Shown here: one piece after another, positions 1 through 64,000 of the stretch
Layout of the letters: each line of letters opens with the position of its first letter
Position numbering within the stretch: the first letter of the stretch is position 1
Assembly: GCF_022385335.1 (NCBI RefSeq)
Contig: NZ_CP092431.1
Span: 8,246,001-8,310,000, forward strand
Source: Streptomyces deccanensis
GTDB lineage: Bacteria > Actinomycetota > Actinomycetes > Streptomycetales > Streptomycetaceae
Reading direction: 5' to 3'
Length of the DNA stretch: 64,000 bases
Notes under the pieces: generated by a model
The model's database searches: none
What the model was told of the DNA's origin: nothing
Seen by the model: the letters and a program-made list of their open reading frames with translations, nothing else
Position numbers and translations under genes: made by a program

Positions 1-93
1 CACGCCCACGGCACGGACAAGGGCGGCAAGGGCGGCAAGGGCGGCGGCAAGGGAGGAGGGGTGCCGCCGGGTCAGCAGCCGGACCACCCGTAG
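1..93 (+). CDS. C-terminal end of a Gly/Lys-rich protein (5' outside window)
   Basis: The first frame is open from base 1 to a TAG at 91-93 and encodes about 30 residues. They consist of a Gly-Lys repeat (GGKGGKGGGKGGG) followed by a short Pro/Gln tail. This looks like a disordered, basic C-terminal tail. The body of the gene lies to the left of the window, so its function cannot be told. The open frame is short and the composition is low-complexity, so a chance frame is possible. Confidence 0.4.
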   Translation, partial: HAHGTDKGGKGGKGGGKGGGVPPGQQPDHP

Positions 94-233
94 TCGCCGT
101 GTGGTCCCCGGATCCCCGGGTACTCGCGTGAGGCGCGATACGGGTGTGTCGGGTGTGTCGGGTGTGCCGATCCGGCACCGGGCAGCTCGTGGCGGCGGTG
201 TCGCCGTTGTGCCCGAGAGAACGGAGGTGACCG

Positions 234-914
234 ATGGCGGCGCTCACGCTGATGTCGACGTCGACGCTGTTGTTCACCCCGCCGGGTGTGTACGCCCCGC
301 AGTGGGACACCGAACTGCTCGTGCGCGCCCTGTGCCGAGAGGACGTCGACGCGTCCACCGACGTACTCGACCTGGGGACCGGCAGCGGCGCCGTCGCCGT
401 ACAGGCGGCGCGTCTGGGCGCCCGGGTGACCGCCGTGGACATCTCGCGGCTCGCCGTGTTCACGGCACGGGTCAACGCGCTGCTCGCCCGTCGGCGGGTC
501 CGTGTCCGGCACGGTGACCTCACCACGGCGGTCGCCGGACGCGCGTACGACCTGGTGATCAGCAATCCGCCGTACGTGCCCTCGCCCGCCGACCGGGTGC
601 CGCGCGGCGGCCCGGCGCGGGCGTGGGAGGCGGGACGGGACGGCCGGGTGTTCGTGGACCGCCTCTGCGTGGCGGCACCCGGGATGCTGCGACCGGGCGG
701 GGTGCTGCTGGTCGTCCACTCGGGCCTGTGCGGCACCGACGCCACACTGCGGGGGCTCGAGCAGGGCGGACTGCGCGCCTCGGTCGTCGACCGGGCCGAG
801 GTGCCCTACGGCCCGGTACTGCGCTCCCGCCGCCCCTGGCTCGTCCGCCAGGGCCTGATCGACGAGACCGACAGCCACGAGGAACTGGTCGTCATCCGCG
901 CCGAACGCCCGTGA
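234..914 (+). CDS. HemK-like class I SAM-dependent methyltransferase
   Basis: 226 aa. A Rossmann SAM-binding motif (VLDLGTGSGAVAV, residues about 44-56) is followed by an acidic strand end (TAVDIS, 67-72) and the N6/Gln methyltransferase motif NPPY at 111-114. NPPY is the hallmark of HemK/PrmC-type enzymes that methylate a planar amide or amino group. The protein lacks the N-terminal helical domain of true PrmC (about 280 aa), so it is better called a stand-alone HemK-related methyltransferase; the substrate is unknown. The ATG at 234 follows GGAGGTGACCG, a good ribosome binding site. It is monocistronic as far as can be seen. Confidence 0.85.
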   Translation: MAALTLMSTSTLLFTPPGVYAPQWDTELLVRALCREDVDASTDVLDLGTGSGAVAVQAARLGARVTAVDISRLAVFTARVNALLARRRVRVRHGDLTTAVAGRAYDLVISNPPYVPSPADRVPRGGPARAWEAGRDGRVFVDRLCVAAPGMLRPGGVLLVVHSGLCGTDATLRGLEQGGLRASVVDRAEVPYGPVLRSRRPWLVRQGLIDETDSHEELVVIRAERP

Positions 915-1497
915 CGGCGCGACACGCCAGGCCCACGCGTGCCGGACACGCGGAACGCCGCCCGCCGACCACACGGACCGTGGCCCACACCGACACCCTC
1001 CACGCCCCGGCGAACGAACCGCGCACGGCTCGACGAACGAATCGCGCACGGCGCGGCGAAGAACCACGCACGGCGCGGCGGCGACGAGCCGGTCGGCGAG
1101 GGCGTCGGGCGCCTCGGGCCCGCGACGATGGGGACTTCGCGTCGGCGGCAGCTTCGTCACCCGTCGGTGCCCCGCGTTCCTTGACGGGGTCCTGCGCGCA
1201 TGAGGCCCTGGATCCGCTCGTACCCGCGCGTCGCCGGCACCCCGAGCCCATCACCCTGGCACCCGCTCTCGGCGCCCAGCACGCCGTGGCCCCGGGCCCG
1301 CCCGGTGTCCCCGTCCGGTGCCGGTGCCGGTGCCGGTGATCGCTCCGGCGTCGGCGGCAGCCTTGTGCAACGCCTGTCGGCCCTCGCGCCCCTCGGACCC
1401 CCTGTGCCCCCGCGGCCCCCGGAGCCCCCGCGCCCCCGCACCCTCGGCCCTCAAGCACCCCCGCCGTCCTGACCCCCGCCCCGCTCGCCGGAGGCGG
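915..1497. other. 583-base gap without a convincing gene; imperfect repeats
   Basis: All frames here are long because of the GC bias, but none reads like a protein family. Around 1011-1080 there are three imperfect copies of a 20-27 base unit of the form CGAA-N(3-5)-CGCACGGC. Around 1315-1339 the hexamer GGTGCC is repeated. The rest is C-rich low-complexity sequence. I see no clear promoter or terminator. Confidence 0.5.
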
Positions 1498-2178
1498 TCA
1501 CGCCCTGTTCTGGCGGTGGTCGGTGCTGGTGCGGCGGAGGTTGGTGGTGTGGCGGGTGATGTCGTCGACCTGGGCCGCGATCTCGGGGTGGCCGGGGGTC
1601 AGGTACGAGTGCGTGTCCGCCAGGGGGGCGATGAGGGCGGCGGCGTCGTCGTTCGCGAGGGCGGCGGTGAGTTCGACGACGGGGGTGCGGGCGGCGGCGG
1701 GGAGGTCGGTGAGCGCGGCGATCCGACCGGCGAGCCCGCGCAGGTCCGCGGCGTTGGCGCGGGCCCAGCTGGTCACGGTCCGGTCGGCGGCGCGGCGGTC
1801 GCGGGTGGCCTGTACGCGCTGCTCGCCGGTGGATCCGGGCCGCCCGGGGCGTACCCGCAGATAGCGGCGCTCGGCGGCCTGGCGACTGGAGACCCCCAGG
1901 GGCTGCGCGAGGTCGGCCCAGCTCGCGCCCGCCTCCCGGGCGGCCTCGATGAGACCCGCCTCCCACTCGGCGAGCTGATCGCGCGCCTCGCGGAGCGACA
2001 GGAGCGCGGCGAGCGCCTGCTCCGAGCTGGTCGCTTCGGGCTCGGGCCGCTCCCCGTCCCGGGGCGTCCGGGCGGTGTGCAGGGCCTCGTGGATCGTGTC
2101 CAGCGCGGCGGCGGCCGCGAGGAAGGACGTGGGGGTGAGACCGCCGGAGTCGGAGGCGGGCTGAGGAGTGGTGGTCAT
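1498..2178 (-). CDS. rheA: RheA-type transcriptional repressor of hsp18
   Basis: 226 aa from the ATG at 2178, preceded by GGAGGG. An upstream in-frame start at 2229 would add 17 residues but would overlap the operator region. The middle of the protein carries an HTH-like segment (WADLAQPLGVSSRQAAERR), followed by an Ala-rich helical C-terminal half. In Streptomyces albus the heat-shock gene hsp18 is repressed by the thermosensor RheA, encoded divergently and of similar size. Here the gene is divergent from an hsp18 homologue and the 19-bp RheA-type inverted repeat lies between them. The call rests on length, context and the operator rather than on residue-level comparison. Confidence 0.8.
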   Translation of the reverse strand: MTTTPQPASDSGGLTPTSFLAAAAALDTIHEALHTARTPRDGERPEPEATSSEQALAALLSLREARDQLAEWEAGLIEAAREAGASWADLAQPLGVSSRQAAERRYLRVRPGRPGSTGEQRVQATRDRRAADRTVTSWARANAADLRGLAGRIAALTDLPAAARTPVVELTAALANDDAAALIAPLADTHSYLTPGHPEIAAQVDDITRHTTNLRRTSTDHRQNRA

Positions 2179-2195
2179 GGGCCCTCCAACACGAT

Positions 2196-2239
2196 GTCGT
2201 CGTATCGACGACTTTCCACTTGTCATCACTTGGATGACA
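2196..2239. promoter_or_regulatory. RheA-type operator plus a second inverted repeat in the rheA/hsp18 intergenic region
   Basis: Bases 2221-2239 read TGTCATC-N5-GATGACA, a perfect 7-bp inverted repeat. As I recall it, this is the RheA operator reported in S. albus. Just beside it, 2196-2212 is GTCGTCG-TAT-CGACGAC, another perfect 7-bp inverted repeat that lies nearer the rheA start. Both sit in the 130-bp space between the divergent starts, where they could control both promoters. Confidence 0.85.
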
Positions 2240-2308
2240 TGTTACAACGAAGGCAGGTGAAACGCATTGGCAGAACGTGCCTGACCCGAACACTGGAGGT
2301 GTTTGACG

Positions 2309-2743
2309 ATGTTGATGCGCACCGATCCGTTCCGTGAGCTGGACCGCCTCACCCAGCAGCTCCTGAACACGACCGGCACCTGGTCACGCCCGTCGGCGAT
2401 GCCGATGGACGCCTACCGCGAGGGCGAGGAGTACGTGATCGCCCTCGACCTGCCCGGTGTGTCCCCGGACGCGATCGATGTCGACGTCGAGCGGAACATG
2501 CTCACCGTCAAGGCCGAGCGGCGCCCCGTCGCCAAGGCGGACGACGTGCAGATGGAGCTCTCCGAGCGGCCCCTGGGTGTCTTCTCCCGCCAGGTCGTGC
2601 TGGCCGACACCCTGGACACCGAGCACATCAAGGCGGACTACGACGCGGGTGTGCTGACCCTGCGGATCCCGATCGCCGAGCGCGCCAAGCCCCGCAAGGT
2701 CGCCATCGGCGGCGGCACCGCCCACCGGGAGATCCGCGGCTGA
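2309..2743 (+). CDS. hsp18: Small heat shock protein Hsp18 (Hsp20/alpha-crystallin family)
   Basis: 144 aa. ATP-independent holdase that binds unfolding proteins at high temperature and forms large cytosolic oligomers. The alpha-crystallin domain spans roughly residues 35-130, with the typical LDLPGV strand, an acidic [14 protein letters not shown] stretch and the [10 protein letters not shown] end of the domain. The ATG at 2309 is chosen because GGAGG sits 9 bases upstream; the TTG at 2303 is too close to that site. It is divergent from rheA and should be derepressed on heat shock through the operator at 2221-2239. A strong terminator follows. Confidence 0.95.
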
Positions 2744-2765
2744 ACCCCGGTCGGTCGCGCCGATA

Positions 2766-2795
2766 CGGAGGACGGCTCCCCTCCGCCGTCCTCCG
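2766..2795 (+). terminator. Hairpin terminator after hsp18
   Basis: CGGAGGACGGC, an 8-base loop, then GCCGTCCTCCG: a perfect 11-bp stem 22 bases after the hsp18 stop. There is no T-run, as is usual in Streptomyces. Confidence 0.75.
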
Positions 2796-2879
2796 CCCGT
2801 CCCACCGGCGGCCGGGACTCAGCCCCTGGCCGCCGCCCCCTCGCGCCCCCCCTCGGACGAGAAAGGCGATCGCTTCACG

Positions 2880-3362
2880 ATGTTCTCCCTGCAAGAGCCG
2901 TGCCGGCACACCGTGGGCATGACGTTCGAGCAGATGCTGGAAAGAGTGCGCTACGAGGGCGCCTACCCCACCCGCGCACGGGCCGAGGAGGCCGTGCGTT
3001 CCGTACTGACCGCCTTCGGTCGCCGGCTCACCGGTGACGAGCGCGTCGAACTCGCGGCCAGACTTCCCCACGAGGCCGCTCGCTGCTTCACGGCGGAGAT
3101 CCCCGACCCCGAACCGGTCACCGGCTGGGGCTTCGTCAAGGACCTGGCGTCCCGCACCGGCGGTACGGCGGCCACGACCCGCTGGGACACCGGGACCGTC
3201 CTGCGGATCGTCGCGCAACTCGCGGGCGACGACCTCCTCGACCGCGTCCTCGCCCAACTCCCGCCCGGCTACGCCCTGCTGTTCGGCCGAGCCGAACTCA
3301 CCCAGACGCCCACGGCTCACCTGGTGGGCGCGGGAGCCCCCACCGGCACGACGACTCTCTGA
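2880..3362 (+). CDS. DUF2267 family protein
   Basis: 160 aa, probably all helical. The sequence follows the DUF2267 pattern: an N-terminal MTFEQMLERVRYEGAY block, a paired helix set with LTGDERVELAARLP near residues 60-75, and a second repeat-like half (TVLRIVAQLAGDDLLDRVLAQLP, about residues 105-130). Function is unknown; family members often sit beside stress genes, and this one follows hsp18. The start at 2880 has AAGG upstream. An internal ATG at 2919 matches the usual family N-terminus better but lacks a visible ribosome site. Confidence 0.8.
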   Translation: MFSLQEPCRHTVGMTFEQMLERVRYEGAYPTRARAEEAVRSVLTAFGRRLTGDERVELAARLPHEAARCFTAEIPDPEPVTGWGFVKDLASRTGGTAATTRWDTGTVLRIVAQLAGDDLLDRVLAQLPPGYALLFGRAELTQTPTAHLVGAGAPTGTTTL

Positions 3363-3426
3363 ACCACGGCCGCCGGGCCGCTCATGGACGTGTGCCGGTG
3401 CCCTCTCCTCTGGGAGGCTGAGGGGC

Positions 3427-3978
3427 ATGACGGTGCGCGAAGATCCCGAGTTGTCGCAGCTGACCTGTCCCGACGAGGTCACCGGTGATCTCCGACAGGA
3501 GATCGTCGACTGTTGGGGAGAAGTCGCCAACGCGGGCGGCGCGGTGCTCGCCACCGAGTTCCCGCCGCTGCCGGTGAGCGCACGGGACGTCGCCCCCGTG
3601 GTCGACGGGCTCGTCCGCCGACTGCACCCGGAGCACGGCAGGCTGCTCGTCGCGACCGTCGGCGGTTCGCTCGCGGGCTGGCTGATCCTGCGCCGGGAGC
3701 AGCACCCACTGAGCCTGCACTGCGGCACGGTCAACCACGTCCAGACCCGCCCCCGCCACCGCGGCCGGGGCGTCGGCGTCGCGCTGATGCGGCGCGCCCA
3801 TGACATCGCGCGGGACGAGATGGGTCTGGAGCGGCTGACGCTCTCCACCCGGGGCGGCGTCGGGCTGGAGGACTTCTACCGCAGGATCGGCTGGGTGGAG
3901 GTCGGTCGCTGGCCCGGCGCGCTGCGCATCGCGCCGGGCGACGACCGGGACGCCATCCTGATGAGCCTCACCCTCTGA
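3427..3978 (+). CDS. GNAT family N-acetyltransferase
   Basis: 183 aa, single acetyltransferase domain. Motif A with the acetyl-CoA pyrophosphate loop is RPRHRGRGVGVALM around residues 108-121, followed by the helix RAHDIARDEMGLERLTL. The C-terminal FYRRIGWVEVGRWPG corresponds to motif B. The acceptor is unknown; the size and the N-terminal extension resemble small-molecule or amino-acid acetyltransferases. The ATG at 3427 has a weak GAGG site. It ends about 200 bases before the PLP-enzyme operon, on the same strand, so co-transcription is possible but not shown. Confidence 0.85.
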   Translation: MTVREDPELSQLTCPDEVTGDLRQEIVDCWGEVANAGGAVLATEFPPLPVSARDVAPVVDGLVRRLHPEHGRLLVATVGGSLAGWLILRREQHPLSLHCGTVNHVQTRPRHRGRGVGVALMRRAHDIARDEMGLERLTLSTRGGVGLEDFYRRIGWVEVGRWPGALRIAPGDDRDAILMSLTL

Positions 3979-4173
3979 GCCTGCCCGTCCGGGCCTGCCC
4001 CTCTGAGTTCAAGTCCCGCCCCGACCGTCCCGTTCCAGCCGTCCGGCATCCGGAAACAGTCGGAAACGGCCGCCCGTCCCCCATGCCGGATTGAGAGGGG
4101 CCGGTGCTGGTTACGGTCGTTATGACTGTCTGCCGACACCGGTACGTACTCCTCGGCGGGAGGAACCGCTGGT

Positions 4174-5634
4174 ATGAGCGACGACCCGTTGTACCTGGAG
4201 CCACGGCTGGCACCGCCCACAGCGGCGCTCCTGGAGTCGGCTCCGCTCCTCCACACCCTCGTGGACGCGCTCGGCTCACCCCTCAACATCGTCCTGCCGG
4301 ACGGGATCGCCGAGAACGTGCGGCGGTTCCGTTCCGTCTTCGACCGCCACCATCTCGGCGGGCGGATCTTCTTCGCCCACAAGGCCAACCGGTCCAGCTC
4401 CCTCGTCCGCCGGCTCACCACGACGGACGCCGCCCTGGACGTCGCCTCGCTCCGTGAACTCCAGCACGCGCTCGGGTCCGGCTTCACCGGCGACCGGATC
4501 ATGGCGACGGGCCCCAAGGACCCGGAATTCCTCTGGCTCACCGCACGCTGCGGGGCCGTCCTCAACGTCGACGGCCCCGAGGAACTGCGACAGGCCGCCG
4601 ACCTCGTCCGCACCCACGAACTGCCGCCGCTGCGCGTGCTGTTACGCCTCTCCGGGTTCGAGGCGACAGGCGCCGCACGGCTCTCGCGCCGAAGCCGCTT
4701 CGGCACCCCGGTGAAATCCCTGCACCAGTTGCTCGACGTCCTCGACCGCCACCGGCGGGTCCTGGAGCCGATCGGCGTCGGCTACCACCTCGACACCACC
4801 GGCCTCGACGAGAAGGCCGCCGCGCTCGACGGATGCCTGCGAGCCATGGAGGAGCTGCGGATCCGTGGTTTCCACCCGCGTGTCATCGACGTCGGCGGCG
4901 GCTTCGGCATCGACTACCTGGCGCACGCGGCCCAGTGGGAGCGCTACACCAGCGAACTCACCGGCGCCGTCATGGGCAGCCGCCCACCCCTGACCTGGGG
5001 CGGCCACGGCTACGGCCTACGGGCCGAGAACGGCACCCTCAGGGGCGCGCTGAGCCTCTACCCCGCCCATCGCCCCGTCGCCGGGGCCGCGTACCTCGAC
5101 GCACTTCTCTCGCACCCGTCACCGACCCTGGGGCGCCCGCTGGGCGTCCTGCTGCTGGAGAGCCTGTACGACCTCTACGCCGAACCCGGCCGCGCCCTGG
5201 TCGACCAGTGCGGCCTCACCCTCGGCAGGGTCCTGGAGGTCCGGCCCGCGGACACCGGGCCGCATCTGGTGCGCCTCGCGATGAACGCGGGGGACGTCGG
5301 CCTGGAGGCCCACGGAGTGCTGCTTGACCCCCTGGTCCTGCCCCGCGACACGACCTCCCCCACGGGCGCCGTCGCCGTCCACCTCATGGGAAACCTCTGT
5401 CTGGAGGCGGATCTGATCACCCGTCGCACCGTCCACCTGCCCCGGCTCCCGCGCCCCGGCGACCTCCTCGCCTTCGTCAACACGGCGGGCTACTGCATGG
5501 ACTTCGGCGCCACCCACGCCCAACAGCAGCCCGTCGCACGGAAGGTGGCCGTCCACCGGCAGGACGGACAGTGGCGGTGGTGTCTGGACGAGGAGTACTG
5601 GCCGCTCGGCCGCACGGGGGGTTCGCAGCCATGA
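4174..5634 (+). CDS. Y4yA family PLP-dependent decarboxylase/racemase-like enzyme (fold type III)
   Basis: 486 aa, alanine-racemase/diaminopimelate-decarboxylase fold. The PLP lysine is in IFFAHKANRSS (Lys70), the glycine-rich phosphate loop in VIDVGGGFGIDY (about residue 240), and the C-terminal barrel carries EPGRALVDQCG and the late aromatic segment NTAGYCMDF. This matches the Y4yA family named after a rhizobial plasmid protein; fold III relatives such as SbnH decarboxylate an amino acid in staphyloferrin B synthesis. The ATG at 4174 follows GGGAGG. It is the first gene of a tight operon and overlaps the next by 4 bases (ATGA). The amino-acid substrate is not predictable from sequence alone. 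Confidence 0.85.
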   Translation: MSDDPLYLEPRLAPPTAALLESAPLLHTLVDALGSPLNIVLPDGIAENVRRFRSVFDRHHLGGRIFFAHKANRSSSLVRRLTTTDAALDVASLRELQHALGSGFTGDRIMATGPKDPEFLWLTARCGAVLNVDGPEELRQAADLVRTHELPPLRVLLRLSGFEATGAARLSRRSRFGTPVKSLHQLLDVLDRHRRVLEPIGVGYHLDTTGLDEKAAALDGCLRAMEELRIRGFHPRVIDVGGGFGIDYLAHAAQWERYTSELTGAVMGSRPPLTWGGHGYGLRAENGTLRGALSLYPAHRPVAGAAYLDALLSHPSPTLGRPLGVLLLESLYDLYAEPGRALVDQCGLTLGRVLEVRPADTGPHLVRLAMNAGDVGLEAHGVLLDPLVLPRDTTSPTGAVAVHLMGNLCLEADLITRRTVHLPRLPRPGDLLAFVNTAGYCMDFGATHAQQQPVARKVAVHRQDGQWRWCLDEEYWPLGRTGGSQP

Positions 5635-6950
5635 GGTACGACACCATCACCGACGCCATCGGCGACACACCGCTGGTCCGTATCGACCCGGCCGTCCACG
5701 GCCTGCGCAACATCGACCTCTACGCCAAGCTGGAGATGCTCAATCCCTTCGGGTCGCTCAAGGACCGGGCCGCGTGGAGCATGACCCGGCACGACATCAC
5801 CGGAGCCAAGGAGCGCGGCGAGACGATCGTGGAGCTGTCCAGCGGCAACACCGCCAAGGCCCTGGCCCTCATCGCCGGGCTGCACGGACTGCCGTTCAAG
5901 AGCGTCACCAACCGGATGCGTGTCCCCGAGATCAAGGACCTGCTCCTGCTGCTCGGCGCCGAGATCGAGGAACTCCCCGGCCAGACCGAATGCCTCGACC
6001 CGACCGACACCGAGGACCCCCTGACCCTCTTCCACCAGCGGCTGAACCGCCCGGGCGGCGCCCACCTGCACACCGACCAGTACTTCAACGCCCTCAACAC
6101 CGAGGCCCACGCCACGGGAACGGGCCCGGAGATCATCGCCGACCTGGACGGCCGCGCCCCCGACTATTTCATCGCCTGCGTGGGCACCGCCGGATCGTCC
6201 ACCGGCGTCGCCAGGGCGCTGCGCGCGCACGACCCGGCGGTGCGCGTCGTCGGACTGGTCGGCCGGAAAGGGGACTTCATCCCCGGCATCCGTACCGTCG
6301 ACGAGGTGCAGGAGGTCGGCATCTTCGACCCGGCCACCTACGACACGCTGGAATCGGTGAGCGCCGACGAGGCCATCGACGGGATGCTCACCCTGCTCCG
6401 CCGCTGCGCCCTGCTCGCCGGCCCGACCGGCGGGGCGGCCTACCACGGTGCCGTCCGTCATCTGGCCGCCGTGGACGCCGAGTTGACGCAGCGCAAGACA
6501 GCCGTCTTCATCGTCTGCGACCGGGCGGAGAGTTACCTCGGCTACGTCCGGCAGCGCCGCCCGGACCTGCTGGGCCGTCCTCCGGCGAGGAACGCGGCCA
6601 CGGCCCCGACCGACAGCGAGATCCGTTCGGTGAAGGTCGTCGACGTCGACGAGGCCCAGAAGTGGATCGCCGAGCAGCGCCCCCTCGTGATCGACCTGCG
6701 CGGCCCGTTCGCGTACGCGGCGCTCCACATCGACGGCTCGGTGAACATCGTCGACGAACTCTTCGAGGAACTCGTGCGGGGCGGGCTGCCGTTCAGCAAG
6801 CGGCAGCCCGTACTGCTCGCCTGCCCGGTCGGCGAGAAGTCGGCCCGGTACGCGGCCCTGCTCACCCGGATGGGCCACCCCGACGTGCGCAGTCTGGCCG
6901 GCGGCGTCATCGCCTGGCGGGACGCGGGCGCACCCCTGGTGCGTGACTGA
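5631..6950 (+). CDS. Cysteine-synthase-like PLP enzyme (fold II) fused to a C-terminal rhodanese domain
   Basis: 439 aa. Residues 1-330 are a beta-family PLP domain: Lys44 in NPFGSLKDRAAW, the substrate loop SSGNTAKALA, the phosphate-binding GTAGSSTGVA, and GPTGGAAYHG. Residues about 340-439 are a rhodanese domain (VIDLRGPFAYAALHIDGSVN) whose active-site loop CPVGEKS keeps the sulfur-carrying Cys398. The fusion suggests that sulfur held as a persulfide on the rhodanese is delivered to the PLP-bound aminoacrylate, or that the domain moves sulfur to a partner. Related fold II enzymes such as SbnA make diaminopropionate precursors. The start overlaps the previous stop (ATGA); the next gene starts 1 base after this stop. 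Confidence 0.85.
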   Translation: MRYDTITDAIGDTPLVRIDPAVHGLRNIDLYAKLEMLNPFGSLKDRAAWSMTRHDITGAKERGETIVELSSGNTAKALALIAGLHGLPFKSVTNRMRVPEIKDLLLLLGAEIEELPGQTECLDPTDTEDPLTLFHQRLNRPGGAHLHTDQYFNALNTEAHATGTGPEIIADLDGRAPDYFIACVGTAGSSTGVARALRAHDPAVRVVGLVGRKGDFIPGIRTVDEVQEVGIFDPATYDTLESVSADEAIDGMLTLLRRCALLAGPTGGAAYHGAVRHLAAVDAELTQRKTAVFIVCDRAESYLGYVRQRRPDLLGRPPARNAATAPTDSEIRSVKVVDVDEAQKWIAEQRPLVIDLRGPFAYAALHIDGSVNIVDELFEELVRGGLPFSKRQPVLLACPVGEKSARYAALLTRMGHPDVRSLAGGVIAWRDAGAPLVRD

Positions 6951-6951
6951 G

Positions 6952-8151
6952 ATGACCGATCCCGCCACGGAGCTGGCGGAACTGGCGGCGTGGCAGCGGC
7001 CGTTGCGCGCCCAGTTCCCGATCATCGCCGCGCACCCCGACCTGGCCTACCTGGACAGCGCGGCCACCAGCCAGAAACCGCGGCGCGTCCTGGACGCCGT
7101 ACAGACGTATCTGACCACGACCAACGCCAACGCGGGCCGGGGGTCCTATCCCTGGGCCAACACCACCACCGCGCTGGTGGAGGGCACCCGGGAGCGGATC
7201 AAGGAGTTCCTCGGGGACCCCGACCCGGACCGGTCGTCGGTGCACTTCACCAGCGGGACCACGGCGGGGCTGCGCACGATCGCCCTGGACTGGCTGCCCG
7301 CCCTCCTCACCGACGGGGACGAGATCGTCGTCCCGCACGCCGACCACCAGGCCAACCTGTCGCCGTGGCTGGAGGCCGCGGAGCTGCTGGCCGGACAGGG
7401 CGTACGCGTCCGCGTCCGGCCGCTGCCGTACCAGGCCGGATCCGGCGACTACGATCCGCGAGCGCTCGCCGCGCTCGTCGGCCCCCGTACCCGCTTCGTG
7501 GCCGCCACCCACGTCCACCACGTCTACGGCGTCGACATGAACGTGCACCGGCTCCGGCAGGTCGTCGGGCCGGAGGTGCCGATCTGTCTGGACGCCGCGC
7601 AGAGCGTCGGGCACGTGCCGGTCTCGATGGCCGAACTCGACGTCGACTTCGTGGTGTTCTCCGGCCACAAGACGATGGCCCTGCCCGGTTCCGGCGCGGT
7701 CTGGGCACGGGGCCGGCGCGGACCGGCCCTCCGGCCCGGCGGCTGGAGCGGTACACCCAACACGGTCGGTGTCGCCGGGCTGGCGGCGGCGCTCGACTGG
7801 CTGGCCGCCGCCGGGCCGGACCGGATCGAACGCTGGACCGTGGCGCTGACCTCCCTGCTGACCGACGGGCTGTCCCGGATGGACGCCTACGAGGTGCTCG
7901 GCTGCCGGACGAGCCTCCGGGCCGACACCGAGGTGCAGCGGCGCCGCAGTCTCGTCACCTTCCGGCACCGCGAGATCGGCTCGCAGGACCTCGGCTTCAT
8001 CCTCTTCAGCCGGGGGTTCATGGTGCGCACCGACGGCCACTGCCAGGCGGGCCGCGACGCGGAGGACGGCTCGGTACGGGTGAGCCTGCACGTGCACAAC
8101 ACCCCTGAAGAGATCCAAGAACTGCTCACCACCCTCGCCACTCTGCAATGA
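6952..8151 (+). CDS. SufS-like cysteine desulfurase / class V aminotransferase (fold I)
   Basis: 399 aa. The N-terminus LAYLDSAATSQKP, the aromatic-stacking HADHQANLSPW, the PLP-phosphate segment DAAQSVGHVPV and the Schiff-base lysine in SGHKTMALPGSG (Lys240) all match the SufS/CsdA group. Near the C-terminus RTDGHCQAG places Cys364 where SufS carries its persulfide cysteine, so true desulfurase chemistry is plausible. Unlike SUF operons there is no sufU, sufB or sufD here. The partner is more likely the rhodanese-fused enzyme just upstream. ATG 6952 was chosen; a GTG at 6943 overlapping the previous gene is possible. Confidence 0.85.
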   Translation: MTDPATELAELAAWQRPLRAQFPIIAAHPDLAYLDSAATSQKPRRVLDAVQTYLTTTNANAGRGSYPWANTTTALVEGTRERIKEFLGDPDPDRSSVHFTSGTTAGLRTIALDWLPALLTDGDEIVVPHADHQANLSPWLEAAELLAGQGVRVRVRPLPYQAGSGDYDPRALAALVGPRTRFVAATHVHHVYGVDMNVHRLRQVVGPEVPICLDAAQSVGHVPVSMAELDVDFVVFSGHKTMALPGSGAVWARGRRGPALRPGGWSGTPNTVGVAGLAAALDWLAAAGPDRIERWTVALTSLLTDGLSRMDAYEVLGCRTSLRADTEVQRRRSLVTFRHREIGSQDLGFILFSRGFMVRTDGHCQAGRDAEDGSVRVSLHVHNTPEEIQELLTTLATLQ

Positions 8152-8199
8152 TTTCCATTAACAGAAGCAGGTTCCGAAGACGGGGGCAGTGCGACAGGC

Positions 8200-8955
8200 A
8201 TGGGTCTGAGTACGACGACAGCGGCGCGATGGGTGGAGCGCTGGGAACGCCAGCAGCAGTTGTACGCGGTCGACCGCGAGGAGAGGTTCGAGGTCATCGC
8301 GGATCTGGTCGAGCTAGTGACACGCGACCGTGCCGCGCCGCTCGTCCTCGATCTGGGCAGCGGCCCGGGCTGCCTGGCGGCGCGCCTCGCCGCCCGCCTG
8401 CCGACGGCCGACGTGCTCGCCGTCGACGCGGACCCGCTTCTCCTGGAACTGGGCAGCGCCCACTACGGCCCCGCCCTGCGCTATGTCCGCACCGTGATCG
8501 GTGAACCCGGCTGGCTCGACGCGCTCGCCCTGGAGCGCCCCGTCGACGCGGTGGTGTCGACCACCGCGCTGCACTACCTCGGCACGGAGACCCTGCGGGG
8601 CGTCTACCGGGACCTCGCCGGGCTGCTGCGGCCCGGCGGCATCCTGATCAACGGCGACCACATCAGCCCGGACTCCACGAAGGTGTCCGAGCTGGCGATC
8701 GACATCGGCCGCCGCCGCAGCGAACGCACCGCCGTGCCGCTCGTCGAGGACTGGGACTCCTGGTGGGCCGGCGCCGCCGCCGACCCGGAACTCGCCCGGC
8801 TCCTCTCGCACCGCGCGGACACCGGACGCCCCCGCTGCGAGGGCAACGATCTGACCCTCTCCGGCCATGTCGCCCTGCTGCGCGACGCGGGGTTCGACCA
8901 CGTCGGCCCGGTCTGGCAGGTGGGCCCCAGCCACGTCCTGGCGGCCCTGCGCTGA
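8200..8955 (+). CDS. Class I SAM-dependent methyltransferase, last gene of the PLP operon
   Basis: 251 aa. The SAM-binding motif is VLDLGSGPGCLAARLA (about residues 49-64), the acidic ribose-binding residue is in VLAVDAD, and motif IV is VVSTTALHYL. This is the small-molecule methyltransferase pattern (UbiE/Tam-like) rather than a nucleic-acid enzyme, as NPPY is absent. It follows the desulfurase-like gene by 48 bases on the same strand and ends at a strong bidirectional terminator, so it probably completes the pathway by O-, N- or S-methylation. The substrate is unknown. Confidence 0.8.
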   Translation: MGLSTTTAARWVERWERQQQLYAVDREERFEVIADLVELVTRDRAAPLVLDLGSGPGCLAARLAARLPTADVLAVDADPLLLELGSAHYGPALRYVRTVIGEPGWLDALALERPVDAVVSTTALHYLGTETLRGVYRDLAGLLRPGGILINGDHISPDSTKVSELAIDIGRRRSERTAVPLVEDWDSWWAGAAADPELARLLSHRADTGRPRCEGNDLTLSGHVALLRDAGFDHVGPVWQVGPSHVLAALR

Positions 8956-9065
8956 CGCGCTCAGGCGGTCGCGCTCACGCGTTCGCCGTCTACGCCGTCG
9001 CGAGCGAGACCTCGGTCGACTTGAAGAGGGCGGTGACGGCGCGGGTCCGGTGGGGGCTGGTCGGG

Positions 9066-9121
9066 CCTGAAAAGCACGGGGCGCAGCCCCGGCTTTTCAG
9101 GGGCGCGGGGAACTGCGCGAC
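9066..9121. terminator. Bidirectional hairpin terminator with a recurrent Streptomyces intergenic tail
   Basis: CCTGAAAAGC (9066-9075) pairs with GCTTTTCAGG (9092-9101). Inside it CGGGGC-GCA-GCCCCG forms a second stem, with one bulged A. The tail at 9101-9121 (GGGGCGCGGGGAACTGCGCGA) is a sequence I know as very common between Streptomyces genes. It separates the + strand methyltransferase from the convergent modC. Confidence 0.8.
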
Positions 9122-9247
9122 CAGCCCCCACCGGCCCGCAGACGACCCACACGCCGAAGGGCCCTGTACGCCTCGCAGCGGGTGGGGGAGCGGGGAGTCC
9201 GACCGGCTACGGGACGGCCGTGTGACCACCGTGGTCCGGGTGGGGCG

Positions 9248-10396
9248 TCAGGCGGGGTAGGCGTGGGTCTGGCTCGCCTTGACCGTCGCCCAGATCTCGC
9301 TGCCGGGGTGGAGGCCGAGTTCCGCCGCCGCGACGGTCGTCAGGTCGACGGCCAGGGGGAGCTCGCCGGCCAGGGCGGCGCGGATCTGGTCGCCGTGGGC
9401 CTCCATGCCGGTGACCTCGCAGTGCCAGAGGTTGCGGGCGCTGGAGCCGGTGGGCCGCTCCCGGTGGAGCGTGACGGCGCTGGGCGGGAAGGCGACGAAG
9501 ACCGGTCCGGTGAGGTCGTCGGCGGTGGTGAGGGTGGGGCCGGCCGGGAGACGGACCGAGTGGCCCTCCGCCTCGCCCCGGTAGAGGTTGAGGCCGACCA
9601 GGTGGGCGATGTAGTCGGTGCGCGGGCGGCGGGCGATGTCGGCGGGCGTGCCCTCCTGGACGATCCGGCCGTCCTCGATGACGACCAGCCGGTCGGCCAG
9701 GACCATGGCGTCCAGCGGATCGTGCGTGACGAGTACGGCGACGGCCTCGAAGTCGGCCAGATGGCGCCGGAGTTGGGCACGGATGTCGAGGCGGGTGCGG
9801 GCGTCGAGGGCGGCGAGGGGTTCGTCGAGGAGGAGCAGACGGGGACGGGTGGCCAGGGCGCGGGCGAGGGCGACACGCTGCGCCTGGCCGCCGGAGAGCC
9901 GCCGGGGCTTGCTTCCGGCGTGCGCGGCGAGACCCATCCGCTCCAGCCACTCCGCGGCCTGCGCCCGGGCCTCCGCCTTGCTCGCGCCGTGGCAGCGGGG
10001 GCCGAAGGCCACGTTGTCGAGGGCGGTGAGGTGGGGGAAGAGGAGATAGTCCTGGAAGACCACTCCGACCGGGCGCGACTCCGGCGGCCGACGGTCCAGC
10101 TCGGCGCCGTCCAGCCGCAGACGGCCATCGTCCGACAGGGGGACGAGTCCGGCGAGCGCCCTCAGCGCCGTCGTCTTGCCAGCGCCGTTGGGGCCGAGCA
10201 GCGCCACCACGTCGCCGGGCGCGGCGGTCAGCGTCACATCGAGGCGGAACGACGGGCCACGCTCGACGACGAGCCGGGCGTCGAGGCCCTCGCCGAACGC
10301 CGGGGCCGAGGCGGGAGTGGGGGGAGGCGCGGAGGCCGGGGGAGGTGCCGAGGCGGGGGCGGCGGCGTTGTCGGGGGTCTTCTCGGTGCCGGTCAT
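9248..10396 (-). CDS. modC: Molybdate ABC transporter ATP-binding protein ModC
   Basis: 382 aa. After a 40-residue Ala/Pro-rich N-terminal extension that is not typical of the family come the Walker A GPNGAGKTT (about 68-76), the Q-loop in VVFQDYLLFPHL, the signature RRLSGGQAQRVALARAL and the Walker B LLLLDEPLAALD with the switch histidine in VTHDP. A C-terminal TOBE-like domain (about residues 300-380) is where molybdate binds in ModC. It energises import with ModB and ModA. The start overlaps the modB stop by ATGA, so the two are translationally coupled. The gene ends near the shared terminator region. Confidence 0.92.
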   Translation of the reverse strand: MTGTEKTPDNAAAPASAPPPASAPPPTPASAPAFGEGLDARLVVERGPSFRLDVTLTAAPGDVVALLGPNGAGKTTALRALAGLVPLSDDGRLRLDGAELDRRPPESRPVGVVFQDYLLFPHLTALDNVAFGPRCHGASKAEARAQAAEWLERMGLAAHAGSKPRRLSGGQAQRVALARALATRPRLLLLDEPLAALDARTRLDIRAQLRRHLADFEAVAVLVTHDPLDAMVLADRLVVIEDGRIVQEGTPADIARRPRTDYIAHLVGLNLYRGEAEGHSVRLPAGPTLTTADDLTGPVFVAFPPSAVTLHRERPTGSSARNLWHCEVTGMEAHGDQIRAALAGELPLAVDLTTVAAAELGLHPGSEIWATVKASQTHAYPA

Positions 10397-11289
10397 GAGG
10401 CGGTCATCCATCGGTCGCGCAGTCCCGCCAGCACCGCGATCGACACGGCCAGCAGGACCAGGCTGAGGGCGATCGCCGCCTCCGGATCGTTCTGGAGGGC
10501 GAGGTAGACGGCGAGGGGCATGGTCTGGGTACGGCCGGGGAAGTTGCCGGCGAACGTGATGGTCGCGCCGAACTCGCCGAGCGCACGGGCCCACGCCAGC
10601 ACCGCGCCCGCCGCGACCCCGGGCGCGATCAGCGGCAGCGTGACCCGGCGGAACGCGGTGAACCGGGAGGCCCCCAGCGTGGCCGCGGCCTCCTCGTAGC
10701 GGGGGTCGGCGGCCCGTAGCGTGCCCTCCACGCTGATGACCAGGAACGGCATCGCCACGAACGCCTCGGCGAGCACGACCCCGGCCGTGGTGAACGGCAG
10801 GGTGATCCCGAACCAGTCGTCCAGCCACTGCCCGACGACCCCGTTGCGGCCGAGCGCCATCAGCAGCGCCACACCGCCTACCACCGGGGGCAGGACGAGG
10901 GGGAGGGTGACGAGGGCCCGTACGAGACCGCGTCCGGGGAAGTCGACCCGGGCCAGCAGCCAGGCCAACGGCACCCCGACGACCAGACTCACCGCCGTGG
11001 CCGCCGTGGCGCACACGAGGGACAGCCGCAGCGCCTGCCACACCTCGGGGCTGGTGAGCAGGTCGGGCATGCTGCGCCAGGGCGCCCTGATCAGCAGGGC
11101 GACGAGGGGGAGGACGAGCAGGACGAGGCCGATCAGCGCGGGCAGCAGCAGAGGGAGCGGGACACCCCCGCGACGCCCGCGCAGGGCCCCACCGCCGTGG
11201 ACGCGCCGGCGCCGCGGGCCCCCGCCGAGGGTGTCCGGGGCGTCGGCTTCCCTCGCGGGGGAGGAGGCGGAATCGGAGGGGGAGGTCAC
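10393..11289 (-). CDS. modB: Molybdate ABC transporter permease ModB
   Basis: 298 aa with five or six predicted membrane helices starting near residue 45, after a 44-residue Arg/Gly-rich cytoplasmic N-terminus. The EAA loop that contacts ModC is EEAAATLGASRFTAFRRVTLPLIAPG (split here only by position, about residues 200-225), followed by GEFGATITFAGN, which is highly typical of molybdate/tungstate permeases. It starts with GTG overlapping the modA stop (GTGA) and ends overlapping the modC start, a classic coupled operon. Confidence 0.93.
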   Translation of the reverse strand: MTSPSDSASSPAREADAPDTLGGGPRRRRVHGGGALRGRRGGVPLPLLLPALIGLVLLVLPLVALLIRAPWRSMPDLLTSPEVWQALRLSLVCATAATAVSLVVGVPLAWLLARVDFPGRGLVRALVTLPLVLPPVVGGVALLMALGRNGVVGQWLDDWFGITLPFTTAGVVLAEAFVAMPFLVISVEGTLRAADPRYEEAAATLGASRFTAFRRVTLPLIAPGVAAGAVLAWARALGEFGATITFAGNFPGRTQTMPLAVYLALQNDPEAAIALSLVLLAVSIAVLAGLRDRWMTAS

Positions 11290-12119
11290 GGCTTGAGGAA
11301 CCCGGCCTCGGTCAGCACCTTCTGGCCCTCGGCGGACCGCACCAGTGCGATGAACGCCTTGGCGGTGCCGGAGTTCTTCGACTCCTTGAGCAGGGTGATC
11401 GGGTAGTCGTTGATGGCGTCGGCGGACTCGGGGAACTCCACGCCCTCCACCTTCTCACCGGCCGCCTTCACATCGGTCCGGTAGACGACCGCCGCGTCGG
11501 CCTCCTTCAGCACCACCTTGTTGAGCGCGGACTTCACGTCCTCCTCGTACGACACCGGCGTCAGCTTCAGCTCGCTCGCGTCGAGCGCCTTCTTTGCGGC
11601 CGCGCCGCACGGCACGGCCTCGTCGCAGAGCACGACCTTCAGGCCGGGGTCGGTCAGGTCCTCGAGGGAGGAGATCCCGTCCGGGTTGCCGGGGAGGGTG
11701 GCGATCTCCAGCTGGTTGCGTACGAAGGTCTGAGGGGTGCCGGAGGCGTCACCGGCCTCGGTGACGACGGCCATGGTCCTGGGGCTGGCGGAGGCGAAGA
11801 CGTCCGCCGGGGCGCCACCGGTGATGCCGGCGGCGAGCGCGTCGCTGCCGCCGAAGCTGAACGTCACCTTCGTCCCGGGGTGCTCCTTCTCGAACCGCTC
11901 GCCCAGCGTCGTGAAGCTCTCCTTGAGTGAGGCCGCCGCGAAGACGATGACCTCTCCGGAGAGCTCTCCCGCGCCGGCGGGCCCCGACTGCGCGGAGGAG
12001 CCGGAGTCGGAGGAACCGCAGGCGCTCAGGACCAGCAGGGCGGCGGCACCGGCCCCGGCTGCCCGCAGGGCCCGCGTGCTCCGACGAGTGCGACGGCTCC
12101 GGCGTACGGAACGGGTCAT
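11286..12119 (-). CDS. modA: Molybdate-binding lipoprotein ModA
   Basis: 277 aa. Basic N-terminus, hydrophobic stretch, then the lipobox VLSACG with the lipidated Cys34, so it is anchored to the outer face of the membrane. The mature part begins a periplasmic-binding fold typical of ModA: GEVIVFAAASLKESFTTLG, then TFSFGGSDALAAGI and the anion-binding region GAPADVFASAS. The start at 12119 follows GGGAG; an upstream in-frame start at 12194 would add an implausible hydrophilic leader. First gene of modABC. Confidence 0.93.
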   Translation of the reverse strand: MTRSVRRSRRTRRSTRALRAAGAGAAALLVLSACGSSDSGSSAQSGPAGAGELSGEVIVFAAASLKESFTTLGERFEKEHPGTKVTFSFGGSDALAAGITGGAPADVFASASPRTMAVVTEAGDASGTPQTFVRNQLEIATLPGNPDGISSLEDLTDPGLKVVLCDEAVPCGAAAKKALDASELKLTPVSYEEDVKSALNKVVLKEADAAVVYRTDVKAAGEKVEGVEFPESADAINDYPITLLKESKNSGTAKAFIALVRSAEGQKVLTEAGFLKP

Positions 12120-12239
12120 CACGGTCCACTCCCTCTGGTCTGCGCTGCGCTGATGATTCTGCCGCAAGTGCCAGGCAGAAGTCATCAGGGGCATCGCACA
12201 AGCCGGGGTTCTCCTCTTCTCGGCATGGCATGTGCGTTC

Positions 12240-12464
12240 TTACAGGGGGGAGGGAGGCGCGCGGCGACGAGGCCGTCGGCCGGGCAGCACCAGCCCGGCC
12301 AGGCCGAAGAGGTACGCCCGCTTGTCCTCCGTCAGCCGCAGCACCCGCGCCAAGGCCTCGGCGACCTTCGCGGGCCGTTTGCTCCACGCCGATCTCCCTC
12401 GCACCGCACTTGCCCTACGCGCCACCGCAGCGGCGATCGACACGCGCTGACGGGGCCCCCGCAA
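12240..12464 (-). pseudogene. Fragment of an MmyB-like XRE regulator
   Basis: On the minus strand the segment around 12285-12360 encodes AEALARVLRLTEDKRAYLFG followed by LAGL. This is the helix pair that follows the HTH in MmyB-like XRE regulators. Neither the HTH before it nor the MmyB ligand domain after it is present; the frame stops at 12240 after an Arg/Pro-rich run. A complete regulator of the same family lies just to the right but differs in this segment, so this is a remnant of another paralogue. The rest of the 12120-12500 gap holds the modA leader region. Confidence 0.5.
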
Positions 12465-12500
12465 CGGACCGGCGCGCCCTCGGCCGCCCGCCCCTGGCGG

Positions 12501-13379
12501 TCACGGTGTGGAGAACAGGCCGGACCCCGGTGGCAGGGGGCCGTCGGTGCGGAGGCCGTTCGTGACGCGTAGGAACTCCAGCTTCTCCGCGTCGGGGGAA
12601 CCCGCCGCCACCGTGTAGACGACGAGGCGGACATCGCAGCCCGGGACGGTGAGGACGTCGCAGTCGCAGACCACCTCACCCACCTGGGGGTGCACGACCG
12701 TCTTGCGGGACGAGACATGCGGTCCGACCGTGCCCTCGTCCCACAGCCGGGTGAACTCCGCGCTGGTGGAGCGCAGTTCCTCGACGAGGCCGAGCAGACC
12801 ACGGTCCCGGGGGTAGGCGACGAGGGCCGTGCGCAGATCGGCGACGAGGGCGGCGTCGAGAGCGTCGCCGTCCTGGAGCACGGGCCAGGCCGCGAGCCCC
12901 GAGGGCCCGGCGGCGAAGACCGCCCGCACCAGGTTCCGCTGGTCGTGGGAGCGTGCGCTGGGGTCGCCGAGGAGCACGGCCCATGCCGGGGTCCAGGACA
13001 ACAGGGTCCAGTCGGCGCTGAACACCCCCACCGGGAACTCCCCGAGGCGAGCCAGCATCCGTTGGACCCCCGCCGGGACATGCGTGGAGATCGTCCCCTC
13101 CTGCGGCGGGAGAAGGCCGGCCAGCCGATACGCGTGATCGCGCTCCACGGGCTGCAGTTGCAGCGCTCTGGCCAGGCTCGCGACGACCTGCGCCGAAGGG
13201 CTCGTGGCACGCCCCTGCTCCAGCCGCACCACATAGTCGACCGACAGCCCCGCGAGCTCGGCCAGTTCCTCGCGTCGCAACCCCACCGCACGCCGTCCGG
13301 GCCGCGAGGTCCGCCCGACGTCGGTCGGGGAAAGCCGGTCGCGCCAGCGGCGCAACGCCGTGCCAAGGGTCTCGTCCAC
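12501..13379 (-). CDS. MmyB-like XRE family transcriptional regulator
   Basis: 292 aa. N-terminal XRE helix-turn-helix (about residues 30-85: RREELAELAGLSVDYVVRLE and PSAQVVASLARALQL), then the MmyB-like ligand-binding domain with GVFSADWTLLSWTPAWAVLLGDP and the C-terminal TVPGCDVRLVVYTVAAGSPDAE. Members bind a small hydrophobic ligand and typically repress a divergently transcribed short-chain dehydrogenase, exactly the arrangement here: the SDR starts about 100 bases away on the other strand. Confidence 0.88.
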   Translation of the reverse strand: MDETLGTALRRWRDRLSPTDVGRTSRPGRRAVGLRREELAELAGLSVDYVVRLEQGRATSPSAQVVASLARALQLQPVERDHAYRLAGLLPPQEGTISTHVPAGVQRMLARLGEFPVGVFSADWTLLSWTPAWAVLLGDPSARSHDQRNLVRAVFAAGPSGLAAWPVLQDGDALDAALVADLRTALVAYPRDRGLLGLVEELRSTSAEFTRLWDEGTVGPHVSSRKTVVHPQVGEVVCDCDVLTVPGCDVRLVVYTVAAGSPDAEKLEFLRVTNGLRTDGPLPPGSGLFSTP

Positions 13380-13481
13380 CGAACCATTGTGTCCGCCGTA
13401 CGGCCGTCGTGCCTGGTACTGGCCGTCCTACCGTCGCGGGGGGCACTGGTTGCCGTCTCGTCCCCGGCCGAGAGTGGACGC

Positions 13482-14177
13482 ATGACGACAACCTTCATCA
13501 CCGGAGCCAACAAGTCCCTCGGGTACGAGACCGCTCGCCGCCTGATCGAGGTCGGCCACACCGTCCTCGTCGGTGCCCGTGATCCGGAGCGCGGTCGGGC
13601 GGCCGCCGACGCACTCGGCGCCCGCTTCGTCCGGATCGACGTGACCGACGACGCGTCGGTGGCCGCGGCCGCCGCCGACATCGCCGCCCACGAGGGCGCC
13701 GTCGACGTCCTGATCAACAACGCGGGCGTCTTCGGGCCGCACGCCCCCGCCGACCAGGTGACGGCCGACGACGCGAGCGCGGTCTTCGACGTCAATGTCG
13801 TGGGGATCGTCCGGGTGACACACGCGTTCCTGCCACTGCTGCGCAAGTCCGCGAGCCCGGTGATCGTCAATGTGTCGAGCGGCATGGGCTCGTTCGCGGC
13901 CACCCACGACACCGGGCGCGTCGAGGGCCGGGCCGTCGCTCCGCTCTACACGGCGTCGAAGGCCGCCGTGACCATGCTGACCACGCAGTACGCGAAGGCC
14001 TGGCCGGACGTGAAGGTCAACGCGGCCGACCCGGGCTACACCGCGACCGACTTCAACGGGCACAGCGGCCCGCAGACGGTGACCGAGGGCACCGACGCGA
14101 TCGTCGAACTCGCCACCATCGGAACGAACGGCCCGACCGGCACCCTCCGGGACCGCCACGGCGACCTGGCCTGGTGA
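13482..14177 (+). CDS. Short-chain dehydrogenase/reductase (SDR)
   Basis: 231 aa. Cofactor motif TGANKSLGYETA at the N-terminus (TGxxxGxG form), structural NNAG motif in VLINNAGVFG, serine in VNVSSGMGS, and the catalytic YTASKAAV. This is a complete classical NAD(P)H-dependent oxidoreductase of unknown substrate, probably controlled by the divergent MmyB regulator. The ATG at 13482 follows GAGAGTGGACGC, a weak ribosome site. There is no downstream partner on this strand. Confidence 0.85.
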   Translation: MTTTFITGANKSLGYETARRLIEVGHTVLVGARDPERGRAAADALGARFVRIDVTDDASVAAAAADIAAHEGAVDVLINNAGVFGPHAPADQVTADDASAVFDVNVVGIVRVTHAFLPLLRKSASPVIVNVSSGMGSFAATHDTGRVEGRAVAPLYTASKAAVTMLTTQYAKAWPDVKVNAADPGYTATDFNGHSGPQTVTEGTDAIVELATIGTNGPTGTLRDRHGDLAW

Positions 14178-14242
14178 CCCACCCCTGAACCGGGAGCCTC
14201 CCGACCCGGCCCAACCCCGAACACGACGCCCTGAGCAGCGAG

Positions 14243-14915
14243 TCAGCGGGGAGCGTTCTCGTACAGCATGACCACGCAGGCCCCGCCCAGGCCGATGCTG
14301 TGCTGGAGTGCGACCCGCGCGCCCTCGACCTGGCGGGAGCCGGACCGGCCGCGCAGTTGCCAGACCAGCTCGGCGCACTGGGCCAGGCCGGCCGCTCCGA
14401 GGGGGTGTCCCTTCGACGGATAAGCAGTCGTGCAGTTCGACCACGTCGACGTCCCGCGGGCCGTATCCGCTTGTGGCGGGATCGGTGCCGTGCCTGTCCA
14501 TGTGGGCGACTCCTGCGCCTCCGAACAACGGGGCCGCGACCGGTGTCCGTTCGTCATGGCCCTGCAAGTGGGTCATGCGGTCGCCGAGGGCCAGTACGCA
14601 GTCGGCGGCACCGGAGGCCACTGCCTGACGGGCGAGCCAGAGGGCGGACGAGCCGGTGGCGCAGTTGTTGTTGACGTTCACGACGGGGATGCCGGACAGG
14701 CCTAGGGAGTAGAGGGCGGCCTGACCGGCGGCCGAGTCCCCGTAGACGTATCCGGCGTAGGCCTGCTGGACGGCCTCGTACGGCAGGCCGGCATCGTGCA
14801 GAGCCGCGCGGGTGGCGCGTTCGGCCATGACCGGGTAGCTTTCACCGGCTCCGGGTTTGCCGAACGGGACCATGCCGACCCCGGCCACGTACACCGTGCG
14901 GACCGTGTCAGTCAT
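14243..14915 (-). pseudogene. Decayed thiolase / SCP-x-type lipid-transfer thiolase
   Basis: The N-terminus reads as a good thiolase: VYVAGVGMVPFGKPG, then the active-site NNNCATGSSAL (Cys85) and a tail up to CVLALG. After [15 protein letters not shown] the frame jumps to [10 protein letters not shown], which normally lies over 100 residues later. Then a frameshift near 14410 moves the conserved [14 protein letters not shown] and [13 protein letters not shown] to another frame. So an internal deletion and at least one frameshift destroy a protein of about 390 aa. Its start overlaps the acyl-CoA ligase stop, showing it was the last gene of that operon. Confidence 0.85.
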
Positions 14916-16458
14916 GCGCGTTCCCGAGCAGTTGGGACCGGACCTCGTTCTTGAGGACCTTGCCCACCTTGGAGCGGGGGAGGTCGGGCCATACCTCGAC
15001 CTGTTTGGGGGCCTTGACGCTCCCGATCCGGGCCTTGACGAAGTCGCGCAGGCCGGTGCCCGTGACGCTCGCCGCGCTCGCTCCGGCGTGGAGCTGGACG
15101 ACGGCGGTCACGCGTTCGCCCCACGTGTCGTCGGGGAGCCCGACGACCGCGCAGTCCTGGACGGCGGGGTGCTCCATGACCGCCTGTTCGACTTCGGCGG
15201 AGTACACGTTGAATCCGCCGCTGATGATCATGTCCTTGGCGCGGTCGACGATGAACAGGTAGCCGTCGGCGTCGAGATGGCCGATGTCCCCGGTGTGGTG
15301 CCATCCGTGCCGGGACGCCTGCTCGGTGGCCGAGGGGTTCTTGTAGTAGCCCGCCATCACCAGCGAGCCGCGGACCACTATCTCGCCGCGTTCGCCGGGC
15401 GGCAGCAGCCGCCCCTCGCCGTCCATGATGGCGACGGTGACCAGCGGTGAGGGCCGTCCGGCGGAGGTGAAGCGCTCCACGGCGAGCGAGCCGTCGGGGT
15501 GGAAGTGGTCCTCCGGGGCCATCGTCGAGATCATCATGGGGGCCTCGGACTGGCCGAAGAGCTGGGCCATGACCGGGCCGATCCGTTCGATGGCCTCCTC
15601 CAGCCGGGCCGCCGACATGGGGGCGGCGCCGTACCAGAGGCAGCGCAGCGAGGTGAGGTCCGTGGCGGGCAGGTCCGCGTGGCCGAGGAGCATGTAGATG
15701 AGCGTCGGTGGCAGGAAGGTGTGCGTGACCCGATGCCGTTCGACCAGCGCGAGGAACTCGGTGAGGTCCGGCGTCGGCATGATGACGATCTCGCCGCCCA
15801 GCGTCATGACGGGGAAGCACAGCACCCCGGCGGCGTGCGTCAGCGGGGCGAGCGCCAGGTAGACCGGGCGGGTGCCGAACGGGTAACTCATCAGCGTCAG
15901 CGCCGACATGGTCTCGATGTTCCGGTCGGTCAGCATCACGCCCTTGGGCCGGCCCGTGGTGCCGCCCGTGCCGACGAGCATGACGGTGTCGTCGGCCGGT
16001 GCCGCTTCCCACGGGTCGGTCGGCAGGTCGTCCAGCCATGCGTCCAGGGAGGTCGCGAAGGGCGGGGATCCGTCGAGGCAGACCAGTGTGGTCAGCTTCG
16101 GCAGGTCGGGAAGGATCTTGGCGACCAGGGGGGCGTACGCCTTCTGGAAGATCAGGCAGACGCAGTCGAAGAGGTCCAGCGACTCGCGGTTCTCGGCGGC
16201 CTCGTTGCGCGGGTTGACGGGGCACCAGACCGCGCCGGCCCGGGAGATGCCGAACACGCAGGAGAAGGCGGTCGGATCGTTGGCGGAGAGCACCGCCACC
16301 TTGTCCCGGGGCCGTACGCCCGACCGGTCCAGGGCGCGGGCCACCCGCCAGGAGAGTTCCTGGACCTCGCCGTAGGTGAGGGTGTGTCCCCGCGTGGTGA
16401 GACAGGGGGCGTCGGGCCCCAGGGACGCGCCCTTGTCGAGATAGTCGGTCAGACGCAC
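14908..16458 (-). CDS. Fatty-acid-type acyl-CoA ligase (AMP-binding enzyme)
   Basis: 516 aa, full ANL-superfamily length. P-loop GTGGTTGRPKGVML (about residues 163-176), A5-type FGQSEAP, the hinge GHLDADGYLFIVDRAKDMI, then ISGGFNVYSAEVE and the C-terminal adenylation lysine in PRSKVGKVLK. It activates a carboxylic acid as the adenylate and loads CoA; the chain preference cannot be read. Neighbours (SDR, saccharopine-dehydrogenase-like protein, broken thiolase) suggest degradation of a lipid or alicyclic acid. It starts 70 bases after the previous gene. Confidence 0.9.
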   Translation of the reverse strand: MRLTDYLDKGASLGPDAPCLTTRGHTLTYGEVQELSWRVARALDRSGVRPRDKVAVLSANDPTAFSCVFGISRAGAVWCPVNPRNEAAENRESLDLFDCVCLIFQKAYAPLVAKILPDLPKLTTLVCLDGSPPFATSLDAWLDDLPTDPWEAAPADDTVMLVGTGGTTGRPKGVMLTDRNIETMSALTLMSYPFGTRPVYLALAPLTHAAGVLCFPVMTLGGEIVIMPTPDLTEFLALVERHRVTHTFLPPTLIYMLLGHADLPATDLTSLRCLWYGAAPMSAARLEEAIERIGPVMAQLFGQSEAPMMISTMAPEDHFHPDGSLAVERFTSAGRPSPLVTVAIMDGEGRLLPPGERGEIVVRGSLVMAGYYKNPSATEQASRHGWHHTGDIGHLDADGYLFIVDRAKDMIISGGFNVYSAEVEQAVMEHPAVQDCAVVGLPDDTWGERVTAVVQLHAGASAASVTGTGLRDFVKARIGSVKAPKQVEVWPDLPRSKVGKVLKNEVRSQLLGNAHD

Positions 16459-16528
16459 GGCGTCATCCTCGTTCTTCCGGGTTCCGGGTGTCGCAAGGTT
16501 CTCGGGGTTGCCGGGCTCGGCCCGGGAC

Positions 16529-17650
16529 TCAGCCGTGGACGGTGAGGACCGGGTCGAGGACGAGTCCGAAGGCCTTGAGCTGGCCGAGCAGTTCGCGGTG
16601 GCCGAACGCCTGGCACGCCGAGGCCAGACCGACGCGCCGGGGCGGCTGCTGGAGCAGGCTGCGGGCGGCGTACGCCTGGAGCAGTCCGGTCTGCTTGTAG
16701 TTGCTGTGGCCGTGGATCACGCAGTGGGCGCGTCCCAGCGGGCCCGAGGCGTGGACGGAGTCGACGGAGGTGTTGACGCGCGGGTTCTCCCGGGGCGGCA
16801 TGCCGGCCTGCACCGAGGCGGCCACCTCCGCCAGTGCGGCGTCCTGCTGCTCGGCGGGGAGGGTCTTGATCTGCGACTCGACCATCTTGACCGTCTCCAC
16901 CACGCCCTGCATGACGCCCCGGTCCATGACGCCGCCGAGGGCCTTGCAGGTGGCCACCCTGGGATCGTTCTTGAACCACACGGGGTGGAGCGTGCCGCCC
17001 CACGGCAGGGCGAGTGCCGTCTCGTGCTGTCCGGGAACGGCGACGTCGGCGGCGGTCAGCGGGTCCCACCTGCGGTACTGGTTCTCCTCCAGGTAGTGCC
17101 AGTCGGCCTTGAGGATGGTGAAGATCGTCTGCGTCGACGCGTAGGTGGGGAAGCCCTTCCACAGGACCAGGACGTCGAGGGTGTCCAGGCCGGGGGTCTC
17201 CAGGCAGATGTTGGCCGCGATCTCGCCGGTGGTGTACATCTGCGCGATGCCGGGGGACAGCAGCAGGCCCTTCGCGGCGTACGCGTCGCCCCACCGCGCC
17301 TCGGCGTCGAGGGCCCAGTCCTGCTCGCCCGTGGTGTCGAGGTAGTGGCAGCCGGCCGCGAGGGCGGCCTCCACGACCTCCGGCCCGTACTTGATGAACG
17401 GCCCGACCATGTTGCTCACCACCTTGGCGCCACGGAAGAGCTCGGTCAGCGGTCCGACCGCGTGCTCGACCTCGACGACCTCGTGGTCCACGGTGTCGAT
17501 CCCGGGGACCTTGTCGAGGACTTCGCGGATACGGGCCTTGTCGCGTCCGGCGGCGATGAAGGGGATGTTGTACTCGCGGAGGTACTCGCAGACCAGGCGA
17601 CCGGTGTAGCCGGAGGCCCCGTAGACGACGACGGGCTTGCTGGTGCTCAT
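16529..17650 (-). CDS. Saccharopine dehydrogenase-like oxidoreductase (DUF5938 type)
   Basis: 373 aa. N-terminal Rossmann motif VVVYGASGYTGRLV, followed by a long domain with YPEV-like features (VSNMVGPFIKYGPEVVEAA and GCHYLDTTGEQDWA), characteristic of the saccharopine dehydrogenase-like / trans-acting enoyl reductase group. In actinobacteria such proteins accompany lipid-metabolism genes. The C-terminal half (residues about 190-373) has no motif I recognise. It lies between the SDR and the acyl-CoA ligase with gaps of under 75 bases, so it is probably co-transcribed. The exact reaction is unknown. Confidence 0.75.
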   Translation of the reverse strand: MSTSKPVVVYGASGYTGRLVCEYLREYNIPFIAAGRDKARIREVLDKVPGIDTVDHEVVEVEHAVGPLTELFRGAKVVSNMVGPFIKYGPEVVEAALAAGCHYLDTTGEQDWALDAEARWGDAYAAKGLLLSPGIAQMYTTGEIAANICLETPGLDTLDVLVLWKGFPTYASTQTIFTILKADWHYLEENQYRRWDPLTAADVAVPGQHETALALPWGGTLHPVWFKNDPRVATCKALGGVMDRGVMQGVVETVKMVESQIKTLPAEQQDAALAEVAASVQAGMPPRENPRVNTSVDSVHASGPLGRAHCVIHGHSNYKQTGLLQAYAARSLLQQPPRRVGLASACQAFGHRELLGQLKAFGLVLDPVLTVHG

Positions 17651-17717
17651 GATCGGTCGACCTTTCGTGGGTGCGGGGGTGGGCGGAGGGGTGGGCCGAG
17701 GGGTGGGTGGGGTCCCG

Positions 17718-18521
17718 TCACATGCCCATGCCGCCGTCGACCGGCAGACCGGCCCCGGTGATGAAACGGGCGCCGTCGGAGGCGAGGAAGACCACGGCGT
17801 CGGCCATGTCGGTGACCTCGCCGAGCCGGCCGAGCGGGGTCAGCCCGATGACGCTGCCGACCGCCGCCTCCGCGCTGGGGAAGAGCCCCAGCGTCTCCAT
17901 GTCCGCCGCCAGCCGGGCGCCCATCTCGGTCGGGACCAGCCCGGGGTACACGCAGTTCACGCGCACGCCGTAGCCGAGCTTGCCCGACTCCAGCGCGGCC
18001 ACCCGGGTCAGCCGGTCCACCGCCGACTTCGTGGCGGAGTAGCCCGCGATGCCGGGGAAGGCGATGGTCGCCGCGACCGACGCGATGTTGACGACCGCGC
18101 CGCCGGCGCCTGCCGGACCGCCCGGGCGCATCGCGCGGAACGCGTGCTTGATGCCGAGTGCCGTGCCCAGGACGTTCACGTCGAGCATCCGGCGGACGTC
18201 GGACGGGTCGAGGTCGACGACCAGACCGGAGATCTCGACCCCGGCGTTGTTGACGACGATGTCCAGGCCACCGAGTTCGGCGACCGTCTGCGCGACCGCT
18301 GACTCCCAGCTCGCGTCCTCGGTGACGTCGAGGGAAACGAACCCGGCACGGGCGCCGGACTCCCTCAGCGCGTCGGCGGTCGCCTTGCCCGCCTCCTCCT
18401 GGATGTCCCCGATGACGACGGCGGCACCGGCGCGGGCCAGCGCCTCGGCCATCCCCGCGCCCAGTCCTCGGGCCCCGCCCGTCACCAGCGCCTTGCGCCC
18501 GGTCAGGTCGTACACGCTCAT
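17718..18521 (-). CDS. Short-chain dehydrogenase (glucose/hydroxysteroid dehydrogenase-like)
   Basis: 267 aa. TGGARGLGAGMAEAL cofactor loop, an acidic residue at the end of strand 2 (VVIGDI) favouring NAD+, NNAG in IVVNNAGVEI, and the active site IASVAATIAFPG with YSATKSAV, ending in GAGLPVDGGMGM. This is the classical SDR form used for secondary alcohols or steroids. It is the first gene of the minus-strand acyl-CoA operon; its promoter region carries the three phased boxes at 18571-18630 and faces the TetR gene. Confidence 0.88.
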   Translation of the reverse strand: MSVYDLTGRKALVTGGARGLGAGMAEALARAGAAVVIGDIQEEAGKATADALRESGARAGFVSLDVTEDASWESAVAQTVAELGGLDIVVNNAGVEISGLVVDLDPSDVRRMLDVNVLGTALGIKHAFRAMRPGGPAGAGGAVVNIASVAATIAFPGIAGYSATKSAVDRLTRVAALESGKLGYGVRVNCVYPGLVPTEMGARLAADMETLGLFPSAEAAVGSVIGLTPLGRLGEVTDMADAVVFLASDGARFITGAGLPVDGGMGM

Positions 18522-18570
18522 GGAACCTCTCCTCGTCGAGATGGCTGAGTGGCGTCAGCGTCGGCCATTT

Positions 18571-18630
18571 CTGGACAGTCGTCAAGACTTTCTTGGACAG
18601 TCGTCAAGGTTTTGCTGGACGAGTGTCCAG
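18571..18630. promoter_or_regulatory. Three phased TGGAC boxes between the SDR operon and tetR
   Basis: The word TGGACAGTCGTCAAG occurs at 18572-18586 and again at 18594-18608. A third related box, CTGGAC-GAGT-GTCCAG (18615-18630), is a 6-bp inverted repeat. The three box starts (18571, 18593, 18615) are exactly 22 bases apart, two DNA turns, so a regulator would bind one face of the helix. The divergent TetR is the obvious candidate. Confidence 0.7.
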
Positions 18631-18723
18631 GGAATCGGTGCGTGACCGTCCGGGCCGCGCTACCGTGGGGGCGGAGCCCGCGCGGGGCGGGGCCAGGTGG
18701 AGAGGTGTGACGGGAATGCAGCT

Positions 18724-19401
18724 GTGACGCAGACCGCGCGCAAGGACGTCAAGGACAGGGACGTCAAGGACGGCAGGGACGGGAAGAACGCGGACCGGAT
18801 CTCCCGGCGGCAGGTCGACAAGTTCGCCGAGCGCCGGGCCCAGCTGGCCGCGTCCGCGCTGCGGACCCTGTCCGAGCTGGGCTACGCCCGTACGAGCCTG
18901 CGTGAGATCGCGCAGAACTCCGAGTTCTCCCACGGCGTGCTGCACTACTACTTCCGCGACAAGGTCGAGCTGATCACCTACTGCGTGCGGCAGTACAAGG
19001 CGGAGTGCGTCACCCGCTACGACGGCATCGTCGCCACCGCCGACTCGGCCCCGGCGCTCAAGGAGGGCTTCGCCGAGGCGATGGCCGGGACCCTGCGTGA
19101 CGACGCGGCGATGCACCGGCTCTGGTACGACCTGCGCAACCAGAGCCTGTTCGAGGAGTCGTTCCGTGACGACGTCCTCGACATCGACCAGAGCCTGGAA
19201 CGCATGATCTGGCGCATCGTCAGCCAGTACGCGGACCTGGCCGGTTCACCCGTGGCCGTGTCATCTCCGGTCGCGTACGCGCTTTTCGACGGACTGTTCC
19301 AGCAGGCACTGCTGAGGCATCTGAGCGGCGGCGAGAGTGCCGCCGCCGACCTGACGGCAAGCGTGGCACAGCTTCTGGACCAGCTGGTCACCCCTGTCTG
19401 A
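18724..19401 (+). CDS. TetR family regulator of the divergent acyl-CoA operon
   Basis: 225 aa from GTG 18724 (GGGA 9 bases upstream); a GTG at 18697 would add nine residues. Residues 1-25 are an unusual charged leader made of a repeated KDVKD/KDGRDGK unit. The HTH follows (TLSELGYARTSLREIAQNSE, then FSHGVLHYYFRDKVELITY), typical of TetR. The C-terminal ligand domain ends with DGLFQQALLRHLSGG. Divergent from the SDR-ligase operon with the phased boxes in between, so it probably represses it until an acyl-CoA or related ligand appears. Confidence 0.88.
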   Translation: MTQTARKDVKDRDVKDGRDGKNADRISRRQVDKFAERRAQLAASALRTLSELGYARTSLREIAQNSEFSHGVLHYYFRDKVELITYCVRQYKAECVTRYDGIVATADSAPALKEGFAEAMAGTLRDDAAMHRLWYDLRNQSLFEESFRDDVLDIDQSLERMIWRIVSQYADLAGSPVAVSSPVAYALFDGLFQQALLRHLSGGESAAADLTASVAQLLDQLVTPV

Positions 19402-19437
19402 CCAGGCGTCGGGCGGGTGGGAGACGTTAAAAAGGGG

Positions 19438-19471
19438 GTCCCCTGCGGCTCCTCGCGGGGCGGCAGGGGAC
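19438..19471. terminator. Hairpin between convergent tetR and the glycoside hydrolase
   Basis: GTCCCCTGC (19438-19446) pairs perfectly with GCAGGGGAC (19463-19471) across a 16-base loop that can itself fold. It lies between two convergent genes, so it probably ends both. Confidence 0.65.
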
Positions 19472-19477
19472 ATCCGG

Positions 19478-22400
19478 TCAGGAAGTGAAGGGCGTGGAGC
19501 CGTCCTCTGCGGTGATGCGCCACAGGTGGTCGGCGGTGCCGGTGTCGTCCCACTGCAGGGCCTGGGCCCCGGACGACGTGGACATGTTCTGGATGCCGAG
19601 GACCATGCCGCTGTTCTTGTTGACGATCTTGGCGTAGCCGCCGCCGGCGTCGACGATCGACCACAGATGGTCGGCGGTCAGGGTGTCACCCCACTGGAGC
19701 GCCGTGGCGCCGGCGGCCTTGGAGGCGTCCTTGATACCGAGGACCTGTCCGCTGTGGGTGTTGAAGATCTTGTAGTAGCCGTTCTCGGCGGGGACGACCT
19801 TCCACCAGTGGTTGGCCGTGCTGTTGACGGTCTGCTGCTGTACGGCGCCTCCGGGGGCGATGGAGGAGCCGTCGACGCCCAGCTCCAGGCTGCTGTTCTT
19901 GTTGGTGATCTTCACCCGGGGTGTCTCGGGGTACCAGGACTCCAACTCGGTGACGCCGACGAACTTGCCCGTCTGCGGGGTGAAGACCACGCGGAACTGG
20001 GACGTGGTGATCGTCGGGAAGGTCACCTCGTTGGGGTTGTTCGCGACCGGCGCGGCCGGACTCTTCGTCTGGCCGGGGACGTTCACCCACGAACCGTTGT
20101 TCAGGTACTGCACGGTGTAGCTCGCCGGGACGCGGATGTTCGCGCCGTCGTCGTAGGTGTAGAACTTCACCTCGTTGATCTTGCGTGGCGCTCCGAAGTC
20201 GACGCCGAGGTGGTCGGTGGCGTTGGGTGAACCGGAGTTGGTCCAGCGGTTGTCGGGGATCTTGTCGTAGCGGATCCAGCCGTCGGTGGCCCGCAGCGGG
20301 GCGTCGAAGGTGGTGGGCTTGCAGGTCTGGCCGCTGTGGCAGTGCGGGCCGTTGGAGACGGTGTTGGTGTAGGAGGCGAAGGCCTTCGGGTACGGCTGGG
20401 TGACCGTGCGGCCCAGCCAGTCCTGCTCGGCGGTCAGTGGGTTGGCGGCCACGTTCATCAGGCGGGCCGGCTGCGCCGGGGTGACGGGCGCGGCCACGTT
20501 CACGGTCGTGCTGGTACCGAGCGTCGAGGACTGGTGGATACGAACGCCGTCCTGGAAGATCTGCAGACCGCTGCCCTTGCCGTAGTGCGAGCCGTCCCGG
20601 TCCCAGCGGATCGAGTAGGTGTGCCCGTGGTACGGCAGGCTCTCCACCGCGAACCAGTCCCACCCGGACGGCACCAGCGGCTTCAGCACCAGCGTGTTGT
20701 TCGCCTGCGGCTTGATGCCCAGCAGACCGCTCAGCACCAGGTCGTTGAAGCTGGAGTGGTTGTAGTGCTCGCTGAAGTTGAAGCCGTCGTAGATCCACTC
20801 GCCGGTGTCGCCATTGGCGGCCTCGGCCACGTAGGGCTTGCCGTCCTTGTGCTGGAGGTCGGCGAACTGGGCCAGCATCGTCTGGTAGTCGGCCTTGGTG
20901 ACGAAGCTCTGCGCGGGGTAGTCCTGCAGCAGGTTCGCCAGGCCGGTGAGGATCTGGCTCGTCTGGTAGGGCCAGCTCGGGCCGTTCCAGTGGCAGCAGT
21001 TGGCGTCGTCGCGCTTCTGCTCGGCCGGTATCGCCTGGTGGTTGAAGTACGGGTTGGCGGTGATCCGGTCCAGCTCGGCGAAGCCCGTTCCCCTGGTGAA
21101 CTTCAGCGTGTTGGCGCCGGCCTTCATGGGGACCTGCACGGTGACGGACTTCGACTCCGAGAACTGGCCCCAACTGCCGCCGGGCGCATAGCTGACCGTG
21201 ACCGGGTTGGCCGTGTCCCCGTTCACGACGACCTTGTGCGTCGACGTACCGGAGGTGGCGTTGGCGTAGTGGACCGTCACCGGGTAAGTGCCGGCCCCGG
21301 GCGCGTCCACGGTGAAGGTGACCGCGCTGTCGTCGAAGTCGATCTGGCCGACGTACTTGCCGTTCGACGCCGTCGAGGAGTCACGTGTGTTCGCGTGGAC
21401 GACGGCGGCCTGCTCGGCCTCGAAGTCGTGCACCCGCTCCAGGGTCGTCGGCCCGAACGGCGCCTTGAACCGCTTGGCGTCGGTCAGGTACTTCCACGCC
21501 GACGAGTACTGCGCGTCGGGGAGGTTGAACGCCCAGGGGGCGTAGCCCATCGCCTCGCGCCAGGTCGTACGGGTCTGCTTCAGCGTGCCGTTGGTGCCGT
21601 CAGTGTTGTAGACCTGCATGAAGAAACTGCGCTGCGGGTCCCACAGGGAGTTCTGGACGGCGGCCTTCAACTGCGCGGCCCTGCCGTCGTACTCGTTCGC
21701 GGTCGCGGTGTCGCCGTTCATCGTGGCGATCTTGCTGATGGTCTGGGCGGCGGCGAACATGTACGCGTTGATCGTGGGCCGGTAACCGCGGCCGCCGCTG
21801 AACCAGTTGCTGCTGTGCATCGACGTCTCGGTGTACTCCGTGGCGTCGGACAGCGGGGTCTGGTGGAACAGGTCGCTGGAGGACTGCGTGCCGTTGACCG
21901 TGACGTCGGTGTCGAAGTTGGAGTCCCACCGCTTGTAGAGGGCGATCAGGTGGGGGAGCGCGGACTTGATCTGCGCCGCGTCACCGGTCACGAGATAGCG
22001 CTGGTAGGCGGCGCTCGTGATCCACTCACTGAAGTTGCGCGCACCCGAGTTGCCCGCCCCGCGGAGCCAGAAGTCCAGGTAGTCGCCCGCGTAGTCGCGG
22101 TTGTGCAGCCAGCGCCCGTCCAGCAGGTGGTAGCCGGTCGCGTCCGGCAGCGCGGTGTACGGGTTCCCGGCGTAGCCGATCGGCACGTCGTACTCGGTCG
22201 ACACGTACCCCGTGCCCGGGACGGTGTAGCGCAGCGCCCGCTTGAAGGTGCTCCACCGGTAGTAGTAGACCTCGTCGATGTCGTTGTCGGGGGTGTCCAG
22301 GAACGGGATGTTGTCCTTGTACCACTGGCGCTCGTCGAGCTGGTTGGCGGCGAGGATCGCGTCCTTGTCCAGTGCCACCGCGTCGGGGTCGTCGGCGGCC

Positions 22401-22504
22401 AGCGCCGGGCTCGCTCCCGGACCGGCCGACAGCAGACCGACGGACAACACCGAGGCGCACAGGACGGCCAGTGTGCGGCGCCTGGGTCTGAGGGGATGAC
22501 GCAT
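19478..22504 (-). CDS. Secreted multidomain glycoside hydrolase (GH63-like barrel, inserted CBM, discoidin and ricin lectin domains)
   Basis: 1008 aa. Start 22504 has GGAGG 8 bases upstream (22519 lacks a site). A signal peptide of about 36 residues ends ALA. An (alpha/alpha)6 barrel of the MGH1/GH63-like type begins near residue 40 (motifs WREAMGYAPWAF, NGPSWPYQTSQIL, NFSEHYNHSSFNDLV). A CBM6/35-like sheet domain (about 358-485, VHDFEAEQ to DRITANP) is inserted within it. A galactose-binding F5/8C-like domain (about 700-855) and a ricin-type beta-trefoil (about 860-1000; repeated LGI and LQW..T..DHLW) follow. Probably cleaves a plant or fungal polysaccharide side chain; the sugar is unknown. 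Confidence 0.8.
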   Translation of the reverse strand: MRHPLRPRRRTLAVLCASVLSVGLLSAGPGASPALAADDPDAVALDKDAILAANQLDERQWYKDNIPFLDTPDNDIDEVYYYRWSTFKRALRYTVPGTGYVSTEYDVPIGYAGNPYTALPDATGYHLLDGRWLHNRDYAGDYLDFWLRGAGNSGARNFSEWITSAAYQRYLVTGDAAQIKSALPHLIALYKRWDSNFDTDVTVNGTQSSSDLFHQTPLSDATEYTETSMHSSNWFSGGRGYRPTINAYMFAAAQTISKIATMNGDTATANEYDGRAAQLKAAVQNSLWDPQRSFFMQVYNTDGTNGTLKQTRTTWREAMGYAPWAFNLPDAQYSSAWKYLTDAKRFKAPFGPTTLERVHDFEAEQAAVVHANTRDSSTASNGKYVGQIDFDDSAVTFTVDAPGAGTYPVTVHYANATSGTSTHKVVVNGDTANPVTVSYAPGGSWGQFSESKSVTVQVPMKAGANTLKFTRGTGFAELDRITANPYFNHQAIPAEQKRDDANCCHWNGPSWPYQTSQILTGLANLLQDYPAQSFVTKADYQTMLAQFADLQHKDGKPYVAEAANGDTGEWIYDGFNFSEHYNHSSFNDLVLSGLLGIKPQANNTLVLKPLVPSGWDWFAVESLPYHGHTYSIRWDRDGSHYGKGSGLQIFQDGVRIHQSSTLGTSTTVNVAAPVTPAQPARLMNVAANPLTAEQDWLGRTVTQPYPKAFASYTNTVSNGPHCHSGQTCKPTTFDAPLRATDGWIRYDKIPDNRWTNSGSPNATDHLGVDFGAPRKINEVKFYTYDDGANIRVPASYTVQYLNNGSWVNVPGQTKSPAAPVANNPNEVTFPTITTSQFRVVFTPQTGKFVGVTELESWYPETPRVKITNKNSSLELGVDGSSIAPGGAVQQQTVNSTANHWWKVVPAENGYYKIFNTHSGQVLGIKDASKAAGATALQWGDTLTADHLWSIVDAGGGYAKIVNKNSGMVLGIQNMSTSSGAQALQWDDTGTADHLWRITAEDGSTPFTS

Positions 22505-22537
22505 AGAGGTGTCCTCCATTGGGCACTCATGCGATGG

Positions 22538-22570
22538 TTCGAATGTTCGAAATGACGAACATTGTTCGAA
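22538..22570. promoter_or_regulatory. TTCGAA-rich operator upstream of the glycoside hydrolase
   Basis: Three copies of TTCGAA lie at 22538-22543, 22546-22551 and 22565-22570. ATGTTCG-N6-CGAACAT (22543-22562) is a perfect 7-bp inverted repeat. It sits 34-66 bases before the start codon, the usual place for a sugar-responsive repressor site. No repressor gene is adjacent. Confidence 0.65.
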
Positions 22571-22995
22571 ATGCTGCGAGACGGTAGCTACGCGCCGAAA
22601 CCGAAGTCAAGAGGTTGGACGCTGATCCGAGCGCTACGGGTGACCTGCGACCGGGCTCCAGCGATCGAGCCCGGACCGAAGGGATCCTCCGCTTCCTCCC
22701 ACCGATGACGACCGTCCTCGGCGCGAACCATCTCCCGCCCCGGTTCCTCGACGGCGAGAGGCGGATCACCGCAGTCCGCATGGACCGTCCACCTGGTCCG
22801 ACGGGCGTCGTATGGAGGCGGGCAGGTTGGCCGGCCACAGGAACTCCCGCGAGTTTCGTCAGGGTCGTTCGCGGCACGTCGCGAAACGGTCCCCGCCGGA
22901 TCGACGCCGTGCTCAGCCACTGGCTGGTTCGCGCCCTTAACGACATCCACGCGTCTGCTCAGACTGCCACTCAGGACGGGGTGGGGAGGGCTTGG

Positions 22996-23697
22996 GTGGC
23001 GGCACGGAATCGACGCCGTTCGGTCGCGCGGAAGCGCCGCCAGGAGCGAGTCAAGGTGGGCGTGATCGGCGGTGTGGGCTGCCTCGCCCTGCTCGTCGTG
23101 TTCTGGCAGGTGATCTGGCCGTACCTCGTCGGTGGTCTCGTCCTCGTCGGGGGTGCCGGCGGTGGATGGTGGTTGTGGCGTACACACCGACTGGTCAAGG
23201 GACGTGATCACCAATGGAGGCGGGAGGACGCCCTCAAGGCCGGCCGCCGCTCCCTCACAGAGGTGGACACGATGTCGGGCGGCGAGTTCGAGGACTTCGT
23301 CGTGGATCTGTGCCGACGTGACGGGTGCACCGAAGTTCGCCGGGTGGGCGGCTCGCACGACGATGGCGCGGATGTGTTGGGGTGTCTGCCGGACGGCCGG
23401 AGCATGGTGATTCAGTGCAAGCGTTACTCACCGAAGAGCAGGATCCCAAGCCACCAGGTCCGCGACCTTCTCGGTGCGGGAGTCCACTTCAAGGTCGATG
23501 TCGCGATTTTCGTCACGACCACGTACTTCACCGGGCCTTCTGAACGGACCGCAGTACAGAACGGCGTTGTCGCGGTCCACCGCGACCACCTCGGTTCATG
23601 GAACAACGGCGCCCCACTCCTGTCGCTCATCGAGCTGAACGGGGCGGGGCAGGGCGATCGTAGGCACCGTGCTCGCTGGAAGGAGACGTACGAGTAG
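22996..23697 (+). CDS. Membrane-anchored Mrr-type restriction endonuclease
   Basis: 233 aa from GTG 22996, which has GGGGAGGG just upstream; GTG 22981 is an alternative. A basic N-terminus is followed by two close membrane helices (VGVIGGVGCLALLVVFW and YLVGGLVLVGG, about residues 20-60). The Mrr_cat PD-(D/E)XK domain follows: MSGGEFEDFVVDLCRRDGC, GGSHDDGADVLG with the metal-binding Asp, and VIQCKRY with the catalytic Gln-x-Lys. Mrr enzymes cut foreign or modified DNA. Membrane tethering is common in Streptomyces homologues and would place the nuclease at the DNA entry site. No methylase is nearby. Confidence 0.8.
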   Translation: MAARNRRRSVARKRRQERVKVGVIGGVGCLALLVVFWQVIWPYLVGGLVLVGGAGGGWWLWRTHRLVKGRDHQWRREDALKAGRRSLTEVDTMSGGEFEDFVVDLCRRDGCTEVRRVGGSHDDGADVLGCLPDGRSMVIQCKRYSPKSRIPSHQVRDLLGAGVHFKVDVAIFVTTTYFTGPSERTAVQNGVVAVHRDHLGSWNNGAPLLSLIELNGAGQGDRRHRARWKETYE

Positions 23698-24136
23698 GCC
23701 ACATCTCATGGCATCGTCGAGTGAGGGTGCGCCCGAACTGGGTCACCGGACTCTGCGAGGAGTCGCGTCGCGAGGCCGTCGGCGGTGAAGGGTTTCGTCG
23801 TCGGTCCACATGGCGCCGGAGGTCCTCACACTCGAAGAGGCCGTCGGGCGTGGCACCGGCCGAACTCCTCGAGCTCGGCGGTCGTCCAGCGGCGGGAAGC
23901 GGCGAACACGTTGATCAGCCAGGGCCTGTTGGCGGACTGCCACCGACCGGAGGTGAGCTCATGCCTCGACAGCCGACGGCCTTCCAGAGCTGTCTCGACC
24001 GGCATAAGATCCCTCGGCTCAGCTCCTGGCGAACCCTCGGCTGCTGATCGGTTCCCCAGCAACGCTCTAATCCTGGCTTCAGGTTGATCGGGGACAATGA
24101 GCGGAAAAAGCATCGACTGGAAGGGGGCGGGCCGGC
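23698..24136. other. 439-base gap, no recognised gene
   Basis: A minus-strand frame (23826-24113, 95 codons, ending near a WTTAELEEFGRCHARRP segment) is the most protein-like, but it has no clear start site and I recognise no family. Everything else looks like coincidence of base composition. A purine-rich site (GGAAGGGGG) just before 24137 serves the response regulator. Confidence 0.35.
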
Positions 24137-24829
24137 GTGCGGATCATGATCGCGGATGATGAGGCGGCCATCCGTGAGTCGCTGGAGCGGGTGCTCCAGG
24201 TCGAGGGTTACGACACCAGCACCGTCGCCAACGGTCTCGCCGTGCTCGACGGGGTCGGTGGGGCCGACGGTGACACGCTGGATCTGCTGATCCTCGACGT
24301 GATGATGCCCCGCCTCGGCGGGTTGGAGACCTGCCGGCGGTTGCGGGCCGCGGGTCGGGATCTGCCGGTGCTGATGCTGACCGCCCGTGACCAGGTCTCC
24401 GACCGGGTCACGGGGCTGGACGCGGGCGCCGACGACTACCTGCCCAAGCCGTTCGCCACCGAGGAGTTGCTGGCCCGGGTGCGGGCCCTGCTGCGCCGGC
24501 GCACGCCGACCGACGAGGAGTCGCAGATCCTGTCGTTCGCCGACGTCCGGCTCGATCCCGACAGGTTCGAGGCGTGGCGGGGCGGGCGGCCGCTGCGCCT
24601 GACCCGGACCGAGTTCTCCCTCCTGCAGGTCCTCATGCGCAACGCGACGCGGGTCTTGACCCGCGACGCGCTGTTCGAGGCGATCTGGGGCTTCGACATG
24701 AGCGCCACCGCCAACAACCTCCAGGTATACGTGAGTTACCTGCGCCGCAAGATGGAGGCCGAGGGTGAGCCGCGATTGATCTACACGCTGCGCGGCCTGG
24801 GATACACGTTGCGGGAGACTCCTCCGTGA
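24137..24829 (+). CDS. OmpR/PhoB-type response regulator
   Basis: 230 aa. Receiver domain with the acidic pair IADDEA, the phosphorylated aspartate in [13 protein letters not shown] (about Asp56), the switch Thr in LMLTARDQ and the Lys in YLPKPF. The C-terminal winged helix (about 130-225) carries [15 protein letters not shown] and the recognition region [17 protein letters not shown] start with AAGGGGG upstream; ATG 24146 is possible. It overlaps the sensor kinase gene by 4 bases and closely resembles MprA/TcrA-type partners. Confidence 0.93.
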
Positions 24830-26277
24830 GCGGGCCCGCCGGCCGGGAACCGCGTCGGCTGACCCGATGGTGGCGCCGGCGGTCCCTGCGGACCAGGCTG
24901 ACGGCGATCGCGGCGACGGCCATCGCGGTCAGCGTGTTCGTGGCCTTCCAGGTGGCCAGCGAGCTGATGGACTGGGAGCTGCGGGACACCGCCGAGAATC
25001 AGCTGCGCGCCGACTCCCGCGTCCTGGCGGCGGACGCGCAGCGCGCCGGCCCGGCGCAGGTCCGGCTACCGCCGTATCCCGGGTCCGGTCGGCTGGTGCG
25101 GGTCGTCCTGCCCGACGGCTCGACCCGGACTCCGGCCGGCCAACCCGCGCTGCCCCCCGTCAGCGAGGACGCCGGGCGCGTGGCGCGGGGCGCGTCGGCC
25201 GACCTGATGGAGTCGAACGGCAGCGAGGAGGAGGGCTACCTCATCTACACGCTGCGGGCGGGCGACGGCGCGGTCCAGGTGGCCCGCGTCGCCGACGACA
25301 GCCCGATCAACCAGTTCGGGTTCGGCATGCTGCTCATCGGGCTGTTCTGCGTGGCCGGCGGCGCGCTTGTGGGGCGGACCGTGGCGCGGGCCGGGCTGGC
25401 ACCGATCGACCGGCTGACCGCCGCCGCGGTACGTGTCGCGCGCACCCGGGATCTCGACGCCGACATCCCGGATGAGGGCGGTGGGGAGATCCGGCGGCTG
25501 ATCCAGTCGATCAACGACATGCTCGCCGCGCTCCGGGACTCCAGGCGGGCCCAGCGGCTGCTCGCCGAGGACGCCGCCCACGAGCTCAAGACCCCGCTCA
25601 CCAGCCTGCGCCTCAACGTCGAGCTGCTGATCCGGCTCGATCGGCGCGGCACCCTGGACAGCGCGCTGCCGGCGGAGAGCCGGACCCGGCTGCTCAACGA
25701 TCTCGGCGCCCAGGTGGCCGAGTTGAGCACGCTTGCCGCCGAGCTGACCGACCTGGCACGCGGTGACGTCAGCGACGAGAACACCGAGCTGCTCGACCTC
25801 GCCGACGTGGTGGTGGCCGCCGCGACCCGGGCGCGTTCCCGCGTGCCCGACATCGAGGTCGCGCTCGACGTGACCTCCGTGTGGGTGAGCGGGCGTCCCG
25901 CCGCGCTTCAGCGGGCGGTGCTCAACCTCATCGACAACGCCGGCAAGTGGTCCCCCGCGGACCAGCCGGTCCAGATCCGGCTCCGTGCCGAGGGCACGTC
26001 GGCGGTGCTCGAGGTCGACGACGCCGGGCCGGGTATCGACGCCGCCGACGTACCGCGGGTGTTCGACCGGTTCTACCGTGCCGACAGCGCCCGGTCGTTG
26101 CCGGGATCCGGTCTGGGGCTGTCGATCGTGCAGCGGGTCGTCGACGCCCACGGCGGCCGGGCCACCGTCGCCCGCTCCACACGCGGTGGCGCGCTGCTGC
26201 GGCTCGACCTTCCGGCCGCGGCCCCGCCCGCCCCGATCGCACGCCTCACCGCCGGGGAGGACACCGAGGTGCGCTGA
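24826..26277 (+). CDS. Sensor histidine kinase (MprB/BaeS-like)
   Basis: 483 aa. Membrane helix near residues 28-45, extracytoplasmic sensor of about 110 residues, second helix near 165-185 ([18 protein letters not shown]), HAMP, then the H-box [16 protein letters not shown] with the phosphorylated histidine. The ATPase domain follows: N-box [11 protein letters not shown]1 DDAGPGI, F-box VFDRFYR and G2 [12 protein letters not shown] start overlaps the regulator stop. The last residues ([11 protein letters not shown]) are encoded by the first unit of the repeat tract that continues past the stop, so the C-terminus may have been altered by repeat expansion. Confidence 0.92.
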
Positions 26278-26571
26278 CCCGCTCCGGGGGCGCGGCGCGG
26301 GACAGGGGACGGCTGGCGGCCCGCGTGCATGGCCCCGCGCGGCTCACCGCCCGGGAGGATACCGAGGTGCTTCACCGCCGGGGAGGATACCGAGGTGTGC
26401 TGACCCGCTCCGGGGGCGCGGCGCGGGACAAGGGGCGGCGGGCGGCCCGCGTGCATGGCCCCGCGCGGTTCACCGCCGGGGCAGCACACCGCGGTGCGCC
26501 GACCCCAGCCGCGGCCGCGCGGCGCAGGACAAGCCGTCCACCACCGCGGCGCAGGACAAGCCGTCCACCAC
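26244..26571 (+). repeat. Tandem repeats over and after the 3' end of the sensor kinase
   Basis: A block of about 95-100 bases starting TCACCGCCGGGGAGGACACC appears at about 26244 and again at about 26371, nearly identical through the GCGGCCCGCGTGCATGGCCC segment. Shorter copies of its head (CACCGCC-GGGAGGATACCGAGG) lie between them and a diverged head follows at about 26470. Directly after, a 27-base unit (CGCGGCGCAGGACAAGCCGTC plus CACCAC) is repeated perfectly at 26518-26544 and 26545-26571. No gene is evident in the rest of the 26278-26699 gap. Confidence 0.85.
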
Positions 26572-26699
26572 CGGGCATGACACCGCGATACGCCGACCCC
26601 GGCCCCGGCGCGTGGCGCAGGGGCGGCGACCGTCGGGCCCACGAAAAGATCCGGGACGGGCCTGGGTGCCCGTCCCGGATCTCGTCCGTGCCGCCGCGC

Positions 26700-28853
26700 T
26701 CACCGTTGCAGCGCGGGCTCCTCCTCCTCGCTGGCGAGCGGCTGTCGACCGGCCGGCAGCTCCGCCGCCGGCCGGGACAGCCGGCTCGGCCACCACATCC
26801 GTCGGCCGAGCAGCAGGGTGAGGGCGGGCACCAGCACCGACCGCACCAGCAGGGCGTCGAGCAGCACGCCGAAGGCGACCAGGAACCCGACCTCGACCAG
26901 CATCACCAGCGGAAGCGTGACGAGGACCGCGAACGTGGCCGCCAGGACCAGGCCTGCCGAGGTGATGACGCCACCGGTGGCGGAGAGTGCCTTGAGCATG
27001 CCCTCTCTGGTGCCGAGGCGCACGGTCTCCTCCCTGGCCCGGCTGGCCAGGAAGATGTTGTAGTCGACGCCGAGGGCCACCAGGAACAGGAACGCCAGCA
27101 GCGGCACCGAATTGTCGATGCCCTTGAACCCGAGAATCGTGTCGAAGACGAACACGCTCCCGCCGAAGGCAGCGGCGAACGAGACGATCACGGTGGCCAT
27201 CAGGACCAGCGGGGCCAGGACCGCGCGCAACAGCAGCCCGAGGACGATCAGGACGACGACGAGCACCAGCGGGATCACCAGCTTCTCGTCGCTCCTGGTG
27301 GTCACCTCGGTGTCGAGGTTCTCCGCACTCGGCCCGCCGACGATCGCCTCCGCCCCGCTCACCGCGTGCACGGCGGTGCGCACCCGCAGAATCGTGTCGT
27401 ACTCCGCGACGGTGTCCGGCGCGTCCTTCGGGAACACGGAGATGTTGGCCCAGCCACCGCTGGTCTGCTCCGGGACGGCCTGGGCCACACCGCGAGTGTC
27501 CTTGACGATGTCGAGCACCCGCTCCTGGTGCGCCGGCCGCGTGAAGATCGTCATCGGCTGGCCGCCGAGCTCAGGGAAGTGCTGGCGGAGAACGGTGAAG
27601 CCGGTGACCGACTCCGGCGCGGACAGGAACTGGTCCTGCTCCCGCAGGTTGCCGGTGTTGCCCGCCAGCCCGAGGGCGAGCACGCCGAGGACTCCGAGCG
27701 AGCCAAGCGTCGCCACCCACCGGCGGCGGCTGATGGCGGTGCCGAGCCGTCCCCACAGCCCCGGCTTCTCCTCCACGGCCGTGCTGACCCGCGGGACGGC
27801 CGGCCAGAAGATCCGCCTGCCGAGCACCACGAGCACCGCCGGGAACAGCGTCAGCATGGCCACCAGCGCGCACACGATGCCGGCCGCGCCGATCGGGCCC
27901 AACCCGCTGGTGCTGTTCAGGTCGGCGACGAGCAGGCAGAGCAGGCCGGCGACCACGGTGGCCGCGGACGCGACGATGGCCGGCGCCGCGCCGCGCAGCG
28001 CGTGGACCATCGCGACCCGGACGTTCTCGTGGTGGTGCAGTGCCTCCCGATATCGAGCGATGAGCAACAGCGCGTAGTCCGTGCCGACGCCGAACACCAG
28101 GATCGTCAGCAGCGCCGAGTTCTGGTCGTTGACCACGATGCCGAAGCCCTTGACGAGCAGGTAGACGGTCCCCATCGAGGTCAGTGCGGCCGCGCCGACG
28201 GCCACCAGCGGGATGATCCACAACACCGGGCTGCGGTAGGTGAGGATGAGCAGGAGCGTGACGACGACGATGGTGGTGAGGAGGACCTGCACGTCGATGC
28301 CGTCGAAGACGGCATCCATGTCGCCGTCGATCGCGCCCGGGCCGGTCACGTCGAGTTCCAGGCCGGCGGGGCGGTCCTTCGCGGCGTCACGCAACGGGCC
28401 GACGATGTCCTCCGGTGCGCCGTAGGTCGTGCTCACCTCGAGGGTGAACGTCATCGCCTTGCCGTCGGCGGAGCGGCTCATCGGTGGGCCCTCGTCGTCC
28501 TCGTCGGCCTCCGCCGTCGCCTTCGGCGGGTACCGCTTGGCAAGGGTGTCGTAGTGGCGCTCGACCGTCGCGCGGTCGGCGTCGGTCATGTCGCTGTCGC
28601 GGTGGTACACGAAGACGAACTCGCTCGCGTCACCCTCGGGGAGACTGTCGTCCAGCACCGCCACCTTGGTGGACTCGGCACTGGCCGGCAGGGTGTCCGC
28701 GGCGCTGTCGGTGGTGACCGAGCTCAACTTCCCGCTCAGCGGCACCATGCCCGCCGCCAGCACCAGCCATAAGCCGATCACCAGCCACGGCACCCACCGG
28801 CCTGCCAACCGACCGGCCGGCGCTTCCCCGGACGGTGCTGCGTCGACTGCCAT
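26700..28853 (-). CDS. MMPL family (RND-type) membrane transporter
   Basis: 717 aa from ATG 28853 (GGAGG 6 bases upstream). About 11-12 membrane helices in two halves, each with a large extracytoplasmic loop after its first helix (about residues 38-185 and 395-510). The GVGTDYALLLIARYRE and ALGVDYNIFLASRARE motifs mark the two MMPL cores; the Asp-Tyr pair in each is part of the proton relay known for MmpL3-like pumps. It probably exports a lipid or hydrophobic compound. It is convergent with the two-component system across the repeat tract. Confidence 0.92.
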   Translation of the reverse strand: MAVDAAPSGEAPAGRLAGRWVPWLVIGLWLVLAAGMVPLSGKLSSVTTDSAADTLPASAESTKVAVLDDSLPEGDASEFVFVYHRDSDMTDADRATVERHYDTLAKRYPPKATAEADEDDEGPPMSRSADGKAMTFTLEVSTTYGAPEDIVGPLRDAAKDRPAGLELDVTGPGAIDGDMDAVFDGIDVQVLLTTIVVVTLLLILTYRSPVLWIIPLVAVGAAALTSMGTVYLLVKGFGIVVNDQNSALLTILVFGVGTDYALLLIARYREALHHHENVRVAMVHALRGAAPAIVASAATVVAGLLCLLVADLNSTSGLGPIGAAGIVCALVAMLTLFPAVLVVLGRRIFWPAVPRVSTAVEEKPGLWGRLGTAISRRRWVATLGSLGVLGVLALGLAGNTGNLREQDQFLSAPESVTGFTVLRQHFPELGGQPMTIFTRPAHQERVLDIVKDTRGVAQAVPEQTSGGWANISVFPKDAPDTVAEYDTILRVRTAVHAVSGAEAIVGGPSAENLDTEVTTRSDEKLVIPLVLVVVLIVLGLLLRAVLAPLVLMATVIVSFAAAFGGSVFVFDTILGFKGIDNSVPLLAFLFLVALGVDYNIFLASRAREETVRLGTREGMLKALSATGGVITSAGLVLAATFAVLVTLPLVMLVEVGFLVAFGVLLDALLVRSVLVPALTLLLGRRMWWPSRLSRPAAELPAGRQPLASEEEEPALQR

Positions 28854-29148
28854 CAATAGCCTCCTACATACGAGTTACATCGCTTGTCCGATGGCCTACT
28901 TCCTAACGAGCGAAGCTGAGACGACTGTTAGAGCCTGTGAAGTAACCGGCGTCCGTTGTCGATGGTCATGTCGATCATCGATGCCTTGTGGGTGGGTGCG
29001 TCGCGGTGCATCGTCCGCGCCGTTATGGGTCGAACACCTCGGACACCTCGGAGGCGGCTGACAGACGAGCCGGCGGACCAGGCATGACGCGTGGTAGCCC
29101 GCAGTTGATCGAGTGCGGGTCCTCCAACTGCTGCCGAGAGGATCGATC

Positions 29149-29649
29149 ATGACCTCGGACCACGACGTGCTGTGGCGTCGCTGCGCGTACCTGGGTCGCG
29201 TCCTGCTACCGCTGCTGGACCAGGAGCTGTGGCGTCGGGACAGCCGCCGAGAGAGGCTGCGGTCCTGGGACATCGACACGGCGGTGGGGGAACGCCTCGG
29301 TGAGGTGATCGCGGCCTTGGCCGCCCACGCTGTCGCGGTGGACGCTGCCTTGTCCGCAGCAGAGTTGGAGACCCTGCCTCTCAGCACCGTGGCTGACGCG
29401 GCGACCGGCAAGCAGGATTTCGAACTACTCGCCGGGCTCCCAGACACCTTCGCCGATGCCCGCGACGAAGTTGCGGTCAAAGTCGTCCGCCTATACGCCT
29501 ACAAGGGCGGCGAGACCAGTCTCCAATTGGTTCGGCTGAGCACGGAAGTGCGCCATACGCTGAACGTCCTTGCAGCCCGCGAGCCAGTGCGCTCTCCCAC
29601 GTGCGGAGACATCTTCCGCAAGGCGGACGAGGCCAACCTGCCCCAGTGA
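29149..29649 (+). CDS. Hypothetical protein, probably all-helical
   Basis: 166 aa from ATG 29149, preceded by GAGAGG. Predicted to be alpha-helical with several amphipathic segments (for example LWRRCAYLGRVLLPLLDQEL and ERLGEVIAALAAHAVAVDAA). I see no signal peptide, no membrane helix and no catalytic motif, and I do not recognise a family. The central DTFADARDEVAVKVVRLYAY and the Thr/Ser-rich C-terminus do not help. It stands alone, with remnants of other sequence in the 295-base gap before it. Confidence 0.55.
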   Translation: MTSDHDVLWRRCAYLGRVLLPLLDQELWRRDSRRERLRSWDIDTAVGERLGEVIAALAAHAVAVDAALSAAELETLPLSTVADAATGKQDFELLAGLPDTFADARDEVAVKVVRLYAYKGGETSLQLVRLSTEVRHTLNVLAAREPVRSPTCGDIFRKADEANLPQ

Positions 29650-29763
29650 CCGAGAACCTTGCGGCAACCGAACCGCACGCCCCGATGCAAGGAGCGGATG
29701 CGGAACCCGCGGGTGCCCGTGCGGATGGGACTGCCGGACGGTGCCCGGATCGTGCCCCGTGGA

Positions 29764-31386
29764 TCACTTTCCGAGGGGCACCGGTACGGGGACGTCGGCA
29801 GCCTCCGCGTCGACCGTGGTTGCCGGCGAATCGCCCGTGCTGGAGCGGCGGCCCGGCAGCAGCAGGCCGACCGCGACCGTGCCGACGGCCAGGATGATGC
29901 CGCCGATGAGGCTGGTGTGCGAAATGGCGTCGGCGAAGGCCTTGTTCGCCGCTTCGAGGAGCGCCTGTCCCTGCGCTACGCCGCCGGCCGGGTCCGTCAT
30001 GATGTGCTGGGCCGCGGCCTGCGCCCCGCCGATGGAGTCCTTGGCCGCTTCCAGCGCGGCGGCCGGGATCTGTCCGCCGACGGTGTCGGCGAGTTCGTCC
30101 TTGTAGGTGGCGGCCAGGACGGAACCGAGGATGGCGATACCGAGGGAGCCTCCGAGTTCCATGGCGGTGTCGTTCGTACCGCCGGCGACGCCAAGCTCGC
30201 TCTCGGGGAAGGCGCCCATGATGGTGTCGGTGGCCGGTGAGACGCTCAGTCCGATCGCCAGCCCCAGCAGGATCAGGGTGGCCAGGAAGTCTCCGTAACC
30301 GGACCGGCTGTCGATGCCGAGCAGCAGAAGGATCGCGATCGTGCCCAGGACCATGCCGAGGATGATGGTGACCTTCATGCCGATCCGAGGGGTCAGCCAA
30401 CCGGTGACGGCCGATCCGGCGAAGACCGCGACGGCCAGGGGGAGTAGGCGTACGCCGGTCTCCAGCGGACTGTCACCGAGGACGAACTGCAGGTACTGGG
30501 TCGAGTAGTAGATGGAGCCGAAGACGGCCAGGAAGAAGAGCAGCACGGCCAGGGTGGCGCCGGCGACAGCCCGCTCTCGCAGCTTGCTGAGGTCCAGCAT
30601 CGGGCTGGGGTGGCGCAGCTCCCACCAGACGAAGACCGCCAGCCCGATCGCCGCGACGACCGCCGCGATGACGGCGGTGACGTCCTCGCCGAAGTGCGGT
30701 GCCTCGATGATCGCGTAGACGAGGGCGGCGACACTGACGATGGACAGTACGCCGCCGACCAGGTCCAGCTTTCCCATGCCGTGCGCCTTGGAGGGGGGCA
30801 CGAGCATCAGCGCGGCCACGATCGCGATCACGACGACGGGCACATTGATCAGGAAGGTGGAGCCCCAGGAGTTGTCCTCCAGGAGCCAGCCGGCGAGCAG
30901 TGGGCCGACCGCGATCGCCAGCCCCGAGGTGGCTGCCCAGGCGGTGATCGCCTGCACCCGTTCCTTGCGCGGGAACATGGCCACCAACAGGGACAGGGTG
31001 GCGGGCATGATGAGTGCGGCGCCGAGGCCCATGATCGCGCGGGCCGCGATGACCGCGTCGGCGCTGTCCACCAGGCTGCCCATCACCGATCCACTACCGA
31101 AGATCGCCAGCCCGGCGATCAGTGCCCCTCGGCGGCTGTACTTGTCGCCCACCGCGCCGAGAACGAGCATCAGCGCCGCGTACGGGACGGTGTAGCCGTC
31201 GATCACCCACTGCAGCTCGCCGCTGTCCAGGCCCAGGTCGAGGGTCATGTCCGGGGCGGCGACGATCAGTGAGGTGTTGGCCATCACCACGATCAGCAGA
31301 CTCAGGCACAGCACCAGCAACCCCCACCAACGGCGGCGGTAAGGCCCTTCCATCCGGTCGACGGGTATGGATGCGATCAACGACAT
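29764..31386 (-). CDS. DHA2-type MFS multidrug exporter (EmrB/QacA-like, 14 TMS)
   Basis: 540 aa from ATG 31386 with AGGAGG 6 bases upstream. Fourteen membrane helices are expected from the hydrophobicity pattern. Motif A GAVGDKYSRRGAL lies between helices 2 and 3, and the motif C-like stretch AIAVGPLLAGWLLED marks drug/proton antiporters. A 40-residue extracytoplasmic loop (KDELADTVGGQIPAAALEAA region) separates the last helices, as in QacA. The TetR gene upstream on the same strand shares a GACTGAGTC word in its promoter and probably controls it. Confidence 0.92.
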   Translation of the reverse strand: MSLIASIPVDRMEGPYRRRWWGLLVLCLSLLIVVMANTSLIVAAPDMTLDLGLDSGELQWVIDGYTVPYAALMLVLGAVGDKYSRRGALIAGLAIFGSGSVMGSLVDSADAVIAARAIMGLGAALIMPATLSLLVAMFPRKERVQAITAWAATSGLAIAVGPLLAGWLLEDNSWGSTFLINVPVVVIAIVAALMLVPPSKAHGMGKLDLVGGVLSIVSVAALVYAIIEAPHFGEDVTAVIAAVVAAIGLAVFVWWELRHPSPMLDLSKLRERAVAGATLAVLLFFLAVFGSIYYSTQYLQFVLGDSPLETGVRLLPLAVAVFAGSAVTGWLTPRIGMKVTIILGMVLGTIAILLLLGIDSRSGYGDFLATLILLGLAIGLSVSPATDTIMGAFPESELGVAGGTNDTAMELGGSLGIAILGSVLAATYKDELADTVGGQIPAAALEAAKDSIGGAQAAAQHIMTDPAGGVAQGQALLEAANKAFADAISHTSLIGGIILAVGTVAVGLLLPGRRSSTGDSPATTVDAEAADVPVPVPLGK

Positions 31387-31582
31387 GTCCGGCCTCCTGA
31401 TGTGGGGCCCGTGGCCCGCCACTGCTGACGTTCGCGCTGGTCGGGCGCGGAAAGCACATGAGTGCTCGTGGTGTCGTGCGCCGTCATGAATGGGTTCACT
31501 CCCGCTCGTCTCTCTGGTTTCTCGGCCGCTCGGACGAACTCCGTCTCGCTGCCTGCGGCGTGCACTCAATGTAGCGCTAACT

Positions 31583-31639
31583 TTGTCGAGTGACAATGTC
31601 TATCGATTCAGTTGAGCGACGAGGTTGGGTGACTGAGTC
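31583..31639. promoter_or_regulatory. Candidate operators upstream of the DHA2 exporter
   Basis: TTGTC-GAGT-GACAA (31583-31596) is a perfect 5-bp inverted repeat. GACTGAGTC (31631-31639) is a short palindromic word that occurs again directly upstream of the tetR gene at 32936-32944. Both lie about 200-250 bases before the exporter start. Confidence 0.45.
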
Positions 31640-32270
31640 CTGTGGGTCGGGCAAGCCCGTGACCGAGAGCGACCGCTTGGTGATCTTCGACCGATACCGA
31701 CCTTGCTGAGCAGGGTCAGGAGGGAAGCGCGCCGCGGGGAGTGCCGGGCGTCGATTTGGTCTCGCGCGGGACCGACCGAACCGGCGAGCCGGCCCAGTGC
31801 GCCTTGTGGCTCCCCTCCCCGGGGGTGGGCGCGCGTCGCTCCCGGGCCGGACAAGCCGGCGCCGATGACCGGATCGGGGAAGGGGTGCCGCCGGGTCCTG
31901 GCTGTCGTCCGGGCGGGCGAGGCGGGCCGGGCGGGCAGGGTGGTCCTCGATCCTGAGGCGTCCTGGAGTGAGCAGGTGGATAGGACGGTGGGCGCCTACC
32001 TCGTCGTGCTCGCGCGGGACCCGGCGCCGGCGCGGCTGTCACCCGTGAACCGGCGGCTGTCGGGGTGCGTGGTGCGGTCCTCCAGCGGACCCGCACCTAC
32101 AGAACGCCGTTGGCCCCAGCGGACCAACGGCGAGCCGGCGCCGCCACGTTCCAGATGGGAATCACGTGCGGTCCGCGATGCGTGGCGCGAAAGTCGTTGA
32201 CCTCACCGACATCGACGGGCGGGCCGTCGGCAGGCCGCTGTGCGTCGCGTGCGGCGACGGCTGGCCCGGC
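31640..32270. other. 631-base gap, no recognised gene
   Basis: Frames of up to 165 codons exist on both strands but they are Arg/Pro-rich and resemble no family, and none has a matching ribosome site. The sequence separates tetR from the exporter it probably controls and may be a deletion scar or decayed gene. Confidence 0.4.
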
Positions 32271-32921
32271 TCAGGCGACCGAACGCGTACCGACAGCCAG
32301 ATCACGGTCTACGGCGACCAGGTGCAACTGCCCTCCCGCCAGGGCTACCGTGGAGGAAACCAGGGCCTGGAGGCAGGCGTACTCGGCCTCCTGGTCGGGC
32401 ATCGAGAGGCGTTGGGTCGTCAGGCCGTCGACACCGGCGAGAAAGAACCGGGCGATGGTCGTCGCGGGATGCGCCAGGGAGTGACCGGTGCGGGCGGCGG
32501 CATCGGCGATGAGTCCGGCCGCCACCTCTGTGACATCGCGGTAGTGGCTCTCGACGGCGCCGCTGAGGGCCGGCGTGCGCAGGGCGAACAGGGTCAGTTC
32601 CCCCAGTAGTTGATGGCTGCTGGGCTGCTCACGCACGGTCTTCCACAGAGCCGCGGCCAGAGTGCTCAACGTCTCCTCGAAGCCCGCGTCGTTCGGTGCG
32701 GCTCGCTTCACCAGGGCGACCAGCTCGTCCGTGAGCTGCTCCATCACGGCGTGGTAGAGGCCTTCCTTGGTGCCGAAGGTGTAGTGGACGGTGGCTTGGG
32801 CCACGCCCAGCTCCGCGGCGATGGCGCGTGTGCTCCCGGCGGCCACTCCCTCCCGGGTCATGAGAGCGATCGCGGCCTTGATCAACTGAGGACGGCGCTC
32901 GGCCGCCGAGACATGTGCCAT
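32271..32921 (-). CDS. TetR family regulator, probable repressor of the DHA2 exporter
   Basis: 216 aa. HTH within residues 10-55 (LIKAAIALMTREGVAAGS, then TRAIAAELGVAQATVHYTFG), the typical TetR recognition helix ending in HYTFGTKEGLYHAV. The all-helical ligand domain (about 60-215) includes RFFLAGVDGLTTQRL, a form common in exporter regulators. The gene lies upstream of the exporter on the same strand, and a shared GACTGAGTC word in front of both genes supports control of the exporter and of itself. Confidence 0.88.
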   Translation of the reverse strand: MAHVSAAERRPQLIKAAIALMTREGVAAGSTRAIAAELGVAQATVHYTFGTKEGLYHAVMEQLTDELVALVKRAAPNDAGFEETLSTLAAALWKTVREQPSSHQLLGELTLFALRTPALSGAVESHYRDVTEVAAGLIADAAARTGHSLAHPATTIARFFLAGVDGLTTQRLSMPDQEAEYACLQALVSSTVALAGGQLHLVAVDRDLAVGTRSVA

Positions 32922-32935
32922 GCATTGATCATAGC

Positions 32936-32958
32936 GACTGAGTCAGGTAATAGAGTCA
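32936..32958. promoter_or_regulatory. Candidate TetR autoregulatory site
   Basis: GACTGAGTC at 32936-32944 is identical to the word upstream of the exporter. It overlaps a direct repeat GAGTCA-N7-GAGTCA (32940-32945 and 32953-32958), 13 bases apart. It lies 15-37 bases before the start of tetR. Confidence 0.45.
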
Positions 32959-33128
32959 ACCGATCAGGATGCTTCGGAACCCGATTCCCGGGCCCTGAGG
33001 CAGGCCCAGTGCCTTTGCGCCGGCGCTGGGCGTCGGCGCTGGCCGCGCTCCCGGTGCGTGAGGACGGCCGGGCGAGGAACGGCCCGGGTGAGCTTGTTCC
33101 GCTTTGACGGACACCATCGGTGAGGTGG

Positions 33129-33660
33129 TCAGGCTGCGAGTGCGGTCTCGTATTCGGCGGGACTGCGGTAGCCGAGGCTGCTGTGCGGACGGTGCACGTT
33201 GTACCAGCCCTCGATGAAATCGAAGATCGCGGTGCGGGCGGCGGCCCGGCTGGGCCAGGAGCTGGTGCCGAGCAGCTCCCGTTTGATGGTGGCGAAGAAC
33301 GACTCGGCGAGTGCGTTGTCCCAGCACCGTCCGGTGCGGCCGACCGGCAGACGCACCCAACTGGTCCGCCAGCGTGACGAGTTGGTGGCTGGTGTACTGG
33401 CAGCCGCGGTCCGAGTGAAAGATCACCGGACCGGTGGGGCGGCGCTTTCGACAGGCGGACGTGAGGGCATCGGCGACCAGATCGGTCCGCAGGTGGTCGG
33501 CCGTCGCCCAGCCGACCACGCGACGGGAGGCGATGTCGATGACGGTGGCCAGATAGAGCCAGCCCTCGTCCGTGGCGATGTAGGTGATGTCGCCGCACCA
33601 GCGGGCATCCAGGCCGGCAGGATCGGGCTGGAAGTCGCGGAGGATCAGATCGGCCGCAGG
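33129..33660 (-). mobile_element. IS3-family insertion sequence remnant (frameshifted OrfB transposase, 5' lost)
   Basis: The minus strand encodes the C-terminal half of an IS3 OrfB integrase: WCGDITYIATDEGWLYLATV with the first catalytic Asp, VIFHSDRGCQYTS with the second Asp, then after a one-base frameshift near 33350 the segment VGRTGRCWDNALAESFFATI with the catalytic Glu, ending NVHRPHSSLGYRSPAEYE. OrfA and the N-terminal part of OrfB are missing; upstream the sequence runs directly into the next TetR gene. The plus-strand segment around 33090-33115 (ending TTTGACGGACACC) may be the surviving terminal repeat. The element cannot move itself. Confidence 0.85.
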
Positions 33661-33726
33661 GCAGCTTGTGGATCGGGGATCGTCGTCGGGTGCCGTCGCC
33701 GCTCGAGCCGGAGCGAGCTGGTCGGC

Positions 33727-34317
33727 CTACTGCTCGAGGTCGCTGAATGCGATGTCCAGCATCTGCGCCATGGTGCGGCCAGCGGGGTCGTCGGCCCAGG
33801 CGATGAGTGCCAGCTGGAATGCCGCGAGGCTGGCCTCCACGAGAACGTGGGCCCGAAGCGGGGCGTCCTCGCCGCCGATTCGTCCAGCGACGACCGGTGT
33901 GAGGAGGTCGGCCCAGACCAGGTGTTTTTCGACGTTGCGGGCGCGCAACGACGGGGTGCTGGCGAGGAGACGCATCGCGACTCTGTCGCCCGGGCGATCG
34001 GGTCCGCGTTCGACAAGCGCTGTATATGCGGCGTGTATCGAAACCAGGACGGGCTCCTCGACAGGACGGGCGAGGAGCGCATCGCGGACGAACTCTCCAT
34101 TGGCCTCGAACATGCCGATGACCATGTCCTCCTTCGCCGCGAAATAGCGGTGCACGCTGCGCGCCGATACCCCGGCGCGATCGGCGATCTGCTCGATGGT
34201 GACGGCCTCGAAGCCACGTTCGGCGAAGAGTTGGATCGCGATGTCGGAGAGGCGTTGGCGAGCCGCGTCCCGGGCGACTTCACGCAGCGCACCACCACGA
34301 CGACCAGTGTGTTCCAT
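33727..34317 (-). CDS. TetR family regulator of the divergent aldo/keto reductase
   Basis: 196 aa from ATG 34317. HTH: RLSDIAIQLFAERGFEAVT followed by IEQIADRAGVSARSVHRYFA (residues about 20-60). The C-terminal domain has the TetR_C pattern of regulators controlling NAD(P)H oxidoreductases. The operator-like TGTCAG-AGC-CTGACA lies in the 75-base gap to the divergent reductase gene. The 3' end abuts the IS3 remnant but the protein appears complete. Confidence 0.88.
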   Translation of the reverse strand: MEHTGRRGGALREVARDAARQRLSDIAIQLFAERGFEAVTIEQIADRAGVSARSVHRYFAAKEDMVIGMFEANGEFVRDALLARPVEEPVLVSIHAAYTALVERGPDRPGDRVAMRLLASTPSLRARNVEKHLVWADLLTPVVAGRIGGEDAPLRAHVLVEASLAAFQLALIAWADDPAGRTMAQMLDIAFSDLEQ

Positions 34318-34335
34318 GACGCACACTGTAGTACT

Positions 34336-34350
34336 TGTCAGAGCCTGACA
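34336..34350. promoter_or_regulatory. TetR-type operator between tetR and the aldo/keto reductase
   Basis: TGTCAG-AGC-CTGACA is a perfect 6-bp inverted repeat with a 3-base spacer, midway in the 75-base divergent region. It would cover both promoters. Confidence 0.7.
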
Positions 34351-34392
34351 CGTATGGCGTAGAGTGACACCACGGCAACCAAAGGAACCGTT

Positions 34393-35334
34393 ATGCAGGA
34401 ACGCAAGTTGGGCCAACAGGGATTGACCACCTCGGTCATCGGCTACGGCGCCATGCGCATCGCCCTCGGCGAGCAGAGCACGGACGCTGCGTCGATCGCC
34501 GCGATCCGCCGCGCCTATGACGACGGGGTCACCCACTTCGACACCGCGGAGCTATACGGCTGGGGTCGGGGCGAGCGGCTGCTCAGGGACGCCCTTGGGT
34601 CGGACCGCCACGAGGTCACGATTGCCACGAAGTTCGGCTTCACGCCCTCCTTCAGCCCTGACTCCCGGCCAAGCCACGTGCGCGACGTCGTCAACAACAG
34701 CCTGCGTCATCTCGGGGTCGACCACATCGACGTGCTCTACCAGCACATCGACGACCCGAGCGTGCCCGTCGAGGACGTCGTGGGGGTAATGAAGCAGTAC
34801 GTTGACGCCGGCAAGGTCCGGTTCCTCGGCTTGTCGAACACGACACCGGAAAACATCCGCAAGGCGCACGCGGTGCATCCCATCAGCGTCCTGCAGGCGG
34901 AGTACTCGATCTTCAACCGCGGCACCGAGACGATCCTCCCGCTGCTCGAGGAGCTCGGGATCGGCCTAGTCGCCTACGCACCGCTCGCACGGGGGTTCCT
35001 CGGCGGCACCGTGCAGCCCCTCGATGCCTTCCCAGCCACGGACTTCCGACGGCGCTCGCCGTGGTGGGCGCCGCAGAACTTCGCAGCGAACCTCGAAATC
35101 GTGCAAAACCTGACCGACCTCGCCCGAAGCAAGGGTGCGACGCTCTCGCAGTTGTCGCTGGCGTGGTTGGTCGCCCGCAAGCCCTACATCGTCCCCATCC
35201 CCGGATCCGGCAACGCCCTGCGGGTCGCGGAGAACGACGGCGCCGCACGATTCGAGCTCACCGCCGAGGACCTCGCCCGCATCGACCGGATCGCGCCCTC
35301 CGGGGGCCACGCCGTCCAAGGGCTTGACAGATGA
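34393..35334 (+). CDS. Aldo/keto reductase
   Basis: 313 aa, TIM barrel using NADPH. Catalytic tetrad positions can be seen: Asp in THFDTAELYG with the catalytic Tyr, Lys in TIATKFGF, His in DVLYQHIDDP. The nucleotide-binding end is PIPGSGNALRVAEN. Close to the YdhF/Tas-like group that reduces aldehydes and ketones or detoxifies. ATG 34393 follows AAAGGAACCGTT. Divergent from a TetR gene with a clear operator; the gene itself looks intact. Confidence 0.92.
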   Translation: MQERKLGQQGLTTSVIGYGAMRIALGEQSTDAASIAAIRRAYDDGVTHFDTAELYGWGRGERLLRDALGSDRHEVTIATKFGFTPSFSPDSRPSHVRDVVNNSLRHLGVDHIDVLYQHIDDPSVPVEDVVGVMKQYVDAGKVRFLGLSNTTPENIRKAHAVHPISVLQAEYSIFNRGTETILPLLEELGIGLVAYAPLARGFLGGTVQPLDAFPATDFRRRSPWWAPQNFAANLEIVQNLTDLARSKGATLSQLSLAWLVARKPYIVPIPGSGNALRVAENDGAARFELTAEDLARIDRIAPSGGHAVQGLDR

Positions 35335-35411
35335 TCGCTGGCGCTAAGAACGCGCGACCGCGCACCAGGGCTCGAGTAGGCGCAGATCGAACGCGCAAGG
35401 AGGCCTCGCAG

Positions 35412-35669
35412 TGATCGGCGATGTGAACGGACTCGGTGGTGGCACTCTCAGCGGCTCGGTCCTGGACGCGGTCGAGCTCGCTGAAGGCTCGATGGCGATC
35501 CATGGCAACGGTGGCCAGGTCACGATGATGATCTCCTCAATGCGGTGCGAAGGCGGCTACACCTTTCGGCCAGTACGTCGCGAAGTGTGCGAAGGACGCG
35601 CTCAACGGCGACGCGCCCTTCGCCTGGATCAGCACTGACTCCAAAGCAGCCTTCGGACGCGGCGAGTGA
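35412..35669 (+). pseudogene. Small frameshifted gene of unknown family
   Basis: A GTG at 35412 with AAGGAGG upstream starts VIGDVNGLGGGTLSGSVLDA in one frame up to about 35555. The most protein-like continuation (TPFGQYVAKCAKDALNGDAP, then FAWISTDSKAAFGRGE) is in another frame and ends at 35669. The strong ribosome site and coherent C-terminus suggest a real gene of about 85 residues broken by a frameshift, or a sequencing error. I do not recognise the family. Confidence 0.35.
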
Positions 35670-36291
35670 GCCAGCCCGCGCGTCGGCACCTGTCGCGCAA
35701 GCGTTACTCAGGTTGAACCCGTGATGTCCGGTGCCTGGGCTGGACGCTGAAGCGGGTCGAGCTGCTGCGTGGTCAAGCGGAAGCTGAAGACGATCCAGTA
35801 CCGGGCCCCATCTGATGGACGGCTGTCTCCCGCCCACTGGCCTGACAATGGACCACAGCGCGATCAAAGCACCGGACCGCAGGGGTTCAACGTGAATACG
35901 TACGTTGATTGGTGCGAGCTGGTTCTGTGAGGCAGGATTTTGATGGCTGGCGCAATTGATCCGAATATGATTGGTCGCGCACTAGCGCACCGAAACACGG
36001 AACCGGTACCGCTCAACGAAGTCGCAGTTACGGGCTAGGAACTTACACCCGCAACCCTGCCAAATTACGGCCTTCCACCAAAGAGCACTGTTGACGCAGG
36101 CGTGAGTGGTGATCGGTCTCTCATCGCGCTGACGGAACGACTGCGTCCTGATGTGACGGGATAGAAGCGCAATATACGGACCGTCGCAGCAAACAACCCG
36201 CCCACCTAATCGCGATGCTGGCCCGCTGAACGTGGCGCACCAAGATCGGCTCGGGCGGCGGAAATACCCATTCAACACGAGGAGCAATTCA
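35670..36291. other. 622-base gap with locally lower GC
   Basis: From about 35900 to 36250 the sequence is visibly more AT-rich than the rest of the window (runs such as GAATACGTACGTTGATTGG and AATTGATCCGAATATGATTG). No frame looks like a known protein. It probably entered by horizontal transfer or is what is left of an excised element. GAGGAGC before 36292 serves the isochorismatase. Confidence 0.4.
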
Positions 36292-36894
36292 GTGAGCGAG
36301 CAGAACACAACGAAGAGCGCGCTGATCCTGATCGAGTACCTGAACGACTGGCTCGCCCCCACCGGCACCATCAATGGGCAGTTCCAGGACCGCGAGCAGC
36401 TCGACGCGGCTGTTGCCAACTCCAAGGAGGTCCTGGCCGAGGCTCGTCGCCGGAACATGGAAGTCATCCATGTGCAGATGGTGCTGGAGCCGACGTACCG
36501 AACGCTAGGCGCAGCGAAGTACGGTCTGCGCAAAATGATGCGCGACTACGGCTCCTTCCTGGGCGAGCAGACGGAGTTCTTCCCCGGATTCGAGCCTCTC
36601 GCGGATGAGTACGTGATCAGCGAGCGCACCGGAGGCAGCAGCGCATTCGCCGCCACCACGCTGGACAGCTACTTGCGCCACAACCAGATTCACGACATCT
36701 ATGTCATGGGCTTCGCGTTGCGGCAGTGCGTCGAGTCGACCATGCGCAACGCTCACGACCTCGGCTACCACACCAATGTCATATGGGATGCGTCTGCGGC
36801 GTTCACCAAGGAGCAGCAGGCCTCGTTCGTGACCGACATCATCCCCTTCTACGCGAATGCGGTCACGACCAAGGAGTTTCTGAACCAGGGATGA
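36292..36894 (+). CDS. Isochorismatase-like (cysteine hydrolase) family protein
   Basis: 200 aa from GTG 36292, which follows GAGGAGC. The first strand ILIEYLNDWLAPTGTI replaces the usual LLVIDMQ Asp region with a related acidic segment. The Lys loop is around the NSKEVLAEARRRNMEVIHVQ helix. The nucleophile is in GFALRQCVESTMRNAHDLGY. This is the cysteine-hydrolase fold shared by isochorismatase, nicotinamidase and carbamoylases; the substrate is unknown. Moderately lower GC in the upstream DNA suggests the block was acquired. Confidence 0.8.
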   Translation: MSEQNTTKSALILIEYLNDWLAPTGTINGQFQDREQLDAAVANSKEVLAEARRRNMEVIHVQMVLEPTYRTLGAAKYGLRKMMRDYGSFLGEQTEFFPGFEPLADEYVISERTGGSSAFAATTLDSYLRHNQIHDIYVMGFALRQCVESTMRNAHDLGYHTNVIWDASAAFTKEQQASFVTDIIPFYANAVTTKEFLNQG

Positions 36895-37153
36895 CACCGC
36901 TCGTGCCCTGCTTCCCGTCGGTGGAGCAGGGCACGATTCCTGGCTGGGGCGGCCCCGACGGGGTAGATGCGATCCTCGTCCTGGGCAGACTGAGTGCCGC
37001 TCAACTGCCCCACCTGAACGAGTCGTCGACGAACTCGGAGAGACCGCGAATCTTGCCGGGCCGGACCGCGTACACCGTGCGTTACATCGCGCATGAGGGA
37101 GCTGCCGTCGTGCCCGGGTCGACAGGGCGAAGCTCGGCGAACCGCGCGGCTAG

Positions 37154-37237
37154 ATGTTCGCGCTCGTCGTCCGCGGACGCACGAACGACGAGATCGCCGC
37201 AGAACTCTTTCTCAGCCCCGCGGCCGCCCGTGCCTAG
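37154..37237 (+). pseudogene. LuxR-type HTH remnant
   Basis: 27 codons read MFALVVRGRTNDEIAAELFL then SPAAARA and a stop. This is the core of the LuxR C-terminal helix-turn-helix (normally REREVLALVARGRSNAEIA...LSPATVKTHV). The rest of the regulator is missing on both sides. No function is expected. Confidence 0.6.
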
Positions 37238-37356
37238 CCTCGGGCTTTCGCGCGCCCAGCGGACTTGGAGGTCTTCCTGTTGTAGCTGATCCAGCGACGA
37301 CCCGTCCTGTACCTCTGGACATCACTACTTCGAAAACCACAGAAGAGGAGATTGCC

Positions 37357-37509
37357 ATGACAGGCGTCTGGACATCGGATCTCGAGCCGCGGGGTAGCAC
37401 CGCCGCCGGATACCCAAGGGGCATGTGGCTCAGGTCGGCCCTGCCTCCTCAGAGCTCGCCGGGTGGGCCTGGCACGACGTCGACCGCGAAGACAGGTGCT
37501 CACCGATGA
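37357..37509 (+). CDS. 50-codon leader ORF coupled to the SnoaL-like gene
   Basis: ATG 37357 has AGAGGAG 10 bases upstream, the best ribosome site in the region. The frame ends in a TGA that overlaps the next ATG by 4 bases (ATGA). The product (MTGVWTSDLEPRGSTAAGYP...) is Ser/Gly/Pro-rich and resembles no family. It could be a translated leader that couples expression, or the remaining end of a decayed gene. Confidence 0.4.
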   Translation: MTGVWTSDLEPRGSTAAGYPRGMWLRSALPPQSSPGGPGTTSTAKTGAHR

Positions 37510-38087
37510 CGAGTGACTCTCTCGACCCGGCCCTCAGGCGCCTCATCGACCGGGAGGCCATCCGAGATGTGCTCAACCGGTACTGCCGATCAGTCGACAG
37601 GCTCGACCTGGACGAGCTCCGGCGCTGCTACCACCACGACGCCTATGACCATCACGGCGCCTACCAGGGCGACATCGACGGACTCATCGCTTGGATCGCT
37701 CACCGACACGAGACCATCCCGTACTCGTTGCACATCAGTGGGAACATCCTCATCGAGTTTGCAGGTGACGACCTGGCCCTGGTCGAGAGCTACAACTCGA
37801 TCGTGCAGCACTACCCCGCTGACGCCAGGGCCTCCCTCCAACAGTTCCTCGGCGAGGGTGCCGTCAGGCCGGATGGGGCGCTCCACTTTATGACTTGGGG
37901 TCGCTTCGTCGATCGCATGCTCCGCCGAGACGGCGAGTGGAAGATCATCCGCCGCACGCTGGTCGCTGGTCCTACGGTCGTTCTGCCGGCCGCCCGTCCC
38001 TTTGAGGCGCCGATGGGATGGGCGAGTGACAGGCGCGACGACCAGGACGTGCTGCACGCCGAACGTCGCGAGCTCGGGATCGGGTGA
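37506..38087 (+). CDS. SnoaL/NTF2-like family protein
   Basis: 193 aa. Cone-shaped NTF2-like fold as in bile-acid 7-alpha dehydratase and SnoaL cyclases: N-terminal helix RRLIDREAIRDVLNRYCRSV, then DLDELRRCYHHDAYDHHGAY with the histidine cluster used catalytically in some members, and a C-terminal sheet segment RMLRRDGEWKIIRRTLVAGP. A cofactor-free dehydratase, isomerase or hydrolase of unknown substrate. The start overlaps the upstream 50-codon ORF. Confidence 0.82.
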   Translation: MTSDSLDPALRRLIDREAIRDVLNRYCRSVDRLDLDELRRCYHHDAYDHHGAYQGDIDGLIAWIAHRHETIPYSLHISGNILIEFAGDDLALVESYNSIVQHYPADARASLQQFLGEGAVRPDGALHFMTWGRFVDRMLRRDGEWKIIRRTLVAGPTVVLPAARPFEAPMGWASDRRDDQDVLHAERRELGIG

Positions 38088-38110
38088 CCGCAAGGCGCTC
38101 GCTTGCGTCG

Positions 38111-38645
38111 TCAGTCGTGGCCGGAAGTGCACAGCCATGTCCCGGTCTTGACTCGTCGTGACAAGCCGGGCCTTGGAAAACGACCGCAGTGCCTCCACCT
38201 TGGCCGGCACCGCGTCCAGACCGACCACACGGCCAACTCCTGGCAGGTCAGCGGCCCTTGATGGAGCCGGGCCCAGTCCGCGAGCACGGTGAGGATGCGC
38301 TGGTAGTCCACCGACAGCACCGCCCAGGCCAGCCCCTCACGCCACACCGGCACCGGCGATTTCGGCTTCGCCGCATCCCGGGACGTCGGCGGCCCGCCTA
38401 CAGCCCGCGGATCCGCGACGTCCTCGGTGTCGGCGGTGCTGCCGCAGTCCGGAGCCAGCACCGCATCGACCCGCCTGCGGGCGATCACCCACTCCTGCCA
38501 CTGCCAGCTCGGCCACTGCCAGCTCGGCCTGGATACGGTCGGCCTCCTCACGCAGCCCGTCGACCCGACAGCGAGCTGCGAGCTCGTGCTGTTCCAGCAG
38601 TCCGGCAACCGACGGCGTCCGCAACTTCCCGGGGAGCGACGACAT
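38111..38645 (-). pseudogene. Frameshifted Streptomyces hypothetical protein
   Basis: The gene reads in three successive frames: MSSLPGKLRTPSVAGLLEQH with a coiled ARCRVDGLREEADRIQAEL in the first; after about 38500 WQEWVIARRRVDAVLAP and VPVWREGLAWAVLSVDYQRI up to GPLTCQELAV in the second; then GLDAVPAKVEALRSFSK in the third, where the end is lost. Together they give a coherent N-to-C order, so two frameshifts broke one gene. Near the first break a 15-base unit (CCACTGCCAGCTCGG) is duplicated in tandem at 38498-38527. The gaps on either side hold nothing else. Confidence 0.7.
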
Positions 38646-38803
38646 GACAGGTCACGACTCCCGCAAAACCACCGCCCCTACTCTTGACCAGCAAAAGTCG
38701 ATCCCGGAGGTTCCGAAGTTCGCCGTCGCGATTGCGGTGCTGCCGGCGTCCACGGTGGCGGTCACCGACCAGCCCAGGCCGATGGTCTCCGCCGGCGTCC
38801 GGC

Positions 38804-40489
38804 TCACCTGGCCCGTAGGACGTCGAGCGCTGTGAGTGCCACGTGCAGTTCGGTGCGGTGTTCGCCGGACTCGAGATCGCAGTCGAGTATCCGCTCGATG
38901 CTGCGCAGACGTTGGTAGACGGTCTCGCGGGACAGACAGCCGGAGCGGGCAGCCAGGGTCTTGTTGCCCGCCGCGTCGAGGTAGTGGCGCAGGGTCGTCA
39001 GCAAGTCCGTCCCGTGGCGGACGTCATGGTCGAGGAGCCGGCTCAGTCGGCGCTCGGTGAAGTCCTGGATCCGGGTGTCCTCCCGGAGCGCGAAGAGAAG
39101 GCGGCGCAGGCCGATGTCGGAGGGCTGGTGGTAGGAGCGTCCCGGCGGGAGCGGCCGGCCGGGTTCGGTGGCTTCGGTGACGCGGGTCGCCTCGCGGAAG
39201 GATCGGGCGACATCGGAGAGGTCCGTCGCCTCGCTGCCCGCGCTGACGGTGGCCCCCGGCACCGCCTCGAGTACGGTGCGGCTCAGGTGTTCGACCACGG
39301 GTGGGTAGGGCCGGCCAGGGCGCAGGGACAGGAGGATGCCGAGGCGCGTGGGGCTGAGAACGCCCACGAGGGCCTGTGTCCCCTGCTTCTTCAGCTCTTC
39401 GCAGAGGAGGGCCTCGCTCGTCGTCGCGTCCGTCTCCTGAGGGAAGTCCGCGAGCACGGCCATGAAGCTGCGGTCCTTGGTGGACAGACCCAGTGCGGCG
39501 ACCCGGGCATCGGCGTCCGCAGAAGAGTGGTGACGTTGTCCGACGAGGTCGCGCAGGAGATCGCGGTGTGCGGTGCGTTCCCAGGGCACGGGGTGGATGA
39601 CGCGGGCGATGGTGAGGGCCATCGCAGCTCTCTCCAGAACCGTCACAGCCGTCGGGCCGAATGTCGAGGGGGTGGGCCGGCCCGACGGAGCGGGCAGCAT
39701 GGCCACCCGGCCCCAGCTTTCACCCTGGTACGTGACGGATGACACGAGCCAGCCGCCGGGTCCGGACACGGAGGTGCGGCCGGCGGAAGGTGTCGCTCGT
39801 GAGCGCCGTTCCCAGTCGCTGAGCGCCGCCTCGACCGTGTCCGCGGAGGGCGCGCAGATCAGTGCCTGGTGGGTCAGGTTCTCCAGTACGACGGTGTGGC
39901 CGCTCATCTCAGCGGCGGCACGTACGACCTCCTCGGGCAGAGCGCCGCGCAGGGTGAGGGCGGTGAACGCCTCGTGAATGCGCTGGGTCCGGCGCATCTC
40001 CTCGGCCTGGTTGCCGAGGATGAGAGCGTGGACGACCTGTGTCACCTCGAGGAAGTTGACGTCCTTGACCAGGGTCACGAGGGGGAGCCCGCGGACCTCG
40101 CAGGCATGGACCAGGGTGTCCGGCGGGCGGTGATAACGGCGGACCAGTTCGATGACCAAGGCCGCCGCGCCGATGTCGGCGAGTTCGTTCACGTAGCGGC
40201 GTACACCGGCCGGCTCCTCGGGCAGGGGCATACCGGTGGTCAGGACGAGCTCGCCGCCCTTGAGGAAAGAAGCAGGATCGGTCAGCTCGGTCATGTGAAC
40301 CCAGCGGACGGGGCGGTCGAGCAGGTCTGCTCCGGTGACGACCTGTGGCTGCCCGGCGGCGAGGACGGGAAGGGTCAGAACGTCGGCCACGGTGAGCGGA
40401 TGGCCGGCGGTGGCCATGTCCGGGCCTGCCAAGGAGGAGTCAGGACCGTCGGTGACGGGCCTCGCAGCAGTGTGGTGCTTCTCGTGCAT
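38804..40489 (-). CDS. PucR family transcriptional regulator (first of two paralogues)
   Basis: 561 aa. N-terminal PucR purine-type sensory domain (LTVADVLTLPVL... PVRWVHMTELTDPASFL... GGELVLTTGM, about residues 30-150), a central GGDEF-like domain, and a C-terminal HTH_30 (LLTTLRHYLDAAGNKTLAA and RETVYQRLRSIERILDCDLE). PucR-type proteins sense nitrogen compounds and activate catabolic genes. It is divergent from the class III aminotransferase 225 bases away, its probable target, and is a paralogue of the PucR at 44300-45979. Confidence 0.9.
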   Translation of the reverse strand: MHEKHHTAARPVTDGPDSSLAGPDMATAGHPLTVADVLTLPVLAAGQPQVVTGADLLDRPVRWVHMTELTDPASFLKGGELVLTTGMPLPEEPAGVRRYVNELADIGAAALVIELVRRYHRPPDTLVHACEVRGLPLVTLVKDVNFLEVTQVVHALILGNQAEEMRRTQRIHEAFTALTLRGALPEEVVRAAAEMSGHTVVLENLTHQALICAPSADTVEAALSDWERRSRATPSAGRTSVSGPGGWLVSSVTYQGESWGRVAMLPAPSGRPTPSTFGPTAVTVLERAAMALTIARVIHPVPWERTAHRDLLRDLVGQRHHSSADADARVAALGLSTKDRSFMAVLADFPQETDATTSEALLCEELKKQGTQALVGVLSPTRLGILLSLRPGRPYPPVVEHLSRTVLEAVPGATVSAGSEATDLSDVARSFREATRVTEATEPGRPLPPGRSYHQPSDIGLRRLLFALREDTRIQDFTERRLSRLLDHDVRHGTDLLTTLRHYLDAAGNKTLAARSGCLSRETVYQRLRSIERILDCDLESGEHRTELHVALTALDVLRAR

Positions 40490-40714
40490 GGGACCTCCCT
40501 GGGCGCTGCCTCACCCTGACAATCCTCGCTGACCTGCGCAAGAGCTCGGAAAGGGCCGCTGTGAGCAGGACGAGCGGGGCGTGCTGCCGGGTGTGGCTGA
40601 CACAACGTCCAGATGCCGCGGCGCGGGCGGACAGATCGAGCATTGGCGTCGTCGAGGTACGCGGAGATGCTCGACCGGACCGGAGCCAGACCGACGACCC
40701 GCCGGGAGACGAAC

Positions 40715-41983
40715 ATGACTGCACTGTCGCCGCACCTTCGCCAGGCCACGCCCGTGGTGGCGGTCCGGGGAGAGGGCGTCCACCTCTACGGTGATGACGG
40801 CCGCCGCTACCTCGACTTCACCGCCGGCATCGGCGTGACCAGCACCGGCCACTGCCACCCCAAGGTCGTGGCGGCCGCCCAGGAACAGGTGGGCACCCTC
40901 GTCCACGGGCAGTACACGACCGTCATGCACCAGCCGCTGCGGCGGCTGGTCGACAAGCTGGGCGAGGTCCTGCCCGAGGGGCTCGACAGCCTGTTCTTCA
41001 CCAACTCCGGAAGTGAGGCCGTGGAGGCGGCACTGCGGCTGGCCCGGCAGGCCACCGGTCGGCCGAACATCCTGGTCTGCCACGGTGGCTTCCACGGCCG
41101 TACGGTCGCCGCCGCCTCCATGACGACCTCCGGCACCCGCTTCCGGTCCGGCTTCTCCCCGCTGATGAGCGGTGTCGTCGTCACTCCGTTCCCGTCTGCG
41201 TACCGGTACGGCTGGGACGAGGAGACCGCGACCCGCTTCGCCCTGAAGGAGCTGGACTACACGCTCCAGACGATCTCCTCGCCCGCCGACACGGCCGCGA
41301 TCATCGTCGAGCCGGTGCTCGGCGAGGGTGGATACGTCCCCGCCAACCGCGCTTTCATGGAGGGTCTGCGGGAGCGGGCGGACCGCCACGGCTTCCTGCT
41401 GATCCTCGACGAGGTACAGACGGGCGTCGGCCGCACCGGCCGCTTCTGGGGTCACGACCACTTCGGCGTCACGCCCGACGTCCTCGTCACCGCGAAGGGC
41501 CTGGCCAGCGGCTTCCCGCTGTCAGGTATCGCCGCCTCCGAGGAGCTGATGACCAAGGCGTGGCCCGGCTCGCAGGGCGGTACGTACGGCGCCAACGCCG
41601 TCGCCTGCGCCGCGGCCTGCGCCACCCTCGACGTCGTCCGCGACGAGCGGCTCGTCGAGAACGCCGAGGCCATGGGCAAGCGCCTGCGCCAGGGCCTGGA
41701 GGCGGTGGCCGACCGGACCGCAGGCATCGGCGACGTACGCGGCCTCGGGCTCATGCTCGCCACCGAGTTCGTCACCGAGGACGGCGGTCCGGACCCCGAG
41801 ACGGCCGCCCGCGTGCAGCGTGCCGCTGTCGACCAGGGCCTTCTCCTGCTTCTGTGCGGCGCCTGGAACCAGGTCGTGCGGATGATCCCGGCCCTGGTGA
41901 TCGACGAGACGGCGGTGGACCAGGGACTCCAGGCATGGGCGGCCGCGGTGGAGGCCGGTACATCGGGAGCGGCGCCGCGATGA
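40715..41983 (+). CDS. Class III aminotransferase (GABA/ornithine-type)
   Basis: 422 aa from ATG 40715 (GGGAG upstream). PLP fold I: phosphate-binding GSEAVEAALRLAR with SLFFTNSG, then FHGRTVAAASMT, the conserved LLILDEVQTGVGRTG, and the Schiff-base lysine in VTAKGLASGFPLSG. Matches the 4-aminobutyrate / omega-amino-acid transaminase pattern and produces a semialdehyde, which the GabD-like dehydrogenase at 52572 could oxidise. Likely regulated by the divergent PucR. Confidence 0.9.
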   Translation: MTALSPHLRQATPVVAVRGEGVHLYGDDGRRYLDFTAGIGVTSTGHCHPKVVAAAQEQVGTLVHGQYTTVMHQPLRRLVDKLGEVLPEGLDSLFFTNSGSEAVEAALRLARQATGRPNILVCHGGFHGRTVAAASMTTSGTRFRSGFSPLMSGVVVTPFPSAYRYGWDEETATRFALKELDYTLQTISSPADTAAIIVEPVLGEGGYVPANRAFMEGLRERADRHGFLLILDEVQTGVGRTGRFWGHDHFGVTPDVLVTAKGLASGFPLSGIAASEELMTKAWPGSQGGTYGANAVACAAACATLDVVRDERLVENAEAMGKRLRQGLEAVADRTAGIGDVRGLGLMLATEFVTEDGGPDPETAARVQRAAVDQGLLLLLCGAWNQVVRMIPALVIDETAVDQGLQAWAAAVEAGTSGAAPR

Positions 41984-42107
41984 CGTGACCGGGCCGGGGT
42001 GCCGTCCTTACCGGCCGCACCCGGCCTGCGCGCACCGAGGGCTCCTGCGCGGTCGTCACCGCGGCGACGGTCCGCCTGGTGGCGACGACCGCCTCGATCG
42101 GCCGTGG

Positions 42108-42144
42108 CCCCGCTGCGGTGACAGAAACGGTGACCGCAGCGGGG
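42108..42144 (+). terminator. Hairpin after the aminotransferase gene
   Basis: CCCCGCTGCGGT (42108-42119) pairs perfectly with ACCGCAGCGGGG (42133-42144) around a 13-base loop, a 12-bp stem without a T-run. Confidence 0.65.
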
Positions 42145-42232
42145 GTCCGTGCTTCGTCGAGGCGGTCCTTCACGCGACCATGGTCGGGACCATCGAGTCT
42201 CGGCTGCTTTGCTGAGGGGCAGAGGGTGCGCA

Positions 42233-43117
42233 ATGGACATTCGGCAGCTGGAGTACTTCCTCGCGATCGTTGACCGTGGGGGGTTCAACCGTGCGGCCTC
42301 GGCTCTGTACGTGTCGCAGCCGTCGCTGTCGCAGGCCGTGCGCGCACTGGAGCGTGATCTCGGTTCCGAGTTGTTCCACCGCATCGGGCGTAGGGCAGTG
42401 CTGACGGAGGCCGGAAGGGCTCTGATCGAGCCTGCCCGGGAGGCCGTGCGGAGTCTGGAGACGGCGCGGGCCAGTGTCGCGGCGGTGCATGAGCTGCGGG
42501 AGGGGCGCCTGGACGTGGCGTCCGTGCCGTCGCAGGCGGTGGAGCCGCTGACGAGTCTGGTGAGCGCCTTCAGCCACCGGTATCCCGGCGTCTCCGTGGC
42601 CATCAAAGCGGCGTTCACCTCGCGTGATGTGATCGACATGGTGCGCACGGGTGCCGTGGAACTGGGGCTCCTGGCGTCCGCCGGGCCGTTCTCCGACAAG
42701 GAGGTCGTCTGCCATGCGCTGGGGCGGCAGCGCTTTGTGCTGATGGTGCCGGCCGACGGCCCGTTCGCTGATCGGACGGCGGTGGGGTGCCAGGAGCTTG
42801 CCGGTCAGCGACTGATCGTCGGGCAGCCGGGTACCGGGATGCGCGCCTACGTCGACGCGCTGCGGGAACAGGGCATCGAGTTCACCGTCGCCGCCGAGAC
42901 CGAGCACCGGGTGTCGCTCATGCCCCTGGTGTTGGCCGGGGTCGGGCTCGCGGTGGTCATGGATTCCTGGCGGGACCTCGCCCGGCAGCTGGGCGCCCGC
43001 GTCCTGGACATCGAGCCGGAGAGCACCTTGGACATCGCTCTCGTCAGCCGCCGTGGCCGCCTGTCGCCGGCGGCTGCCGCGTTCGTCACGGCCGCCATCT
43101 CGGCTTCCGGCAGCTGA
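42233..43117 (+). CDS. LysR family transcriptional regulator
   Basis: 294 aa. N-terminal winged HTH: MDIRQLEYFLAIVDRGGFNR, ALYVSQPSLSQAVRALERDL and RRAVLTEAGRALIEPA, the standard LTTR layout. The effector domain (about 90-290) has PLTSLVSAFSHRYPGV and GVGLAVVMDSWRDL. ATG 42233 has GAGGG upstream. The stop lies within a perfectly placed LTTR-like inverted repeat (43113-43135), upstream of the next gene on the same strand. A better copy of the repeat lies in front of the minus-strand operon at 60257-60279, so this protein probably controls both. Confidence 0.92.
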   Translation: MDIRQLEYFLAIVDRGGFNRAASALYVSQPSLSQAVRALERDLGSELFHRIGRRAVLTEAGRALIEPAREAVRSLETARASVAAVHELREGRLDVASVPSQAVEPLTSLVSAFSHRYPGVSVAIKAAFTSRDVIDMVRTGAVELGLLASAGPFSDKEVVCHALGRQRFVLMVPADGPFADRTAVGCQELAGQRLIVGQPGTGMRAYVDALREQGIEFTVAAETEHRVSLMPLVLAGVGLAVVMDSWRDLARQLGARVLDIEPESTLDIALVSRRGRLSPAAAAFVTAAISASGS

Positions 43118-43135
43118 TAGGCGCCCCCTATAAGG
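43113..43135 (+). promoter_or_regulatory. LysR-type binding site before the tartrate/malate-type dehydrogenase
   Basis: GCTGATA-N9-TATAAGG: an inverted repeat with ATA-N9-TAT inside, which contains the T-N11-A core of LysR sites. Compare the perfect CCTTATA-N9-TATAAGG at 60257-60279. The spacers are nearly the same too (GGCGCCCCC here, AGGCGCCCC there on the minus strand). It ends 55 bases before the start at 43191. Confidence 0.75.
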
Positions 43136-43190
43136 GATATCCGCTTTGCGTCTTGGACGCCCCGCGGACCGCCTTGCTGCAATCGACGGC

Positions 43191-44249
43191 ATGACGACCA
43201 ATCACCGCATTGCTTTGATCCCCGGCGACGGCATCGGCGCCGAGGTACTGCCCCCAGCACAGCAGGTGCTCGATGTTCTCGGCCGCCGCCACGGCTTCAG
43301 CCTGTCCTACACGTCGTACGACTGGTCGTGCGAGCGGTACCTGCGGGAGGGCGCGATGATGCCCGCCGACGGGATCGACCAGCTGCGCGACAAGGACGCG
43401 ATCCTGCTGGGCGCCGTCGGCTACCCGGGAGTGCCGGACCATGTCTCGCTGTGGGGGTTGCTGATCCCGATACGGCGCAGCTTCCGCCAGTACGTCAACC
43501 TCCGGCCCGTCCGCGTCTTCGCAGGCATCGACAGTCCGGTGCGCGGCGCACAGCCGGGCGAGGTCGATCTCGTCATCGTGCGGGAGAACGCCGAGGGTGA
43601 GTACAGCGAGATCGGCGGACGGCTGAACCAGGGCACGCCGGAGGAGCTGGCAGTCCAGGAAGCGGTGTTCACCCGGGCCGGGGTCACCCGTATCGCCGAC
43701 TACGCGTTCTCGCTCGCCGCCCGCCGCCGAGGGAAGCTCACGTCCGCGACCAAGTCCAACGGCATCATTCACACCATGCCGTTCTGGGACGAGCTGATCG
43801 CCGAGCGGGCCGCCGACCACCCCGGCGTCACCTGGGACCAGGAGCACATCGACGCGCTGGCGGCCAAGTTCGTCCTCGACCCCGCCCGCTTCGACGTCGT
43901 CGTCGCCTCCAACCTCTTCGGCGACATCCTCAGCGACCTCGCGGCCGCGGTCGCCGGATCCATCGGGATCGCCCCGGCGGCCAACCTCAACCCCGAGGGC
44001 GACTTCCCCTCGATGTTCGAGCCGGTACACGGCTCAGCGCCCGACATCGCGGGCCAGGGCATCGCCAACCCGGTGGGCGCGATCTGGTCCGCGGCCATGA
44101 TGCTCGACCACCTCGGCCATCCAGCCGCGGCCAGAGACATCACGGACGCGATCGCGTCGGCCCTGGCCAAGACCGATACCCGCACGCGTGACCTGGGCGG
44201 AACCGCGACCACCGCCGAGTTCACCGACAGGCTGATCGAGCTCCTCTGA
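43191..44249 (+). CDS. Tartrate / D-malate dehydrogenase (isopropylmalate dehydrogenase family)
   Basis: 352 aa. IALIPGDGIGAEVLPPA start, the substrate Arg/Tyr region VNLRPVRVFAG, IVRENAEGEYSEIGG, KLTSATKSNGI with the catalytic Lys and the metal-binding Asp in VASNLFGDILSDLAAA, then EPVHGSAPDIAGQGIANPVG for NAD binding. The YDWSCERYLREGAMMPADG segment is typical of tartrate dehydrogenase/decarboxylase rather than LeuB. It oxidises a 2-hydroxy dicarboxylate with possible decarboxylation. Preceded by the LysR site; ATG 43191 has a weak ribosome site. Confidence 0.88.
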   Translation: MTTNHRIALIPGDGIGAEVLPPAQQVLDVLGRRHGFSLSYTSYDWSCERYLREGAMMPADGIDQLRDKDAILLGAVGYPGVPDHVSLWGLLIPIRRSFRQYVNLRPVRVFAGIDSPVRGAQPGEVDLVIVRENAEGEYSEIGGRLNQGTPEELAVQEAVFTRAGVTRIADYAFSLAARRRGKLTSATKSNGIIHTMPFWDELIAERAADHPGVTWDQEHIDALAAKFVLDPARFDVVVASNLFGDILSDLAAAVAGSIGIAPAANLNPEGDFPSMFEPVHGSAPDIAGQGIANPVGAIWSAAMMLDHLGHPAAARDITDAIASALAKTDTRTRDLGGTATTAEFTDRLIELL

Positions 44250-44263
44250 GCCGTGTTCTTCCG

Positions 44264-44294
44264 CGGTGGGCGGCAGGGACGACGCCGCCCACCG
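44264..44294. terminator. Bidirectional hairpin between the dehydrogenase and the second pucR
   Basis: CGGTGGGCGGC (44264-44274) and GCCGCCCACCG (44284-44294) form a perfect 11-bp stem with a 9-base loop between convergent genes. Confidence 0.7.
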
Positions 44295-44299
44295 GTCGA

Positions 44300-45979
44300 C
44301 TACCGCGCGCCCTCTGCCGCTGCTTCTCCCGCGTCCAGAACCAGCACCGCGACGTGCAGGGACGTGCGCTCCAGACCTGACTCCAGGTCGCAGCCGAGGA
44401 GCCGCTCGATGGTGTGCAGGCGCTGGTAGTACGCCTGCCGGGACATGCCGGCGCGTTTCGCCGCGACCGACTTGTTCCCGGCCGCCGCCAGATAGGCGCG
44501 CAGTGCCGGGAGCAGATCGCCGCTGTTGCGGTCGTCGTGCTCGATGAGGCGGGTCAGCTGCCGTTCGGCGTACCGCTGAAGGCGGGTGTCCTCGCGGAGG
44601 ACGCCCAGCAACTCCGGCAGCCGGACGTCGGCGGGGACGTAGAACCATCGCTCGGGGGAGGCCGGTGTGATGGCCTCCGCCGTCTGCTCCGCCTCCTGCC
44701 ACGACCGGGCGATCCCGCCGAGGTCGGTCACCCCGGGGCCGACGGCGACGACTGCCCGCGGCCCGAGCTCCTCCCGGACCAGGCGGCCGATCCGCTCGGC
44801 GACCGGCTGCCAGGCGCTCGCCTGTGCCAGAGCCATGAGGACACCGATGCGGCCGGGGGCCGTCTCGCCGACCAGAGCGCGGACACCGGTGTGCGTCAGC
44901 GCCTTCGCGATCCGTTCGTCGAGGTGCTCCCCCTCGGTGCCGGCGTACGGGTGGCGGATGACCACGGCGAACAGGCGGTGTCCGAGGGTGGGCAGTCCCA
45001 GTGCCTCGGCGCGGGCGCGGGCGTCCGCGGGGGAGCGGAAACGCCGTTCGTACAGGTCCCGCAGCACGGAGCGGTGGGCCCGGCGCTCCCACCAGGCCTG
45101 CCCCGCCAGACGTGCCATGGTCAGCGCGATCGCCGCACGCTCCAGCACCAAAACGTGTTCCGGGTCGGGCTCGGCGCTCAGCCGGTCCCCCAGCAGGACC
45201 AGCCGCCCCCACGGGCCGTGGTGGTCCTGCACCGGCGCGATCAGCCACCCCTCCGGGCCGCTCGGCGTGATCCTCTCCGGCGTCGGGGCGGCCCGTGATC
45301 GCCGCGACCAGGCCGACACCACCGGCTCGTACGGCCTGCCGAGCAGCTCGCACATCAGGATCCGGTGGGTGAGATCTTCCAGCACCACGGGGGCTCCGGT
45401 GAGCTCCGCAGTGGTGTGCACCAGTTCCTCGGGGTCCGCGCCCCGCAGCGTCAGGGCCGTGAAGATGTCCTGGATGTCCCGCCCGCGGCGCAGCAGGGCT
45501 CCCTGGGCGTCGAGGATGAGCGCGTGCACCGTGTGCGTGACGTCGATGAACCGGACGCCACGGGCCAGCTCGACCAGCGGCACATCACGGGCACGGCACG
45601 CCGCCACCAGCTCCTGGGGCACCTTCTGGTAGCGGTAACCGAGCTCCACGATCAGGCCGGCCGCGCCGACGTCCGCGAGCTGGTCGACGTAACCGCGCAG
45701 CTCGGAGGAGTTCTCGGGATGCGGCTTGCCGGTCGTCAGTACCAGCTCGCCGCCCTCCAGGAAATCGGCGGGGTTGAGCAGCTCGGTGACATGCACCCAG
45801 CGCACCGGGCTGTCCAGCCGGGCCTCGCCTGCCAGCACGCGAGGCATCCCTTCGGCGAGCACGGGCAGGCGCAGTACCTCCCGAAGTGTGGGGAAGTGGC
45901 CGGTTGCGTGACGTCTGGGTGGCATAGGTGGTGCTTTCATCCGAGGGGAATGGGGCTCACCTTCGCATCGGCCACTCAT
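44300..45979 (-). CDS. PucR family transcriptional regulator (second of two paralogues)
   Basis: 559 aa with the longest start; Met codons at 45940 and 45925 are nearer the family N-terminus (TLREVLRLPVLAEGM) but none has a clear ribosome site. PucR sensory domain (PVRWVHVTELLNPADF, GGELVLTTGK), GGDEF-like middle, and C-terminal HTH (LRAYLAAAGNKSVAAKRAG and MSRQAYYQRLHTIERLLGCD). It shares its whole layout and many words with the PucR at 38804 (for example FTALTLRGA and PVRWVH.TEL), so the two arose by duplication. Divergent from the FAD oxidase gene at 46204, its likely target. Confidence 0.88.
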   Translation of the reverse strand: MSGRCEGEPHSPRMKAPPMPPRRHATGHFPTLREVLRLPVLAEGMPRVLAGEARLDSPVRWVHVTELLNPADFLEGGELVLTTGKPHPENSSELRGYVDQLADVGAAGLIVELGYRYQKVPQELVAACRARDVPLVELARGVRFIDVTHTVHALILDAQGALLRRGRDIQDIFTALTLRGADPEELVHTTAELTGAPVVLEDLTHRILMCELLGRPYEPVVSAWSRRSRAAPTPERITPSGPEGWLIAPVQDHHGPWGRLVLLGDRLSAEPDPEHVLVLERAAIALTMARLAGQAWWERRAHRSVLRDLYERRFRSPADARARAEALGLPTLGHRLFAVVIRHPYAGTEGEHLDERIAKALTHTGVRALVGETAPGRIGVLMALAQASAWQPVAERIGRLVREELGPRAVVAVGPGVTDLGGIARSWQEAEQTAEAITPASPERWFYVPADVRLPELLGVLREDTRLQRYAERQLTRLIEHDDRNSGDLLPALRAYLAAAGNKSVAAKRAGMSRQAYYQRLHTIERLLGCDLESGLERTSLHVAVLVLDAGEAAAEGAR

Positions 45980-46203
45980 CGTGACAAGAGGGGGACCGGC
46001 TTTGGCGCCGCCCGGTCGTCCGCAGTGACAGACCGTCTCAAGAAGGCCGCGAGGCGGAACACAGTGTGGGTTGCCCCGCAGCTTCCCCCGGGCGGAGAGT
46101 GAACGCCATCCCCAGCAGGACGCGAACCGCGAAGGTCCGCACGGTTTCCGGACAGTGCTGGGGCCCGACTGCCACCCACCACACCATCGAGAGGAGCGAC
46201 CTC

Positions 46204-47340
46204 ATGCGCGTCCCGAAGCGCGTCGCCGTGATCGGTGCCGGCAGCATGGGCAGCCAGGCCATGTGGCGACTGGCCGCCCGCGGAGCCGAGGTCATCGGCT
46301 ACGACCGCTACGCACCGGGTCACGACCGCGGCGCGGCCGGGGGCGAGAGCCGTATCTACCGAGCCGCCCACCTCGGCGAGCCGGGCTACATCCCGCTGCT
46401 GCGGCTGGCGGACCGGATGTGGGAGCAGCTCCAGGCGGAGACGGGCCTGCCACTGCGACGCCGCAGCGGCAGCCTCGTGATGGGAGAGACCGCCTCACCG
46501 TCCATGCGCCTCCTCCTGTCCACCAGCGCCGCCCACAGGCTGGATCACGAGGTCCTGGACCGGGAGGAACTGGCCCGCCGCCACCCCCAGCACCGGCTCC
46601 CGGACGGACACACCGCTCTCCTCGACCGGTTGGGCGCCGTCATCAGGCCGGAGGCATCGATCCAAGCCGCCGCCGCCCGTGCCGAGCAACTGGGCGCCCG
46701 GCTGCACCGCTACACCACAGTGCGCGAGGTCGTCCCCGCGGCGGGCGGCGGGGTGCGGGTCGTGACCGACCTGGGCACGGACCACGTGGACGCCGCCGTG
46801 GTGACCGTGGGTCCCTGGATCAACACCCTGATCCCGGACCTCCCCCGGACCGTCGACGTCCGCCGGGTGGTCTGCTCCTGGCACCTGCCCACCCGCTACG
46901 ACTGGTTCGCGGGTGGTGCCCCTTCCTTCGTGCGCGCCGCACCCCACGACTGCTTCGGAATCCCGTCGCCCGACGGCATCTCCGTCAAGCTCGGTCTCTC
47001 CTTCAAATACCATGCGCCGGTGCCCGAGCCCGATCGGCTCGACCGCACCGTCCGCCCCGAAGAACTCGGTGTCTTCCGCGAGCTCATCGGTGAACTCATG
47101 CCCGACCTGAACCCCGACCCCATCAGGATGTCGGCCTACATGGAGGGCTACACGGAGTCCGGAAACCCGCTCGTCGGCCATCTCCCCGGCGAGGACGACA
47201 TCATCGTCATGGCCGGGTTCTCCGGCAGCGGGTTCAAGTTCTCGCCCGCGATGGGAGAGATCGCCGCCGACCTGGCGCTCGACGGCACCACGCGGCACCC
47301 TGTCGACTTCCTGGCTCCGGCAGAAGTCGGCGCCGCCTGA
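46204..47340 (+). CDS. FAD-dependent amine/sarcosine oxidase (DAO family, SolA-like)
   Basis: 378 aa. N-terminal dinucleotide motif RVAVIGAGSMGSQAMWRLA with the acidic ribose ligand at VIGYDRYAPGH, then GGESRIYRAAH, typical of monomeric sarcosine oxidase and N-methyltryptophan oxidase. The C-terminal GFSGSGFKFSPAMGEI is the flavin-binding tail; the covalent FAD Cys position cannot be assigned with confidence. It oxidises an N-methyl or primary amine to an aldehyde or imine. AGAGGAG precedes the ATG. Confidence 0.88.
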   Translation: MRVPKRVAVIGAGSMGSQAMWRLAARGAEVIGYDRYAPGHDRGAAGGESRIYRAAHLGEPGYIPLLRLADRMWEQLQAETGLPLRRRSGSLVMGETASPSMRLLLSTSAAHRLDHEVLDREELARRHPQHRLPDGHTALLDRLGAVIRPEASIQAAAARAEQLGARLHRYTTVREVVPAAGGGVRVVTDLGTDHVDAAVVTVGPWINTLIPDLPRTVDVRRVVCSWHLPTRYDWFAGGAPSFVRAAPHDCFGIPSPDGISVKLGLSFKYHAPVPEPDRLDRTVRPEELGVFRELIGELMPDLNPDPIRMSAYMEGYTESGNPLVGHLPGEDDIIVMAGFSGSGFKFSPAMGEIAADLALDGTTRHPVDFLAPAEVGAA

Positions 47341-47471
47341 TCTTCGGCGGTTGTCGACGTCATCACCCCCCCACTCCTGACGTCTCTGTCGTGAGCATGC
47401 CCAAAAAGGGCCGCGCCGGCCCTGACTCGTTCCCCGGCCTCGTTCCCCGACGCAAGAAGTGGAGCACTTCC

Positions 47472-48152
47472 ATGCCCATTCCCTCGTTCCAGTTCCGCCC
47501 GAAGTACGTCTCGTTCGACTGCTACGGCACGTTGATCGAGTGGCCGATGACCCCCATCACACGTGAGCTCGTCGGTGACCAGATCCAGGCCGAGCACTGG
47601 GACCAGTTCGTCAAGGAGTTCCGCGGCTACCGCTACGACTCGATCCTCGACAAGTACTACCCCTACGAGCAGACGCTGCAGGCCGCCTTCGAGCGGGTCT
47701 GCCGCAAGTGGTGCATCGAGGCGGCCCCGGACGCGGGCAAGCGGCTCGCCGACGGCGTGCGCAGCTGGGGCCCGCACGCCGACGTGCCGGAACCCCTGAA
47801 GAAGATGGGCGAGAACTACAAGCTGGTGATCCTCTCCAACGCCGACGACTCCTTCCTCGCGGAGAGCGTGCCCCGGCTCGGTGCGGACTTCCACGCGGTC
47901 TTCACCGCGGAGCAGGCCGGCTACTACAAGCCCCGCTACGCCGCGTTCGAGTACATGCTCGACCAGCTCGACGCGGCCCCCGAGGACTTCGTCCACGTGT
48001 CCTCGCACACCCGCTACGACCTGATGCCGATGCACGACATGGGCTTCCGCAACCTCGTCCTGCTGGACCGCGGCTGCGACCCGGTCACCCACGGCTACGA
48101 CTACGTGACCGTCAAGTCCCTGGACGAACTCAACCAGATGCTGGGCATCTGA
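47472..48152 (+). CDS. Haloacid dehalogenase type II (L-2-haloacid dehalogenase-like)
   Basis: 226 aa. HAD core: nucleophile Asp16 in VSFDCYGTLIEW, Ser in VILSNADDSFLAE, Lys in YYKPRYAAFEY, and the acidic loop VSSHTRYDLMPMHDMG. The layout is of the type II dehalogenase group without a large cap. Actual substrates of such clustered members are often not haloacids; phosphonate or amine-derived acids are possible. It lies between the SolA-like oxidase and the ABC importer on the same strand. ATG 47472 has GGAG upstream. Confidence 0.85.
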   Translation: MPIPSFQFRPKYVSFDCYGTLIEWPMTPITRELVGDQIQAEHWDQFVKEFRGYRYDSILDKYYPYEQTLQAAFERVCRKWCIEAAPDAGKRLADGVRSWGPHADVPEPLKKMGENYKLVILSNADDSFLAESVPRLGADFHAVFTAEQAGYYKPRYAAFEYMLDQLDAAPEDFVHVSSHTRYDLMPMHDMGFRNLVLLDRGCDPVTHGYDYVTVKSLDELNQMLGI

Positions 48153-48247
48153 CGCGCGACGCGCACCCGCTCACCCGCCCCCCGCCGATCCGCACGTCGT
48201 CCCCGCATCACGGATTCCCGTATCCCCATACCCCAGGAGGCACCGCC

Positions 48248-49267
48248 ATGGAAACCAACCGGACAGGCCCCAGAAACGTATTCCGCACCGCAGGCGCCGT
48301 GGCCGCCGCTATGCAGGTCAACAGGCACCTGAGCATCCCGATCGTCACCACCGCCCTGGCCCTCGCGCTCGCCGCGTGCGGGGCGACCGGCACGGCACAG
48401 AACGCGGAGGCGAAGAGCACGACGCAGGGCGGGGGATCCGGCGCGTCGGCCGAGCACACCGACGACATCTCGGTGGGCGTGACGCCGGACGCGAAGGCGG
48501 TGAAGCTGCTGCCCGCGGCGGTGAAGGCCAAGGGCACGCTCTCGGTGGCCATGGACCTGGCCTACCCGCCCACCACGTTCATGGCATCGGACAACAAGAC
48601 GCCGATCGGGTTCAACCCGGACATGTCGCGGCTGATCGCCGCCAAGCTCGGCCTGAAACTCCAGATCAACAACGTCAAGTTCGACACCATCATCACCGGA
48701 CTGCAAGCCAACCGGTACGACTTCACCGCCTCCACCATGGGTGCCACCAGCGACCGGCTGAAGGTGCTCGACATGGTGGACTACATCAACTCCGGGACCG
48801 GCGTGTCCGTCCCTTACGGCAACCCGCAGAAGCTGAGCACCCACACGCTGTGCGGGCACCGCGTCGCCGTACCCTCCGGCAGCACCGCGGAGCTCCAGTG
48901 GCTGCCCCAGCTGTCCGAGCAGGACTGTACGAGCAAGGGCAAGCCGGCCATCAAGTCGGTGACCCTGCCCAGCGTGAACGACGCGCTGACCCAGCTGGTC
49001 TCCAAGCGGGTCGACGCGGTGATGTACGACTTCGTCTCGCTCGGGTGGGCGGCCGAACAGCAGCCCAAGACGTTCGACGTCCTCAAGCCCCTGGTGGCCA
49101 CCAAGCGCGCGACCGTCGCGCTGAAGAAGGACTCGCCGCTGACCCCCGCGGTGCAGGCTGCCATCCAGTCGATCATCGACGACCCCAAGTACACCGAGGC
49201 GCTGGGCCGCTGGGGTCTGAAGGACCTCGGGATCAAGACCGCGGCCATGGCCGTCCCGCAGGACTGA
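48248..49267 (+). CDS. Amino-acid ABC transporter substrate-binding lipoprotein
   Basis: 339 aa. Lipoprotein signal with the lipobox ALAACG after a hydrophobic ALALAL run. Mature domain of the polar amino-acid binding type: LSVAMDLAYPPTTF, the lobe-linking GFNPDMSRLIAAKLGLKLQI, and YDFTASTMGATSDRLKVLDM. The ligand is presumably an amino acid or amine, which the neighbouring oxidases and dehydrogenases would degrade. CAGGAGG precedes the ATG. The permease starts 1 base after the stop. Confidence 0.9.
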   Translation: METNRTGPRNVFRTAGAVAAAMQVNRHLSIPIVTTALALALAACGATGTAQNAEAKSTTQGGGSGASAEHTDDISVGVTPDAKAVKLLPAAVKAKGTLSVAMDLAYPPTTFMASDNKTPIGFNPDMSRLIAAKLGLKLQINNVKFDTIITGLQANRYDFTASTMGATSDRLKVLDMVDYINSGTGVSVPYGNPQKLSTHTLCGHRVAVPSGSTAELQWLPQLSEQDCTSKGKPAIKSVTLPSVNDALTQLVSKRVDAVMYDFVSLGWAAEQQPKTFDVLKPLVATKRATVALKKDSPLTPAVQAAIQSIIDDPKYTEALGRWGLKDLGIKTAAMAVPQD

Positions 49268-49268
49268 C

Positions 49269-50224
49269 ATGTCCACGGATCTGATCGGTACGAAGACCAG
49301 GAGCCGACCGGTGTCACCACTACTGGCCGAAGAAAAGAAGCGGATCACGCCGAAACGTCCGCGCGACTACGTGGCCTGGGCCGTCGCGATCGCGATCGTC
49401 GCCGGTCTGGTGTGGACCGTGGTGACGAACGAGAACTATCGCTGGCCGGTGGTGTTCAGCTACTTCACCACCGAGACCATCCTCAACGGCCTGCTGATCA
49501 CGCTCCTCCTGACCGTGGCGAGCATGGCTCTGGGAACGCTGCTGGGGCTGGTGCTGGCGGTGATGCGGATGTCGCACCTGCGGCCCGTCTCCGGGCTGGC
49601 CCAGCTCTACATCGCCTTCTTCCGCGGCACCCCGGTGCTGGTGCAGCTGATCTTCTGGTTCAACATCGCGGCGCTGTACCCGAACATCTCCATCGGTGTC
49701 CCGTTCACCGACATCTCCACGCCGGTGAACGTGAACGCGATCATGACGCCGATGACCGCGGCCGTGGTGGGGCTGACGCTGAACCAGGCCGCGTACATGT
49801 CGGAGATCATCCGCGGCGGGTTCGCCTCGGTTCCCCGGGGACAGCACGAGGCGGCGGAGTCCTTGGGCATGTCGGGGTTCACCAAGCTCCGGCGTGTGAT
49901 CATCCCGCAGACCATGCCGGCGGTCATCCCGGCCACCGGTAACCAGGTGATCGGCATGCTCAAGGAGACCTCGCTGGTGAGCGTGCTCGGCGTCGCCGAC
50001 CTGCTGAACAGCGCACAGTCGATCTACGCCCGCAACTACCAGACGATCCCGCTGCTGATCGTGGCCAGCCTCTGGTACCTGATCATGACGCTGGCGCTGA
50101 GCGTGCCGCAGTCCATGATCGAGCGCCGTTTCTCCCGCTCGACCAGGACGCGGCTGACCCCGGCCGCCACGCCGGCCGGGCCGGGGGCGGGCCAGCCCGT
50201 TCCCACCACGAGGGAGTCCCTGCT

Positions 50225-50228
<4 letters not shown>
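49269..50228 (+). CDS. Amino-acid ABC transporter permease (HisM/GlnP type)
   Basis: 319 aa, five or more membrane helices from residue 33. The polar amino-acid permease signature [15 protein letters not shown] and the EAA loop ([20 protein letters not shown], with the conserved G) are present, followed by [14 protein letters not shown]. The Arg/Pro-rich C-terminal tail is long. A single permease gene suggests a homodimer. Its stop overlaps the GTG of the ATPase gene. Confidence 0.92.
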
Positions 50229-50992
<764 letters not shown>

Positions 50993-51252
50993 GCAGTGAC
51001 ACGGACAGGTGGCAGCGGCTCCGGCAGCGAGGCTGCAGGAGCAGCTGACCGACCGCGGTGAACGTGACACCCGCGCCCTGCCGGTCCCTGGTCTCCGACG
51101 CCCGCCGTCTCGACGTGGCCCCGACTGTCACAGCCGTCGCCGCGGTCCTCATCGCCCTGGCGTCCCCGCCCTCGCACCCGACATCGCCGTCGGCCGGGCA
51201 CCTGGTGCTGCCCGGCCGCGCCTCCTTCGAAACTCCCCGCTAAGGACCCGAC

Positions 51253-52533
51253 ATGAAGACGATTCCCTACTGGATAGAAACCGCCGGGGCGTTTCCCGAC
51301 CGATCCGGCAAGCCGGTGACCGAGGACACCGACGTGGTGGTCGTCGGCGCCGGCCTGACGGGTCTGTCCACCGCCCTGCACTCCGCCCGCAAGGGCGCCC
51401 GCGTCACCCTCGTCGAGAAGGGCCAGATCGGCTCCGGTGCCTCCGCCCGCAACGGCGGCATGGCGAACCTGGGCTTCACCATCGGCGTGAGCCAGGCCAT
51501 CCGCCGGTACGGACTCGAACGGGCCCGCGAGATCTACAACTCCTACGGCGAGGCCGTGGACACCGTCGAGCGGCTCGTGAACGAGGAGTCCATCGACTGC
51601 CAGTTCCGCCGCGTAGGACGCCTGGGTGTCGCGTCCCGCCCCGCCCACTTCGAGAGCAAGAAGGCCCAACAGCGCCTCCTGGCCAAGCACTTCGGACACG
51701 AGACCACTCTGATCGGCAAGGCCGAGCTGCGTTCCGAGATCGGATCCGACGCCTACCACGGCGGCCTGCTCGACCCGTTCAGCGCGGCCCTGCACGTCGG
51801 CCGCTTCGTGCGCGGTATGGCCGAGGCGTGCGAGCGCACCGGTGTCGAGATCCACGAGCGCAACGCGGCCATCGGCGTGCGGCGTACCGCCGCCGGCCGG
51901 TTCGAGGTCAGCACCGAGCGCGGTGTCATCCGTGCCGGGCAGGTCATGATGGCCACCGACGCCTACACCGACAAGAACTTCCCCTGGCTGCGCCGGCAGC
52001 AGGTCTGCGTGGGCAGCTTCATCATCGTCACCGAGCCGCTCGGCGAGCAGCTGGCCCGGGACATCATCCCCAAGGCCCGCCTCATCGTCGACTCCAACAA
52101 GGTCTGCCACTACTTCCGGCTCACCCCGGACAACCGGCTGCTGTTCGGCGGCCGTGCCCGTTTCGCCCCGTCCGACCCCACCTCGGACAAGAAGAGCGGG
52201 GCCGTTCTGTTCCGTGAGATGTGCGAGATCTTCCCGCAGCTCTCCCGCACCAGGATCGAGTACGTGTGGGGCGGCTCCGTCGGCTTCGCCATGGACCGCA
52301 TCGTGCACGCCGGGCAGACCGAGGACGGCGTCTACTACTCCCTGGGATACGCCGGTCACGGCGTGCAGATGGCCACCCACATGGGGCAGGTCATGGCCGA
52401 GGTGATGGACGGCCACCCCGAGGTCAGCCCCGTCCGCGACATCGCCCCGCCCCGCATCCCCCTCTACAACGGCACTGCCTGGTTCCTGCCCTTCGCGGGC
52501 GCCTACTACAAGACGCTCGACCGCATCCGCTGA
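51253..52533 (+). CDS. FAD-dependent amine oxidase (DAO family, PuuB-like)
   Basis: 426 aa. Dinucleotide motif DVVVVGAGLTGLSTALHSAR with the adenine site GARVTLVEK, then GSGASARNGGM, shared with gamma-glutamylputrescine oxidase and glycine oxidase. The C-terminal SLGYAGHGVQMATHMGQ is the FAD-closing segment, and WGGSVGFAMDRI matches the PuuB-like core. Different from the SolA-like enzyme at 46204, so the island has two amine oxidases. The start follows TAAGGACCCGAC. The 260 bases before it hold no convincing gene. Confidence 0.88.
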   Translation: MKTIPYWIETAGAFPDRSGKPVTEDTDVVVVGAGLTGLSTALHSARKGARVTLVEKGQIGSGASARNGGMANLGFTIGVSQAIRRYGLERAREIYNSYGEAVDTVERLVNEESIDCQFRRVGRLGVASRPAHFESKKAQQRLLAKHFGHETTLIGKAELRSEIGSDAYHGGLLDPFSAALHVGRFVRGMAEACERTGVEIHERNAAIGVRRTAAGRFEVSTERGVIRAGQVMMATDAYTDKNFPWLRRQQVCVGSFIIVTEPLGEQLARDIIPKARLIVDSNKVCHYFRLTPDNRLLFGGRARFAPSDPTSDKKSGAVLFREMCEIFPQLSRTRIEYVWGGSVGFAMDRIVHAGQTEDGVYYSLGYAGHGVQMATHMGQVMAEVMDGHPEVSPVRDIAPPRIPLYNGTAWFLPFAGAYYKTLDRIR

Positions 52534-52571
52534 CCGGTCGGCAGCTCTACACCTACAAGGAGGTACCCACG

Positions 52572-54023
52572 ATGACTGTCGTCCGTGATGTTCCCAAGCA
52601 GCTGTTCATCGGCGGCGATTGGCAGGACGCGGAGTCCGGCCGGACCCTGTCCGTCGACAACCCGGCCACCGGGGAGGAACTGTGCCAGGTCGCCGACGCG
52701 TCACCCGCCGACGGTCGGCGTGCCCTCGAGGCGGCGGTCGCCGCGCAGGCCGCCTGGGCCGCCACCCCGCCGCGCGTGCGCAGCGAGATCCTGCGCCGCG
52801 CCTACGACATCATCATCGCGCGCACCGAGGACCTCGCGCTGCTGATGACCCTGGAGATGGGCAAGCCCCTGGCCGAGGCGCGTGCCGAGGTCGCCTACGG
52901 CGCGGAGTTCTTCCGCTGGTTCTCCGAGGAAGCCGTCCGTATCGACGGCGGCATGATGACCGCCCCGGACGGCAGGAACCGGCTGCTGGTCGCCCGTCAG
53001 CCCGTCGGCCCCTGCCTGCTCATCACCCCCTGGAACTTCCCCCTGGCGATGGGCACCCGCAAGATCGGCCCCGCCATCGCCGCCGGCTGCACCATCGTCC
53101 TCAAACCCGCCCCCCAGACCCCCCTGACCAGCCTCGCCCTGGCGGAGATCCTCACCGAAGCGGGCCTGCCGGCCGGGGTGCTGAACATCGTCACCACCAC
53201 CGACGCCGCCGGCGTCGTCGAACCCCTCCTTCGCGGCGGGAAGATCCGCAAGCTCTCCTTCACCGGCTCCACCCAGGTCGGGCGGATCCTGCTGGCCCAG
53301 TGCGCCGACACTGTCATCCGCACCTCCATGGAACTGGGCGGCAACGCACCGCTCATCGTCTTCGAGGACGCCGACCTCGACACCGCCGTCGAGGGCACCA
53401 TGGTCGCCAAGATGCGCAACATGGGCGAGTCCTGCTGTGCGGCCAACCGCATCTTCGTCCACACCTCCGTCGCCGACGAGTTCGCCCAGCGCCTCACCGC
53501 GCGTATGGCCGCCCTCACCGTCGGGCCCGGCACCGAACCCGGCATCGACGTCGGCCCCCTCATCGACCTCGCCGGCCGCAGCAAAGCGCACGACCTGGTG
53601 CAGGACGCGGTCAAGCGCGGTGCCACCGTCCTGACCGGTGGTGAACTCCCCGAAGGGCCGGGCTGCTTCTACCCGCCCACCGTCCTCACCGGCATCGCCC
53701 CCGACGCCGCGATCATCGACTCCGAGATCTTCGGCCCCGTCGCCGCGATCCGCACCTTCGAGACCGAGGACGAGGTCGTCGCCGTCGCCAACGACACCGA
53801 ATTCGGTCTGGCCGCCTACCTGTTCACCCAGAACCTCGACCGTGCCCTGCGGGTCGCCGAACGTCTCGAAAGCGGCATGATCGGCATCAACACCGGACTG
53901 GTCTCCAACCCCGCCGCGCCTTTCGGCGGCGTCAAGCAGTCCGGCCTCGGCCGCGAAGGCGGACTCGTCGGCATCGACGAGTTCCTGGAGTACAAGTACA
54001 TGGCCGTCCCCGTCGGAGCCTGA
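52572..54023 (+). CDS. NAD(P)-dependent aldehyde dehydrogenase (GabD-like succinate-semialdehyde type)
   Basis: 483 aa. ITPWNFPLAMGTRKIGPA with the Asn of the oxyanion hole, IVLKPAPQTPLTSLALAEIL, FTGSTQVGRILL for the cofactor, general base Glu in MELGGNAPLIVF and the catalytic Cys in NMGESCCAANRIFVH, aligned to GQTCVCANR of GabD. The C-terminal PFGGVKQSGLGREGG is typical of SSADHs. It would oxidise semialdehydes made by the aminotransferase or the oxidases. Strong AAGGAGG site; coupled in order with the oxidase 38 bases upstream. Confidence 0.92.
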   Translation: MTVVRDVPKQLFIGGDWQDAESGRTLSVDNPATGEELCQVADASPADGRRALEAAVAAQAAWAATPPRVRSEILRRAYDIIIARTEDLALLMTLEMGKPLAEARAEVAYGAEFFRWFSEEAVRIDGGMMTAPDGRNRLLVARQPVGPCLLITPWNFPLAMGTRKIGPAIAAGCTIVLKPAPQTPLTSLALAEILTEAGLPAGVLNIVTTTDAAGVVEPLLRGGKIRKLSFTGSTQVGRILLAQCADTVIRTSMELGGNAPLIVFEDADLDTAVEGTMVAKMRNMGESCCAANRIFVHTSVADEFAQRLTARMAALTVGPGTEPGIDVGPLIDLAGRSKAHDLVQDAVKRGATVLTGGELPEGPGCFYPPTVLTGIAPDAAIIDSEIFGPVAAIRTFETEDEVVAVANDTEFGLAAYLFTQNLDRALRVAERLESGMIGINTGLVSNPAAPFGGVKQSGLGREGGLVGIDEFLEYKYMAVPVGA

Positions 54024-54024
54024 C

Positions 54025-55008
54025 ATGCGCGAGCGACTCGTCGTCCTCTACCGCGGCAACCGGCCCCCCGCCACCGCCCGCATCGAAGGCCTCGCCGACA
54101 CCGTCTACGCCACGGAGGAGGAACTGCCCTACCTCCTCCCCGGCGCGGACGTCCTCCTGGCCTGGGTGACCATCACCCCGGCCATCCGGGAGGCATGGCC
54201 CGATGATCCGCAGAAGGCGCCCCGCTGGGTCCACGCGTCGTCCGCAGGCGTGGACTCCTTGCTGTTCCCCGCCCTGGTGGACGATCCGCAGGTTGTCCTG
54301 ACCAACGCCCGCGGGGTCTACGAGCAGCCGACGGCCGAGTACGTCCTGGGCCTGATCCTCGCCCTCGCCAAGGACTTCCCCGGCACGTGGGAGCACCAGC
54401 GGCGCCGCGAGTGGCGTCCGCGCCCCAGTGACGGCATCACCGGACGCACCGCGCTGGTCTGGGGGACGGGGCCGATCGGCCGGGCCATCGCCCGCCTGCT
54501 GCGCGCCGTCGGGATGCGGGTGAGCGGTGCGGGCCGCGAGTCCCGCTCGGACGATCCCGACTTCGGCACTGTGCACGGTGCGACGACCCTGCGCTCCGCC
54601 CTGACAGAAGCGGACTACGTCGTCCTGGCCGCGCCCCTCACCCAGGGCACCCGGGGCATGGTCGACGCCCCCGTGCTCGCCGCCATGAAGCCGGGGGCGC
54701 GGCTGATCAACGTGGGCCGGGGCGGACTCGTCGACGAGGAGGCGCTGGTCGACCACCTCGCCGCCGGACGGCTCGCCGGAGCGGCCCTGGACGTGTTCGC
54801 TCAAGAACCGCTGCCTGCCGGATCACCACTGTGGGACATGCCCGGCGTGATCGTCTCCCCGCACACGGCGGGCGAGACCACCAGCGAGCGGGAGGCGCTC
54901 ATCGAGGTGTTCCTCGACAACTTCGCCCGGCACATCGAGGGCCGGCCGCTGCGCAACGTGGTGGACAAGCGGCGCGGATACGTGGTCGACGACACGCCCC
55001 CAGCCTGA
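54025..55008 (+). CDS. D-2-hydroxyacid dehydrogenase
   Basis: 327 aa. NAD motif VWGTGPIGRAIARLL, INVGRGGLVDEEALVDHL with the catalytic Arg region, GAALDVFAQEPL with the Glu, and the catalytic His in VSPHTAGETTSE. Closest in pattern to the phosphoglycerate/glyoxylate-hydroxypyruvate reductase group. It could interconvert a hydroxyacid and ketoacid, and hydroxypyruvate is a natural candidate given the isomerase at 55809. The start is 1 base after the aldehyde dehydrogenase stop; last gene of the plus-strand run. Confidence 0.9.
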   Translation: MRERLVVLYRGNRPPATARIEGLADTVYATEEELPYLLPGADVLLAWVTITPAIREAWPDDPQKAPRWVHASSAGVDSLLFPALVDDPQVVLTNARGVYEQPTAEYVLGLILALAKDFPGTWEHQRRREWRPRPSDGITGRTALVWGTGPIGRAIARLLRAVGMRVSGAGRESRSDDPDFGTVHGATTLRSALTEADYVVLAAPLTQGTRGMVDAPVLAAMKPGARLINVGRGGLVDEEALVDHLAAGRLAGAALDVFAQEPLPAGSPLWDMPGVIVSPHTAGETTSEREALIEVFLDNFARHIEGRPLRNVVDKRRGYVVDDTPPA

Positions 55009-55071
55009 AGGCGAGTAGCACGCGCCCCGACCGGTGACGCAAAACCGGTCGGGGCGCGTGCTACTCGCCTT
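55008..55071. terminator. Very long perfect bidirectional terminator
   Basis: The stem has 28 perfectly paired bases: 55008-55035 (AAGGCGAGTAGCACGCGCCC...) with 55044-55071, around the 8-base loop GACGCAAA, followed by TTCTCTCTC. It begins within the stop codon of the hydroxyacid dehydrogenase and lies between the two convergent arms of the island. Confidence 0.92.
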
Positions 55072-55112
55072 TTCTCTCTCCGACTACCCCGTACCGCTGC
55101 GCCGAGCCGGGC

Positions 55113-55466
55113 CTACGAAACGGTCAGGTAGATCTTGCGCACGGTTTCGATGGTCTTCCAGACACCGACGTAGCCCGGCTTCATGACAAAGCTGTCGCCT
55201 GCCTTGTAGACCACCGGCTCGCCGCCTTCCGGTGTGAGTTCGATGACGCCGGAAAGGATGTGGCAGAACTCGAAGAGCTCGCCCTTGATCGAGTGCGTCT
55301 CGCCGGGCGTGGCTTCCCAGACGCCCGTTTTGATCGTTTCCCCGCGGGCGGCGTCCTGGGCCCAGGTCTTGTAGGTCGGGTCGCCGGAAATCAGGCGCTC
55401 CGGCAGCGGGCCGGACTCCTGGGGCGCGAAGGAGGGGTTGGGATCGATGGTCTTCAGGAGTGACAT
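55113..55466 (-). CDS. Cupin domain protein (DUF861/EutQ-like)
   Basis: 117 aa from ATG 55466 (AGAGGAAA upstream). One small cupin barrel: TGVWEATPGETHSIKGELFEF corresponds to cupin motif 1 with a reduced set of metal His, and GDSFVMKPGYVGVWKTIETV to motif 2. The pattern matches the ureidoglycine-aminohydrolase-like cupin group. Role unknown; such single cupins often isomerise or bind sugars or small acids. Last gene of the minus-strand operon, separated by 342 bases from the isomerase. Confidence 0.82.
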   Translation of the reverse strand: MSLLKTIDPNPSFAPQESGPLPERLISGDPTYKTWAQDAARGETIKTGVWEATPGETHSIKGELFEFCHILSGVIELTPEGGEPVVYKAGDSFVMKPGYVGVWKTIETVRKIYLTVS

Positions 55467-55808
55467 TTCTTTTCCTCTACTGGATGTGACAACGACGAAA
55501 TCGGGAGCGGACGCATGAGGCGTCACGGGCCGAGTCCGATCAGACTCATCGCACGTCTCGGAGCAGGGCCTGACGGCTGCCGCCACGGGTTTTGACTCCG
55601 ACATGAAATGCCGGACGATCGGCATCGAAGGCGACCTGCTGGACGGCGGCCCGCACCAGCGGTGTGGAGCGTACGACTGCCCCGGCCCATCGAGTATTTC
55701 TGACGCCGCGCACGGAGCCCACGTGTGATCTGTCCGTCGTGGGCACGATGTTCGGACGTTGTGTCAGGCGAGAGGCCAGAGGGGCATGGCCAGGAGCGGA
55801 CCGTGTCT
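55467..55808. other. 342-base gap between cupin and isomerase genes
   Basis: No frame with both a family match and a ribosome site. The cupin promoter or a decayed gene may lie here. A TGTCCGTCG and related repeats do not form a clear site. Confidence 0.35.
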
Positions 55809-56621
55809 TCACGCGTTCTGCCCTCGTCGGCTCCGGTGGTCGTGGAGCCAACGGAGACCTTCGCTCGTGCCGGCGCGGGGTCGGTACTCGCAGCCGATCC
55901 ACCCGTCGAAGCCCAGCTCGTCGACCACGTCGAACAGGTGGCGGACGTTGAGCTCACCCTGGTCGGGCTCACCCCGGTCGGGCACGCCCGCGATCTGCAG
56001 ATGACCGACCCGGCCGCTCGGCAGGTCGCGGCGCAGAGTCGCGGTGAGGTCACCCTCGACGATCTGGCAGTGGTAGAGGTCGAGCTGCACCTTGAGATGC
56101 GAGGCTCCCACCCCCCGCACCACGGCGTGCGCCTCGGCCTGGGTGTTCAGGAAGTACCCGGGCATGTCGCGGCCGTTGATCGGCTCGATCAGGATGTCGA
56201 CGCCGGCCGTGGCGGCCCGCTCCGTGGCCCAGGCCAGGTTGGTCAGGTAGGTGTCACGATGCTCGGCCCGCTCGACCGGTGACGCGTCCGGCCGGACCAG
56301 CCCGGCCATCAGGTGCACCCGAGGGCAGCCCAGCGCCGCCGCGTACTCCAGCGCCTGGTCCACCCCGGAACGCAGCTCCGCCTCACGTCCGGGCAGCGCC
56401 GCCATCCCGCGCTCTCCGGACTCCCACGCCCCGGGAGGGGCGTTGAAGAGCACCTGCTTCAGGCCGTGGTCGTCGAGCCGGCGGCGCAGCTCGGCGGCGT
56501 CGTACGCGTAAGGGAAGAGGTACTCCACGGCCTCGAAGCCGTCAGCCGAGGCCGCGGCGAAGCGGTCGAGGAAATCGTGCTCCGTGTACATCATGGACAG
56601 GTTCGCTGCGAACCTCGGCAT
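55809..56621 (-). CDS. hyi: Hydroxypyruvate isomerase-like sugar isomerase (Hyi/OtnI)
   Basis: 270 aa TIM barrel from ATG 56621 (AGGAG upstream). [20 protein letters not shown] start, EAVEYLFPY with a metal-type Glu, [28 protein letters not shown] with a second Glu and [15 protein letters not shown] with Asp/His, [15 protein letters not shown] and YEYRP-like GCEYRPRAG with the last Glu. All four metal-ligand segments of the Hyi/OtnI group are kept. Converts hydroxypyruvate and tartronate semialdehyde, or isomerises a four-carbon keto acid. Typical partner of the OtnK kinase. Confidence 0.88.
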
Positions 56622-56764
56622 GCTGGCTCCTGTGTTCTGGCCGGGGACGGCCAAGGGCAGTGGTCTGGTGGAGGTCGCCCGGTCCGCCGCGACGGCATTG
56701 TGCGGCTCCTCGGCGTCCCTGCCCTTCCATGGTCTCGAAGGCTCTGGCTGTGGCACGGACAGGT

Positions 56765-57448
56765 TCAGCCGGCCTGCCCGTTCAGCACACGCACCGCGTC
56801 TTCCGCTCCGCTGCGTGGGCTGGAGAGCACGGGCTTGCCGACGGCTTCGGCGATCGCGGGAGCCAGCCGCGCCATGGACGCCTGGGCCAGCACGATCACG
56901 TCGACCTCGGTGGCCAGCGCCCGTGCCCCGTCCAGCACCATCGCGTCGTGGCGGTCGCGGTCACCGGACGTCAGCACCGAGAAGGCGCCCTCGCAGAGCC
57001 GTTCTCGGACGGTGATGTCGCGACCGGCCGCCCGGGCCTTCTCCTCGACGAGGGCACGGGTCGGCGGCAGCGTCGTGGGGACCGTGGCCAGGACGCCGAT
57101 GGCGTCAGCGGTCTCGACCGCTGACGCGGTCATCGCGTCGTCGATCTTGACGATCGGGACGGAGACCAGGCGTCGGGCCACGTCGATGGCCGGACCGACC
57201 GAGGAGCAGGCGGAGAAGATGACATCGGCCCCCGCGGCCTCCGCGGCCTGGGCCAGGTGCACCATGCGCTGCGTGCTGGAAGGCGAGACCCCGCCGTCGC
57301 GCACCACGGCGGCGAGCACGTCGCTGTCGACGAAGTGCAGGACGTGGGCGTCCGGCGTGAGTTCCGCGAGGTGTTCGTTGATGACCGAATCGGGGTTGAT
57401 GAACAGCAGGCTGGTGTGCAGCACGGCGATCGAGGCAGTGGTGGACAT
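56765..57448 (-). CDS. Asp/Glu racemase superfamily enzyme with one catalytic Cys
   Basis: 227 aa from ATG 57448 (GGAGACACC). Two similar alpha/beta domains. The first active-site Cys is kept in [11 protein letters not shown] (Cys81). Where two-base racemases carry the second Cys, the sequence is [12 protein letters not shown], with Gln189. So a classical two-Cys racemization is unlikely; a one-Cys isomerase or decarboxylase, as in arylmalonate decarboxylase, is more plausible. It lies in the operon between the aldolase and isomerase genes. Confidence 0.82.
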
Positions 57449-57555
57449 GGTGTCTCCAACAGGGTGAGGTATCGGGCCGCGTGCCGGTGAAGGCACGAGA
57501 GCACGAGACGAAGCGGTGCGGGCCAGGTCAGCGGGGCTGCGTTCAGGTCATGGGT

Positions 57556-58440
57556 TCACCGGGGACACAATCGAGCCCGCGGGTTTCCCCCTTCGGCGTG
57601 GGGGCTCAGGCGGCTGATGACATCCAGGGCGGCGTCCCGGACCGCGTCGCGGCCGGCCGCCCACAGGGCGACGACGTCGGAGCCGGGCAACGCGGACGGG
57701 AGGGTCGCGCGGGTGGCCTCCAGATAGGCGCGGCGCAGTTCGGCGTTGACGTTGACCTTGGCGACGCCTCGGGCGAGGGCGCAGTGCAGCTCGCCGACGG
57801 GCAGACCGCTGGCGCCGTGCAGGACGAGCGGGACCGGTACGGCCTCGTGGATCGCGGCGAGCCGTGCCAGGTCGAGGCGGACCGGGTGCTCGGTGAAGCC
57901 GTGGACGTTGCCGACGGCGACGGCGAGCGCGTCCACGCCCGTCGCGGACACGAATTCGGCCGCCTGCTGCGGGTCGGTCATCGCCGCGGCCCGCGCGACG
58001 GCGTCGGTGGAGACGTCCTCGTCACCCGGCAGGGCACCGAGCTCGGCCTCCACCCAGGCGCCGTGGTCGCGGGCCCGGCGGACCGCCTCCTTCGTCAGCG
58101 CGATGTTCTCGGCGAACGGCAGGTGAGAGCCGTCGACCATGACGGAGGTGTAGCCCGCCTCCAGGCAGGCGGAGATCTCGTCCAGGTCCCGGCTGTGGTC
58201 GAGGTGCACCCCCAACGAGGCCGTGGAGCGTGCGGCGGCGTCCAGCGCCAGCCGTATCAGGGCCTCGCGGCCGGCGTGCTTGAAGGGACTGGAGCCCGCC
58301 TGGATGACGACCGGCCCTCCGGCGGCCTCGGCGGCTGCCGTGACGCCCTGCACCGTCTCCAGGTTGTAGGCGACGAACCCGGGCAGGGCGTGACCGGCGG
58401 CCGCCGCCTCCTTCAGGGCATCGGTTCCGTGCAGCAGCAT
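57556..58440 (-). CDS. Class II fructose-bisphosphate-aldolase-like enzyme
   Basis: 294 aa. Zn ligands HLDHSRDLDE (His near 80 and the catalytic Asp), EAELGALPG with the acidic ligand, AVAVGNVHGF, LHGASGLPVGELHCA, and KVNVNAELRRAYLEATR for phosphate binding. Matches the class II aldolase group. Its stop is adjacent to the kinase: the ATG at 58440 overlaps the kinase's last base. In four-carbon acid catabolism an aldolase splits the phosphorylated acid made by an OtnK-type kinase. Confidence 0.9.
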   Translation of the reverse strand: MLLHGTDALKEAAAAGHALPGFVAYNLETVQGVTAAAEAAGGPVVIQAGSSPFKHAGREALIRLALDAAARSTASLGVHLDHSRDLDEISACLEAGYTSVMVDGSHLPFAENIALTKEAVRRARDHGAWVEAELGALPGDEDVSTDAVARAAAMTDPQQAAEFVSATGVDALAVAVGNVHGFTEHPVRLDLARLAAIHEAVPVPLVLHGASGLPVGELHCALARGVAKVNVNAELRRAYLEATRATLPSALPGSDVVALWAAGRDAVRDAALDVISRLSPHAEGGNPRARLCPR

Positions 58441-59888
58441 CAGGCACTCCTGAGCAGGTCGAGGGCGTCGGCGAGGGCGTCGGGGCCCCCGACGTTCCCG
58501 GCGAAGACGATGTAGGGGATGCCGGCGGCGGGGCCGTCCACCGGCTCCCAGAGCGAGACGATGCCCGGCAGCAGGGTGCCCCGGGCCCAGGCACGGCGGA
58601 TCTCGAGGCCGTGGGTGGCGGTGTCGCTGGAGGTGATCCCGCCCTTGGCGAGGACGAAAGCGGGCCGCCGCGAGGCGTTGACCTGGCGCACGACCTGAAC
58701 GAGCGCGGCGGAGACCCGGCGGGAGATCGCGAGACTGTCCTCCGCGTCGGCACCGGTCACCAGCACGCGCGAGGTACGGATCACGGCGTCCGCCGAGTCC
58801 AGCGCGCCGGCGGCCGCGGCCGCGACCTCTGCGATGTGGGCTTCACGCCGCTCCTCGTCGAGTAGCAGGGCCACGTCCAGCTCGTACTCGGCGATCCCGC
58901 CTCGCTCTCGCAGCCGGTCCAACTGCCGTGTCGTCAGCGCGACATGAGAACCCACGACGATGAGACCGTGCGGCGCGTCCCCGCGCAGCGGGCGCAGTTC
59001 GGTCGGGGTGAGCGGTGCCCGCCCGGCCTGTCCTGCGCGGGCCCTGACGAAGGACGGCCCGACCCGGTACACCAGCCGCGTGCCGTTCTCCTCCGCCTCC
59101 GCGAGTGCCAGGGCCAGCACCCGCAGATCGTCGTCGCACACCGCGTCGACGACGGCCGTACGTCCGCCGCGCAGCGAGGACAGCAGCCGCGCCGTGTGCG
59201 CCGGGCCGCCGCCGCGCAGGTCGTCGAGGGTGACGCGCAGAACCTCGTCCGCGGGGACGCGTCCGCCCGTCTTCTCCTCGACCCACTCGGGCAGCGAGGA
59301 ACTGCGGTAGCCGAAGGTGGCGTCGCGGGCGAACTCGCTCATCCCGACCGGGAGCAGTCCGTCGGCGGTCCGCATCCAGTGGTGGGAGCGGGCGGTCAGC
59401 CGGCCCGCCTCGATGTAGGCGGGGACCACCACGACGCCGTCCGGAGCACCTGCGCCCAGCTCCGTCAGCTCCTCTGCGAGGACATCGGTCTCCAGCGGGA
59501 AGTGACCGCGAAGCGTGGAGTCCCCGCGGCTGGCCAGGACGTAGCCGGTGCCCTCGGCCGCCGACGCCGCGTGCAGGGCGCGGACGACCTCGCGGTTGCG
59601 GGCGGCCGCGTCCTCGGGGGACAGGCTGCGGGTGTTGGTGAGGACGAAGAAGACGGCGCTGTCCTGGCGCAGCGCCCAGCGCAGGTCGTCCACCGTCCAG
59701 GACGTCAGGACGGGCACGTCGGCGACCGTCTGGGTGCCGGTCGGATCGTCGTCGAGGACGACGAGACGGGGGCCGCCGGATATGCGGGCGGCCACTTCCG
59801 CGGCGCTCACGGCGTGGACTGGAGGCAGCTCTCCCAGCACCGCTGCCTCGGGGACGGGACCGGTCTGGGCATGAAGGGGTAGGGGCAT
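58440..59888 (-). CDS. otnK: Four-carbon acid sugar kinase (OtnK/DUF1537 family)
   Basis: 482 aa. LDDDPTGTQTVADVPVLTSW is the diagnostic N-terminal DDDPTG motif; the middle has FFVLTNTRSLSPEDA, ASRGDSTLRGHFPLE and HHWMRTADG; the C-terminal nucleotide-binding part carries LAKGGITSSDTATHGLEI and IPYIVFAGNVGG. Family members phosphorylate D-threonate, L-threonate, D-erythronate or similar tetronates at O-4. The usual dehydrogenase partner (PdxA2 or LtnD) is absent from the operon; the regulon includes instead the dehydrogenase at 43191. The start is 38 bases downstream of the aspartase remnant. Confidence 0.92.
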   Translation of the reverse strand: MPLPLHAQTGPVPEAAVLGELPPVHAVSAAEVAARISGGPRLVVLDDDPTGTQTVADVPVLTSWTVDDLRWALRQDSAVFFVLTNTRSLSPEDAAARNREVVRALHAASAAEGTGYVLASRGDSTLRGHFPLETDVLAEELTELGAGAPDGVVVVPAYIEAGRLTARSHHWMRTADGLLPVGMSEFARDATFGYRSSSLPEWVEEKTGGRVPADEVLRVTLDDLRGGGPAHTARLLSSLRGGRTAVVDAVCDDDLRVLALALAEAEENGTRLVYRVGPSFVRARAGQAGRAPLTPTELRPLRGDAPHGLIVVGSHVALTTRQLDRLRERGGIAEYELDVALLLDEERREAHIAEVAAAAAGALDSADAVIRTSRVLVTGADAEDSLAISRRVSAALVQVVRQVNASRRPAFVLAKGGITSSDTATHGLEIRRAWARGTLLPGIVSLWEPVDGPAAGIPYIVFAGNVGGPDALADALDLLRSA

Positions 59889-59926
59889 GGCGAATTCCTG
59901 GTCTGTTACGAGTGGTTGAGGGAACG

Positions 59927-60163
59927 TCAGTCGAGGTCGCGCCTGATCACGTCACACCAGGGCTTGACGAGTCCCGCGACGGTCTCGGGACGGAGCAGCT
60001 GGGCGAGGGTGCCGGCGGGGAGGAGGCCCTTGTCCCGTACGAGTTCGGCGACTCCGCGTCCAGTGGCGAGGGCCTCCTTGGCGATGCCGGTGGCCGCCTC
60101 GTGGCCGATGTACGGGTTGAGGACGGTGACCAAGCCGATGCCCCGCGGGCCCGATGCCGTCAC
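59927..60163 (-). pseudogene. aspA: C-terminal remnant of aspartate ammonia-lyase
   Basis: About 78 codons: GIGLVTVLNPYIGHEAATGI, AKEALATGRGVAELVRDKGL and LRPETVAGLVKP form the C-terminus of aspartase/fumarase-superfamily proteins (about 470 aa). The catalytic core and signature loop GSSxMPxKxN are absent: the frame becomes unrelated just upstream of 60163. The remnant is the first reading frame of the minus-strand operon, and the promoter element at 60257-60279 remains only about 95 bases upstream, so an internal deletion joined promoter to C-terminus. Confidence 0.82.
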
Positions 60164-60256
60164 CGAGGATGAGGGCGCTGCGGTGGTTCTGGGTACGTCA
60201 TAGGGCCGATTCCAGCAACGGGCCGGGCAGCGCGTCCAAGACGCAATGCCGATGTT

Positions 60257-60279
60257 CCTTATAGGGGCGCCTTATAAGG
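60257..60279 (-). promoter_or_regulatory. LysR-type binding site before the tetronate-like operon
   Basis: CCTTATA-N9-TATAAGG is a perfect 7-bp inverted repeat containing the ATA-N9-TAT and T-N11-A pattern of LysR sites. On the minus strand it reads toward the operon (aspA remnant, otnK, aldolase, racemase-like, hyi). Same spacing and near-identical spacer as the site at 43113-43135. Confidence 0.78.
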
Positions 60280-61241
60280 CGGCTTCACTGCGGTTCCGTC
60301 GCGGTTCCGTCGGCTCTGTCCAGGAAGTGCATCGCCGCCGGGGACACTGGGCCGCGGCGGGCTGATCTGCCGGCGCCCGGCCAGCCCGGAGCGTGATCCG
60401 GCGAAACGTGAGGGACGCCGTACGGAGAGCGCTGAGCAGCGGGCAGCAGGCCGCCTCTGTCCCAGACATCGTGCGGGACTGGTGGCGCGACCAGGCCCCG
60501 GCCGCCGACGTCACGGTCCGCGATGACATGCGTCGGGACGTCTTCCGCCCGCTTCCTGTCCACCTCGGCGCGCTGGACGAGACCCTGACGTGGTGCGGCG
60601 AAGCCCCGCGCGGCCTGCGACGCTTTCGCCCGCCTGCTGTCCCGGACCCTTCCGTTGGCCACAGCGGGCATGGATGCCCGCTCCGCGAGCCGGGCCACCG
60701 GCCCGAACTGCCGTCGCTTCCACGGACGTTGGAGAGAGCCGCTATCGCACAGGTCCAGCACACGGAGGCGTAACGGAGGCAGGTGGACTCAGAGCCAGTC
60801 TCGCCGCTTGAAGTTGTCTCCCAGGTGGCGTTGACCTGCAGATATGCGGGTGATCAGGTCTCTGACCTGCATTGATCTTTCTTTCGCGTTCTTTCAGACT
60901 CGTGTCCGCTTAGGTAGCCGATTCCCCCCCCGCGCTCCCCAGAGCTGCTCGTACTCCCCAGATTCTCCCCAGAGATGGCCCGCGCTGCGGCCACTGGCGA
61001 GGAGGGAAGCCAGTCGAACTGGGGCGGTCCGTGGGCACGCTGAGTGGTTGCCGCAGGCAGGGCAGAAGCTGCCCATAAGTTCTTCGTCTGCTGGTGGTAC
61101 GTGTCCGGCAGGATGCTGACCATCGAAGACAGCTCCTATCGAGACCACGAGCGGGCAGCTGGCCCGGGCATGGTCCGGATCTTGATACGTAGCGCGATCC
61201 GGGACGTGAGCCCGAGCCCGAGCCGGGCGGGGAGCTGGGGG
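60280..61241. other. About 960 bases without a supported gene
   Basis: Frames such as 60393-60773 (+) and 60285-60761 (-) are coextensive shadows and match nothing I know. On the minus strand 60894-61148 has a possible zinc-ribbon-like CPACGNHSACPR and, in another frame starting 61123, an AGGAG ribosome site 9 bases before an ATG; neither is convincing alone. The sequence looks like debris left by deletion next to the aspA remnant and the broken GH89 gene. Confidence 0.4.
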
Positions 61242-61974
61242 TCAGGAGACTGTGAAGTCCTTGAACTCCGCGATCCCACTGCTGGTCCAGCAGTTCGCCG
61301 CATGAAGACCTCCACGTCCTGGGCGTGGTCGGCGCCGCCCAGCGTGGCCGTGCCGATGGTGGTCCAGGTCGCGTCGTCGGCGCTGGCCTCGCCCGTGTAG
61401 GCGCAGCCGGCGCGGGTCAGGCGCAAAAACACTGGTGCGGCGAAGGAACCGGCCAGCCTGATCGACTCGAACATCCGGTCCTGACCGGAGTCCCAGGCCA
61501 GTACTGGTTGGACAGCACCTGCCGGGCGGCATCGGCCAGGTCGTAGCAGCACGCCGAGTTGTCGCGCAGTGCGGGCGCCACCTGATGGGACTCGGTCAGG
61601 GCCAGGTCGAAGGCGGCGGTGTCGTGGCGGTTCGCCTCCGGTCCCCAGGCCGCCGCCTTGTTCGCGCCCAGGCTCGGACGGGCCCCGAACAGCCCGTCGG
61701 GTGCCTTGCTCCAGCCGTCGGCGCGGGTCATGCCGTACGCCGTGTCGCCGATGGTCTTCCCGTGGTTGTTGTCAGCGTGCCTTCGGCATCGCGACGATGC
61801 CAGCCGGGGCGCTGTTGTCCTTGTCCCGCCTACTTCGGGTACTGCTCCACCCAGTCCGGGGCGTTGGGTCCCATCGAGGTGTCGGTCACGGTGAGGACTT
61901 GTCCGGTCGAGCATGTGCGGAGCCAGATGGCGAGGGCTGCGGCGTGGCCTCGCGTGCGCTCTGCACGCGGTCAT
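61242..61974 (-). pseudogene. Remnant of an alpha-N-acetylglucosaminidase (GH89) with a C-terminal lectin-like domain
   Basis: Reading the minus strand across frames gives GH89-type segments in the right order: DTAYGMTRADGWSKAPDGLF, GARPSLGANKAAAWGPEANR, HDTAAFDLALTESHQVAPAL and CYDLADAARQVLSN. In another frame follow ESIRLAGSFAAPVFLRLTRA and GEASADDATWTTIGTATL (a concanavalin-like C-terminal domain), then, after a further shift, SSGIAEFKDFTVS and a stop at 61242. The catalytic part is missing. At least two frameshifts and a 5' deletion make it non-functional. Confidence 0.7.
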
Positions 61975-62062
61975 CCTGTGGGCCCAATGTCACTGCGGAT
62001 ACATACAGTTGGTCCGCCGACCGCGCCGTGCGGCCGGAGCCCTACCCGAAGGAGCCCCTGAA

Positions 62063-63373
62063 GTGCGTATAGGAAGACGTGCGGCGGGTGTCGCGCTGGT
62101 CTTGGCGACCGCGTCATTAAATCTACTCGGTGCCCCCGGCACGGCAGCGGCACAGTCCCAGGGCGGCATCGTTTTGCCCGTGCGGTCGCACTGGCAGACC
62201 CTCGCCGACAGCCGCCACGTATACGTCAGCGCGCCCGGCGACGACGCGGTGCTGGCCACCGACCACGACGGGCAGGTCGTGAAGAAGGTGGAGGGGCTCG
62301 ACGGGGCGCGTGGCATGGCCGAGTCGGCCGACGGGTCCACCCTGTACGTGGCACTCCCGAACGCTGACGCGATCTCCGTCATCGACACCGCAACCTTGAC
62401 GGAGAAGCGGCGCATCTCTACCGGGGCCGGCACCGAACCGGAGACGCTCGCCCTCGCTGGCGGCCGGCTGTTCTTCGGCTACCAGGCCACCGTCTTCGAC
62501 GCCGGCATTGGGTCGGTCGCCATCGCCGAGGCGACCCCGACCGTCAGCCTGGACGACAACCCTGTCTGGTACGGAAAGCCGCGACTCGCCTCGTCGCCGG
62601 GCGCGCCCGACCGCCTCGTCGCTGCTGAGAGCCAGGGCGCGCTGGGCATGCGCGTGTACGACGTGGGCTCCGGCACGCTCAAGGAGACCGCCTACAGCGA
62701 CGCCGTCGCCGATGTCGAGGACGTCGCGGTGACGCCGGACGGCAGCAGTGTGATCACCGCGAACGGCTCCAATTACTACCACCAGCGGTGGCGCCTGTCG
62801 GACCTGACGGAGGAGGCGCAGTACGACACCGGCCCCTACCCCAACTCCGTCGCCGTCGACTCCCACGGCACGGTTGCCGCGGGGATTGTGGCGGGAGGGG
62901 AGTGGGACGTCTACCTCTACCGCCTGGGAGAGACCGCCGCGTACCGCACGGTCGCGTTGTCGCCGGGGTACGCGGATCTCCTCGACCGAGGCGTGGCCTG
63001 GGCGCCCGACGGCAACAGACTGTTCACCACCCGCTTCCCCTACTCGGGCGATGTCGTTCTCGACATCGTCACCGACGTCGCCAAGGCATCCAGCACGATC
63101 ACTGTGTCCGCCCCGCCGACGAATCCCGTTGGCACGCCGGTCACCGTGACGGGGAAATTGACCTCGCTGCTCCCCTTCCCTAAGCACAGAGCGGTCACGG
63201 TGACGCGCGACGGTGTGGAACTGCCGGACGTGAAGGTCCGACGGGACGGCACTTTCAGCTTCAGTGACCTCCCGCCCGACTGGAACACCTACCCCCACTA
63301 CACGGTCACCTACGCGGGCGACGCCCGGCATGTGCCCGGCACGGCGACCGCCATGGTCGAGTTCGTCGGCTGA
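62063..63373 (+). CDS. Secreted YncE-like beta-propeller protein
   Basis: 436 aa from GTG 62063 (GAAGGAG upstream). A signal peptide ends near AQSQGG after GTAAA (about residue 33). Residues about 40-345 repeat the 7-bladed propeller pattern: STLYVALPNADAISVIDTAT, DVEDVAVTPDGSSVITANG, YPNSVAVDSHGTVAAGI and RGVAWAPDGNRLFTTRF. From about 350 to the end an Ig-like domain (SSTITVSAPPTNPVGTPVTV, VTVTRDGVELPDVKV) closes the chain. Probably an exported binding or matrix protein; no enzymatic motif. The strong terminator at 63408 follows. Confidence 0.78.
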   Translation: MRIGRRAAGVALVLATASLNLLGAPGTAAAQSQGGIVLPVRSHWQTLADSRHVYVSAPGDDAVLATDHDGQVVKKVEGLDGARGMAESADGSTLYVALPNADAISVIDTATLTEKRRISTGAGTEPETLALAGGRLFFGYQATVFDAGIGSVAIAEATPTVSLDDNPVWYGKPRLASSPGAPDRLVAAESQGALGMRVYDVGSGTLKETAYSDAVADVEDVAVTPDGSSVITANGSNYYHQRWRLSDLTEEAQYDTGPYPNSVAVDSHGTVAAGIVAGGEWDVYLYRLGETAAYRTVALSPGYADLLDRGVAWAPDGNRLFTTRFPYSGDVVLDIVTDVAKASSTITVSAPPTNPVGTPVTVTGKLTSLLPFPKHRAVTVTRDGVELPDVKVRRDGTFSFSDLPPDWNTYPHYTVTYAGDARHVPGTATAMVEFVG

Positions 63374-63407
63374 CCAGGTCGGGCAGTTCGTCCGAGTCCG
63401 TCGCAAC

Positions 63408-63445
63408 GGGTGGGGCCAGTGTCTCGGAGGACACTGGCCCCACCC
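63408..63445. terminator. Strong hairpin terminator after the beta-propeller gene
   Basis: GGGTGGGGCCAGTGTC (63408-63423) pairs perfectly with GACACTGGCCCCACCC (63430-63445), a 16-bp stem with a 6-base loop, between convergent genes. Confidence 0.85.
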
Positions 63446-63589
63446 CGCGCCGGCGTACCGGATGTATTGGCCCAACGGAACCGGATCCGCGCCCAAGGCC
63501 GGACTCTCCGCCAGCTAGGAACTCGGTATATCGGGATGAATGGATGAACGTCGACCGGGGCGCTGTGCGGGCGACGGAGATGTCGGCGC

Positions 63590-64000
63590 CTAGCTGGGCG
63601 AATCGCCAGTTGGGCGCCCACTCCAAGAGCCCTGGGGCAGCGCTGGGTTCGGAGTGATGAACACCGCGAGGCAGCGGAACTCGCTATTCGGGCCATCCAG
63701 TTGGGTGTATGGACGCCAGGTGAGCATGTAGGCGCCCCGCAGCACTCGGGTGTTGTCCGGGAAGGAACCGCCGGCCCACAGCAAGGTGCCGCTCAGTTCC
63801 CGGCCGTGGTGGATCCGGAACTCCTCGTCCCTGGTGGGCATCCTGCGTTGCCTGGGGCGCCACAGGGCGGTCTCGTTTGTGATGAGTAGGGCCAGCCCGT
63901 TCTGGTCCTCGCGGTCGCAGAAGCGTTCCAGCCTTCCTACGTCCCGCAGGAAGTCCCTACGCGCGACGTCCGGCGCGTTGTGTCCGCGCAAGGCGTACTC
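63590..64000 (-). CDS. 3' part of a hypothetical protein (5' outside window)
   Basis: An open frame runs from the right edge to a stop at 63590 and gives 136 residues: (E)YALRGHNAPDVARRDFLRD, VGRLERFCDREDQNGLALLI, EEFRIHHGRELSGTLLWAGG, YMLTWRPYTQLDGPNSEFR and CLAVFITP. The sequence looks like a real conserved protein with an alpha/beta fold. I recall similar Streptomyces proteins only as hypothetical. The context to the right is needed for any call. Confidence 0.6.
   Translation of the reverse strand, partial: EYALRGHNAPDVARRDFLRDVGRLERFCDREDQNGLALLITNETALWRPRQRRMPTRDEEFRIHHGRELSGTLLWAGGSFPDNTRVLRGAYMLTWRPYTQLDGPNSEFRCLAVFITPNPALPQGSWSGRPTGDSPS

Follow-up and report, generated by a model that had tools for sequence, protein, structure and literature searches.

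Fold II and fold III PLP enzymes stand side by side in the staphyloferrin B genes (SbnA and SbnH) and in the rhizobial Y4yA-Y4xP siderophore operon, as they do in the cassette described here, which lies in a 64-kb window (the whole stretch of DNA that was analysed). The part of a 2014 paper available to us terms the Y4yA-family gene group enigmatic for rhizobia (PMC3973906). According to the accessible portions of two further papers, [S,S]-EDDS of Amycolatopsis japonicum is a zinc-repressed, Zur-controlled chelator (PMC9252823, PMC6103462), and the second of them also reports Zur-controlled metallophore genes in Streptomyces, those for coelibactin in S. coelicolor. No published description of the present cassette was found among the literature matches listed, subscription papers lying mostly outside the scope of that search.

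Gene order and distribution of the cassette

The cassette comprises, in order, a fold III decarboxylase, a CysM-like fold II-rhodanese fusion, a SufS-like enzyme and a SAM methyltransferase (4174-8955, Table 1). The decarboxylase stop overlaps the fusion start as ATGA, the SufS-like gene starts 1 base past the fusion stop, and the methyltransferase gene follows 48 bases past the SufS-like gene. Coordinates and Pfam matches confirmed the order of three PLP folds, the junctions and the 48-base spacing proposed in an earlier sequence-only reading. The length of the fusion, 439 aa, is the commonest among the 120 homologues listed. The -4 overlap of genes 1 and 2 is retained in 72 tabulated loci and becomes -1 in 8 more, counts that rest on the starts predicted by our gene caller.

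Table 1 Features of the cassette and its surroundings in the window, with a sister-clade box for comparison
Feature	Position	Strand	Basis or remark
GNAT acetyltransferase, accessory, frequent companion	3427..3978	+	Pfam PF00583
Promoter-region motif GGTTACGGTCGTTATGACTGTCTGCCGACACCGG with inverted repeat	4109..4142	.	Observed in close relatives of the window only
Fold III PLP decarboxylase, Y4yA/SbnH-like, 486 aa	4174..5634	+	Pfam PF02784 (Orn_Arg_deC_N), E 1.7e-22
Fold II PLP enzyme (CysM-like) fused to rhodanese, 439 aa	5631..6950	+	ATG at 5631, stop at 6950; Pfam PF00291, PF00581 (PALP E 4.6e-52, Rhodanese E 4.3e-15); NCBIfam; PDB CysM matches
CysM-like part of fusion	about 5646-6521		
Rhodanese part of fusion	about 6645-6923		
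SufS-like class V PLP enzyme, 399 aa	6952..8151	+	Pfam PF00266 (Aminotran_5), E 2.3e-71; SufS alignments
Zur-box-like 15-mer CTGCAATGATTTCCA (reverse TGGAAATCATTGCAG)	8143..8157	.	Overlaps desulfurase stop
SAM-dependent class I methyltransferase, 251 aa	8200..8955	+	Pfam PF13649 (Methyltransf_25), E 7e-13
Sister-clade Zur-box-like sequence TGGAAACCGTTTCCA			

Although the flanks vary between loci, identity and order of the four genes were the same in 42 of the 43 compared (one relative was included twice, as L009 and L072); only L053 had no methyltransferase of the cassette family downstream. This arrangement is far beyond chance, and the four genes form one set, as the earlier reading had held. 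No fifth gene was common to the 43 loci, and therefore no NIS synthetase is conserved among these cassette loci, which agrees with the earlier remark that none was visible. The core four-gene cassette contains no transporter.

The fusion was present in 94 of 392 Streptomyces genomes. A search of 396 genomes across the phylum gave matches in only 2 of 236 genera, but a scan of named genomes showed a wider spread, with the cassette in many Micromonosporaceae. Only 41 of the 64 named loci showed the methyltransferase family. Two relatives with more than 60% identity occurred in a plasmid collection, both on large linear Streptomyces replicons. Family labels outside the loci checked by profile models rest on BLAST clustering, and L150 is a Nocardia N-type locus (see below), though it was once counted as window type.

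Catalytic residues and the choice of nucleophile

The fold III PLP lysine (Lys70) and active-site Cys409 were present in at least 97% of 80 aligned relatives, and the fold II PLP lysine (Lys44) was likewise conserved in at least 97%. The two cysteines singled out in the sequence-only reading also stood up, with Cys364 of the SufS-like enzyme in at least 97% of 77 relatives and Cys398 of the rhodanese (439-aa numbering) in at least 97% of 81. PALP domain, PLP lysine and SGNT loop are all present in the fusion, and its rhodanese part (PF00581, 56 bits) is predicted to be catalytic from its active-site Cys398. In the SufS-like enzyme, the PLP lysine (Lys240) and the catalytic Cys364, which lies in a C-terminal loop as in SufS-type enzymes, align with those of SufS/CsdA, whereas His190 occupies the place of the SufS active-site Asn, which we take to be position 175. 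Its score of 236 bits was below the NCBIfam SufS cut-off of 475. A defence function was considered and rejected, as the PADLOC matches to SspA/DndA (SufS-like protein) and mads_2 (methyltransferase) were taken to reflect general family resemblance.

CysM structures were the best PDB matches of the fold II domain (2jc3, E 3e-34; 3dki, E 3e-30). The domain scored 164 and 161 bits against the CysM and cysKM models and 137 bits against SbnA. Scores of 162-164 bits are far under the CysM equivalog cut-offs (394-413, NCBIfam; 413 for the model that gave 164 bits), and 137 bits is below that of SbnA (350). Three SbnA-like relatives showed the reverse (SbnA 222-236, CysM 150-158 bits). The higher CysM/cysKM score favours a sulfur nucleophile.

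A nitrogen-based building block, in which the fold II enzyme would form a C-N bond in the manner of SbnA, the fold III enzyme would decarboxylate the adduct, and the desulfurase and rhodanese would serve a side role in thiol maturation or protection, seems to us quite unlikely. In metallophore-like clusters, relatives of the fold III enzyme do keep company with opine dehydrogenases or enzymes of SbnA/SbnB type, and extended clusters contain a ligase resembling DdaF, whose substrates are diaminopropionate conjugates. However, the cassette has no SbnB or opine dehydrogenase, the model scores place its fold II domain as CysM-like and not SbnA-like, and Cys398 is retained in at least 97% of the 81 fusions. 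The resemblance to DdaF sits in the extended cluster of one Kitasatospora locus (L286), where the first ATP-grasp protein scored 209 bits against a DdaF cut-off of 840 and the second fell under the Pfam cut-offs; it is absent from the window's cassette.

Zinc genes, Zur-box-like palindromes and extended loci

Zinc-homeostasis genes were found near the cassette in 16/54 Streptomyces loci and 16/64 named loci (in two of these named loci a Fur-family gene was the only one), compared with 0/20 arbitrarily placed Streptomyces regions, set at roughly fixed contig fractions and not randomly drawn, and 0/16 Nocardia N-type loci. The remaining 38/54 and 48/64 loci had no zinc gene nearby. The two locus sets share two genomes (L058/L255 and L073/L259), and the count omits L209 and L220-L226, which had been retrieved for their zinc neighbours or for a second gene of the fold III type, as well as L009 and L072 (one locus), and L010 despite its zinc genes. 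The small ribosomal paralogues and COG0523 proteins in the gene list were named from their sequences. Genes of this kind are included in the S. coelicolor Zur regulon table in the part of PMC6103462 at hand.

Among the 94 genomes with the cassette, at least 15 have the S14 paralogue within 15 kb of it, against 0.33 expected under uniform placement. Downstream of the cassette, eight Micromonosporaceae loci (L227, L228, L230, L234, L247, L285, L292 and L294) carry znuA-type importer genes (ZnuA, ATPase and two permeases), and a Fur-family gene adjoins it in L232, L234, L273 and L294, the neighbours in L294 being confirmed with Pfam. The linkage to zinc uptake and homeostasis genes is seen in these loci and not in the window, where comparison with 11 reference proteins found no zinc genes; the S14 paralogue of the window's genome is 2.3 Mb away.

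The S. coelicolor Zur motif is given as tGaNNatSatNNtCa in the portion of PMC5472717 available. A strict initial pattern yielded one site among the upstream regions, and a relaxed in-house consensus was then needed. At 12/15 or better, a Zur-box-like 7-1-7 palindrome occurs at the gene 3/4 junction in 63/65 Streptomyces-type loci, compared with 13/373 control junctions and with 0.5% of shuffled sequences; once one duplicate is set aside, together with the seven loci retrieved because of their zinc neighbours, the count is 55/57, of which 18 have the window's weaker form and 37 other forms. This palindrome had been noticed before testing, whereas the matrix test used independently chosen boxes: trained solely on 11 boxes upstream of the L28 paralogue, the matrix scored 63/65 junctions over the 95th percentile of the controls and 28 over their 99th. 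The box of L154 was classed as good with reservations. The two loci lacking the palindrome, L073 and L076, carry their boxes ahead of gene 1 (12/15 and 13/15).

The window's copy, one of only three sites at 12/15 or better in the whole 64 kb, lies 42 bases ahead of the methyltransferase start and partly coincides with the Leu-Gln-stop codons of the desulfurase gene. One half is canonical and the other weak, and its matrix score of 12.3 falls between the 95th (4.5) and 99th (20.3) percentiles of the controls. Upstream of the first gene, boxes at 13/15 or better occur in 8/65 loci versus 24/738 controls (p 0.003); in the named loci they occur in 14/64 versus 27/522 at 12/15 or better (p 3e-5) and in 6/64 versus 17/522 at 13/15 or better (p 0.03), all p values overstating independence because the loci are related. 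The internal box is weaker in the named loci, where 12/60 reach 12/15 and 15 reach 11 within the 260 bases examined. In the window, the best match upstream of the first gene was 10/15, with nothing above background. The locus therefore carries a candidate Zur box, in the window a weak form, and from these motifs we infer that the cassette is regulated by Zur; together with the neighbours, this suggests use under zinc scarcity.

Least probable of the accounts we weighed is a general sulfur-assimilation or persulfide-stress operon for cysteine or cysteine persulfide synthesis, brought near zinc genes by shared genomic islands. It would suit a CysM-like and a SufS-like enzyme with a rhodanese, and zero-valent sulfur was reported in 2026 as a possible cysteine synthase substrate (PMC13188885, as far as its available text goes), but it leaves the decarboxylase, the methyltransferase and the in-operon palindrome unexplained. 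The palindrome and the zinc neighbours are equally unaccounted for by a sulfur-containing amino-acid antimetabolite with the GNAT protein as self-protection, to which we give very little credence. Some GNATs do shield producers of amino-acid toxins, and the family stands upstream or downstream of 24/65 window-type loci (18/57 without the duplicate and the zinc-fetched loci); it is missing from 41/65.

Ten named loci add ATP-grasp genes, and the stretches retrieved for them include MFS genes in 6 and Opp-type ABC genes in 7; candidate export or import genes of a metallophore were seen with the cassette only in such loci. In the window's genome the relatives of the extended-cluster ATP-grasp are all weak (best 28% identity). 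A related N-type cassette, matched in 59/59 Nocardia genomes, is paired with a heavy-metal HMA (MTCKHC) protein and not with an exporter. That protein first suggested copper or fluopsin-like chemistry, a reading that was tried and rejected. Its N-terminal domain had no Pfam or NCBIfam match, a phylum search with its alignment gave, apart from the Nocardia protein, only matches limited to the C-terminal HMA part, and its structure model (mean pLDDT 66) matched the HMA domain plus weak unrelated entries.

These observations bear on a zinc-sparing or buffering role inside the cell, in which a low-molecular-weight thiol or persulfide would be retained to buffer or chaperone zinc, as bacillithiol does in Bacillus, and no zincophore would be secreted. 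The conserved unit of four genes, with neither a transporter nor a shared fifth gene, and the HMA pairing of the Nocardia N-type cassette would fit such a role. We nevertheless find it rather unlikely, as the ATP-grasp loci are arranged like those for a metallophore that is exported and then taken back up, and the N-type loci have neither zinc genes (0/16) nor Zur boxes.

Proposed pathway and comparison with known systems

With our confidence evenly divided, we propose that the cassette, which occurs at many sites in different genomes, is a stand-alone zinc-limitation unit making a small, sulfur-bearing, decarboxylated amino-acid zinc ligand through a SufS/rhodanese/fold II relay. Relatives of the fold III enzyme in a siderophore operon and in clusters of SbnA/SbnB/MATE/NikA type also speak for this reading. 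The chemistry and its order we infer from the domains of the computed gene set. The SufS-like enzyme would draw sulfur from cysteine, or from one of its derivatives, to form a persulfide on Cys364, and Cys398 of the rhodanese would receive it. The CysM-like domain would convert an activated serine to an aminoacrylate, to which the sulfur, or a thiol bearing it, would add; a persulfide relay along this line is plausible. The fold III enzyme would strip the alpha-carboxylate and the methyltransferase would cap N, S or O. Since plain transfer of sulfur from Cys to Ser would be futile, the substrates must include at least one unusual compound. The product, possibly a zinc-binding molecule, would be used alone in most Streptomyces; in some other loci ATP-grasp ligases would attach it to additional residues, and dedicated transporters would handle it. 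With ample zinc, Zur would bind and keep the promoter of the methyltransferase shut, along with the entire operon in some lineages.

The anatomy, the unit and the cysteines of the sequence-only reading hold, while its unassigned pathway is now narrowed by the zinc links to a metal-related, most likely zinc-related one. New relative to that reading are the ties to zinc homeostasis, the clusters extended by ATP-grasp genes and the Nocardia HMA version. More tentatively, and short of even confidence, we suggest a new class of Zur-controlled actinobacterial zincophores. Their zinc-binding sulfur would travel as a protein-bound persulfide from the desulfurase to the fused rhodanese and on to the aminoacrylate of the CysM-like domain, after which the fold III enzyme would decarboxylate the product and the methyltransferase would methylate it. 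Kitasatospora, Micromonospora, Millisia and other genera would make peptide versions extended by ATP-grasp enzymes. If true, this would give a function to a gene set of about a quarter of sampled Streptomyces (94/392) and many Micromonosporaceae, add sulfur-based chemistry to zinc acquisition, and provide a fold II enzyme carrying its own sulfur donor on the same chain. It makes testable the role of Y4yA-family decarboxylases and the pathways hidden in actinobacterial Zur regulons.

Compared with the NGR234 pair, the cassette fold III enzyme is 32% identical to Y4yA and the fold II enzyme 36% identical to its counterpart. Unlike Y4yA-Y4xP and staphyloferrin B, whose pathway joins NIS synthetases to Dap synthesis by SbnA-SbnB, the cassette has no NIS synthetase, SbnB or opine dehydrogenase; its fold II enzyme is CysM-like, and it adds the rhodanese fusion, the SufS-like enzyme and the methyltransferase. 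The O-phosphoserine CysM of M. tuberculosis takes sulfur from the CysO thiocarboxylate, the same idea of a protein-borne donor, whereas the donor here would be a covalently fused rhodanese persulfide. Coelibactin, compared by the available descriptions, has Zur-controlled metallophore genes, as is proposed for the cassette, but is made by an NRPS route. EDDS, compared on the same terms, comes from a Zur-linked small-molecule pathway of an actinobacterium with an amino-acid precursor, features that the cassette would share; it contains no sulfur, whereas a sulfur-bearing product is proposed for the cassette.

Anatomy and spread of the cassette

The window covers positions 8,246,001-8,310,000 of a 10.1-Mb single-contig genome. 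The sequence-only reading had described at 4174..8955 an operon of three PLP enzymes from different folds with a rhodanese and a methyltransferase, and each of its details holds by coordinates, Pfam domains and the ATGA overlap. The fusion most likely starts at ATG 5631 rather than at GTG 5571 of the mechanical ORF, because 439 aa is more frequent than any other length in the 120 homologues listed and the ATGA overlap with the decarboxylase is retained across loci (72 of those tabulated).

Features of the cassette and of related loci (L-numbers are compared loci, with coordinates within each locus)
Feature	Position	Strand	Basis or remark
Fold III decarboxylase	4174-5634	+	Pfam Orn_Arg_deC_N
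Fold II-rhodanese fusion	5631-6950	+	Pfam PALP plus Rhodanese
SufS-like desulfurase	6952-8151	+	Pfam Aminotran_5
Methyltransferase	8200-8955	+	Pfam Methyltransf_25
Zur-box-like site	8143-8157		Desulfurase-methyltransferase junction; CTGCAATGATTTCCA, reverse reading TGGAAATCATT
N-type HMA protein (MTCKHC motif)	L091:5022-6092; also P0121-P0240		C-terminal HMA domain, inside N-type cassette
SbnA/SbnB/Y4yA-like cluster, Streptomyces	L209:1555-7249; L210:6933-12793; L212:6399-12291; L213:6974-12872; L215:7183-12868
ATP-grasp-extended loci	L250, L257, L263, L267, L270, L273, L274, L284, L286, L289

The fusion is encoded by 94 of 392 Streptomyces genomes (source genome counted, E <= 1e-100), and the order decarboxylase, fusion, desulfurase, methyltransferase is kept in 42 of 43 loci, comprising the window, two plasmid-collection records and 40 fetched regions, with one relative entered twice. 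The flanks vary from lineage to lineage in most cases, no fifth gene is shared by all 43 loci, and the four genes form one unit. Its commonest companion is a GNAT acetyltransferase (3427-3978 in the window), found in 24 of the 65 loci with a cassette of the window type and in 18 of 57 once a duplicate is removed along with the loci that were fetched because of their zinc neighbours. The gene lies upstream in some loci and downstream on the opposite strand in others, and tailoring or self-protection is a possible role. Downstream of the window's cassette, on the opposite strand (9248-12194), stands an ABC transporter set, perhaps of molybdate type (TOBE domain); its ATPase matched several transporter models, including TIGR02142, below cut-off, and none of its three genes has a counterpart in the 42 further loci compared.

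With a Micromonospora fusion as query, 68 named loci were obtained from Micromonospora, Actinoplanes, Paractinoplanes, Couchioplanes, Streptoalloteichus, Actinokineospora, Hoyosella, Millisia, Streptomonospora, Kitasatospora, Nocardia, Streptomyces and others; gene calling recovered the fusion in 64, which serve as denominator. The methyltransferase family was found in only 41 of these 64 and is therefore less constant outside Streptomyces. The fusion of a related set, the N-type, was matched in 59 of 59 Nocardia genomes searched, and most of the loci examined run from the desulfurase through a ~428-aa protein, whose C-terminal part is an HMA metal-binding domain, to the decarboxylase and then the fusion. 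The N-terminal domain of this HMA protein matched no family in Pfam or NCBIfam. Some Nocardia also carry the window-type cassette, and a different methyltransferase gene on the opposite strand adjoins it in five of six fetched loci (L090, L151, L152, L153 and L155; not L154).

Active sites and enzyme class

At least 97% of aligned relatives retain Lys70 and Cys409 of the fold III enzyme (80 relatives), Lys44 and rhodanese Cys398 of the fusion (81) and Cys364 of the SufS-like protein (77). The PLP lysine and Cys364 of the latter align with solved SufS. His190, itself at least 97% conserved, stands where SufS has Asn (position 175 in SufS numbering), so that the substrate may be other than plain cysteine. 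The fold II domain, which lies under every equivalog cut-off shown and is therefore assigned neither to CysM nor to SbnA, scored 164/161 bits with CysM/cysKM against 137 bits with SbnA. Two Nocardia copies tested lean the same way and three SbnA-like relatives show the reverse (SbnA 222-236, CysM 150-158 bits), a pattern that favours sulfur rather than nitrogen as the fold II nucleophile.

Zinc genes and Zur-box-like sites

The cassette very probably has a role in zinc limitation. Genes matching ZnuA, ZnuB, His-rich proteins, COG0523, S14/L28/S18/L31 ribosomal protein paralogues or Fur-family members lie near it, in fetched flanks reaching about 8-10 kb at most: 16 of 54 loci in Streptomyces and 16 of 64 in the named set have them (14 if loci with a Fur-family gene alone are set aside). 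None occurred in 20 arbitrarily placed control regions, for which 20 of these Streptomyces genomes were used, or in 16 Nocardia N-type loci. At least 15 of the 94 genomes with a cassette have the S14 paralogue no more than 15 kb from it (12 from 150 matches listed, with 291 genomes matched, and three from fetched loci), against about 0.33 expected under uniform placement. Downstream of the cassette and in its orientation, eight Micromonosporaceae loci carry genes for ZnuA, an ABC ATPase and a pair of permeases (Pfam check for L294); in L232, L234, L273 and L294 a Fur-family gene adjoins the cassette. Separately, a His-rich ~100-aa protein and an ArsR-type regulator adjoin the cassette in L061 (6413-6801), L065, L098, L101 and L102, the regulator being preceded by Zur-like sites (12-13 of 15).

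An excerpt of PMC5472717 gives the S. coelicolor Zur motif as tGaNNatSatNNtCa, a 7-1-7 palindrome. A palindrome at the desulfurase-methyltransferase junction was seen first and tested afterwards: a site with at least 12/15 of our Zur consensus is present in 63 of 65 loci (e.g. TGGAAACCGTTTCCA or TGATAACCGTTTCCA); among control junctions 13 of 373 have one, among shuffles 0.5%, and a matrix built from 11 L28-paralogue boxes agrees. Without one duplicate and the seven loci fetched for zinc neighbours the count is 55 of 57, 18 in the window's weaker form. In the only misses, L073 and L076, the box precedes the first gene instead. The window's site, reversed (TGGAAATCATT), equals the L28 box of locus L051 over 11 bases; its remainder is weak and overlaps the Leu-Gln-stop codons of the desulfurase.

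Within 260 bases from the desulfurase end, 12 of 60 named-locus junctions reach 12/15 and 15 more reach 11, weaker figures that refer to lineages other than the window's. Several of these sites are Micromonosporaceae palindromes (e.g. TGGAAATGGCTTCCG), and the site is mostly missing from this junction in ATP-grasp-extended and Nocardia loci. Boxes of at least 13/15 precede the first gene in 8 of 65 loci against 24 of 738 (p 0.003), and in named loci in 14 of 64 against 27 of 522 at 12/15 or more (p 3e-5) and 6 of 64 against 17 of 522 at 13/15 or more (p 0.03), the loci in each comparison being related and not independent. Near-canonical boxes occupy this position in the Nocardia window-type loci L151 and L152. 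The window's upstream region scores at background (10/15), and an inverted-repeat motif common to close relatives, GGTTACGGTCGTTATGAC(C/T)GT, lies there at 4109-4142.

Proposed product and metallophore-like relatives

In the working we propose, sulfur would pass from the desulfurase to the rhodanese and on to the fold II aminoacrylate, and decarboxylation and methylation would then yield a small sulfur-bearing zinc ligand. Transfer from a cysteine desulfurase to a rhodanese is reported in PMC8931425. We give a persulfide transfer that reaches the fold II site roughly even chances, and whether the cassette makes a zinc-binding small molecule is likewise finely balanced. Simple exchange between Cys and Ser would be futile; therefore an unusual acceptor or substrate would have to exist.

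In 10 of 64 named loci one or two ATP-grasp-type genes extend the decarboxylase-fusion-desulfurase run. Their fetched stretches contain an MFS transporter in six, Opp-type ABC genes in seven (both in L263, L267 and L289), an SBP_bac_5-type gene in six and the cassette's methyltransferase family in four; Pfam checks cover L286, L263 and L289. The first ATP-grasp protein of L286 scores 209 bits to dapdiamide synthase and the second is weakly assigned; in Millisia L289 a single 817-aa ATP-grasp protein replaces these genes. This layout could fit a peptide-like metallophore that is made, exported and re-imported.

A second Streptomyces/Nocardia cluster joins SbnA-like, SbnB-like and Y4yA-like genes. 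In most cases it also has a VioC/GntD-like hydroxylase, a MATE exporter and an ABC importer resembling NikA, the importer being in view in four of the five Streptomyces examples tabulated. Family models were applied to L210 and to the fold II protein of L209 only; the cluster looks like an aminopolycarboxylate metallophore pathway. In L209 this cluster, S14/L28 paralogues and the cassette all lie within 20 kb. The clusters of fold III relatives lean in the same direction as the extended clusters; genes for an IucA/IucC siderophore synthetase and for an opine dehydrogenase lie in one operon with y4yA of NGR234, one such relative.
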